From assembly GCA_937902425.1 (NCBI GenBank), contig CALFNB010000226.1, positions 1 to 33,698 on the forward strand: a stretch of DNA of 33,698 nt, written 5' to 3'. Each line of letters starts with the position of its first letter. The first letter of the stretch is position 1. The stretch comes from an uncultured Acetobacteraceae bacterium (GTDB lineage Bacteria; Pseudomonadota; Alphaproteobacteria; Acetobacterales; Acetobacteraceae). Below the pieces are notes generated by a model. The model did no database searches, was not told the DNA's origin, and saw only the letters and a list, made by a program, of their open reading frames with translations. Positions 1 through 33,698 of the stretch are shown here, piece by piece. A program made the translations under genes and the position numbers.

Positions 1-180
1 GACCGTGGCGATTGGTGCCGGGCGTCCAGCTACCGCCGCAATGGGTCGAATGCGGCGGTTTTCGATTCGCTCTTCTGGCGAATCCCGTTGAAGACTGTGA
101 GTTTCCGCGCGGTGCGTTGCATGGTTCCCATAAACTGGCCACCGTTGCTCATTGAACCAGGCGAAAAAGGGAAACGTTGA

Positions 181-825
181 TTGACGACCTCAGAAACCGG
201 ATCCCGGGTCGGAGCAATTGATGGTGAGATCGAGGATCGTATATCCCATGCGGCGATCGTGGGGGCCTCCGATGACGCGCCGCCGATCAACCCACGCAAC
301 CTCATTTGGGTGGCGCTGGCACTCGCCATCCTCGCCGCCGCCGTCACCATCGACAATCTCTGGCTGCTCAACTTCATCCACGTGATGGCAGGCGTGCTGT
401 GGACCGGCATCGACCTGTTCATGGGCTTCGTGATTGGTCCGATCCTGCGCCGTGCCCCTTTCGCGGCGAGGCGTGCCATCGTGCTGCGTCTTATGCCAAA
501 GACACTTTTTCTGCTGCCGACGCTGGCCACGATCACCGGCACCGCCGGCTGGTTCCACGCCCGCCAACTCGGGCTGCTTGAGGTCCCCTGGCCCGCATAT
601 GGATGGGTGCTGGCCTCACTGGTGATCGTCGCCGTGCTGACCGTGCAGGGTTTCGCGGTGCTACTGCCGGCCAACCTGCTGGTTTATTTCGAGATGCGGA
701 AGCCAACCCCCGATGACGCCCGTATCGGCAGGCTGATGCGGCGCTACATCTATGCGGTCGCATGCCAGGGGGTGATGCAGGTCGCGATCATTCTGGTGAT
801 GGCACGTTTCGTCACGGGACTTTGA
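181..825 (+). CDS. Multi-pass membrane protein of unknown function
   Basis: The 214-residue product has an apparently soluble N-terminus of about 40 residues followed by four or five hydrophobic segments. The second contains a His-Val-x-x-Gly-Val-Leu-Trp-x-Gly pattern (HVMAGVLWTG). This resembles small heme- or copper-associated membrane proteins such as the membrane part of PuuD-like or DUF2269-like families, but I cannot assign a family firmly. The start is a TTG, because no in-frame ATG precedes the first membrane segment. An AAGGG lies about 10 bases upstream; a GTG near residue 27 is an alternative. It stands alone, with the FNR-type promoter of the next gene downstream. The coding frame is supported by the clean alternation of hydrophobic helices and charged loops, which the competing frames lack. 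Confidence 0.7.
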   Translation: MTTSETGSRVGAIDGEIEDRISHAAIVGASDDAPPINPRNLIWVALALAILAAAVTIDNLWLLNFIHVMAGVLWTGIDLFMGFVIGPILRRAPFAARRAIVLRLMPKTLFLLPTLATITGTAGWFHARQLGLLEVPWPAYGWVLASLVIVAVLTVQGFAVLLPANLLVYFEMRKPTPDDARIGRLMRRYIYAVACQGVMQVAIILVMARFVTGL

Positions 826-1193
826 AACAAGAAATGCGCATTGCCGTGCGTCGACCCGCCCTCGTTGCTCGGCCTGGATTGCCCGTCCGGCTACCGCCGT
901 CCATCCATGCGTTGGCAGCCAAACCGCTCCTTGGTCGGCAACCGCGGCAGGTAAACGTGAAACCCACACCGCCAGATGTGTGTCTGACGTTCGCGGGCGA
1001 AAGGCGCCGTGACTGTGGGTTGATCCAGATCAACGACGAGAACGCGGTCCCGGACTAATTGTGAAGGCCTTCGATCGAATGGAAGCCGTGCCGGCCATCC
1101 TCCGTGCCGTTGTATCCGAGAACCAGTGAATGACGCTTTCTGGTGCCGGGCCGCGATGAACGCCTGCCAAACATCCTTGTCGGGAGGAACACA
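826..1193 (+). other. Intergenic region carrying an FNR-type promoter
   Basis: This gap of about 370 bases has no convincing gene. The ORFs drawn across it in the track are Arg/Pro-rich shadows. It contains an exact FNR-type palindrome and a suitably spaced -10 (separate entry), then an untranslated stretch of roughly 125 bases before the CBS-protein start. No terminator with a T-tract is visible after the upstream membrane-protein gene. Confidence 0.6.
1020..1061 (+). promoter_or_regulatory. FNR/FixK-type box with -10 element (class II promoter)
   Basis: TTGATCCAGATCAA at 1020-1033 is an exact match to the FNR/FixK/Anr consensus TTGAT-N4-ATCAA. Its centre lies about 31 bases upstream of a -10-like TAATTG near 1056-1061. 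That is the spacing of class II FNR-activated promoters, where the box is centred about 41.5 bases before the start. Transcription would begin near 1067 and run into the CBS-BON gene. The sequence match is direct observation; activation under low oxygen is inferred from the known role of FNR-family regulators. Confidence 0.8.
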
Positions 1194-1898
1194 ATGCGCG
1201 CAATAGATGTGATGACGCCCAATGTGATCACAGTCAATCCAGAAACATCGGTCCAGGGCCTGGCGATGTTGCTCTCAGAGCGGGCTATCAGTGCCGCTCC
1301 GGTTGTCGACTCCAGCGGTCGCATGCTTGGCATTGTCAGCGAGGGCGACCTGCTGCATCGCGCCGAACTCGGCACTGAACGTCCCGATGAGCGCCGGCAC
1401 TCATGGTGGCTGGAACATTTCGCGTCGGGCCTCGCCAGGGACTATGTCAAATCGCACGGCCGCGCAGTCAAGGACATCATGACGCGCGATGTCGTCACGG
1501 TCGTGGAGGAGACGAATCTTGCCGATGTCGCGATGCTGCTTGAGACGAATCGGATCAAGCGGGTGCCGGTCATGCGCGATGGTAAGATCGTCGGCATCGT
1601 CAGCCGGTCCAATCTCGTGCGGGCGTTGGGGGCGACAATGGCCGCTCCCACATCCGGTGCCGTCAACGATGATCGCGCGATCCGCGCGAGGCTCCTGGCG
1701 GAATTAGGGCAACAGCAATGGGCGGCCAGGGTCTGGGCCCAGGACATAATCGTCAGCGGCGGGGTTGTACATCTATGGTTTGGGTCGGACGAGCCCGAGG
1801 AGAGACGCCAGGCTGTACGGGTCGCGGCCGAAAACGTCCCGGGCGTGCGCGGCGTTGAGGAGCACCTCTTACCGATTCCCCTGATGCCCACGATCTGA
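1194..1898 (+). CDS. CBS-pair and BON domain protein
   Basis: The 234-residue product starts with MRAIDVMTPNVITV, the usual opening of a stand-alone CBS-pair protein. The first CBS motif spans about residues 1-60 and the second about 90-150, with the repeated DVMT / DIMTRDVVTV entry signatures. The C-terminal 65 residues resemble a BON domain. CBS pairs bind adenine nucleotides and act as energy or redox sensors; BON domains associate with membranes or phospholipid. The track's GTG start at 1143 is rejected because the ATG at 1194 has GGGAGGA in good position and matches the family N-terminus. The gene is likely activated by the FNR-type promoter upstream, so it may be a low-oxygen response protein. 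No fused effector domain is seen. Confidence 0.9.
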   Translation: MRAIDVMTPNVITVNPETSVQGLAMLLSERAISAAPVVDSSGRMLGIVSEGDLLHRAELGTERPDERRHSWWLEHFASGLARDYVKSHGRAVKDIMTRDVVTVVEETNLADVAMLLETNRIKRVPVMRDGKIVGIVSRSNLVRALGATMAAPTSGAVNDDRAIRARLLAELGQQQWAARVWAQDIIVSGGVVHLWFGSDEPEERRQAVRVAAENVPGVRGVEEHLLPIPLMPTI

Positions 1899-2055
1899 TC
1901 GAAAGGTTGACTGCCCCGGCTGGCGCGCCCCTCGGCCAGCCGGCCACGGAACGCTCGCGAGTTCGGCCGAATGGTTGCGAGCATCCGGCGAAATGGCTAT
2001 ACTCACCGGCGGAAAATCGGCCGAAAAGGAAACGTCGGCTGCGTGGGGGGCGCCG

Positions 2056-3132
2056 ATGCTCTTGTTTCGACAGTTGTTCGACCCGCAATCCTCGACCTAC
2101 ACCTATCTGCTCGGCGATGGACGCGGCGGCGAAGCGGTGCTGATCGATCCGGTGTTCGAGCAGGTGCGGCGCGACGGGGCCCTGATCGATGAGCTTGGCC
2201 TCAGACTGGTCGTGACCCTGGAAACCCATGTCCATGCCGATCACGTGACCGGTGCCTGGCTGATCCGGCAGCGGACGGGCAGCAAAATCATGCTGGCGGC
2301 GGCGAGCGGCGCGGAGGGTGCCGACCGTTATTTGGTGCGGGACGACGTGATTGCCTTTGGTGCGCGGCGGCTTCTGGTTCGCGCGACACCGGGCCACACC
2401 AACGGCTGCCTGACTTATGTGCTGGACGACAGCAGCATGGCGTTCACCGGCGATTGTCTGCTGATCCGCGGCAGCGGCCGCACCGATTTCCAACAGGGTG
2501 ACCCGGCGGCGATGTATCGCTCGGTGCACGATTGCATCTTCAGCCTTCCGAATGATTGCCTGCTCTACCCGGCCCACGATTACCGCGGCCTCACGGTGAC
2601 CAGTGTCGATGAGGAGCGCCGCTTCAACCCGCGGCTCGGCGGCGAGATCGCGGTTGGTGATTTCGCCGGCTATATGAAGAACATGCGGCTCGCCCACCCG
2701 AAGCTGATCGATGTCGCGGTGCCGGCCAATCTGCACTGCGGCCGCCCCGAGAACGAGGCCGGACTCGCCGCCGCCGACCCAACCTGGGCGCATCTGCACT
2801 ACAGTTTCGCCGGCGTGTGGGAGATCGATCCGCACGCACTCGAAGAGCGTGCGCGGGACGTGCAGGTCCTCGATGTGCGTGAGGCGGACGAGTTCAACGG
2901 CCCGCTGGGCCATATCACCGGAGCGATCCTCATTCCGCTCGGCGAACTGTCCGGGCGCTTCGGCGAATTGAGCCACGACCGCCCGGTCGTCGCGGTCTGC
3001 CGGGCCGGCAGCCGCTCGGCCCAGGCGATTTCGATACTTCAACAAAACGGATTTACCGACGTCGCCAATTTGACCGGCGGCATGCTGCGCTGGCGCGCGG
3101 AAGCCCATCCGGTCGAGGGCGGCAGTGGTTAA
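2056..3132 (+). CDS. Persulfide dioxygenase-rhodanese fusion (ETHE1-like)
   Basis: The N-terminal two-thirds is a metallo-beta-lactamase fold of ETHE1 type: HxHxDH at His58/His60/Asp62/His63, then His114 (PGHTNG), Asp133 (TGDCLL) and His174 (PAHDY). The downstream ERRFNPRL and PANLHCG signatures are typical of persulfide dioxygenases. The C-terminal about 100 residues form a rhodanese domain with catalytic Cys315 in a CRAGSR loop. At 358 residues it matches known PDO-rhodanese fusions. The expected chemistry is oxidation of glutathione persulfide to sulfite, with sulfane-sulfur exchange between thiosulfate and persulfide at the rhodanese. The ORF track begins at a TTG at 1975, but the family starts at MLLFRQLFD, and that ATG at 2056 follows a G-rich ribosome-binding site. 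It may share low-oxygen regulation with the CBS gene 157 bases upstream. Confidence 0.93.
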   Translation: MLLFRQLFDPQSSTYTYLLGDGRGGEAVLIDPVFEQVRRDGALIDELGLRLVVTLETHVHADHVTGAWLIRQRTGSKIMLAAASGAEGADRYLVRDDVIAFGARRLLVRATPGHTNGCLTYVLDDSSMAFTGDCLLIRGSGRTDFQQGDPAAMYRSVHDCIFSLPNDCLLYPAHDYRGLTVTSVDEERRFNPRLGGEIAVGDFAGYMKNMRLAHPKLIDVAVPANLHCGRPENEAGLAAADPTWAHLHYSFAGVWEIDPHALEERARDVQVLDVREADEFNGPLGHITGAILIPLGELSGRFGELSHDRPVVAVCRAGSRSAQAISILQQNGFTDVANLTGGMLRWRAEAHPVEGGSG

Positions 3133-3283
3133 TCAGAAGCCACTACGCCAGCTGACAGGGGCGGCGAACAGGAAGAGTGAGGTTTGTCATCTCCATCTGC
3201 GCCGAGGCGCACAGTTTGGCACAAGGCGGGTTGTTGGTAACGACGTCAGGGGTTGCCCGGGAGACGACCGGGGAAGGCTTCGA

Positions 3284-3541
3284 TCATGCGCGTATGAGGG
3301 CGGCACGCGAGACCAGATCAACGCGGCGGCCCGCCAGGCAAGCCAACTCCTCCTCCAGTGCCAGGAAAGCGAACAGGTCGATCGGCCGATCGAACTCCAC
3401 CAGCAAGTCCAGATCGCTTTCCGTCCGTGCTTCGTCCCGAACCACCGAGCCAAACAGCGCGAGCGAACGGATCGGCCAGCGCCGCCGCAAGTCCGTCAAC
3501 GCCGCGCTTAAGCGGGCAATGATCGCGTCCTTTTCACTCAT
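3284..3541 (-). CDS. Orphan MNT-type nucleotidyltransferase
   Basis: The 85-residue product carries the minimal nucleotidyltransferase signature GSVVRDEA...SDLDLLVEF, with the GS motif and the D-x-D metal ligands. This is the MntA family, usually the antitoxin of HEPN-MNT modules, which inactivates the HEPN RNase by AMPylation. I see no HEPN-like ORF within several hundred bases on either side, so this copy looks orphaned. Two adjacent ATG codons (3544 and 3541) could start translation; the second is used here. It lies on the strand opposite to its neighbours. Length and motifs are complete, so it may still be functional. A solitary housekeeping-type MNT protein is an alternative to a degraded toxin-antitoxin locus. 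Confidence 0.82.
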   Translation of the reverse strand: MSEKDAIIARLSAALTDLRRRWPIRSLALFGSVVRDEARTESDLDLLVEFDRPIDLFAFLALEEELACLAGRRVDLVSRAALIRA

Positions 3542-3614
3542 CATACCGGTCCATGGCACGGCGCCATCGCCATGCGCGAGAACCCCGCGCGGACCGCGTC
3601 ACCGGAGGTGCCAC

Positions 3615-3704
3615 ATGGCCGTGACCGAGCGAGACATACACGGACGTTGCGTGTGTGGAGCAAAGACGAGACCGTGCAACCTGGACGTAACGCCTGTTGG
3701 TTGA
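3615..3704 (+). CDS. Possible 29-residue Cys-containing small ORF
   Basis: ATG at 3615 is preceded by GGAGG at ideal spacing and opens a 29-codon frame ending in TGA at 3702-3704, twelve bases before the CcdA-like gene. The peptide contains three cysteines (RCVCGAKTRPC). The CcdA-like gene lacks a good ribosome-binding site of its own, so this frame may be a translated leader or coupling ORF. The track shows it only as the tail of a longer shadow ORF. I do not recognise a family; the case rests on the ribosome-binding site and position. Confidence 0.35.
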   Translation: MAVTERDIHGRCVCGAKTRPCNLDVTPVG

Positions 3705-3716
3705 CGGTCCGTTCGC

Positions 3717-4424
3717 ATGACCTCCCTGGATATCGCCTTTGGTTTTCTGGCTGGCATCGTTTCATGCCTGACGCCGGAGGCGTTGCTGCTGTTTCCTTTG
3801 ATCCTCGGAGCCGCCGGTGCCGAGACCCGTGCGAGCGTGATCGCTCCCGCGGTAGGCCTGGGTCTTTCGCTCGTGCTGACCGGCCTTGTCGCTGGTTCGT
3901 TCACGTCGCTGACCGGTATCGATTTTCGCCACGTCGTGTGCGCCTTGCTGTTTCTGCTGGGGATCGCCCTGCTGAGCGCATCGCTGGCCGAGCGATTTCC
4001 CCGCCTCACGGGCGGTCGCGGCGACCTGTTCGCGGCGCACGGCGCGACGTCGTTCGGCCGCGCGTTTCGCCTGTGTCTGCTTGCTGTTTTCGTCGGCGCG
4101 AACTGGTTTCCGATGGCCGGGCCGATACTTATCAGGGCTTCGGCGATGGCCGCGGATATCTGGTATTCCGGTCTGGCGCTGGCGGTCCTGTTCGCGTTTG
4201 GCATGGGCGCGGCGGCTCCGTGGATCTTCCTTGGCCGGATCATTCGGCTGTTGCTTCGTCCGTTCGGCGGCGGCGTTCTGCACGGCATGGCGGGCAAACG
4301 CCTGTTGGGCCTTACACTCCTGGCGGTGGCGATCGTCGGCGGCACCCGGTTGGAGTTCATCATGACGCACTGGCTTTCTGGGCTGTTGCCGGATTGGACC
4401 CGCAAGCTCGCGACCACCTTTTGA
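3717..4424 (+). CDS. CcdA/DsbD-like membrane protein lacking redox cysteines
   Basis: The 235-residue product has about six hydrophobic helices in the CcdA/DsbD transmembrane arrangement, with two homologous half-motifs. In redox-active members these are LSPC and WTPC-x-GP. Here the first reads CLTPEAL (residues 17-23) and the second NWFPMAGPIL (129-138), so the cysteines are replaced by Glu21 and Met133. Cys17 is present three residues before the usual site. The protein therefore probably cannot shuttle electrons by the standard disulfide mechanism and may act as a transporter or scaffold, as other LysE/CcdA-superfamily members do. It sits between the persulfide dioxygenase and a large flavoenzyme. 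The start lacks a strong ribosome-binding site and may be coupled to the small ORF before it. Confidence 0.8.
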   Translation: MTSLDIAFGFLAGIVSCLTPEALLLFPLILGAAGAETRASVIAPAVGLGLSLVLTGLVAGSFTSLTGIDFRHVVCALLFLLGIALLSASLAERFPRLTGGRGDLFAAHGATSFGRAFRLCLLAVFVGANWFPMAGPILIRASAMAADIWYSGLALAVLFAFGMGAAAPWIFLGRIIRLLLRPFGGGVLHGMAGKRLLGLTLLAVAIVGGTRLEFIMTHWLSGLLPDWTRKLATTF

Positions 4425-4475
4425 GCGAACGACCGGGCTGGCGCGGCCCCGGCCGCTGCTGTCAAGGTTCGCGGC

Positions 4476-7325
4476 ATGAGGCTCACCCTTCCCGGCACGA
4501 CCCGCATGGGCCTGCCCGTCTCCATCCGGTTCGACGACCGCCAGATTGAAGCTCTGGAGGGCGAAACGGTCGCCGCCGCTCTCTCGGCCGCCGATATCCT
4601 GACGTTCCGCCGTACTTTGAACGGAGCGCCGCGCGGTCTGCATTGTGGCATGGGCGCCTGCCAGGATTGCGTCGTGACGATCGACGGCCGGATCGGCCAG
4701 CGTGCCTGCGTCACCTCGGTGCGCGCGGGCATGGACATCCGCTCCACGCCGCCAGCGAATGTCACGTCCCTTGGCGACACGCATCCGCCGGAGGAGCGCG
4801 CGCCAGACATCCTTGTCGTCGGCGGTGGCCCAGCTGGTCTCGCCGCCGCCATCGCCGCCGCGGAGGCAGGTGCCGGCGTCGTGCTGCTCGACGAGCGCAC
4901 CGCGACCGGCGGGCAATACACCAAGCCGCTGGGTGGAGCCCAGAGCGACGCCACCCCCGATACGCGGTTCCGCCAAGGCGCTCTGGCCCGCGAGCGCGCT
5001 GTTCGCGCCGGCGTAACGATCGAGACCGAGGCGTTGGCCTGGGGAGCGTTCGCTCCGGACGAGATCGCCGTACTGCTGCGCGGCACCGCGGTGACGTTTC
5101 GCCCGAAGCGGCTGATCCTCGCGACCGGCGCGCATGAGCGGCCGGTCCCGATCCCGGGGTGGACATTGCCCGGCGTGCTGACCACGGGAGGACTGCAAAC
5201 GCTGGTCCGCACTCAGTTGGTGTGTCCCGGCGAGCGCGTGTTGCTGGCTGGTACCGGGCCGCTGAACCTGCAGGTGGCGTGTGAGCTGATCGCGCGCGGC
5301 GTGAAGCCGGTGGCGGTGCTCGACACCGCGCCGCCGCCCTGGTCGGCCGCGTGGCGCGAGATGTTCCGGATGCTGACAGCCGCTCCCGATCTGATGGCCG
5401 ATGGCGTGCGAATGCTGTGGACCCTGCGGCGGGCGGGCGTTCCGGTCCTGTGGTTGACGCCGCTGATTGGCCTGACCGGGTCCGGCCGAGTGGAGGCGGC
5501 GGTGCTGCCGGATCGCACCATCGCGGTGGACGTCGTGGCGCTGAATGCCGGGTTCCAGCCTGAGGTTGCCCTCGCCCGGGCACTGGGCGTGCCGCATCGT
5601 TTCGTGGACAGCGGTCTCGGCCATCTGGCGACCGAGACCGATGAGGATGGCCGCACCGCGCTCGGATCGGTGTTCGCGGTCGGGGATGGCGCGGCTTTGG
5701 GTGGCGCGCGCGTGGCGGCGGCGCGAGGACGGTTGGCCGGTTTGGGGGCGGCCCGCGATCTCGGCCATGCAGCGCCCGAGGACAGTGGAACACGCAAGGC
5801 GTCGCGGCGGGCCATGGCGTTTCAGAACGCTCTGTGGCGGACGTTTCCGCTGCCGCCCGTCGACCCCGGTTCGATCGCCGATGAAACGATCGTGTGCCGG
5901 TGCGAGGAGGTCACGGCCGGCACGCTGCGCGCGGAACTCGCCGCGGGATTGCTGTCGCTGGCGGCGCTGAAGAAGGCGACGCGAGCGGGGATGGGGCGAT
6001 GCCAGGGCCGGTTCTGCGCCGCCACGGTCGCGCGAATGTGTCCGGGTGCGTCCGAGCCGGACGGCTTCGCGGCCCCGCGCGCGCCGGTGCGGCCGGTTCC
6101 GGCGGCGCCCTTGATGCACGAGGCGCCCGAGTTTCAGGCTCCCTTGCTGGAGGATCTGACGCCGCCGCCGCGTGCTGATGGCGCATCGAATGAGCGTTTC
6201 ACCGCCCAGGTAACGGTGATTGGCGGTGGACTCGCGGGTTTGTGCACGGCGTATTACCTGGCCCAGGGCGGGGCGGATGTGCTGATCGTTGATCGTGACG
6301 AACTGGGGATGGCGGCGAGCACCGCCAACGCGGGCAGCCTGCATGTGCAGTTGCTGTCATACGATTTCACCGACGACACGCCGGAGGACGGCGGTCCGGC
6401 GGCGCACACCTTGCCGCTGGCGCCGCGCGCCATCGCGTTGTGGAAAGAGATCGGCGCCGCCGTGGGCGAAAGTCTCGGTATTCGCACGGAGGGCGGGCTG
6501 ATGCTCGCGGAGGACGCGGCCGGCATGGCGTGGTTGCGCCGCAAGTCGGCGATGGAGCGGCGTTGTGGGATCGAGAGTCATGTGCTCGGCGCCAACGAAC
6601 TTTCGTCCATTGCCCCGGCGTTGTCGGAGCGGATGGTGGGCGCCGATTTCGTGCCGGCCGAGGGTTACGGCGATCCGTTACGCGGTACGCTCGCGGTGCG
6701 GACATTGGCGTTACGGCACGGTGCACGGGTTCTGGCCGGCGCGGAGGTGCGGACGATCGCGCGCGAGGGCTCACGGTGGGTCATCGATACGTCTCGTGGG
6801 CGTATCGAAACCGCGACAGTCGTCAACGCTACCGGTCCCTGGGCCGCGCGCACCGGACGGATGGTGGGACTGAATTTGCCGGTGACCGGAACGGTGCAGC
6901 AGGTGATGGTGACGGAGCCGGCGCCAATGCTGACCCGTCATTTGATCGCGGTCGCCAATCGGCACCTGTCGCTGAAACAGCAGGCCAGTGGTGGGTTTTT
7001 GGTTGGTGGTGGCTGGTTCGGCGGGTTCGACGCCGCGACCGGCCGCACGCATAATCTGCGGCGGAATATCGAGGGCAATCTTTGGGTCTGCGGCCGCGTG
7101 TTGCCCGCGTTGCATGGGCTGTCGATGATACGCGGTTGGACCGGTATCAATACGGCCATCGATCGCGCGCCGATCCTTGGTGAGGCACCGGGGTTGCCCG
7201 GCTTCTATAATACCGTGACCGCGAATGGTTACACACTCGGACCAATCGTGGGTAAGCTCACGGCGGAGGCGATTTTGCATGGGGAGGTGGTGGACCCACA
7301 TTATCGGTTGGAACGGTTCGGTTGA
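4476..7325 (+). CDS. Fused HcnA-HcnB-HcnC-type flavoprotein dehydrogenase
   Basis: The product has 949 residues in four modules. Residues 10-95 form a 2Fe-2S ferredoxin-like domain with Cys57, Cys62, Cys65 and Cys78. Residues 110-440 form a pyridine-nucleotide/FAD oxidoreductase with a GGGPAG loop at 116-121. Residues 470-520 form a BFD-like Fe-S domain with C474-x-C476 and C509-x4-C514. Residues 578-940 form a D-amino-acid-oxidase (DAO) domain with IGGGLAG at 582-588. These correspond to subunits of hydrogen cyanide synthase, opine oxidases and D-hydroxyproline dehydrogenases, which are normally separate genes. An electron path from the DAO flavin through the Fe-S centres to the second flavin is expected, but the substrate cannot be read from sequence; an N-methyl, D- or imino-type amino acid is likely. 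It starts at ATG 4476 and is preceded by the CcdA-like gene with a 51-base gap. Confidence 0.9.
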   Translation: MRLTLPGTTRMGLPVSIRFDDRQIEALEGETVAAALSAADILTFRRTLNGAPRGLHCGMGACQDCVVTIDGRIGQRACVTSVRAGMDIRSTPPANVTSLGDTHPPEERAPDILVVGGGPAGLAAAIAAAEAGAGVVLLDERTATGGQYTKPLGGAQSDATPDTRFRQGALARERAVRAGVTIETEALAWGAFAPDEIAVLLRGTAVTFRPKRLILATGAHERPVPIPGWTLPGVLTTGGLQTLVRTQLVCPGERVLLAGTGPLNLQVACELIARGVKPVAVLDTAPPPWSAAWREMFRMLTAAPDLMADGVRMLWTLRRAGVPVLWLTPLIGLTGSGRVEAAVLPDRTIAVDVVALNAGFQPEVALARALGVPHRFVDSGLGHLATETDEDGRTALGSVFAVGDGAALGGARVAAARGRLAGLGAARDLGHAAPEDSGTRKASRRAMAFQNALWRTFPLPPVDPGSIADETIVCRCEEVTAGTLRAELAAGLLSLAALKKATRAGMGRCQGRFCAATVARMCPGASEPDGFAAPRAPVRPVPAAPLMHEAPEFQAPLLEDLTPPPRADGASNERFTAQVTVIGGGLAGLCTAYYLAQGGADVLIVDRDELGMAASTANAGSLHVQLLSYDFTDDTPEDGGPAAHTLPLAPRAIALWKEIGAAVGESLGIRTEGGLMLAEDAAGMAWLRRKSAMERRCGIESHVLGANELSSIAPALSERMVGADFVPAEGYGDPLRGTLAVRTLALRHGARVLAGAEVRTIAREGSRWVIDTSRGRIETATVVNATGPWAARTGRMVGLNLPVTGTVQQVMVTEPAPMLTRHLIAVANRHLSLKQQASGGFLVGGGWFGGFDAATGRTHNLRRNIEGNLWVCGRVLPALHGLSMIRGWTGINTAIDRAPILGEAPGLPGFYNTVTANGYTLGPIVGKLTAEAILHGEVVDPHYRLERFG

Positions 7326-7431
7326 TGGAGTGGACGAAAGCCGTTTGGCGGGCATGGCTGAAAATCGTCCGACCACGTTGAAGGGGCTTCGACGCAGCCG
7401 AGACGTTCGGGGGTTTGTGCTTGCCGGACGG

Positions 7432-7515
7432 CCACATTCATCACGAAGCTTTCTTCGAACTCGCACGGTATCTTCGTGAGCTTTGAGCGCTTCGCGTCCT
7501 TTGTGATGTATGTGA
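7432..7515. repeat. Imperfect inverted-repeat element with CTTCGTG-type units
   Basis: The 234-base gap between the flavoenzyme and the ThuA gene contains a 17-base arm (7432-7448, CCACATTCATCACGAAG) whose complement recurs at 7499-7515 with two or three mismatches. Between the arms are further degenerate CTTCGTG / CTTCGCG units. This resembles the small palindromic intergenic elements with CACGAAG-type units found in many bacterial genomes. No coding ORF is supported here. It may form a long hairpin in RNA from either neighbour. Confidence 0.5.
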
Positions 7516-7559
7516 CCGCGGCGAGGCACGGACGACCAGGGCGGCGCACCCCGCCGCGA

Positions 7560-8369
7560 TCAGCCGCTCACACCCCAGGCGATCGCATTGCGCAGCAACG
7601 TAATGAACGCACCGGACTCCCACGCGCCGTGAAACACGGGCGGCGTCTTGTCCGCGGGGTCATTCGCACGGCCCGCGCGGGACGCGGGATTGTGGCAATG
7701 ACCGAGAGCGAGGTACGTCACGCCGCCGTTGCCGATCTGCCGCGTATACCCGAGCACGCGCGTCTTACCGTCGGGAAGCAGCGATGTGTCCGAAGCATAC
7801 ACGGTCCCGATGCTGGGTGACACCGCGCCCGGACCATAATCCGCGGTCAGCAGGATCCGCGTGGACTCCGGGTGTTGCAGTTCGATGAAGTACGGCTCGT
7901 CCTCGACTTCGAATGACGTGCCAACTCCTTTGGTAAGCGCGTGATCGGAATCACTCACGTCGACGCGAAACTTACAGAGCGGGGGGTGAGTGAGAAAATA
8001 GCTGCCGAGGACGGCGTGGTGCTCGGTCTTGACGGTGCGGCGCTGGCGCACGCCCTCAACGCGCTCGGCTTTGCCGCCGCTGGTTCCGTGTAATCCCAGC
8101 CAGTGGCCGCCGGCTTCCATCCACTGCTGGATGGCGCGGGACTGCGCGGCGTCGGGATACGGACCGGCGACATAAGTGATCAGCAGCCGGGAGATCGGCA
8201 GCCATTTCTCAATGTCCGCGAAGTCGTTGCCGACCGAGGCGGGAACGTCCTGCTCGGCCAGCAGGCCCAACAGCCGCAGGCGGGCATAATCGTGGTCGTG
8301 GCCGGCACCGGAGCCGGGCGGAAAGCCGCCGGTGATGAGATGCGCTCGGCCGGGGTTCTTGTCAGTCAT
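7560..8369 (-). CDS. ThuA-like domain protein
   Basis: The 269-residue product has the ThuA-like (trehalose-utilisation) fold, a class I glutamine-amidotransferase-like domain. Recognisable features are the early HLITGGFPPGSGAGHDHDY segment, GGHWLGLHGTSGG near residues 86-98, and a closing LALGHCHNPAS plus ESGAFITLLRNAIAWG. Family members are often found with sugar or polyol metabolism genes, but biochemical roles are poorly defined and no sugar genes occur nearby. No signal peptide is visible, so it is probably cytoplasmic. It is transcribed toward the repeat element and away from the low-GC island. ATG at 8369 is the only good start. Confidence 0.88.
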   Translation of the reverse strand: MTDKNPGRAHLITGGFPPGSGAGHDHDYARLRLLGLLAEQDVPASVGNDFADIEKWLPISRLLITYVAGPYPDAAQSRAIQQWMEAGGHWLGLHGTSGGKAERVEGVRQRRTVKTEHHAVLGSYFLTHPPLCKFRVDVSDSDHALTKGVGTSFEVEDEPYFIELQHPESTRILLTADYGPGAVSPSIGTVYASDTSLLPDGKTRVLGYTRQIGNGGVTYLALGHCHNPASRAGRANDPADKTPPVFHGAWESGAFITLLRNAIAWGVSG

Positions 8370-8453
8370 TGGATCGCCTCGCTGGCTGTTCGACTTTCTT
8401 GGTGGCGAATGAGATTGACAAAATTGGCCGTCCTGTCAAATGGCGCGGTGGTA

Positions 8454-8478
8454 GATTGGTTACATATTACAACCAATC
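8454..8478. promoter_or_regulatory. 25-bp palindromic operator candidate
   Basis: GATTGGTT (8454-8461) and AACCAATC (8471-8478) are perfect 8-base inverted arms separated by nine bases. The size and symmetry suit a dimeric helix-turn-helix regulator. It sits in the gap between divergent genes; the regulator itself is not identified in the window. Confidence 0.45.
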
Positions 8479-8499
8479 GCCGGTTGCATCGGTGTCGAT

Positions 8500-8539
8500 C
8501 CGAGTACTCAACCGAAATGACCAATTTCGCGGTACTCGG
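8500..8539. repeat. Two-tier stem-loop
   Basis: Outer arms CCGAGTAC (8500-8507) and GTACTCGG (8532-8539) enclose inner arms CGAAAT (8513-8518) and ATTTCG (8524-8529) around a five-base loop. Both tiers are perfect. No T-tract follows, so it is unlikely to be an intrinsic terminator. It could be a second operator or an RNA structure. Confidence 0.5.
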
Positions 8540-8597
8540 CTGACGTACCGTTTGTGCGGCACTATCCGTGGCCTGGTTGGCAGCACGCAGGAACCTA

Positions 8598-8626
8598 TTG
8601 ACCTTTCGTGCGGTCTGTGCTGTAGG
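8598..8626 (+). promoter_or_regulatory. Sigma70-like promoter candidate for the island
   Basis: TTGACC at 8598-8603 is followed after 17 bases by TGTAGG at 8621-8626, and the outer-membrane protein start lies about 55 bases further on. The -35 is good but the -10 is weak. An AGGGGGT ribosome-binding site directly precedes the ATG at 8681. Confidence 0.35.
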
Positions 8627-8680
8627 CTGATATGAGCACGACTGCAACGACAGGGGTTCAACCTTGACTTAGGGGGTCAT

Positions 8681-9514
8681 ATGCGGGACATTGTTATCTT
8701 TCTCGCCGCCGTTACTGCTTTGGGTGGAACGTGCGTGGGCGGGCCGGTCTATGCGCAGGCGCGTATCCAAGAAGAGAATCTTGTTTACACCGATCCAACG
8801 ATGGCGCTTCCAGGACGATGGACAGTAGGTGCCAATGCCGAATTGTGGGGAGGAATAACACCTTGGGTGAGAACTCAGGATTCGACACAGCAGTGGAAGG
8901 GATGGCAGGCGGGGGGCAGTCTTTCCGTTGGTTACGATGCGTTTCAGTTACAGTTGACCGGCTTGTCGGGTAGCGCCACCGGTACCTCGAGTATGTCTAA
9001 CGGAGCGACCGTACATACACACTCAGGCATCACCGAAATCGAAATATTGGGAAGGTACGTATTTCCCTCTGCACAGTTCTGGGGGATCACGCCTTATGTC
9101 TTGGGTGGCTATGATTTTGTGCAAGTGCCGCAGAGCGACGCGGTGTTCGGAAATTTCTTCTACCCCGCTACTGGTAGCTCGCAGCGCAAATTGACGAACA
9201 CCTTTAATACGCTCTTCATCGGTGTCGGCGGTCTGTACGAATTCACGCAGAACGTTGGCCTTCGGTTTGATGTGGAAATAGGGCCCAGTTTCGGCGAATC
9301 CAAATACACAAACTTCCTTCCCTCCATGAAGTCCGATTTCTCAGGGACGCAATTTGGATTCATGAGCCATCTCACCGTCTATTGGAGGATTACCGACGAT
9401 ATAGTCGCACAGGTTGGATTGAAAGCTGCCGGTATTGAGGGTGGCGCTAATGGAGTGCAAGTCTGGGGCGCGGCTGGCGCATTTGGCAGCATTGGGTATG
9501 CCCATCGCTTTTAA
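8681..9514 (+). CDS. Outer-membrane beta-barrel protein
   Basis: The 277-residue product begins with a typical signal peptide: a short charged start, a hydrophobic core and an AxA-like VYA-QA cleavage site near residue 24. The rest is rich in alternating polar and aromatic segments with Gly/Tyr turns, and ends in Phe (GYAHRF), the C-terminal signature recognised by the BAM complex. It therefore most likely forms a beta-barrel in the outer membrane. No porin family is recognisable. Third-position GC is lower than in the flanking metabolic genes, suggesting acquisition. It is followed after 26 bases by the caspase gene, so the two are probably co-transcribed. The start is firm, with AGGGGGT just upstream. 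Confidence 0.85.
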   Translation: MRDIVIFLAAVTALGGTCVGGPVYAQARIQEENLVYTDPTMALPGRWTVGANAELWGGITPWVRTQDSTQQWKGWQAGGSLSVGYDAFQLQLTGLSGSATGTSSMSNGATVHTHSGITEIEILGRYVFPSAQFWGITPYVLGGYDFVQVPQSDAVFGNFFYPATGSSQRKLTNTFNTLFIGVGGLYEFTQNVGLRFDVEIGPSFGESKYTNFLPSMKSDFSGTQFGFMSHLTVYWRITDDIVAQVGLKAAGIEGGANGVQVWGAAGAFGSIGYAHRF

Positions 9515-9540
9515 GTATGCGCTCGGCGACAGGGACGACA

Positions 9541-11223
9541 ATGATTAAGCTGTTTGCTCAATTTCATCGTAGGCTGAAGCTGCGTCCGACGATCTGTTCA
9601 ACAAGGGCGCGCGAGGTCCTTTTCTCGCATGCTCGCCGCCCACTGTCGGCCGGTCGTGGGCCCGCATCATCGAATTTAGCTCTAGCTTGTCGCTGGGCCG
9701 GAGTCATTCTCCGGTATGCTGGTGTCTTGTGCGCATTCTCATTTGGCGGAGTGTCGGTTACGCGCGCCGATTCATTCGCGCTTATCGTTGGGGTCAGTCA
9801 ATACGCGGACAGTGAGATCAACCAACTCAGATTTGCCGATAATGATGCCAAGGAACTGGCTGAGTTCCTCCGACTATATTCGTACTACCCACGCGATTGC
9901 ATCACACTTCTATTGAATTCAGAGGCAACGAAACTTCGAATCTTGTCATCGTTGCAGGAACTCGAAAAGCGTTGTGGACCCAAGAACGGCGATCCAGGAG
10001 TCGCATTGGTATATTTCGCAGGACACGCTGCGGGCACAGCTGGCAGCGACCCGGATTTCCGGAAGGCGAACAGAAGTCAATCGCGGGAATTCTTGGTTCC
10101 GTATGACGCGCGTTTATCGGCCACCTACCTTCTTCCGGGTGGTGGTAGCGAGAATACAACATTCTTGAAGAAGGAGGAATTTGCTGCTCAGCTCGCCCGT
10201 TTGAAAGAGGCGAACATTGCAGTCGTTCTTGACAGCTGCCACAGCGGAATGCCCGATTTTCGAGGTCTCTTGCAGTTTTATACCGCCCAAGGACCGCAGT
10301 CCAGTGGTGGGGAAAGCAGACACATCGGACTTTTGGCGGCCAGTGGCGAATTGCAGGAATCGCTAGAATTTGCAGACTTACGGCATGGCGCTCTTTCCTT
10401 TGCAGTCCTTGAAGCGCTCCGGAAATTGCGATCACGAATGCCAGAGGGCAAACCATTTTACGTTGATTTGGAGACGCTTTACAAGACCGTTGGCACCGTG
10501 TTTGCCAGCCGGGAAGTACAGGGGCGCCGACTGTCGGACTGGCAGACTCCGGAGCGCAGCTACTTTCCCAATCAGGCCGATCTTGTAAAGGTCGCGGCCG
10601 TCACGGGAGCGTTCGAGCCCTCTACCGCGAGTGTTTCGGGTGGACCTCGGGCTTCGGGGACTGAGGCGCCGATGATTACAGCAATTACGCCACCAAGGTT
10701 CGGTGGCTCGCCATCAACTCCCGCTACTGCTCTGCTGGGAAAAGGCATACTTTACATCGCTGGTGCCATCCCGATCGGTGCTTATGTAGAGTTAGACGGA
10801 CAGATCATAGCGTGGCAGCCGGGTAAATCAATTGAAGCGACAGCAGGACGCCACATCATTGTAATTGGGGAATCCAGGTACGATTTTCGCGATGTAAGAG
10901 AAATTGAAATTAACAATGGCAGCCGCGTGACGATAACTGCGATCTTTCAGGGAACCCTTTCGATCCAGTCATTGCAAAAGGCGGATCCCAGCCTATTCGG
11001 CCCGGACCTAAGCATCATTCTCGACGGGAGTCCGCTGGGTGTTGGCAAGAATCTATCCTATACCGTCCCTGCGGGAACCCATTCACTTGCTGTAACCGTT
11101 TATGGCAGCCGAAAGACTGTTGATGTCTCAGTTAGACCACAATCACCTTTGACGGTCCGGTTTCTCACGCAGGCACTTCCGGGAGGATCGCCGTCGCGGC
11201 AAAGAGGACCTGTTCCCTACTAA
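9541..11223 (+). CDS. Exported caspase-family (C14) protease with PEGA-like C-terminus
   Basis: The 560-residue product has a long basic N-terminus, then one hydrophobic segment ending in SVTRA near residues 46-75, read as a signal or anchor. The caspase fold follows: FALIVGVSQY opening strand, catalytic His162 in YFAGHAAG and catalytic Cys233 in LDSCHSG. A low-complexity linker leads to two PEGA-like beta repeats at roughly 400-465 and 475-540 (GAYVELDGQ, AGRHIIVIG, SIILDGSPLG, AGTHSLAV). These suggest surface or envelope binding. Caspase-like proteases cleave after basic or acidic residues and in bacteria are linked to signalling and cell death. ATG 9541 has GACAGGGA upstream; ATG 9517 is in frame but abuts the preceding stop. 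Base composition matches the neighbouring barrel gene. Confidence 0.88.
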   Translation: MIKLFAQFHRRLKLRPTICSTRAREVLFSHARRPLSAGRGPASSNLALACRWAGVILRYAGVLCAFSFGGVSVTRADSFALIVGVSQYADSEINQLRFADNDAKELAEFLRLYSYYPRDCITLLLNSEATKLRILSSLQELEKRCGPKNGDPGVALVYFAGHAAGTAGSDPDFRKANRSQSREFLVPYDARLSATYLLPGGGSENTTFLKKEEFAAQLARLKEANIAVVLDSCHSGMPDFRGLLQFYTAQGPQSSGGESRHIGLLAASGELQESLEFADLRHGALSFAVLEALRKLRSRMPEGKPFYVDLETLYKTVGTVFASREVQGRRLSDWQTPERSYFPNQADLVKVAAVTGAFEPSTASVSGGPRASGTEAPMITAITPPRFGGSPSTPATALLGKGILYIAGAIPIGAYVELDGQIIAWQPGKSIEATAGRHIIVIGESRYDFRDVREIEINNGSRVTITAIFQGTLSIQSLQKADPSLFGPDLSIILDGSPLGVGKNLSYTVPAGTHSLAVTVYGSRKTVDVSVRPQSPLTVRFLTQALPGGSPSRQRGPVPY

Positions 11224-11224
11224 C

Positions 11225-11254
11225 CCAACGCCGTTGTGAACTCGACGGCGTTGG
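11225..11254 (+). terminator. Hairpin directly after the caspase gene
   Basis: CCAACGCCGT (11225-11234) pairs perfectly with ACGGCGTTGG (11245-11254) around a ten-base loop, starting two bases after the TAA stop. The strong 10-base stem suggests transcription termination or 3'-end protection, but there is no T-tract, so intrinsic termination is uncertain. Confidence 0.55.
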
Positions 11255-11462
11255 TGCACAATCGGGACGGGGCCCGAGGTTACCCCAGACCCGAGCTGTT
11301 ATGCGGCAGCGGGGGGCCGGGACCAGTGAAGGGTATTCTACCGCCCTCTGGAGGGAGTGCGCCAACGTCCCATTACACACTTTTCGGCGTGGTCATCTAG
11401 GGTGTGGACTTCTTTCATCGTTGCATGTACATATCAGCCCAAATCAGTAGGTAGAGGCACAT

Positions 11463-12056
11463 ATGGACCCGACCACTATCTGGTGCGGCTATGGGGCCCA
11501 ATTCGGCGGAACAATTGTCATTGGGATCGATTGCCTAGTCGGTACACTTTACAACGTCGGCGATCCGACGGACAAGGTCCGGTACTGTGAGGTGCAAAGC
11601 CAAGGCGTGACCATTGGCGCTGGGCTTGGAGGCGGCGTCGGCATCATGTTTCTGCTTGCGCTCGGTTTCGCCTCGCCGCAAGAACTCAACGGCTGGGCCA
11701 GCGTCGACGTCGATTTCGCATTCGATCTCGGCATTAAGGGACTCGGTAAGTACCTCGAGAGTCTCTACGAGGTGGGCAAGGCCGGCAAAATTATGAAATA
11801 CTGGGGCAAGGGCGTCACTTTTTTAGAAGACTACTCTAAGACTAAGGACTTCACATTCAACGCGATCAAGAATCGCGATCTCGTTGTAGACCCGCACAAA
11901 CAGCAATTTATTGCTTGGCCCATTCCGACGCCGATTCCAACCAGCCTCCAGGTTTCGCTTGGTAAGCGCGCCTCCGAGGTCGACGTCACGTCTTGGGGCA
12001 CCGTCGACCTGCGCAACGAACTACGGAAGCTTTCAGGGAAGACGGTCCCCACCTGA
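11463..12056 (+). CDS. Unrecognised Gly-rich protein in the low-GC island
   Basis: The 197-residue product has no family I can name. Residues about 50-70 form a hydrophobic Gly-rich stretch (GAGLGGGVGIMFLLALG) like a membrane-inserting or glycine-zipper segment, preceded by two cysteines (Cys8 and Cys24). The middle is amphipathic and Lys-rich, and the C-terminal 60 residues are mixed. There is no classical signal peptide. GTAGAGG at good spacing supports the ATG at 11463. It lies 239 bases after the caspase gene, beyond a hairpin, in the same direction and with similar composition, so it probably belongs to the same acquired island but may have its own promoter. A membrane-active effector is possible but is inference only. 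Confidence 0.65.
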   Translation: MDPTTIWCGYGAQFGGTIVIGIDCLVGTLYNVGDPTDKVRYCEVQSQGVTIGAGLGGGVGIMFLLALGFASPQELNGWASVDVDFAFDLGIKGLGKYLESLYEVGKAGKIMKYWGKGVTFLEDYSKTKDFTFNAIKNRDLVVDPHKQQFIAWPIPTPIPTSLQVSLGKRASEVDVTSWGTVDLRNELRKLSGKTVPT

Positions 12057-12133
12057 TCTTTTCATCCAGGTTGCGTCGTATTTTCTTCCGCCGATTGGTA
12101 TTACTCCCGTGGCTCCGTCCGACAATGTCAGTA

Positions 12134-12553
12134 TCAGGAAATGGCCCGCAGATCGGTCACCATGCCTCCCCACGTCGTGTCGGCGACGCGATGGATCAGG
12201 CGGTGGTCCGCGCTGATCAATGTCGCTCCGCGTTGCTCACCGAGTGCCAGGTAGAAACAATCGTAGGCCGGATGATCCAGCAGCCTCGAGAGTGCCGCCG
12301 CGCGGGGGGCGAGCGAAGCAGTTGGCACCAGTTCATCCAGAATCGATGGCAGGCGTGTCACCGCGGCGAGCTGCTGCGTTTGGTGCATCATGCCACGTCG
12401 AACCATTTTCCAGGTGGCATTGCAGACTTCCGGCATGATCAGATCGGGAGCGATCAGAATATCTCCACGCGTCAGCAGTGCCTCGGCCATGCGCGATCCG
12501 TCTTCATCGACAAACCATTTCAACGCGACACTGGCGTCAATGACGAGGATCAC
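12134..12553 (-). CDS. vapC: VapC-type PIN-domain toxin
   Basis: The 139-residue product is a PIN-domain RNase: Asp6 in MILVIDASVALKW, a Glu in PEVCNATW, the conserved Asp in HPAYDCFYLAL and the last acidic site in LISADHRL. These acidic residues coordinate Mg2+ for RNA cleavage, typically of tRNA or rRNA in VapC toxins. The start is GTG at 12553, overlapping the antitoxin stop in a GTGA, so translation is coupled. Length is normal and all catalytic acids are present, so it should be active. It is placed at the edge of the low-GC island. Confidence 0.93.
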   Translation of the reverse strand: MILVIDASVALKWFVDEDGSRMAEALLTRGDILIAPDLIMPEVCNATWKMVRRGMMHQTQQLAAVTRLPSILDELVPTASLAPRAAALSRLLDHPAYDCFYLALGEQRGATLISADHRLIHRVADTTWGGMVTDLRAIS

Positions 12554-12783
12554 CGTTCGTCGCGTCCCTCCCTGACAAAGTCTTCAGAAAGCATTCGAGG
12601 CCCAGCGGGCGTCAAGGCACGAATTTCCGCCAGTTCCCGGACCAACGCGGTGCGGGGCTTTCGAGCAGCCTCTGTCAGCACCTGGCGGAGTTCCGCTTCC
12701 AGGGAACGGCCGTGTTCCATCGCGCGCTCCTTCAGGGATTGAAGAACGACGTCATCGACACCGCGGATAAGAATCTGTCCCAC
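12550..12783 (-). CDS. FitA/VapB-type ribbon-helix-helix antitoxin
   Basis: The 77-residue product begins MGQILIRGVDD when read from a GTG at 12783. That is the standard N-terminal strand of FitA-like antitoxins, followed by LKERAMEHGRSLEAELRQVL, the two helices of the ribbon-helix-helix DNA-binding fold. The C-terminal 35 residues would wrap around VapC. The track extends the frame upstream to 12819, but AAGGA seven bases before the GTG and family alignment favour the shorter form. The longer form would also read through the operator palindrome. The gene overlaps vapC by four bases, and autoregulation by the antitoxin-toxin complex at the upstream palindrome is expected. Confidence 0.92.
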   Translation of the reverse strand: MGQILIRGVDDVVLQSLKERAMEHGRSLEAELRQVLTEAARKPRTALVRELAEIRALTPAGPRMLSEDFVREGRDER

Positions 12784-12795
12784 TTGAATATCCTT

Positions 12796-12821
12796 GATTG
12801 ATAGCGTGTATGCTATCAATC
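12796..12821. promoter_or_regulatory. Perfect palindromic operator of the toxin-antitoxin operon
   Basis: GATTGATAGC (12796-12805) and GCTATCAATC (12812-12821) are exact 10-base inverted arms with a six-base spacer, ending 13 bases upstream of the antitoxin GTG. FitA/VapB proteins bind such inverted repeats to repress their own operon. The site would overlap the -10 region or transcription start. Confidence 0.8.
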
Positions 12822-13172
12822 TCGTCGACCAAGATCAAGGTGGAATTCATTCCCCGTCTTGCCGGGCGAATGGAGCTCGCCGGACCTGTGGGTCACCCTC
12901 CGCCTATCCGCGATTTCTGGCCCCCACCCGCACCAACGCTGTTCCGCGGCGCCGACAGCGCCGCGACAATCGACGGTACCACCCTGGCCGGCTGGCCCGC
13001 CTCGCGCCGCTCCGGCGTTTGTAGCAACCATCGTACCGGTCGCGGATCGAGATCGGCGCGCGCGATCGAAAGCGCCCCGTCCGCCGTTTCGATCTCCTAA
13101 CCATCCGTCGCGCGGGAAAGCCGTCCTTCGGCCACCCACATCCCCGTAGCAGCATGCCGAGTTCCGCGTCAG
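12822..13172. other. Gap between toxin-antitoxin operon and amidohydrolase gene
   Basis: These 351 bases contain no intact gene that I can support. The longest ORFs are Arg/Pro-rich shadows. The minus strand carries a high-GC3 frame with an internal stop that looks like a gene remnant (separate entry). No promoter or terminator is evident beyond the operator at the left edge. Confidence 0.5.
12893..13141 (-). pseudogene. Possible interrupted gene remnant downstream of the amidohydrolase
   Basis: On the minus strand, one frame reads MWVAEGRLSRATDG, then TAG (13097-13099), then a further 67 or so codons with protein-like composition (ETADGALSIARADLDPRP...) ending in TGA at 12893. Third positions are strongly GC-biased, like the real genes nearby, and composition is balanced, unlike the Arg-rich alternatives. 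This suggests a small gene inactivated by a nonsense change, or a fragment of a longer one. I recognise no family. It lies just beyond the amidohydrolase stop, so it may once have been the next gene in that operon. Confidence 0.3.
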
Positions 13173-14600
13173 TCACAACCGCGCACCGGTGAAAATGTCA
13201 TCCGCGATCTTGCGGTGCTGCCACTTCCCGTCCTCCAGGCTGCCTTTGAATTCGCCGTTCTCGACCACGACCTTGCCGCGCAGCACCGTCAGGCACGGCC
13301 ACGCCTCCATCTCGCGGCCTTCCCACGGCGTATAATCTGCCTCGTGCAGCCGCGAGGCCGTGATGACCCGCTTGTCCGCCGGATCGAGCACCGTGATGTC
13401 CGCGTCGGATCCCGCCGCCAAGGCGCCCTTGCGCGGATACAGCCCCATGATCTTCGCCGCGTTCGTCGATACCAGATCGACATAACGCGACAGCGAGTAG
13501 CCGCGTTTGCCCACCATCTCCGTGTACATCAACGACACCCGAGGCTCGACGCCGGCGTTGCCGCCGGTGGTGTCGTCGATCCGCGCACCCTGCAATTTCT
13601 TGGCCAGGGTACAGCAGATTTCATCGGTCGCCACGCAATTGATCGCGCCATCCAATGTGCCGGCCCACAGTTCCTTATGATCCTCCGCCGACTTCAGCGA
13701 CGGATAGGTGTGGTAGATCTGTCCGTTCGGCCGTTTATAATCCTCATTGGTGTAGAGCATGTACTGGTGCAGCGACTCGCCATAGATCGGCACGCCGCGA
13801 GACCGTGCCTCGCGGATCGCCTGCACGCCGGTGCCGGCGGAAACGTGCATCATGTACAGCGCGGTGCCCTTGATCTTCTCCGCCAGCCGGATCACGCGGC
13901 GGAACGAAATATCTTCCGACAGCGTATTGTGTACCTCGGCCATGTTCTCGAACCCGGTCCGATCTTCGCGGATCAGCTTCGCGTACATGTGCATAACGAT
14001 GTCGTTGTCTTCGGAGTGGATGACACCAAGACCCTGCTTCGCCGCCAGGACCCGGAAGATCTCCCAGATGTCGCCGAAATCGACCATGCGGCCTTTGCGG
14101 CTCGGGGTGATGTCGGTGGTGAATATCTTGACGGTCGGGTAGCCGGCCTGGATCGCTTCGCCGATCTGGCCGGGCAGGTCGACCGGCAGCGCGCCTTCCA
14201 CCATGATGTGTTGCGCGTAGTCGCAGGCGCAATGTCCCTTCCAGTCCTGCTCACGCTTTTCGATCGCGTCCCGCACGTTGGAGCCCAGAGAGGCGCGGGT
14301 GAAGTCGATCATCGTCGTGGTGCCGCCATGCACGGCGGCTTTGCTGACGACATCGGGTGGCTCGGTGAGGCCGGCGCTGCCGTCGGGATTGGGCAAGTGC
14401 CACTTGCAATGCACATGCGGATCGATCCCGCCCGGCATCACGATTTTCCCCACCGCGTCGATCACCCGAGCCCCAGGCGGCACCGGAAAACTGCCGCTCG
14501 CCGCGACGCCGACGATCTTGTCGCCCGCGATGGCGATGTCATAGGCGCCGACACCCTGCGGGGTCACCACCGTGTCGCCTCGAATGAACAGATCAACCAT
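13173..14600 (-). CDS. Hydantoinase/dihydropyrimidinase-type amidohydrolase
   Basis: The 475-residue product has the complete metal site of cyclic amidohydrolases: His62 and His64 (GIDPHVH), the lysine to be carboxylated at Lys158 (PTVKIF), His195 (VIHSED), His252 (MMHVSAGTG) and Asp326 (ATDE). Members hydrolyse the ring C-N bond of dihydropyrimidines, hydantoins or cyclic imides. The substrate loops cannot be read reliably, so the substrate is open. The start is ATG 14600, preceded by AGGGGG; the track's extra 32 residues run into the divergent neighbour. It diverges from the flavoenzyme-Rieske-dehydrogenase run across only 55 bases, which suggests shared control and a common pathway. Length is normal for the family. 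Confidence 0.92.
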   Translation of the reverse strand: MVDLFIRGDTVVTPQGVGAYDIAIAGDKIVGVAASGSFPVPPGARVIDAVGKIVMPGGIDPHVHCKWHLPNPDGSAGLTEPPDVVSKAAVHGGTTTMIDFTRASLGSNVRDAIEKREQDWKGHCACDYAQHIMVEGALPVDLPGQIGEAIQAGYPTVKIFTTDITPSRKGRMVDFGDIWEIFRVLAAKQGLGVIHSEDNDIVMHMYAKLIREDRTGFENMAEVHNTLSEDISFRRVIRLAEKIKGTALYMMHVSAGTGVQAIREARSRGVPIYGESLHQYMLYTNEDYKRPNGQIYHTYPSLKSAEDHKELWAGTLDGAINCVATDEICCTLAKKLQGARIDDTTGGNAGVEPRVSLMYTEMVGKRGYSLSRYVDLVSTNAAKIMGLYPRKGALAAGSDADITVLDPADKRVITASRLHEADYTPWEGREMEAWPCLTVLRGKVVVENGEFKGSLEDGKWQHRKIADDIFTGARL

Positions 14601-14655
14601 GATATCCCCCTGGCCACAGGCGAGGATCATCCCGCGCCAGGAAGCGAGAGGCAAG
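14601..14655. promoter_or_regulatory. Short divergent promoter region of the catabolic cluster
   Basis: Only 55 bases separate the start codons of the amidohydrolase (minus) and the DAO-type flavoenzyme (plus). Both ribosome-binding sites (AGGGGG and GAGAGG) fall inside it. The promoters must overlap each other or the opposite coding start. I see no clear operator palindrome. Confidence 0.5.
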
Positions 14656-15768
14656 ATGGTGCAGGTGTTCGATGTGGTGGTGATCGGCGCCGGCATGGCG
14701 GGCGCCTCGATCGCCGCGTTCCTGTCCGAGCATCGCCGCGTCGCGCTGGTGGAGGCGGAGGAACAAGCCGGTTACCACACCACCGGCCGTTCCGCCGCGC
14801 TGTGGACCGCGAATTACGGACCGCCGGACGTGCGGTTGCTGACCCGGTTGTCGCGCGGGTTTTTCGAAACGCCGCCGGATGGTTTCGCCACCGTGCCGTT
14901 GATGCGCCAGCGTCCGGTGCTGTTCCTCGCGACCGCCGAGCAAATGCCGGAATTGGACCAGGCCATGTCCGAGGGCACCGGCCTGTACCGCGTCAGCATC
15001 GCCGACGCCGAAACGATGCTTCCCCCATTGCGCAAGGGCTACCTCGCGGGCGCGGCGGTGGAGGACGACGCGTTCGACATGGATGTCAGCGCGATCCATC
15101 AGGGTTTCCTGAAACAACTCCGGACCCGGAACGGTGTGCTGGCGTTACGCAATCGCGCCGGCCGGATCACGCACACGACGGGCACCTGGCATGTCAAGAC
15201 GTCCTCCGGTGCCGTGTTTCAGGCCGGCGTCGTGGTCAACGCCGCTGGTGCCTGGGGCGATGAGGTCGCCACATTGGCTGGCGTGGCGCCAATCGGACTG
15301 GTGCCGAAACGGCGCACCGCCGCGATCGTCGATCCCTCGCCGTGGGACGCCGAGCATTGGCCGATGGTGCTGGACGTTGGCGAGAACTGGTATGCGAGAC
15401 CAGAGGCACGCACGCGCCTGATGGTCTCCCCGGCGGACGAGACCCCCACGTACCCGCACGATGTCCAGCCGGAGGAAATCGACGTCGCGATCGGCATCGA
15501 CCGCATGCAACAGGCCCTCGACATCACCGTTCTTAGAGTGGAACATTCGTGGGCCGGCCTGCGCACCTTCACGCCAGACGGCAGCCTCGCTTTTGGATGG
15601 GACACAATCAAACAAGGGTTTTTCTGGTGCGTGGGGCAGGGGGGATACGGGATTCAGACCTCGCCCGCCGCCGGCCGCCTCGCCGCCGACCTGGTACTGG
15701 GCTTCGACCCGGGTGAGGCCGCGCCGGCACTCACGCTGATTGACCCCAGTCGATTTCACGCGGCATGA
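14656..15768 (+). CDS. DAO-family FAD-dependent oxidoreductase
   Basis: The 370-residue product opens with VFDVVVIGAGMAGASIAAFL, a Rossmann FAD-binding loop, followed by GYHTTGRSAALW, the flavin-contacting segment of the DAO/glycine-oxidase fold. The C-terminus has WAGLRTFTPDG and the closing GGYGIQTSPAAGRLAADLV, normal for the family. It should oxidise a C-N or C-O bond of an amino- or hydroxy-acid using oxygen or a quinone acceptor. ATG 14656 is chosen for its GAGAGG site and the family N-terminus; the upstream GTG at 14572 would overlap the divergent gene. It is the first gene of the plus-strand catabolic run, 24 bases before the Rieske oxygenase. The exact substrate is unknown. Confidence 0.88.
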   Translation: MVQVFDVVVIGAGMAGASIAAFLSEHRRVALVEAEEQAGYHTTGRSAALWTANYGPPDVRLLTRLSRGFFETPPDGFATVPLMRQRPVLFLATAEQMPELDQAMSEGTGLYRVSIADAETMLPPLRKGYLAGAAVEDDAFDMDVSAIHQGFLKQLRTRNGVLALRNRAGRITHTTGTWHVKTSSGAVFQAGVVVNAAGAWGDEVATLAGVAPIGLVPKRRTAAIVDPSPWDAEHWPMVLDVGENWYARPEARTRLMVSPADETPTYPHDVQPEEIDVAIGIDRMQQALDITVLRVEHSWAGLRTFTPDGSLAFGWDTIKQGFFWCVGQGGYGIQTSPAAGRLAADLVLGFDPGEAAPALTLIDPSRFHAA

Positions 15769-15792
15769 CAGAGTAAACCAAAGGACCCCGCC

Positions 15793-17115
15793 ATGCTTTC
15801 CGAAGCCGATAACGTCCTGCTGACCCGCACCGGCCGCGCGACACCGATGGGCGATCTGTTCCGCCGCTTCTGGCACCCCGTGCTGCTGAGCGCCGAACTG
15901 CCGGAACCCGACGGCGCGCCACTGCGCGTCACCGTCCTCGGCGAGGACCTGCGCGCGTTCCGGGCCACCGATGGCTCGGTCGGTCTCGTCTCCCCGCGCT
16001 GCCCGCACCGCGGCGCCGATCTCTTCTACGGCCGTAACGAGGAGGGCGGCATCCGCTGCGCCTATCACGGCTGGAAATTCGCCACCGGCGGACGCTGCCT
16101 CGCACTGCCCACCATGGACCCCGGACCAGCCCGCGAACGCGCCGAGCAAAATGTCAATCTCCTCGCGTATCCAACGCAAGAGGCCGGCGGCTTCATCTGG
16201 GCGTATCTCGGCCCGCGCCAGCATCGGCCGAAACTCCCGGAACTCGAGTTCCTCGCACTTCCCGCCGCGCACGTTTTCGTTTCGAAGAAGCTGCAACAAT
16301 GCAATTGGGCGCAGGCCTACGAAGGCGGCCTCGACACCGCGCACTTCTCATTCCTGCACATGACCGTGTCAGATGCCGCCGACGTCACGACGCGGCTGAT
16401 GACCAAGGTCTCGTCGAACACCGACACGGTGCGCTGGATGCGCGACGACGGCGCCCCGCGCTTCACTATCGCCGAGCATCCCGCCGGTCTCGTCCTCGGA
16501 GCCGCTCGGCGCGGCGATCCTGGGCAGAACTACTGGCGCATCAGCCAGTTCCTGATGCCCAATCACGGCCTCGCCCCCAATGCATTCCCGGGCGAGAACC
16601 ATCACGGTCAATGCTGGGTGCCGATCGACGACACCTCGTGCTGGATCCACTGCTACACCTGGAACCCCGAGCGTCCGCTGACCGAGGCTGAGTGCCACCG
16701 GTTCCGCTCCGGCTCCGGCGTGCATGCCGAGGTCGACACCCAGTACATCCCGATCCGCCGCCGCGAGAACGACTATCTCATCGACCGCGCGAAGCAAAAG
16801 ACCGAGACCTACACCGGGATCGAGGGTGTCTCGGAACAAGACGCCTGCATCCAGGACAGTCAGGGTCTCATCGCCGATCGCACGACCGAGCATCTCGGCC
16901 CGACCGACATGGGCGTGATCCGCTTCCGCCGCCTGATCCTGGAAGCGGTGCGGGCATTGGAGAACGGCGAACCACCGCGCGCCGTCGCGCATCCGGAAGC
17001 GTATCGAGTCCGCTCGGGCGGTGCTGTCGCGCCGGCCGATGTGCCGCTGGCGGAGGCGATGCGCGATCGTTTCGGTCACGAACACGGGGTCGTGCGGAGC
17101 GATCGTTTTTCGTAA
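15793..17115 (+). CDS. Rieske non-heme iron oxygenase, alpha subunit
   Basis: The 440-residue product has a Rieske 2Fe-2S site C70-x-H72 ... C89-x2-H92 (CPHRG, CAYHGW) and a mononuclear iron site in EGGLDTAHFSFLH with Asp181, His184 and His189. It resembles phthalate 4,5-dioxygenase / vanillate demethylase-type oxygenases that hydroxylate or demethylate aromatic and N-methyl substrates. No reductase partner is present in the window, so electrons must come from elsewhere or from an unlinked gene. It is placed between the DAO-type enzyme and the 2-oxo-acid/acetoin dehydrogenase genes, so it probably acts on the same substrate family. The start is the first ATG, 24 bases after the preceding stop. 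Confidence 0.9.
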   Translation: MLSEADNVLLTRTGRATPMGDLFRRFWHPVLLSAELPEPDGAPLRVTVLGEDLRAFRATDGSVGLVSPRCPHRGADLFYGRNEEGGIRCAYHGWKFATGGRCLALPTMDPGPARERAEQNVNLLAYPTQEAGGFIWAYLGPRQHRPKLPELEFLALPAAHVFVSKKLQQCNWAQAYEGGLDTAHFSFLHMTVSDAADVTTRLMTKVSSNTDTVRWMRDDGAPRFTIAEHPAGLVLGAARRGDPGQNYWRISQFLMPNHGLAPNAFPGENHHGQCWVPIDDTSCWIHCYTWNPERPLTEAECHRFRSGSGVHAEVDTQYIPIRRRENDYLIDRAKQKTETYTGIEGVSEQDACIQDSQGLIADRTTEHLGPTDMGVIRFRRLILEAVRALENGEPPRAVAHPEAYRVRSGGAVAPADVPLAEAMRDRFGHEHGVVRSDRFS

Positions 17116-17334
17116 TCGCGGACATCGCCTGGCGGCCCCTCCCATCACCACGTCATGGCAAAACCGAGGCGCGGCTGGAACGATCCGCGGAGGCTGTGGA
17201 AAGTGCGTCAGGCGCGGATCCTGTGCGAAACGCACGACAATATCCCTCCCCACGTTTGCCCACGCCCCGGAATGGGACCACACTGCCCGCCGAGCATCTT
17301 CGACCGTGCGACACGGCGAGAGGGAGAGAACGTC

Positions 17335-18303
17335 ATGCAATTGAACCGCGAGTCGCTTGTCAAGGCCTGGCGCGACATGGTCACCATCCGCCGCTTCGAG
17401 GAGCGCGTTCAGGAAGAGTTCTCCAAGGGCGGCATTCCTGGTTTCGTGCATCTCTACGCCGGCCAGGAAGCCTCGGCGGTCGGTGTCTGCGCGAACCTCG
17501 GGCCGCGCGACCACATCGCCAGCACCCATCGCGGGCATGGCCACAGTATCGCCAAAGGGTGCGACGTCACCGGCATGATGCTGGAACTGTTCGCCAAACA
17601 AGGCGGGCTGTGCGCCGGCAAGGGCGGCTCGATGCACATCGCCGACCTCGATCAGGGCATGCTGGGCGCCAACGGCATCGTCGGCGGCGGGCCGCCGCTG
17701 GTGGTGGGCGCCGCGCTGACCGCGAAGACATTGCAGTCAGGCAACGTCGCGGTGGCGTTTATCGGCGATGGCGCCTCCAATCAAGGCACCACGTTCGAGG
17801 CGATGAACCTGGCAGTGGTTCTGCGACTGCCGGCGATTTTCGTGTTCGAGAACAACGGCTACGGCGAATACACCGGCGCCGCCTACGCGGTCGGCGGCCA
17901 CGACATCGCCGGCCGCGCCGCGGGCTTCGGGATGCCCGCCACCAAGTGCGACGGCGACGACTTCTTCGCGGTCAACGAAGCGGCGCGCGAGGCGGTGGAA
18001 CGCGCCCGCGCCGGCGGCGGGCCGAGCGCGATCGAGGTCGCGACCTGCCGCTTCTACGGCCACCATTCCGGCGACGCCCAACTCTACCGCGGCAAGGACG
18101 AAGTGCGGCGGCTGCGCGAGGACCACGATTGCCTGAAGCATTTCCGGCGCCGGGTGACCGAAGCCGGACTGCTGGAAACCCACGAACTGGACAGCGTGGA
18201 CGCCGAGGTGGCGACGCTGATCGATCAGGCGGTGGCCGCCGCCCAGGCCGCGCCGTCGCCCGACGCCTCGGCGCTGCTGACCGACGTCTACGTGTCCTAC
18301 TGA
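17335..18303 (+). CDS. TPP-dependent dehydrogenase E1 alpha (acetoin dehydrogenase-like)
   Basis: The 322-residue product has the E1 alpha fold with the thiamine-diphosphate motif beginning GDG at 144-146 and ending in NN at 173-174. The RRFEERV, HRGHGH and KGGSMHI elements are typical of acetoin dehydrogenase AcoA and pyruvate dehydrogenase E1 alpha. ATG 17335 has AGGGAGAG upstream; the track's 60 extra residues have no family counterpart. It lies 219 bases after the Rieske gene, a gap with no supported gene, and is followed within 12 bases by E1 beta. It should decarboxylate or cleave a 2-oxo acid or acetoin and transfer the acyl group to the lipoyl E2 next door. Which of the two substrates applies cannot be decided from sequence alone. 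Confidence 0.9.
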   Translation: MQLNRESLVKAWRDMVTIRRFEERVQEEFSKGGIPGFVHLYAGQEASAVGVCANLGPRDHIASTHRGHGHSIAKGCDVTGMMLELFAKQGGLCAGKGGSMHIADLDQGMLGANGIVGGGPPLVVGAALTAKTLQSGNVAVAFIGDGASNQGTTFEAMNLAVVLRLPAIFVFENNGYGEYTGAAYAVGGHDIAGRAAGFGMPATKCDGDDFFAVNEAAREAVERARAGGGPSAIEVATCRFYGHHSGDAQLYRGKDEVRRLREDHDCLKHFRRRVTEAGLLETHELDSVDAEVATLIDQAVAAAQAAPSPDASALLTDVYVSY

Positions 18304-18315
18304 GGGAGCCGCGTC

Positions 18316-19329
18316 ATGACCCAGAAAACGATCCGTCAGGCGTTGCATGAGGCGCTGGTGCATGAGATGCGCCGCGACCCGCGTGTGGTGGTGATCGGCG
18401 AGGACGTCTCGGGCGGCGCCGGCACCGCGGGCGGGCGCGATGCGGCGGGCGGCGTGCTCGGCGTCACCAAGGGCCTGATCGGCGAGTTCGGTGAGGCAAG
18501 GGTGATCGACACCCCGATCACCGAGTCCGCGATCATGGGCGCCGCCGCCGGTGCCGCGGTGACCGGGTTGCGGCCCGTGGCGGAACTGATGTTCTCCGAT
18601 TTCCTCGGGGTTTGTTTCGATCAGATCTTCAACCAGGCGGCGAAGTTTCGTTACATGTTCGGCGGCAAGGCGCGCACGCCGCTGGTGATCCGCACCATGA
18701 TCGGTGCCGGCCGCAGTGCCGCCGCGCAACACTCGCAAAGCCCCTATCACATTTTCACCAGCGTTCCCGGGCTTAAAGTCGTGGTGCCGTCCAACGCCTA
18801 CGATGCCAAGGGGTTGCTGATCCAGGCGATCCGCGACGACGACCCGGTGGTGTTCTGCGAACACAAGCTGATGTACGACCTTAAATGCGAGGTGCCGGAC
18901 GAGGCCTATACGATTCCATTCGGTGAAGCGAACGTTGTTCGTGACGGCGACGATGTCACCATCGTCGCGCTCTCCCGAATGGTGCACTATGCCAGCGAAG
19001 CGGCGGAGACGCTGGCCAAGGAAGGGATCGAGTGCGAACTGATCGATCCGCGCACCACATCGCCGCTCGACGAGGACACGATCCTGGACAGCGTGACCCG
19101 TACCGGGCGGCTGGTCATCGTGGATGAGGCGACGCCGCGCTGTAGCGTGGCGACCGACATCGCCGCGCTGGTCGCGGACAAAGCATTTGGCGCGCTGAAG
19201 GCACCGATCCGCCGCGTCACCGCGCCGCACACGCCGGTGCCGTTCGCTCCTGGGCTGGAGAAACTGTATATTCCTGACCCGGATCGAATCGCCGCCGCGG
19301 TCCGCGCGGTGCACGAGTACCGCAGATGA
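18316..19329 (+). CDS. TPP-dependent dehydrogenase E1 beta (acetoin dehydrogenase-like)
   Basis: The 337-residue product has the transketolase-like pyrimidine-binding domain (VVVIGEDVSGG, DTPITESAIMG, ELMFSDF) and the C-terminal transketolase domain (VTIVALSRMVHYA, IDPRTTSPLDEDTI, VDEATPRCSVATDIA). It pairs with the E1 alpha upstream to form the alpha2beta2 decarboxylase. A GAGGGAG site directly precedes the ATG. Its stop overlaps the E2 start in ATGA, which indicates translational coupling. Length matches AcoB/PdhB-type subunits. No unusual substitution is visible. Confidence 0.93.
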   Translation: MTQKTIRQALHEALVHEMRRDPRVVVIGEDVSGGAGTAGGRDAAGGVLGVTKGLIGEFGEARVIDTPITESAIMGAAAGAAVTGLRPVAELMFSDFLGVCFDQIFNQAAKFRYMFGGKARTPLVIRTMIGAGRSAAAQHSQSPYHIFTSVPGLKVVVPSNAYDAKGLLIQAIRDDDPVVFCEHKLMYDLKCEVPDEAYTIPFGEANVVRDGDDVTIVALSRMVHYASEAAETLAKEGIECELIDPRTTSPLDEDTILDSVTRTGRLVIVDEATPRCSVATDIAALVADKAFGALKAPIRRVTAPHTPVPFAPGLEKLYIPDPDRIAAAVRAVHEYRR

Positions 19330-20432
19330 CCATCACCGCGATCACCATGCCCAAGTGGGGTCTGACCATGACCGAGGGCAAGGTCGTGGCATGGCTGAAG
19401 CCGCAGGGCGCCGCGTTCGCTTCGGGCGAGGAACTGTTGGAAATCGAAACCAGCAAGATCACCAATGTGGTGGAGGCGGAATCTCCCGGCACGCTGCTTC
19501 GCATCGTCGCACCGGAGGGCAGCACGCTCCCCATTGGTGCGTTGCTCGCGGTGGTCGCGCCGGAAACCACGCCGGCGGCGGAAATCGACAGGTTTGTCGC
19601 CGGCTTCGTCGTGCCTGAACCAGCCGCGGACGCATCCGCCGAAACCGATGCGCCGGCGCCGCGCGACATCGAGGCCGCCGGTCAACGTCTGCGCTATCTC
19701 GAACTCGGCTCCGGCGGTGGCGTCCCGGTGCTGCTGCTGCATGGTTTCGGCGCCGATCTGAACAGCTGGATGTTCACCCAGCCCGCGCTGTCCGATGGCC
19801 GCCGAACGATCGCGCTCGACCTGCCGGGTCACGGCGGCTCGGCGAAGGATGTTGGCCGCGGCGATGTCGATGCGCTGACTGACGCCGTTGAGGCGGCGCT
19901 GCGCGTGCTGGACATCGACCGTGTGCATCTGGTCGGCCACTCGATGGGTGGCGCGGTGGCCGCGGCATTGGCGGCGCGCCAGCCGGACCGGGTGGCGACA
20001 TTGACACTCATCGCCTCGGCCGGCCTGGGGCCCGAGATCAACGCGACCTTCATCGATGGGTTCGTGCGCGCGGCGCGGCGGCGAGACGTGGAGGCGGTGC
20101 TGCGGTTGCTGGTGCACGACCCCGCTCTGGTCAGCCGCGCGATGATCGAGGACGTGCTGCGCTACAAACGTCTCGACGGCGTGGCCGCGGCGCTGGAAAC
20201 CATCGCCGGCGCCTGGTTCCCGGATGGCCGGCAAACGTACGATCTGGTCACCGCGCTGCCAATGCCGGTGCAACTGATCTGGGGACGCGACGATCGGATC
20301 GTTCCGGTTGCGCACGCCGAGGCGCTGGCCGCGCGCCTGCCGGTGCATATTCTGGCGGATGCCGGCCATCTGCCGCACATGGAGAAGTCCGGCGCGGTGA
20401 ATGCGTTGATCCGGCGGTTCATCGAGGGTTGA
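19326..20432 (+). CDS. Lipoyl-alpha/beta-hydrolase E2 component (AcoC-like)
   Basis: The 368-residue product begins with a lipoyl domain (residues 1-80) carrying the attachment lysine Lys44 in EIETSKITNVVEA. An Ala/Pro-rich linker leads at about 115 to an alpha/beta-hydrolase domain with LLLHGFGAD, nucleophile Ser206 in LVGHSMGG, DDRIVP and a final AGHLPHME. This is the arrangement of AcoC of acetoin dehydrogenase systems, where the usual acyltransferase catalytic domain is replaced by a hydrolase-like one. It supports an acetoin-type assignment for the whole E1/E2 set. No dihydrolipoamide dehydrogenase (E3) gene follows, so a shared E3 must be supplied from elsewhere. Confidence 0.92.
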   Translation: MTITAITMPKWGLTMTEGKVVAWLKPQGAAFASGEELLEIETSKITNVVEAESPGTLLRIVAPEGSTLPIGALLAVVAPETTPAAEIDRFVAGFVVPEPAADASAETDAPAPRDIEAAGQRLRYLELGSGGGVPVLLLHGFGADLNSWMFTQPALSDGRRTIALDLPGHGGSAKDVGRGDVDALTDAVEAALRVLDIDRVHLVGHSMGGAVAAALAARQPDRVATLTLIASAGLGPEINATFIDGFVRAARRRDVEAVLRLLVHDPALVSRAMIEDVLRYKRLDGVAAALETIAGAWFPDGRQTYDLVTALPMPVQLIWGRDDRIVPVAHAEALAARLPVHILADAGHLPHMEKSGAVNALIRRFIEG

Positions 20433-20480
20433 ATGACCGGTGGCGGCGTCAGCCCGATCGTCCACCAACAGGAGCCAACC

Positions 20481-20870
20481 ATGCGTCCCCAGGCGGAAGC
20501 GAGGGTCATTCGGTCCAACGACGTCGAGCCAACCAGCTTCGGCCCGCTCGCCGAATACCGGCGTCTGACCGGCCAGGACGGGCTGCCGATCTTCACCGGG
20601 ATCCAGACCTGCGCACCCGGCTATGCGACGCCCATGCACTGGCATCCTTATGTGGAGTGCCTGTTCGTGCTGGAGGGCAGCATGGAAGCGTTCCTGGAAG
20701 GCCAGGAGGACACGCCAGCGCGCCTCGGGCCGGGCGACATGATCGCGCTGCCGGCCTGCGCGCCGCACGTCTTCCGCACCTTCGGCGACCAGACATTGCG
20801 CATCCTGGGCATCCACGCCTCGCCGACCCGGATCGTCAATGTCGTTAGCGACCAATCGGCAACACTCTGA
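20481..20870 (+). CDS. Single-domain cupin protein
   Basis: The 129-residue product contains a cupin core with metal ligands in MHWHPYVECLFVLEG and a second motif around LPACAPHVFRTF. Small cupins of this type act as isomerases, dioxygenase-like enzymes or ligand sensors. ATG 20481 is preceded by CAGGAG; the ATG at 20433 that abuts the E2 stop is the alternative and would add 16 residues. As the last plus-strand gene of the run it may be an accessory enzyme of the same pathway. The substrate is unknown. Confidence 0.82.
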   Translation: MRPQAEARVIRSNDVEPTSFGPLAEYRRLTGQDGLPIFTGIQTCAPGYATPMHWHPYVECLFVLEGSMEAFLEGQEDTPARLGPGDMIALPACAPHVFRTFGDQTLRILGIHASPTRIVNVVSDQSATL

Positions 20871-20983
20871 TACTAAAATATTTCTCGAACTTAATACGCT
20901 GGCATATTCGCGACACAATTGACCATGATATTGCCATTCATCTCAGGTCACATGCTCTCGGCCCGAACGGAATGGAGACAGCC

Positions 20984-21169
20984 ATGTGCACGACGACATT
21001 CGGCACACTCACTTTGGCGGCGATGCTCAACGACCCGCTGATCCGGGCGGTGATGCGCAGCGACCGCGTATCGGAGCAAGACTACGAGGCACTGCTGGTT
21101 CGCGTCAAAGAGACACTGGCCGAGCGCGAGCGGCCAACTCGGCCCACGTGGGAACTGGCGGACGCCTGA
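20984..21169 (+). CDS. Small hypothetical protein
   Basis: The 61-residue product has an N-terminal segment with alternating hydrophobic residues (TFGTLTLAAMLNDPLIRAVM) and a charged, helical C-terminal half with many Glu/Arg. ATG 20984 follows GGAG at good spacing, and a second ATG 12 bases earlier is in frame. It is preceded by an AT-rich 113-base gap that could hold its own promoter. Composition is protein-like and third positions are GC-rich. I recognise no family. Confidence 0.55.
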   Translation: MCTTTFGTLTLAAMLNDPLIRAVMRSDRVSEQDYEALLVRVKETLAERERPTRPTWELADA

Positions 21170-21180
21170 TCCCGGCGGGT

Positions 21181-22071
21181 TCAGCGCGCGGGCAAATGCT
21201 CGCGGAACCAGGCCAGCGTGGGCGCCATGACCTGGCGGAACGCATCGCCGGTATAGACCTCGTAGTGGCCCCAGTGCTTCAATACGACCAACTTCTTTGG
21301 CTCGCCCGCTTTGGCGTACAGCGCCTGGCTTTCATCAGATGGCACCAGCCGGTCGTTGTCGGAGGTGATGAACAGCACCGGCCGCGGTGAGATTTTGTCG
21401 ACCACCCACTCGGGGTGAAACTCCAGCGTTTCGTGCACGTATTCCAACGGGATCGCGCCGACCGCCCCGGGATTGCCGGCACGCGCGGCGGCGGCGAGTT
21501 CCGCTGACTGGCGATCCGGCAACAGGATCTCGCTCCGGTCGACGATTTCCGACTGTCCTGTCATCACCTGGCGGACGCGGTCGGCATTGGCCCGCTCGAT
21601 CAGATCGGCGAACTCGTCCGGCCGGCGCACCGAGCGCATCCAGCGCCTGCCGTGGCCGATGCCGACCACCGCGACGACACATTTGACCCGCGGATCGACC
21701 GCCGCGGTCCACACCACCGTCGCGCCGCCGTAGCTCGTGCCGTAAATCCCCAGCCGATCCGCGTCGACCATCGGTTGCGCACCCAGAAAGGTCAGCGCGG
21801 CCTGTGAGTCGATGACCCGCCCATACGGCGACAGCCGCGATTTCGGCCCGTCACTGTCGCCCCAGCCTTTGTAGTCGAAGGTCAGCACGACATAGCCGGC
21901 GTCGGTCAGTACATGCGCGATATCCGGCAGATACAGATTGCGCACGCCGGTGTAGCCGTGGCTCAGCACGATGCCGGCGCGTTGCTCGTCGGCCCGCGGG
22001 CCCGCGGGCAGAAACAAATCGCCGGCGAGCCGGACGCCCTCGCTGTAAAAATCGACGCGTTGGCTGCTCAT
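21181..22071 (-). CDS. Alpha/beta hydrolase, dienelactone-hydrolase/peptidase-like
   Basis: The 296-residue product has the alpha/beta-hydrolase core: SHGYTG oxyanion strand, nucleophile Ser113 in YGTSYGG, an acid in ITSDNDRLVP and His in KHWGHYEVY near the C-terminus. The N-terminal RVDFYSEGVRLAGDLFLP strand pair is typical of the cytosolic DLH/S9-like group that hydrolyses esters or amides. It overlaps the upstream emrA-like gene by ATGA, so the two are co-translated. That coupling suggests a role with the exporter, for example modifying the exported compound. It is convergent with the small hypothetical gene, 11 bases apart. No signal peptide is present. Confidence 0.9.
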   Translation of the reverse strand: MSSQRVDFYSEGVRLAGDLFLPAGPRADEQRAGIVLSHGYTGVRNLYLPDIAHVLTDAGYVVLTFDYKGWGDSDGPKSRLSPYGRVIDSQAALTFLGAQPMVDADRLGIYGTSYGGATVVWTAAVDPRVKCVVAVVGIGHGRRWMRSVRRPDEFADLIERANADRVRQVMTGQSEIVDRSEILLPDRQSAELAAAARAGNPGAVGAIPLEYVHETLEFHPEWVVDKISPRPVLFITSDNDRLVPSDESQALYAKAGEPKKLVVLKHWGHYEVYTGDAFRQVMAPTLAWFREHLPAR

Positions 22072-23153
22072 TTGCTCCCTCCTTCGGCCGCCCGCGCGTT
22101 GGCGCGTCCAAACAGGCGGCCGAGGGCAGCGCTGATGCTGCGTTGCCGCTTCGTATCGACATCGACGGTCGCGGTCATGCCGGCGCGCAGGGTCGACTCG
22201 TTGTCATGCGGCAACAGCCGGATCTTCACCGGCAGCCGTTGCACGACCTTGACCCAGTTCCCCGAGGCGTTCTGCGGCGGTAAAATCGCGAACTCCGAGC
22301 CGGCCGCCGGGCTGATGCTCGCCACCTCGCCGTCCCAGGCTTCGTCGGGATAGGTGTCCAGCACAACGCGCGCTTGTTGGCCAACATGGACGTGCGTCAG
22401 TTCGGTTTCCTTCAGGTTGGCCTCGATCCAGGGCCGATGATCGGCGACGATCACGAACAGCGGGCTCATGGGTTTCACCTGCTCGCCCAGTTGCAGCTTG
22501 ACATTGACGGCGATGCCGTCCAGCGGCGCGGTCAATGTCGTGCGAGCCAGCTCCAGCGCGGCGCGATCCCGATCGGCGATCTTGTCACGCACCATCGCAT
22601 GGTTATCGGTCGTAACGTTCGGTTCAGCGCCCAGTGTGGTGAGAACGCGCTCAAGGCGGCGGCGCACGACGTTGAGGCGGTCACGTGCGACCGCGGCGTC
22701 ATTCTGCGCTCCCTCCAGCGTGCTGGCGGAGACCACGCCGCGTTCCGCCAACGCTTGTTGCCGCTGCAACTGATGCATGAGGAACGTGGCGTGGGCCTCG
22801 ACCTCGCCCAGTTCGGACTGGGTTTCCCGCCAGGACGCGCGAGCGGTTTCGACCTGCATCCGGGCGATGTCCAGTGCCGCCTCCGCCTTGGCCAGCGCGA
22901 GGCGATACGGCTCCGGGTCGATGCGGACCAGTACCTGACCGGCCTTCACGGCGTCATGATCGCGAACGGCGATGTTCACTACCTCGCCACCCACTTCGGC
23001 GGAGATCTGCGCGATGTCGGCTTTGACATAGGCGTTCTCGGTGCTGACATAGCGGCCGCCGGTTTGCCAGAAGACGGCGCCGCCAATCGCGACCAGCAGT
23101 GGCACGCCGACAAGCAGGAAAAGGCGAAGCAGGCGGGTGCGGCGGTTCGTCAT
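22068..23153 (-). CDS. HlyD/EmrA-family membrane-fusion protein
   Basis: The 361-residue product has one N-terminal membrane anchor (LLRLFLLVGVPLLVAIGGAVFW), then the biotinyl-lipoyl-like barrel (ENAYVKADIAQISAEVGGEV), a coiled-coil hairpin around residues 90-190, and the returning barrel with EQVKPMSPLFVIV. It is the periplasmic adaptor of an EmrAB-type tripartite efflux pump. The start at ATG 23153 is chosen because the anchor follows directly; the track's 28 extra residues are not family-like, and the ribosome-binding site is weak. The partner transporter is divergent across 123 bases rather than downstream. No outer-membrane TolC-like gene is adjacent. Confidence 0.92.
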   Translation of the reverse strand: MTNRRTRLLRLFLLVGVPLLVAIGGAVFWQTGGRYVSTENAYVKADIAQISAEVGGEVVNIAVRDHDAVKAGQVLVRIDPEPYRLALAKAEAALDIARMQVETARASWRETQSELGEVEAHATFLMHQLQRQQALAERGVVSASTLEGAQNDAAVARDRLNVVRRRLERVLTTLGAEPNVTTDNHAMVRDKIADRDRAALELARTTLTAPLDGIAVNVKLQLGEQVKPMSPLFVIVADHRPWIEANLKETELTHVHVGQQARVVLDTYPDEAWDGEVASISPAAGSEFAILPPQNASGNWVKVVQRLPVKIRLLPHDNESTLRAGMTATVDVDTKRQRSISAALGRLFGRANARAAEGGSK

Positions 23154-23276
23154 GCGGTCAACACTCTCGGCGAGGACGGTCTGTTCGGTCCCCCCCTCGC
23201 GCCAATCATATACATGCGTTATGATAACCGAGCACACTTTCTTCCCATCGACCAGTACCGACGCGACAACCCAGGC
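23154..23276. promoter_or_regulatory. Divergent emrA/emrB promoter region with short inverted repeat
   Basis: This 123-base gap separates the two divergent efflux genes. ATCATA (23205-23210) and TATGAT (23220-23225) form a short inverted repeat around a nine-base spacer and could be an operator for a repressor of TetR or MarR type. No regulator gene is in the window. The arms are only six bases, so chance is possible. Confidence 0.4.
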
Positions 23277-24797
23277 ATGTCCGATAGCGAAACGTCTCCG
23301 ACCCTGACCCAGGCGCGGCGCCTGATGCTGATGGCGGCGGTGATCCTCGGTTCTACTCTGTATTCGACGACGTTGTTGATCGCATCAACGTTGTTGCCGC
23401 AGATGCAAGGCACCATGGGCGCCACGTCCGACGAAATCGCCTGGGCGATGACGTTCAACATCCTGGCGACCGCCGTGGTGACGCCGATGACCGGATGGCT
23501 GGTGTCGCGGTTCGGCCGGCGCAACGTCATGACGTGGTCGATCCTCGGTTTCACCATCGCCACCTGGGCGTGCGGCGCTGCGGACTCGCTGAACACGCTG
23601 GTGTTCTGGCGTATCTTGCAAGGCGGCATCGGCGCGCCGGTCATTCCCCTGTCGCAAGCGGTTCTGCTGGACAGTTTCCCGCGCCGCCAGGTGGGCATGG
23701 TGACCTCGGTGTTCGGCATGGCGGTGGTGATCGGGCCGGTGATCGGTCCGACTCTCGGCGGCTTCCTGGCCGAGGCCTACAGTTGGCGGTGGGCGTTCTA
23801 CATGCTGGTGCCGGTGGGACTGATCGCCTGGGTTGGCCTCCGGGCGACCATGCCCGGCGACACCGCCAAGGGCCATATCCGGCTCGACTGGACCGGGTTC
23901 CTGACGCTGTCGGCGGCGATTTCCTGCGTGCAACTGGTGCTGGCGCGCGGTCAGCGGCTCGATTGGTTCGAAGCGGATGAGATCGTGATCGAGACGGTGC
24001 TGGCGGCGGTCGCGCTGTTCATGTTCGTCGCCCATACGCTGACCGCCGAGCGGCCGTTCCTCGACCCGAAATTGTTGGCTGATTCGAATTACGCCCTGGG
24101 CCTGGTGCTGGTGACGATCTACGGGATGCTGAACTTCACGCCGGTCGTGCTGCTGCCTTCGTTGCTGCAGCAATACGCCGGATATCCCGATCAGATCATC
24201 GGCGGCATCCTCGGCGCGCGAGGGGTCGGCGCGACCATCGGCTTCTTCCTGGCGATGTTCATCGGCAAGCTCGATCCGCGCATCGGCATGATATTTGGGT
24301 TCAGCCTGCTGGTCGCGTCGGGCTGGTGGCTGATGAGTCTGGATCTGAATGTCGGCATGACGACGCTGGCGCTGAACAGCGTGTTGCAGGGGATCGGGAT
24401 CGGCGTGTTCTGGGTGCCGTTGACGATCTCCACCTTCGCCACGCTGGAGGCTCGCCTGCTGCCCGAGGCGATGGCGTTGTTTCACCTGCTGCGCAACATC
24501 GGCTCCAGCTTCTTCATTTCGGTGTGCGTCGCCGAAATCGTGCGCGCGACGGGGTCGAACTACAGCCGGCTGACGGAGCAGATCACCCCGTACAACAAGG
24601 CACTCAATCTGCCCTGGGTCATGGGCGCCTGGAGTACGGAAACGACCGAGGGCCTGGCGCGGCTGGCGAAGGAAATCAACCGCCAGGCGGCGATGATCGG
24701 CTACACCAACGCGTTCGCCTGGTACACCGCGACGTCGGCGGGGGCGATCCTGTTGATCATGTTGGCGAAGAAACGGACGCGGAAGGCGGCGGGGTAA
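23277..24797 (+). CDS. EmrB-type DHA2 major-facilitator exporter
   Basis: The 506-residue product has about 14 hydrophobic helices. The MFS motif A is visible between helices 2 and 3 (GWLVSRFGRRNVMTW), and the antiporter motif C-like run VIGPVIGPTLGGFL occurs in helix 5. It should export toxic or metabolic compounds using the proton gradient, with the adjacent EmrA-like adaptor. ATG 23277 is the family-like start; the track extends the frame far upstream only because the strand opposite emrA is open. Its last 41 bases overlap the convergent proline-rich gene. Ribosome-binding sequence is poor at both candidate starts (23214 and 23277). Confidence 0.92.
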   Translation: MSDSETSPTLTQARRLMLMAAVILGSTLYSTTLLIASTLLPQMQGTMGATSDEIAWAMTFNILATAVVTPMTGWLVSRFGRRNVMTWSILGFTIATWACGAADSLNTLVFWRILQGGIGAPVIPLSQAVLLDSFPRRQVGMVTSVFGMAVVIGPVIGPTLGGFLAEAYSWRWAFYMLVPVGLIAWVGLRATMPGDTAKGHIRLDWTGFLTLSAAISCVQLVLARGQRLDWFEADEIVIETVLAAVALFMFVAHTLTAERPFLDPKLLADSNYALGLVLVTIYGMLNFTPVVLLPSLLQQYAGYPDQIIGGILGARGVGATIGFFLAMFIGKLDPRIGMIFGFSLLVASGWWLMSLDLNVGMTTLALNSVLQGIGIGVFWVPLTISTFATLEARLLPEAMALFHLLRNIGSSFFISVCVAEIVRATGSNYSRLTEQITPYNKALNLPWVMGAWSTETTEGLARLAKEINRQAAMIGYTNAFAWYTATSAGAILLIMLAKKRTRKAAG

Positions 24798-25401
24798 CGG
24801 TTTTCCCAGGCTCCGTTGCGACAGGCCCGTTGCCGTTCGCGGGGTTGCCGGCGTACTGGGCTGACGCGGCCTGTGGCGGGCGCTGGGGTTGGGGTTGGGG
24901 TTGGGCGGCCCCGATCGGAACGCGGGATCGCGGAGCCTCTGGCGTCGGAGCCGGCGTGATCTGGGGGGCTTCCGTTTCCGGCGACTCCGAAGGCGCTGGC
25001 TGCATCTTATCTTCCGGCGGAGGTACCGCGGCCGCGGGCGCGCTGGCCTGGCTGGCGGCGGCGGGTATTCGGTAACGATCCAACCGGTCGAGGTTCATAT
25101 GGAATGATTTGTTCATCGCGACGATGTTCGACCGCGTGGCATGGCGCATGGTTTCCAGGTCGCCGCGCAACGTGTCGCGGATACTGGCGGTCATCACCGC
25201 GTGAAACATCACGCAATGGCCGGCGAGGATGACCTGGACGACGTTCCTGGGGTTGAACTCCTCGATCATCATGGTGGCCACGCGGGCGCGAATGGATTGG
25301 TCCTGGTTGCCGTCGCCTGGGCGCTCGGAGATGGCTTTCGCCATGTCGTCGATGGCATGGGTGACGGCGTCTTTGACGCTGAGTTCCTGTTGCGTGGGCA
25401 T
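24757..25401 (-). CDS. Hypothetical protein with proline-rich tail
   Basis: The 214-residue product has a helical N-terminal half (residues 1-110) rich in Met, Asn and Arg, with no signal peptide, followed by a disordered Ala/Pro/Gln tail with a PQPQPQ run. I recognise no family. A TTGACG / TATTAA promoter with 18-base spacing lies about 36 bases upstream, which supports expression. The 3' end overlaps the end of the emrB-like gene by 41 bases tail to tail. The QP run is encoded by a GGGGTT repeat on the opposite strand. The clear change from ordered to disordered composition in this frame argues against it being a shadow. Confidence 0.7.
   Translation of the reverse strand: MPTQQELSVKDAVTHAIDDMAKAISERPGDGNQDQSIRARVATMMIEEFNPRNVVQVILAGHCVMFHAVMTASIRDTLRGDLETMRHATRSNIVAMNKSFHMNLDRLDRYRIPAAASQASAPAAAVPPPEDKMQPAPSESPETEAPQITPAPTPEAPRSRVPIGAAQPQPQPQRPPQAASAQYAGNPANGNGPVATEPGKTVTPPPSASVSSPT
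24885..24905 (+). repeat. GGGGTT tandem repeat, G-quadruplex-type motif
   Basis: Four G-runs (4, 4, 4 and 3 bases) separated by TT occur in 21 bases on the plus strand. They lie inside the proline-rich gene on its template strand and about 90 bases after the emrB stop. Sequence of this form folds into G-quadruplex structures in DNA or RNA. Confidence 0.75.
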
Positions 25402-25437
25402 GCGAGGACCGCCTGGGTTGGAGTGGTTGGGTAAACG

Positions 25438-25467
25438 TTAATATGTCTAACAACAGTGGCGCGTCAA
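25438..25467 (-). promoter_or_regulatory. Sigma70-like promoter of the proline-rich protein gene
   Basis: On the minus strand, TTGACG (25462-25467) and TATTAA (25438-25443) are separated by 18 bases. The -10 ends about 36 bases before the ATG at 25401. The surrounding sequence is locally AT-rich. Both hexamers are close to consensus. Confidence 0.5.
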
Positions 25468-25584
25468 GGGCGGTTCTCGCATCGGCGGCGATCAGGCGTC
25501 GTCAGGTTTCTGATCACTGTCAGCGTCGGACGCGACATCTGCTTCGCTGAGGCCGCGACCATGGCGTGACGTCATGAACAGAAG

Positions 25585-26349
25585 TCACGGCCCTGAAACC
25601 GGCAGCGCATGGCCCGATGCGATCGCCATCGCGCCCCAAACCAGATCGCGGTACGCCTCGTCGAACGAGACACCCTTGATTTCCCAGGCCTTGCCGTCGG
25701 CCCGCCACGCGCCGGTCCAACCGGGATCGGCATTGCTCCATCGCAGCGTGCCCGTGACCACCAATGCATCCGGCACCCTGGCGTCCGCGGTCGCACTGGC
25801 AAGCGGCGGCAGCACGAGGTGCATGCCGTAACGCGTGGCCGCCGCCAACAACGCCTGACGATGCCGCTCATCATTGTCGCCGTCAGCGGTCAACGGAAAG
25901 CGTCCGCCTTTGTTGTCCGCGATCTCGATGCGCACCAGTAACGTTGGCCGCTCCGCCAGCCAGGGCCTGTCGCCAAGCTCCGCCAACGCCGCATCGATCT
26001 TCGCCGGGGAAAAGCGCGCGACCAACGTGTAGGGACGGTCGCGGGTGCCCTGCTCATCATGCTTCGGCAGGTCGCTCATACGGTCGAGGTAGAGATAATC
26101 CTCCACCATGTCCGCCGCCTTCGCCGCCAGCGGATCGACACGGGGATCACGCGGCAACCCGGGATCGCCGGAGCGTTTCACGAGCACGTCGCGCAACGCA
26201 TGATCCAGGCCTTCCGCGCGTGTGCCGTCACCGGTGCCGGTCACGATCGCGGTGCCCTCGCAAAGCGCCTGGTCGTCCCGCGCCTGGACCGCGGCGGCGA
26301 ACAGCGCGAGGCTGGTGCACAGGACAACGATCGATGCGCGGCGGATCAT
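25585..26349 (-). CDS. DUF2066 family exported protein
   Basis: The 254-residue product starts with a signal peptide ending near residue 23 (AAAVQARD). It then has GTRAEGLDHALRDVLVKRSGDP, the hallmark of DUF2066 proteins, and continues through YTLVARFSPAKID and ERPTLLVRIEI. The family is conserved in Proteobacteria, exported, and of unknown function. In related genomes it often precedes purine-biosynthesis or replication-initiation helper genes; none is seen here. The start at ATG 26349 fits the signal peptide. It lies 53 bases downstream of the LysE-type gene on the same strand, so they may be co-transcribed. Confidence 0.85.
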   Translation of the reverse strand: MIRRASIVVLCTSLALFAAAVQARDDQALCEGTAIVTGTGDGTRAEGLDHALRDVLVKRSGDPGLPRDPRVDPLAAKAADMVEDYLYLDRMSDLPKHDEQGTRDRPYTLVARFSPAKIDAALAELGDRPWLAERPTLLVRIEIADNKGGRFPLTADGDNDERHRQALLAAATRYGMHLVLPPLASATADARVPDALVVTGTLRWSNADPGWTGAWRADGKAWEIKGVSFDEAYRDLVWGAMAIASGHALPVSGP

Positions 26350-26402
26350 GATGGCGTCTGCCCGTTTACGACGAATGGACAGGCTGTTCCAGCCGCGGCG
26401 GT

Positions 26403-27020
26403 CTATTTGTTCCGGGCGAACGCCAGCGCCGCGCCGGCCCCGATCAGCACGCCTCCCGATAGCCGGTTGCGCAGCCGGCCGCGCGATGCCAGCAGTCCGC
26501 GGGCGCGACCGGCGACCAGAGCCCAGAGACCATCGACGATGATCGCGATGAGGACGAACGTCACGGAAAGAACCACGATTTGCGTTCCAACATGCTGGTT
26601 CATCGTAACGAACTGCGGAAAGAACGCACCGTAGAAAAACAGCGTCTTGGGGTTGGTCAAAGAGACCAGCAGCGCGCGAAAATATATCGCTCGCGGCGAC
26701 CTCGGCTGTGGCCGCGCCTTGGTCAGATCAATCAGCGGCGCGCGCCACTGCGCGATACCGAGCCAGATCAGGTAGGCGACACCGATCCAACGAAGCCACT
26801 CGAACCAGACACCGAGCGTTCCCAACATCTCGGTCAGGCCGAGCGCGGTCAGAACAAGCTGTGGGACCATCGCCGAAGTGGTGCCGGCGAGGGTGAGCAG
26901 GCCATATCTTGGTCCATGGGCGACGCTGTTGGCGACAATCAGCGCGACGTTCGGCCCCGGTATGAGCATCAGAACGGTGACCGCCGCGGCGAACGCCAGA
27001 AAAAGCCCAGGATCGATCAT
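26403..27020 (-). CDS. LysE/RhtB-family exporter
   Basis: The 205-residue product has six hydrophobic segments with the family signature LMLIPGPNVALIVANSVAHGPRYG at its N-terminus, and SLTNPKTLFFYGAFFPQF in the centre. Members export amino acids such as homoserine, threonine or lysine. ATG 27020 follows GAAGGA at proper spacing; the track's upstream extension is not family-like. No LysR-type or other regulator is adjacent, and the amino acid exported cannot be told from the sequence. Confidence 0.93.
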   Translation of the reverse strand: MIDPGLFLAFAAAVTVLMLIPGPNVALIVANSVAHGPRYGLLTLAGTTSAMVPQLVLTALGLTEMLGTLGVWFEWLRWIGVAYLIWLGIAQWRAPLIDLTKARPQPRSPRAIYFRALLVSLTNPKTLFFYGAFFPQFVTMNQHVGTQIVVLSVTFVLIAIIVDGLWALVAGRARGLLASRGRLRNRLSGGVLIGAGAALAFARNK

Positions 27021-27149
27021 GGGTCTGTCCTTCGGAGCAACAGGGTTCTTGAAGTCACGATTGTTAAATCCTGGAACTGGGCAATGCGATGCACGCACTG
27101 TTCGTCTGGTTACGGAATACCGGCGAGGAGAGGGGTATTGGAGGACGTG

Positions 27150-27773
27150 TCAGCGCCTGCTCGCGGACTGGCGCGGCAGCATTCTTTCAAGCACGTCATC
27201 ATCCAAAACATAACGGTGAAACAGCACGGCCGCGATGTGCAAACCGACGGTCGCCAATATAATCCAACCGATAATGCCATGTACACGTTGCAACCTGGCT
27301 GCCTGAGCGAGGCCGGCCGGGTCGAGCGCGGGCATGTCAAAATGGTTGAAAGCGCTGTCGCCCGTGGCCCACAGCAGTAACATGCCTTCGAGCACCATCG
27401 CCGCCAGCAGCACGTAGAGACCCACATGCGTGATCCGGCTGGCCAGCCCCATCGCGCCGGCATCGGCCGGCGGCGGTGGTTCGCCGAACGACAGGCGCCA
27501 GACGAAGCGCACGCCCCCGACCATACCCAGCACGGTACCCAGGAGGATGTGCACCGACCGCGCGTCCGACCGCGCTGAGCCCGCCGGGAACCAATCGAGG
27601 GTCTCGGCGCCGATCCACAGCGCCGCCACCAGTGCTGCTACCAGCCAATGCAAAACAATCGAGGTCCAGTCGTAACGTTGCTGATTTGGCTCGTTAGGCG
27701 CCACGGCCTGACTCTCCTGAAAGGTTACGGGGGCGAACTGATGGCTTTCCCCGGAAGCGACGTATGCGGTCAT
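27150..27773 (-). CDS. Cytochrome b561-family membrane protein
   Basis: The 207-residue product has four membrane helices and His residues placed as in bacterial cytochrome b561 (CybB/YceJ type): His42 (VLHW), His75 (SVHILLG), His116 (RITHVGLY), His165 (RVHGIIGW) and His179 (VGLHIAAV). Heme b binding and electron transfer from quinol or to a periplasmic acceptor are expected. The N-terminal 35 residues are soluble and variable. GCGAGG precedes the ATG, 15 bases after the previous stop. It is the last gene of a three-gene membrane operon. It could serve as electron donor or acceptor for the two unknown membrane proteins. Confidence 0.9.
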   Translation of the reverse strand: MTAYVASGESHQFAPVTFQESQAVAPNEPNQQRYDWTSIVLHWLVAALVAALWIGAETLDWFPAGSARSDARSVHILLGTVLGMVGGVRFVWRLSFGEPPPPADAGAMGLASRITHVGLYVLLAAMVLEGMLLLWATGDSAFNHFDMPALDPAGLAQAARLQRVHGIIGWIILATVGLHIAAVLFHRYVLDDDVLERMLPRQSASRR

Positions 27774-27788
27774 CAGCCTCGCGGCAGG

Positions 27789-28157
27789 TCAATGCAGCAG
27801 CCAAATGAAGGGTGGGAAGGTCAACAGAAATCCCGCCGCCAGCATCGCATATGCCACCACATTGATCCGCCTGAGCCGCAAGTTACGCGTACGCCAGCGT
27901 ACCGCGAGAAGCAGCCAGGCCAACAGCCAGACGCCGACCGCGCCGGTGCTGACACCGGAAAGCGGACCGCTCGGCCGCCAGATGTTGAAGGTGGTGCCCA
28001 CAACGGGCCACAGGTCACCAGCGGTGGTAAAGAGGCCGAGTGCGAGCGAGCCGATTCCCGTCGCCAGGATCGCCGCCGCGCCCAGGCCGTTCGGCAGGGA
28101 TCCCAGTACATCGTCTGGGTTCGCGGTCCCGGCGGTGGATTTTGTCTCTCTTTCCAC
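27789..28157 (-). CDS. Small membrane protein of unknown family
   Basis: The 122-residue product has three hydrophobic helices (about 24-46, 71-86 and 98-120) after a polar N-terminal tail. It has no histidine in the membrane segments, so it is unlikely to bind heme itself. The start is a GTG one base after the stop of the preceding gene, indicating tight translational coupling. It is placed between a His-rich membrane protein and a cytochrome b561-like protein, so a structural subunit role is plausible. I recognise no named family. Confidence 0.75.
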   Translation of the reverse strand: MERETKSTAGTANPDDVLGSLPNGLGAAAILATGIGSLALGLFTTAGDLWPVVGTTFNIWRPSGPLSGVSTGAVGVWLLAWLLLAVRWRTRNLRLRRINVVAYAMLAAGFLLTFPPFIWLLH

Positions 28158-28158
28158 G

Positions 28159-28725
28159 CTACTTGTGTCCCATTAATACAATCTCGGGGCCGCCGCTGGT
28201 CGGAGCGTGGACGTTGATCAGCGCGCCGAATACACCAGAGACAAGGGTTGCCAGGAAGGCTGCCGCGGTGAAGCCCAGAATCGCGTTGCGCATCTGTCGG
28301 TGGCGCGCGATGTTCGGGCCGTAGGTAATGAACACGACGGCCACCATGGTCATCGCTATGGGGGTGAACCACGAAACGTGCTCTTTCCATTCCATGCCGA
28401 ATTCGTGCCACCCGGCGGTCATCGGGTTGGACAGCAGCAAGAGGCGCGGATACCTCGTGAGGTCAGTTGTGCCGGCTGGCGCCACGGCCCGGTACCAGGG
28501 ATAAACGATGTAAGTACCGGACAGCACGGTAATCCAGGCCAGGGCGGACATGCTGAGCAGGTAAAAGCGGAAAAGCTTGTAATGAGGCGAGGAAGCCGGC
28601 CAGATTCCACCGCTCGCCGCGGTCGCATAGATCACCCCGATGGCACCTGAGAAGGCGAGCATGAACAGTGCTCCAAACCCCATGCCATGCAGGAGGGTAA
28701 TCAGATCACGAACGCTGATGACCAT
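28159..28725 (-). CDS. Five-helix membrane protein with conserved-looking histidines
   Basis: The 188-residue product has about five hydrophobic helices. Histidines lie near membrane boundaries: His13 (LLHGMGFGALF), His48, His107 and His116 (EWKEHVSWF), and His173. The pattern suggests heme or metal binding, but I cannot assign a family. ATG 28725 has GGGAGG seven bases upstream; the track's GTG at 28734 falls inside that site and is rejected. It leads an operon with a small membrane protein and a cytochrome b561-like protein. A membrane redox or respiratory-accessory complex is the natural inference. Confidence 0.8.
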   Translation of the reverse strand: MVISVRDLITLLHGMGFGALFMLAFSGAIGVIYATAASGGIWPASSPHYKLFRFYLLSMSALAWITVLSGTYIVYPWYRAVAPAGTTDLTRYPRLLLLSNPMTAGWHEFGMEWKEHVSWFTPIAMTMVAVVFITYGPNIARHRQMRNAILGFTAAAFLATLVSGVFGALINVHAPTSGGPEIVLMGHK

Positions 28726-29022
28726 GGTCGGCACCTCCCAAAGCGACCGTCGAGCCCCATGGCGAAGTCATGCCCCCGGCATTTCTCCGACGATCATCCG
28801 CTTTGTTCCGGGAGGTAGCCACCCATTCGGACGTTTGGCAACGAAGGGGGATAAGCCTCGGACCGCGCGCCTCTGAAACGGCGCGGTGTTGTCCATAAGT
28901 ATCGAATTGCGCAAAGCCGCGCCGCCACCCCACCACCCTGATTTCGGCAATCGCCACCACCGCGGCTATGCTGTCGGAACGAACGGCGGCGCACCCGTGG
29001 CCGCGAAGGGAGAGAGACCAAA

Positions 29023-29712
29023 ATGGCAACCTACGTACTTCTCCACGGCGCCTATCAGGGCGGCTGGATCTGGCAACACGTGACTCCGCATCTGCGTGCC
29101 GCCGGCCATACCGTGTTCGCCCCCACCTTGGATGGCTGCGCCGAACGCCGCCACGCGTTGCGACCCGGCATCGACACCGAGAGCCAGGCCGCCGAGGTGG
29201 CGGAGATGCTGTTCTTCGAGGACCTCAAGGACATCGTCCTGGTCGGCACCAGTTGCGGTGGCATGGTGGCTTGCCGGGTCGCCGAACTCGCCCGCCCGCG
29301 GATCGGCCGCGTCGTGCTCGCCGACGCATTGTCGCTGTTCAATGGGGAGGCGGTGTCCGACCACGTCAAACGCCCGACCGCGGTGACAACCGGCGTTGGC
29401 ACCGGCCCATCGCGCGAAGACGCCGCCAACCGCATGTTCATCTCCCTGCCCGAACCGATGAAATCCTGGGCTTTGGAGCGCGTCACCCCGCATCCGATCG
29501 CGGCGATGCAGGCCCCGGTGAAGCTCGACAGTTTCTGGGGGCAAAGCTGGAAGGCCTCGGTGATTTGGTGCCGGCAGAGCGTCAACCCGCCCGTCGCGTA
29601 TCAGCGCCGCGCCCAGGAGACCTTGAAGGCAAGCTGGCATGAACTGGATACGGGGCATTACCCGATGCTCACCGAGCCGGAGAAGCTCGCGCGACTGATG
29701 ATGGCCGGGTAA
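29023..29712 (+). CDS. Alpha/beta hydrolase, EstC/hydroxynitrile-lyase-like
   Basis: The 229-residue product starts MATYVLLHGAYQGGWIW, typical of the small alpha/beta hydrolases related to EstC, salicylate-binding esterase and hydroxynitrile lyases. The nucleophile is Ser77 in LVGTSCGGM and the His is in DTGHYPMLTEP near the end. It probably hydrolyses a small ester or amide in the cytoplasm. GGGAGAG at good spacing supports the ATG. It lies 85 bases upstream of the hpnN start on the same strand and may be co-transcribed, though no functional link is known. The 297-base gap upstream shows a GC hairpin (CCGCGC...GCGCGG) but no clear promoter. Confidence 0.88.
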   Translation: MATYVLLHGAYQGGWIWQHVTPHLRAAGHTVFAPTLDGCAERRHALRPGIDTESQAAEVAEMLFFEDLKDIVLVGTSCGGMVACRVAELARPRIGRVVLADALSLFNGEAVSDHVKRPTAVTTGVGTGPSREDAANRMFISLPEPMKSWALERVTPHPIAAMQAPVKLDSFWGQSWKASVIWCRQSVNPPVAYQRRAQETLKASWHELDTGHYPMLTEPEKLARLMMAG

Positions 29713-29797
29713 CAACCAGACGGGCGGCGGGTCCACGATGGACCGGGCCAGACCAACCGACTATCAGAGGCCAACCCGATCGAGTCGCCGTGCCCCT

Positions 29798-32389
29798 ATG
29801 CTGAATCGCCTGCTCGCAGGCTTGGTTGATACCAGTCGCCGCCATGCTCTGCTCGTCTTGTTCGCCGGATCCCTGCTGGCGGTACTCGCGTGTGGCGTGG
29901 CGGCGACGCGCCTTGGGGTCAGCACCGACACCGACCAGATGTTCTCCGAAACGTTGCCCTGGCGCCGCAACGCGATCGAGATGAACAAGGACTTTCCCCA
30001 GTTCCGCGATCTGCTGGTCGCCGTGATCGACGCCAAGGAACCGGAACAGGCCGACACGACCGCCGACGCGTTGGCCGAGGCCCTGAGCCTCGATCAGGTA
30101 CATTTTCGCTCGGTTCGGCGTCCCGATACCTCACCGTATTTCGAGAACAACGGACTGCTGTTCCTCGATTTGCCGCAACTCACCGCGATCATGGACCGGA
30201 CGATCGACGCGCAGCCGTTTCTTGGGCAACTGGTGGCTGATCCAACCGCGCGCGGCCTGTTCTCGGCGCTGGCGCTTCTGGGAGTCGGTGTGACCCAGGC
30301 CGGCACCGATCTGACGCCTTATCAGGACGCGATTCTGGCGTTTCACGACGTGCTGGCCGACGCGGTCGCCGGCAAGCCGCGCCCGCTGTCCTGGCAGCAA
30401 CTGTTGGGGGCGGGCCTGTCGGACCTCGCCGGCAAGTACCGCTTCGTGCTGATCCAGCCGCGACAGAATTTCGGTGCGCTGGAGCCCGGCGGAGCGGCGA
30501 CGGCCGTGGTGCGCCATGCCATCAGCGAACTGGAATTCGTGAAAAGCGGTGACGCGCATGTGCGCATCACCGGTCAGGTGGCGCTGGCGGACGAGGAGTT
30601 CGCGACGGTCGCGCAGGGAGCGGTGGAAGGATTGATCGGCAGCGTGGTGCTGATCACGTTGTGGCTGTACCTGGCGGTACGGACGTGGCGGCTGATCGTG
30701 CCCATCCTGCTGACGTTGGGGCTGGGGCTGCTGCTGACCGTGTTGTTCGCGGCGGTGGCGGTCGGGACATTGAACCTCGTCTCGGTCGGGTTTGGCGTGA
30801 TGTTCGTGGGAATCGCCGTTGATTTCGCGATTCAGTTCGCGGTTCGCTACCGCGAATACCGCCACGTGATGGGCGATCCGGTACTGGGCTTGCGGCAAAC
30901 CGCGGCGCGGGCCGGCATGCAAATTCTCTGCGCCTCGCTGGCGACGGCGGCCGGCTTCCTCGCGTTCGTGCCGACCCCGTTTTCGGGTGTCGCCGAGCTT
31001 GGCCTGATCGCGGGCGGCGGCATGTTGATCGCCTTCATCTGCACGCTGACGGTCCTGCCCGCCGCCATCACCCTCTTCAATCCGCGCGACGGCGCCGCCG
31101 AGGTCGGCTTCTCCTGGGCTGCTCCGCTGGACACCTGGATCCAGAGCCATCACCGCTGGCTGCTGGCGGTCTTCGCCGCGTTGGTTGGCCTCGCGCTCGC
31201 GGTCGCGCCGCGGATGACGTTCGACTCCAATCCGCTGCACACCAAGAACCCGAACACCGAAGCAATGCGCACCTTGCGCGACCTGATCGATAACCCGCTG
31301 ACGGACCCGTACACCATCGACATCGTGGCGCCGGATGTTGGCACCGCGGATACTCTTGCCGAGCAACTGAAGCGGTTGCCGACGGTGTCGCAGGTGCGCG
31401 ACATCGACAGTTTCGTGCCGCGGGACCAGGCCAAAAAGCTCGCGGTGATCGCCGATGCGCGGACCATTCTGGCGCCGACGCTGTCGGCCGCGCCTCCGGT
31501 CGCGCCGATCACCGCGGATCAGGTGCGGATGGCGGCGCGTGTGGCACTGGGTCAGATCGATCCGGCGCTGCCGAAGCTGCCGAAGGATCATCCGCTCGCC
31601 GCCGTCGACGGCGATCTTCGTAAGTTGAGCGATGCGCCCGATGCCGTGGCGATGGCGGCGAACGACGCTTTGACGCGGTTTTTGCCGATGCAGCTGGATC
31701 ATCTGCGGGCGTCCATGACCGCCGGTAAGGTGACCCGCGCGGACATTCCCTCCGACATCGCGCGCGACTGGATATTGCCCGATGGCCGCGCGCGTTTGCA
31801 GGTACTGGGGAAGCCGGATTTGCGCGACGCCGGCGGCCTGGCGGAGTTCACCAGGGAGGTGATCCATCTCGCGCCCGACGCCGGCGGGCCCGCGGTCACC
31901 ATCGCCGCCACCAGCGCCACCATCGTGAATGCGTTCCGCACCGCGGCGGTGAGTGCATTGCTGGCGATCCTGGTGATCCTGTCGCTGATATTGCGGCGGC
32001 CGCTCGACGTCATTCTGGTGGCGGCGCCGCTGTTGCTGTCGGCGCTGCTGACGCTCTACGTCGCCGTGCTGCTGGGATTGGCGCTGAACTTCGCCAACAT
32101 CATCGCGCTGCCGTTGCTTCTGGGCGTGGGGGTGTCGTTCAACGTCTATTTCATCATGAACTGGCGCGCCGGCCGCACCGGGCCGCTCGGGTCCGCGACG
32201 GCGCGGGCGGTGCTGTTCTCGGCGCTGACCACCGGCACCGCGTTCGGCTCGCTGGCGCTGTCCGCCCACCCCGGTACCGCGAGCATGGGGGAGTTGCTTC
32301 TGATCAGCCTGGGCTGCACGCTCATCGCGAGTTTGGTATTCGTGCCGTCGCTGCTGGCGGCTCTGGGCCCGCCGCGGCCAGGAACCTGA
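29798..32389 (+). CDS. hpnN: Hopanoid-associated RND transporter
   Basis: The 863-residue product begins MLNRLLAGLVDTSRRHALLVL and continues with NTD-like STDTDQMFSETLPWRRNAI...FPQFRDLLVAVIDA, which match the opening of HpnN proteins. It has two sets of about six helices, centred near 250-450 and 700-860, separated by large periplasmic domains, as in the MMPL/RND fold. HpnN moves hopanoids from the inner to the outer membrane. The track start at 29738 adds 20 residues not expected for the family, although that ATG has the better ribosome-binding sequence; the start at 29798 is therefore a homology choice. No other hopanoid genes (shc, hpnC/D/E) occur in the window, so hpnN is separated from the usual cluster or is at its edge. 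Confidence 0.92.
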   Translation: MLNRLLAGLVDTSRRHALLVLFAGSLLAVLACGVAATRLGVSTDTDQMFSETLPWRRNAIEMNKDFPQFRDLLVAVIDAKEPEQADTTADALAEALSLDQVHFRSVRRPDTSPYFENNGLLFLDLPQLTAIMDRTIDAQPFLGQLVADPTARGLFSALALLGVGVTQAGTDLTPYQDAILAFHDVLADAVAGKPRPLSWQQLLGAGLSDLAGKYRFVLIQPRQNFGALEPGGAATAVVRHAISELEFVKSGDAHVRITGQVALADEEFATVAQGAVEGLIGSVVLITLWLYLAVRTWRLIVPILLTLGLGLLLTVLFAAVAVGTLNLVSVGFGVMFVGIAVDFAIQFAVRYREYRHVMGDPVLGLRQTAARAGMQILCASLATAAGFLAFVPTPFSGVAELGLIAGGGMLIAFICTLTVLPAAITLFNPRDGAAEVGFSWAAPLDTWIQSHHRWLLAVFAALVGLALAVAPRMTFDSNPLHTKNPNTEAMRTLRDLIDNPLTDPYTIDIVAPDVGTADTLAEQLKRLPTVSQVRDIDSFVPRDQAKKLAVIADARTILAPTLSAAPPVAPITADQVRMAARVALGQIDPALPKLPKDHPLAAVDGDLRKLSDAPDAVAMAANDALTRFLPMQLDHLRASMTAGKVTRADIPSDIARDWILPDGRARLQVLGKPDLRDAGGLAEFTREVIHLAPDAGGPAVTIAATSATIVNAFRTAAVSALLAILVILSLILRRPLDVILVAAPLLLSALLTLYVAVLLGLALNFANIIALPLLLGVGVSFNVYFIMNWRAGRTGPLGSATARAVLFSALTTGTAFGSLALSAHPGTASMGELLLISLGCTLIASLVFVPSLLAALGPPRPGT

Positions 32390-32409
32390 CGACGACTGGA
32401 GATGGTCAA

Positions 32410-32619
32410 ATGGCTTGCTCCGTGCCGATTTGTTACCTGCTGCACCGGGTCACCGCCGACGGGTCGGAGAGCCTGCTGATGGAACCCGATCTGGCGTCCG
32501 CGCTGACCGATGCCGTGTCCGATCCGGTGTGGCGTGTGGTGCGGATCACGTTTGGCCGGCAGACCGTGCTGGAAGGTGAGGACCTGGAAACCGCCATCGC
32601 CGAGAGACAAATCGCATGA
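32410..32619 (+). CDS. Small conserved-looking ORF coupled to the YggS gene
   Basis: The 69-residue product is a small soluble protein with a plausible alpha/beta pattern (VWRVVRITFGRQTVLEGEDLETAI). GGAGA lies seven bases before the ATG, and its stop overlaps the start of the next gene as ATGA, so translation is coupled. Composition is that of a real protein. I do not recognise the family. Confidence 0.72.
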   Translation: MACSVPICYLLHRVTADGSESLLMEPDLASALTDAVSDPVWRVVRITFGRQTVLEGEDLETAIAERQIA

Positions 32620-33278
32620 TCACCCTGCAAACCAACATCGCCGACAATCTGCGTCAGGTGCGGGAACGGATCGCCAATGCCGCGATCAGGGCCGGCCGTA
32701 AGCCCGAGGACGTGACCCTGGTGGCGGTGTCGAAAACCAAACCGATCGAGGCCGTGCGGGCCGCTCTGGCCGCCGGGCAGACCGTGTTCGGTGAGAACCG
32801 GGTGCAGGAGGCGGCCGAGAAATTTCCGTTGCCCGGGGCGACGCTGCACCTGATTGGCGGGCTGCAGACCAACAAAGCGCGCGACGCGGTGCGGATCGCC
32901 GATGTGATCGAGACGCTGGACCGGCCGCGGCTGGCCGAAGCGATTACCGCCGCGATGGCGAAGGAAGGCCGGTATCCGTCGTTGCTGATCGAGGTGAACG
33001 CGGGCGGGGAGGCGCAGAAGTCCGGAGTTCCGCGGGATGACGCCGATGCGTTCATCGCCGATTGCAAGGCACGCTTCGGGGACGGCTTGCTGGGGTTGAT
33101 GTGCATTCCGCCGCACGATGAGGATCCGCGGCCGCATTTCACGTGGCTCGCGGATCGCGCGGCACGGCATGGGTTGAAGGTGGTGTCGATGGGGATGTCG
33201 GCGGATTACGAGATCGCGATTGAATGTGGGGCGACGCTGGTGCGGGTGGGGACGGCGATCTTTGGCGGGAGGAGTTAG
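32616..33278 (+). CDS. YggS-family PLP-binding homeostasis protein
   Basis: The 220-residue product is a single alanine-racemase-like TIM barrel with the PLP lysine in VTLVAVSKTKP, then FGENRVQEAAEKF, LHLIGGLQTNKA and the C-terminal SMGMSADYEIAIECGATLVRVGTAIFG. YggS/PLPBP proteins bind pyridoxal 5'-phosphate and balance vitamin B6 and amino-acid pools; no catalytic reaction is established. In the LQTNK motif the usual His is Gly (IGGLQ rather than IGHLQ). Length is normal. It is the last gene of the hpnN-small ORF-yggS run. Confidence 0.95.
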   Translation: MITLQTNIADNLRQVRERIANAAIRAGRKPEDVTLVAVSKTKPIEAVRAALAAGQTVFGENRVQEAAEKFPLPGATLHLIGGLQTNKARDAVRIADVIETLDRPRLAEAITAAMAKEGRYPSLLIEVNAGGEAQKSGVPRDDADAFIADCKARFGDGLLGLMCIPPHDEDPRPHFTWLADRAARHGLKVVSMGMSADYEIAIECGATLVRVGTAIFGGRS

Positions 33279-33698
33279 GGGATTCTCCGTGGTGTCGCGC
33301 TGACGCCTGGCCAGCGGGCTCGAACGATTTAGTATTGTCATTGAGTTGGCCCGATGTTTCAGCACTCGCGCTACCAGGCATTTCGGGGGGTGGGGGAAGT
33401 TTGGCATGATTTGTGCGTGGGTGTCCCACTGCCTCGGCATTCTCGGGTGACAGGTACGAAGAAAGCAATCTTTACCACTAAGACACTAAGGCACTAAGAA
33501 GCATAGAAAATTTTTCCTTGCGACATTGGAACTGGACATACTGTTCCCTGTTCAGAACAGTACCGCGAAGAGTGCGTGTCTGATTATCCCTTTGCATGAC
33601 AGAGTGCGGCCCACGTATTGGCATGAACTTAGTGTCTTAGTGTCTCCTATGTTGATCCTTGCGTCCCCGACCTGAATAATCCGGGACGTTCGACCCCG
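33279..33698. other. Terminal non-coding region
   Basis: No convincing gene occurs in the last 420 bases. The minus-strand ORFs are Pro/Ser-rich shadows. The right half is AT-richer and holds a CACTAAG inverted-repeat element with an inner palindrome (separate entry). Confidence 0.6.
33476..33642. repeat. CACTAAG-type inverted-repeat element
   Basis: CACTAAGACACTAAG (33476-33490) is exactly inverted at 33628-33642, with an extra CACTAAG unit right after the left arm. Inside lies a perfect hairpin, TACTGTTC (33539-33546) with GAACAGTA (33555-33562) around eight bases. The element is AT-richer than the genes beside it. Elements built from CACTAAG or CACGAAG units are seen between genes in diverse bacteria; mobility is not shown here. 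Confidence 0.65.

Follow-up and report, generated by a model that had tools for sequence, protein, structure and literature searches.

A conserved pair of unnamed membrane proteins in operon with a CybB-type cytochrome b561

Three genes for small membrane proteins stand close together on the minus strand of a contig from an uncultured Acetobacteraceae bacterium (CALFNB010000226.1), of which we analyzed 33,698 nucleotides, here referred to as the window. The last gene, C, resembles cytochrome b561, and the records of the proteins of the first two, A and B, are annotated merely as “hypothetical protein”. An earlier note, made from the letters alone, had proposed a three-gene membrane redox module. 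The locus raises two questions: which of these genes form a conserved unit, and what such a unit may do. In fact, the operon is real and unusual. The A-B pair is without relatives of known function, and C is a known type of protein, a CybB-type b561.

The operon and its proteins

The genes form a tight series in the order A, B, C (Table 1). The A-B gap is 1 base (from the end of the A stop at 28159 to the start of B at 28157) and the B-C gap is 15 bases (27789 to 27773); the coordinates confirm the packing and spacing described earlier. The start of A is probably its ATG, rather than the GTG of the listed open reading frame, because GGGAGGT lies immediately 5' of this ATG and close relatives of A begin at the matching position in sequence comparison. 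Residue numbers of A nevertheless follow the 191-aa reading. A scan for promoters and terminators gave no signal above chance. The HpnN gene (TIGR03480, 925 bits) lies upstream of the operon and is divergent from it, with an alpha/beta hydrolase gene in between. Elsewhere in the window, reading the translations by eye revealed a Rieske-oxygenase-like gene and, after it, genes for E1 alpha, E1 beta and lipoyl E2, a set that looks like the 2-oxoacid or acetoin dehydrogenase type.

Table 1. Positions of the operon, of other genes in the window and of two further A-B loci.
Feature	Sequence	Position	Strand	Description
Gene A	window	28159..28725	-	four-helix membrane protein; 188 aa from ATG 28725 (191 aa from GTG 28734)
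Gene B	window	27789..28157	-	three-helix membrane protein, 122 aa, GTG start
Gene C	window	27150..27773	-	CybB-type cytochrome b561, 207 aa
HpnN gene	window	29738-32389	+	hopanoid transporter
Rieske-oxygenase-like, E1 alpha, E1 beta, lipoyl E2 genes	window	15793-20432	+	read by eye
Second A-B pair	locus L021, same genome	~8024-11913	-	cytochrome c type
Plasmid A-B pair	locus L119, NZ_CP092854.1	7007-8006		Burkholderia contaminans plasmid pB1701

The AlphaFold2 model of A, built with 77 sequences, shows four long helices (8–41, 50–82, 104–144 and 146–173) and has moderate confidence (mean pLDDT 75, pTM 0.65). A had been described as a five-helix protein with several boundary histidines. The model holds four transmembrane helices instead, and its short loop helix at 95–102 may be the one that was counted as fifth. 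As for the histidines, the family alignment including the window copy separates them into two sets: H16 and H110 are invariant (77/77) and H119 is kept in 74/77, with Tyr in the remaining three, whereas H51, H145, H176 and H190 vary among the 77 sequences. Moreover, R82, E115, W116, K117 and R149 are invariant in all 77, and the best-conserved stretch covers residues 109–119, where the majority residue accounts for 91% on average. Loop 3 is rich in K and R (mean 3.3 basic vs 0.4 acidic residues across the family), so the positive-inside rule would place H16, H110 and H119 near the periplasmic side.

For B, the AlphaFold2 model (pLDDT 82) agrees with the three helices proposed before, at 24–49, 65–88 and 95–113. 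Its conserved residues are G, P, S and W, and the family alignment contains no conserved histidine.

Neither protein has a match in Pfam, NCBIfam or the PDB sequences. Foldseek against the PDB returned no fold match for A at E 0.001 and no significant one for B, only chance helical bundles in both cases, and a literature search found no description of the pair. The idea that these proteins fall outside named families thus holds for A and B and fails for C. Profile and fold comparison recognised no heme, metal or quinone site in A. We also rejected A as a b561-type cytochrome (hhalign probability <1% against the b561 alignment) and as a NarI-type cytochrome, since the single member of the 77 that matches PF02665, with E 0.006, was taken as chance. 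In addition, the three conserved histidines of A lie near one membrane face, whereas the heme ladder of b561 is two-sided.

Distribution of A-B and change of partner

Scanning one genome per species, we found 307 places that encode A and kept the best 80 of the 307, which resemble the window copy most, so that the counts of gene settings given below lean towards its relatives. These 80 come from Acetobacteraceae and Caulobacteraceae-type MAGs, Acidobacteriaceae, Burkholderiaceae, other Betaproteobacteria and Mesorhizobium. At 94 of 97 places, some of which come from a contig counted twice, B stands directly 3' of A, and the three exceptions are contig ends; among the 83 distinct loci it adjoins A downstream in all but two, both again contig ends. 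The conserved unit is therefore the A-B pair, and the pairing is obligate. The family is sparse: A turns up in 11 of the 397 genomes searched from the order and 1 of the 385 from the class, and B in 1 of the 399 from the phylum. One copy is carried by a Burkholderia contaminans plasmid (Table 1) and adjoins a Tn3 transposase gene, which points to horizontal movement of the pair. A chromate transporter gene, mercury resistance genes and a PadR gene are found near this copy. Two further pairs (L070 and L081) are on contigs assigned to Candidatus Yonathbacteria and Kaiserbacteria, which are probably misbinned proteobacterial contigs.

The neighbours of A-B fall into four settings. In one, mainly in Acetobacteraceae/Caulobacteraceae-type genomes, genes for a cytochrome c (20 of the 83 loci), a hemerythrin-like protein (20) and a barrel with CxxCH (18) stand nearby, and ten loci also have a multicopper oxidase in the vicinity. 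In another, b561 comes right after B with tight or overlapping spacing; this is seen in five of the 83 loci, namely the window and L037–L040, and none of these five has the cytochrome c, hemerythrin-like or CxxCH barrel gene beside A-B. The third comprises 26 loci, mainly from Acidobacteriaceae, with a barrel that lacks the heme motif and matches PF13557 weakly; no cytochrome is near A-B there. The last consists of CusF, cupredoxin and P-type ATPase genes in L109 and L113, where the CusF and P-type ATPase genes lie on either side of A-B in the same orientation; in L069, genes for CusF and a multicopper oxidase are beside the pair. Stand-alone pairs, of which there are many, also belong to this last setting. 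For many pairs, namely those of Mesorhizobium, Paraburkholderia and most Acidobacteriaceae, no redox gene lies within reach of A-B. Redox neighbours do recur in unrelated lineages (L077, L097). By eye, a PadR-type regulator gene adjoins the barrel-A-B set in seven acidobacterial loci (L075, L083, L086, L089, L094, L100 and L103).

With b561 in only 5/83 loci, the strict three-gene module is rejected, though the operon itself stands. The earlier note had counted against its own reading the occurrence of A and B independently of b561 together with unconserved histidines; A-B does occur without b561, but H16, H110 and H119 are conserved, so this reading is not refuted. The pair is more than chance: across 76 relatives that span several phyla, A shares 47–79% identity with the window copy, and B always follows A where the contig allows. 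The b561 link is real, though confined to one small clade.

In a tree of the 83 A proteins, made by a quick method with no bootstrap, the five A proteins linked to b561 fall into a single group (SH-aLRT 94) inside the cytochrome c type. The C tree likewise unites the linked b561s as a single clade (100/98), and both trees agree on the main split, L039/L040 against the rest of the linked set. The simplest account is that b561 joined A-B once, in a copy now devoid of the cytochrome c, hemerythrin-like and barrel genes. The window's genome retains one pair of each kind. Its second pair, whose A is 72% identical to that of the window, belongs to a row of genes that also encodes a hemerythrin-like protein, a Cyc2-like CxxCH barrel and two monoheme cytochromes c, possibly an extracellular electron-transfer cluster in Rhodopila relatives.

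Conserved residues of the linked b561

The b561-like nature of C was confirmed by PF01292 (91.8 bits vs the cut-off of 30.1) and by E. coli CybB (PDB 5oc0), with which C aligns near end-to-end over 174 residues (E 1e-16). H42, H75, H165 and H179 of C correspond to H13, H45, H137 and H151 of CybB, which we take to be the heme ligands, and are kept in 5/5 A-B-linked loci. Equally retained in 5/5 are R93, H116, H179, H186 and D192, the counterparts of the CybB quinone site R63/H87/H151/H158/D164 (PMC11869295). The cationic superoxide antenna on the periplasmic side of CybB, R30/R35/R38/R108/K134 (PMC11869295), is mostly gone: in the small sample of five linked sequences, positions 30, 35 and 108 are never basic, position 134 is basic in two, and R38 is the only antenna residue kept in all.

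For control, we aligned 16 further b561s, taken from this genome and related ones. Position 30 is basic in none of them (0/16). The three nearest unlinked b561s in the tree, including one from the window's own genome (L135; the others are L160 and L164), retain R35, R38 and R108, so the loss of R35 and R108 marks the linked clade against its nearest relatives in this small sample. Loss of most antenna residues also weakens the candidate of C as a plain superoxide oxidase.

Possible role and known systems

Because A-B shares an operon with a cytochrome b561 in one small branch that includes the window, the arrangement with a quinone-reducing partner suggests a small electron-transfer device. 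The reading we prefer, with a probability of roughly 0.4, has A-B as a redox or metal pair that faces the periplasm and whose electron partner changed once, from the cytochrome c set to a b561-quinone route. A and B would form a small inner-membrane complex with its conserved face towards the periplasm, and A would bind a redox cofactor or metal (heme b, copper or iron) via H16, H110 and mostly also H119. The complex would accept electrons from a periplasmic donor and pass them to a partner, which in most Acetobacteraceae-type loci would be the periplasmic class I cytochrome c, beside the hemerythrin-like protein and the Cyc2-like outer-membrane cytochrome-barrel; in the window's clade this set would have been replaced once by C, which could carry electrons through two b hemes to the quinone site on the cytoplasmic side. 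The quinol- or heme-dependent complex of the earlier note is thus plausible, given the heme and quinone residues of C and the cytochrome c elsewhere; for A and B themselves we infer redox activity. This reading is supported by the obligate pairing, the invariant histidines, the cytochrome c and b561 neighbours, and antenna loss in C with the quinone site kept. It is weakened by the cofactor searches of A, the Tyr at H119 in three members and the one-sided histidines, as well as by the many pairs without a redox neighbour, the five-sequence antenna sample and the moderate model of A. A bolder version appears doubtful: A-B as an undescribed inner-membrane unit that moves periplasmic, perhaps iron- or copper-derived, electrons to cytochrome c or, via b561, directly to the quinone pool. 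Such a unit would be a minimal periplasm-to-quinone oxidoreductase with no sequence relation to known families.

The copper genes around some pairs fit a different role, which we consider rather unlikely, in which A-B handles copper or another metal on the periplasmic side: H16, H110, H119 and E115 would bind an ion that is sensed, oxidised or moved, and b561 and multicopper oxidase would deal with the redox chemistry or the resulting stress. The CusF loci (L069, L109 and L113), the ten loci with multicopper oxidase, and the chromate and mercury resistance genes around the plasmid copy favour it. However, copper genes are near a minority of the 83 loci and at none of the b561 loci, metal transport needs neither a cytochrome c nor a b561 partner, and profile searches revealed no signature of a known metal transporter or chaperone in either protein. 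To about the same low degree one may credit a non-redox envelope pair, active for example in the assembly or energising of outer-membrane barrels, with the b561 operon as a passenger arrangement in one clade. The heme-less barrel loci, the solitary pairs and the lack of a recognisable cofactor motif in A-B agree with this idea, but invariant H, E, K and W on one face are unusual for a purely structural protein, and redox neighbours recur in unrelated lineages; besides, the co-inheritance of C with A in at least five loci at tight or overlapping spacing argues for a working link.

It is still less probable, indeed improbable, that C is an ordinary superoxide:quinone oxidoreductase and A-B its accessories in scavenging periplasmic superoxide. 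The almost whole-length alignment with CybB and the complete heme-position and quinone-site residues would suit such an enzyme, but the antenna is reduced to R38 in all five copies plus a basic position 134 in two, and most A-B pairs are without any b561.

What makes A-B of interest is that this unnamed membrane family is strictly paired and widely scattered, keeps invariant histidines and repeatedly stands beside periplasmic redox proteins. For many bacteria, the route of electrons from Cyc2-like outer-membrane proteins to the inner membrane has yet to be settled. With a Cyc2-like protein as its neighbour in one clade and a quinone-reducing b561 in the adjoining one, A-B is a small, testable candidate for this outer-to-inner-membrane step.

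Cyc2 is a fused cytochrome-porin (PMC8406198) and is reported from Acetobacteraceae (PMC10715153). The putative barrels of the sister loci resemble it in their length of about 450 aa, their N-terminal CxxCH and their position next to a monoheme cytochrome c; the intact ones have one N-terminal CxxCH and 430–472 aa, exceeding the 365 aa expected of Cyc2. We rejected them as canonical Cyc2, because the strict motif AxPxFAR[QK][TY] upstream of CxxCH (PMC8406198) is present in 0/18 called barrels; with R and F relaxed it appears in 13/18, and some of the others are truncated gene calls. The window's locus differs from Cyc2 systems, as such barrel and cytochrome c genes are missing from it. C belongs with E. 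coli CybB to the PF01292 family and retains the heme-position histidines and quinone-site residues, but R30, R35 and R108 are missing in all five linked copies; CybB is described as a single-protein actor (PMC11869295), whereas C sits in an operon with A-B. In this respect the locus is similar to the lcoA-bcnA operon, where a b561 is joined with a YceI-type lipocalin (PMC9113575): both are small operons of a b561 and a dedicated partner, which in lcoA-bcnA acts on the periplasmic side, but in A-B-C two integral membrane proteins without relation to lipocalins take the partner's place.
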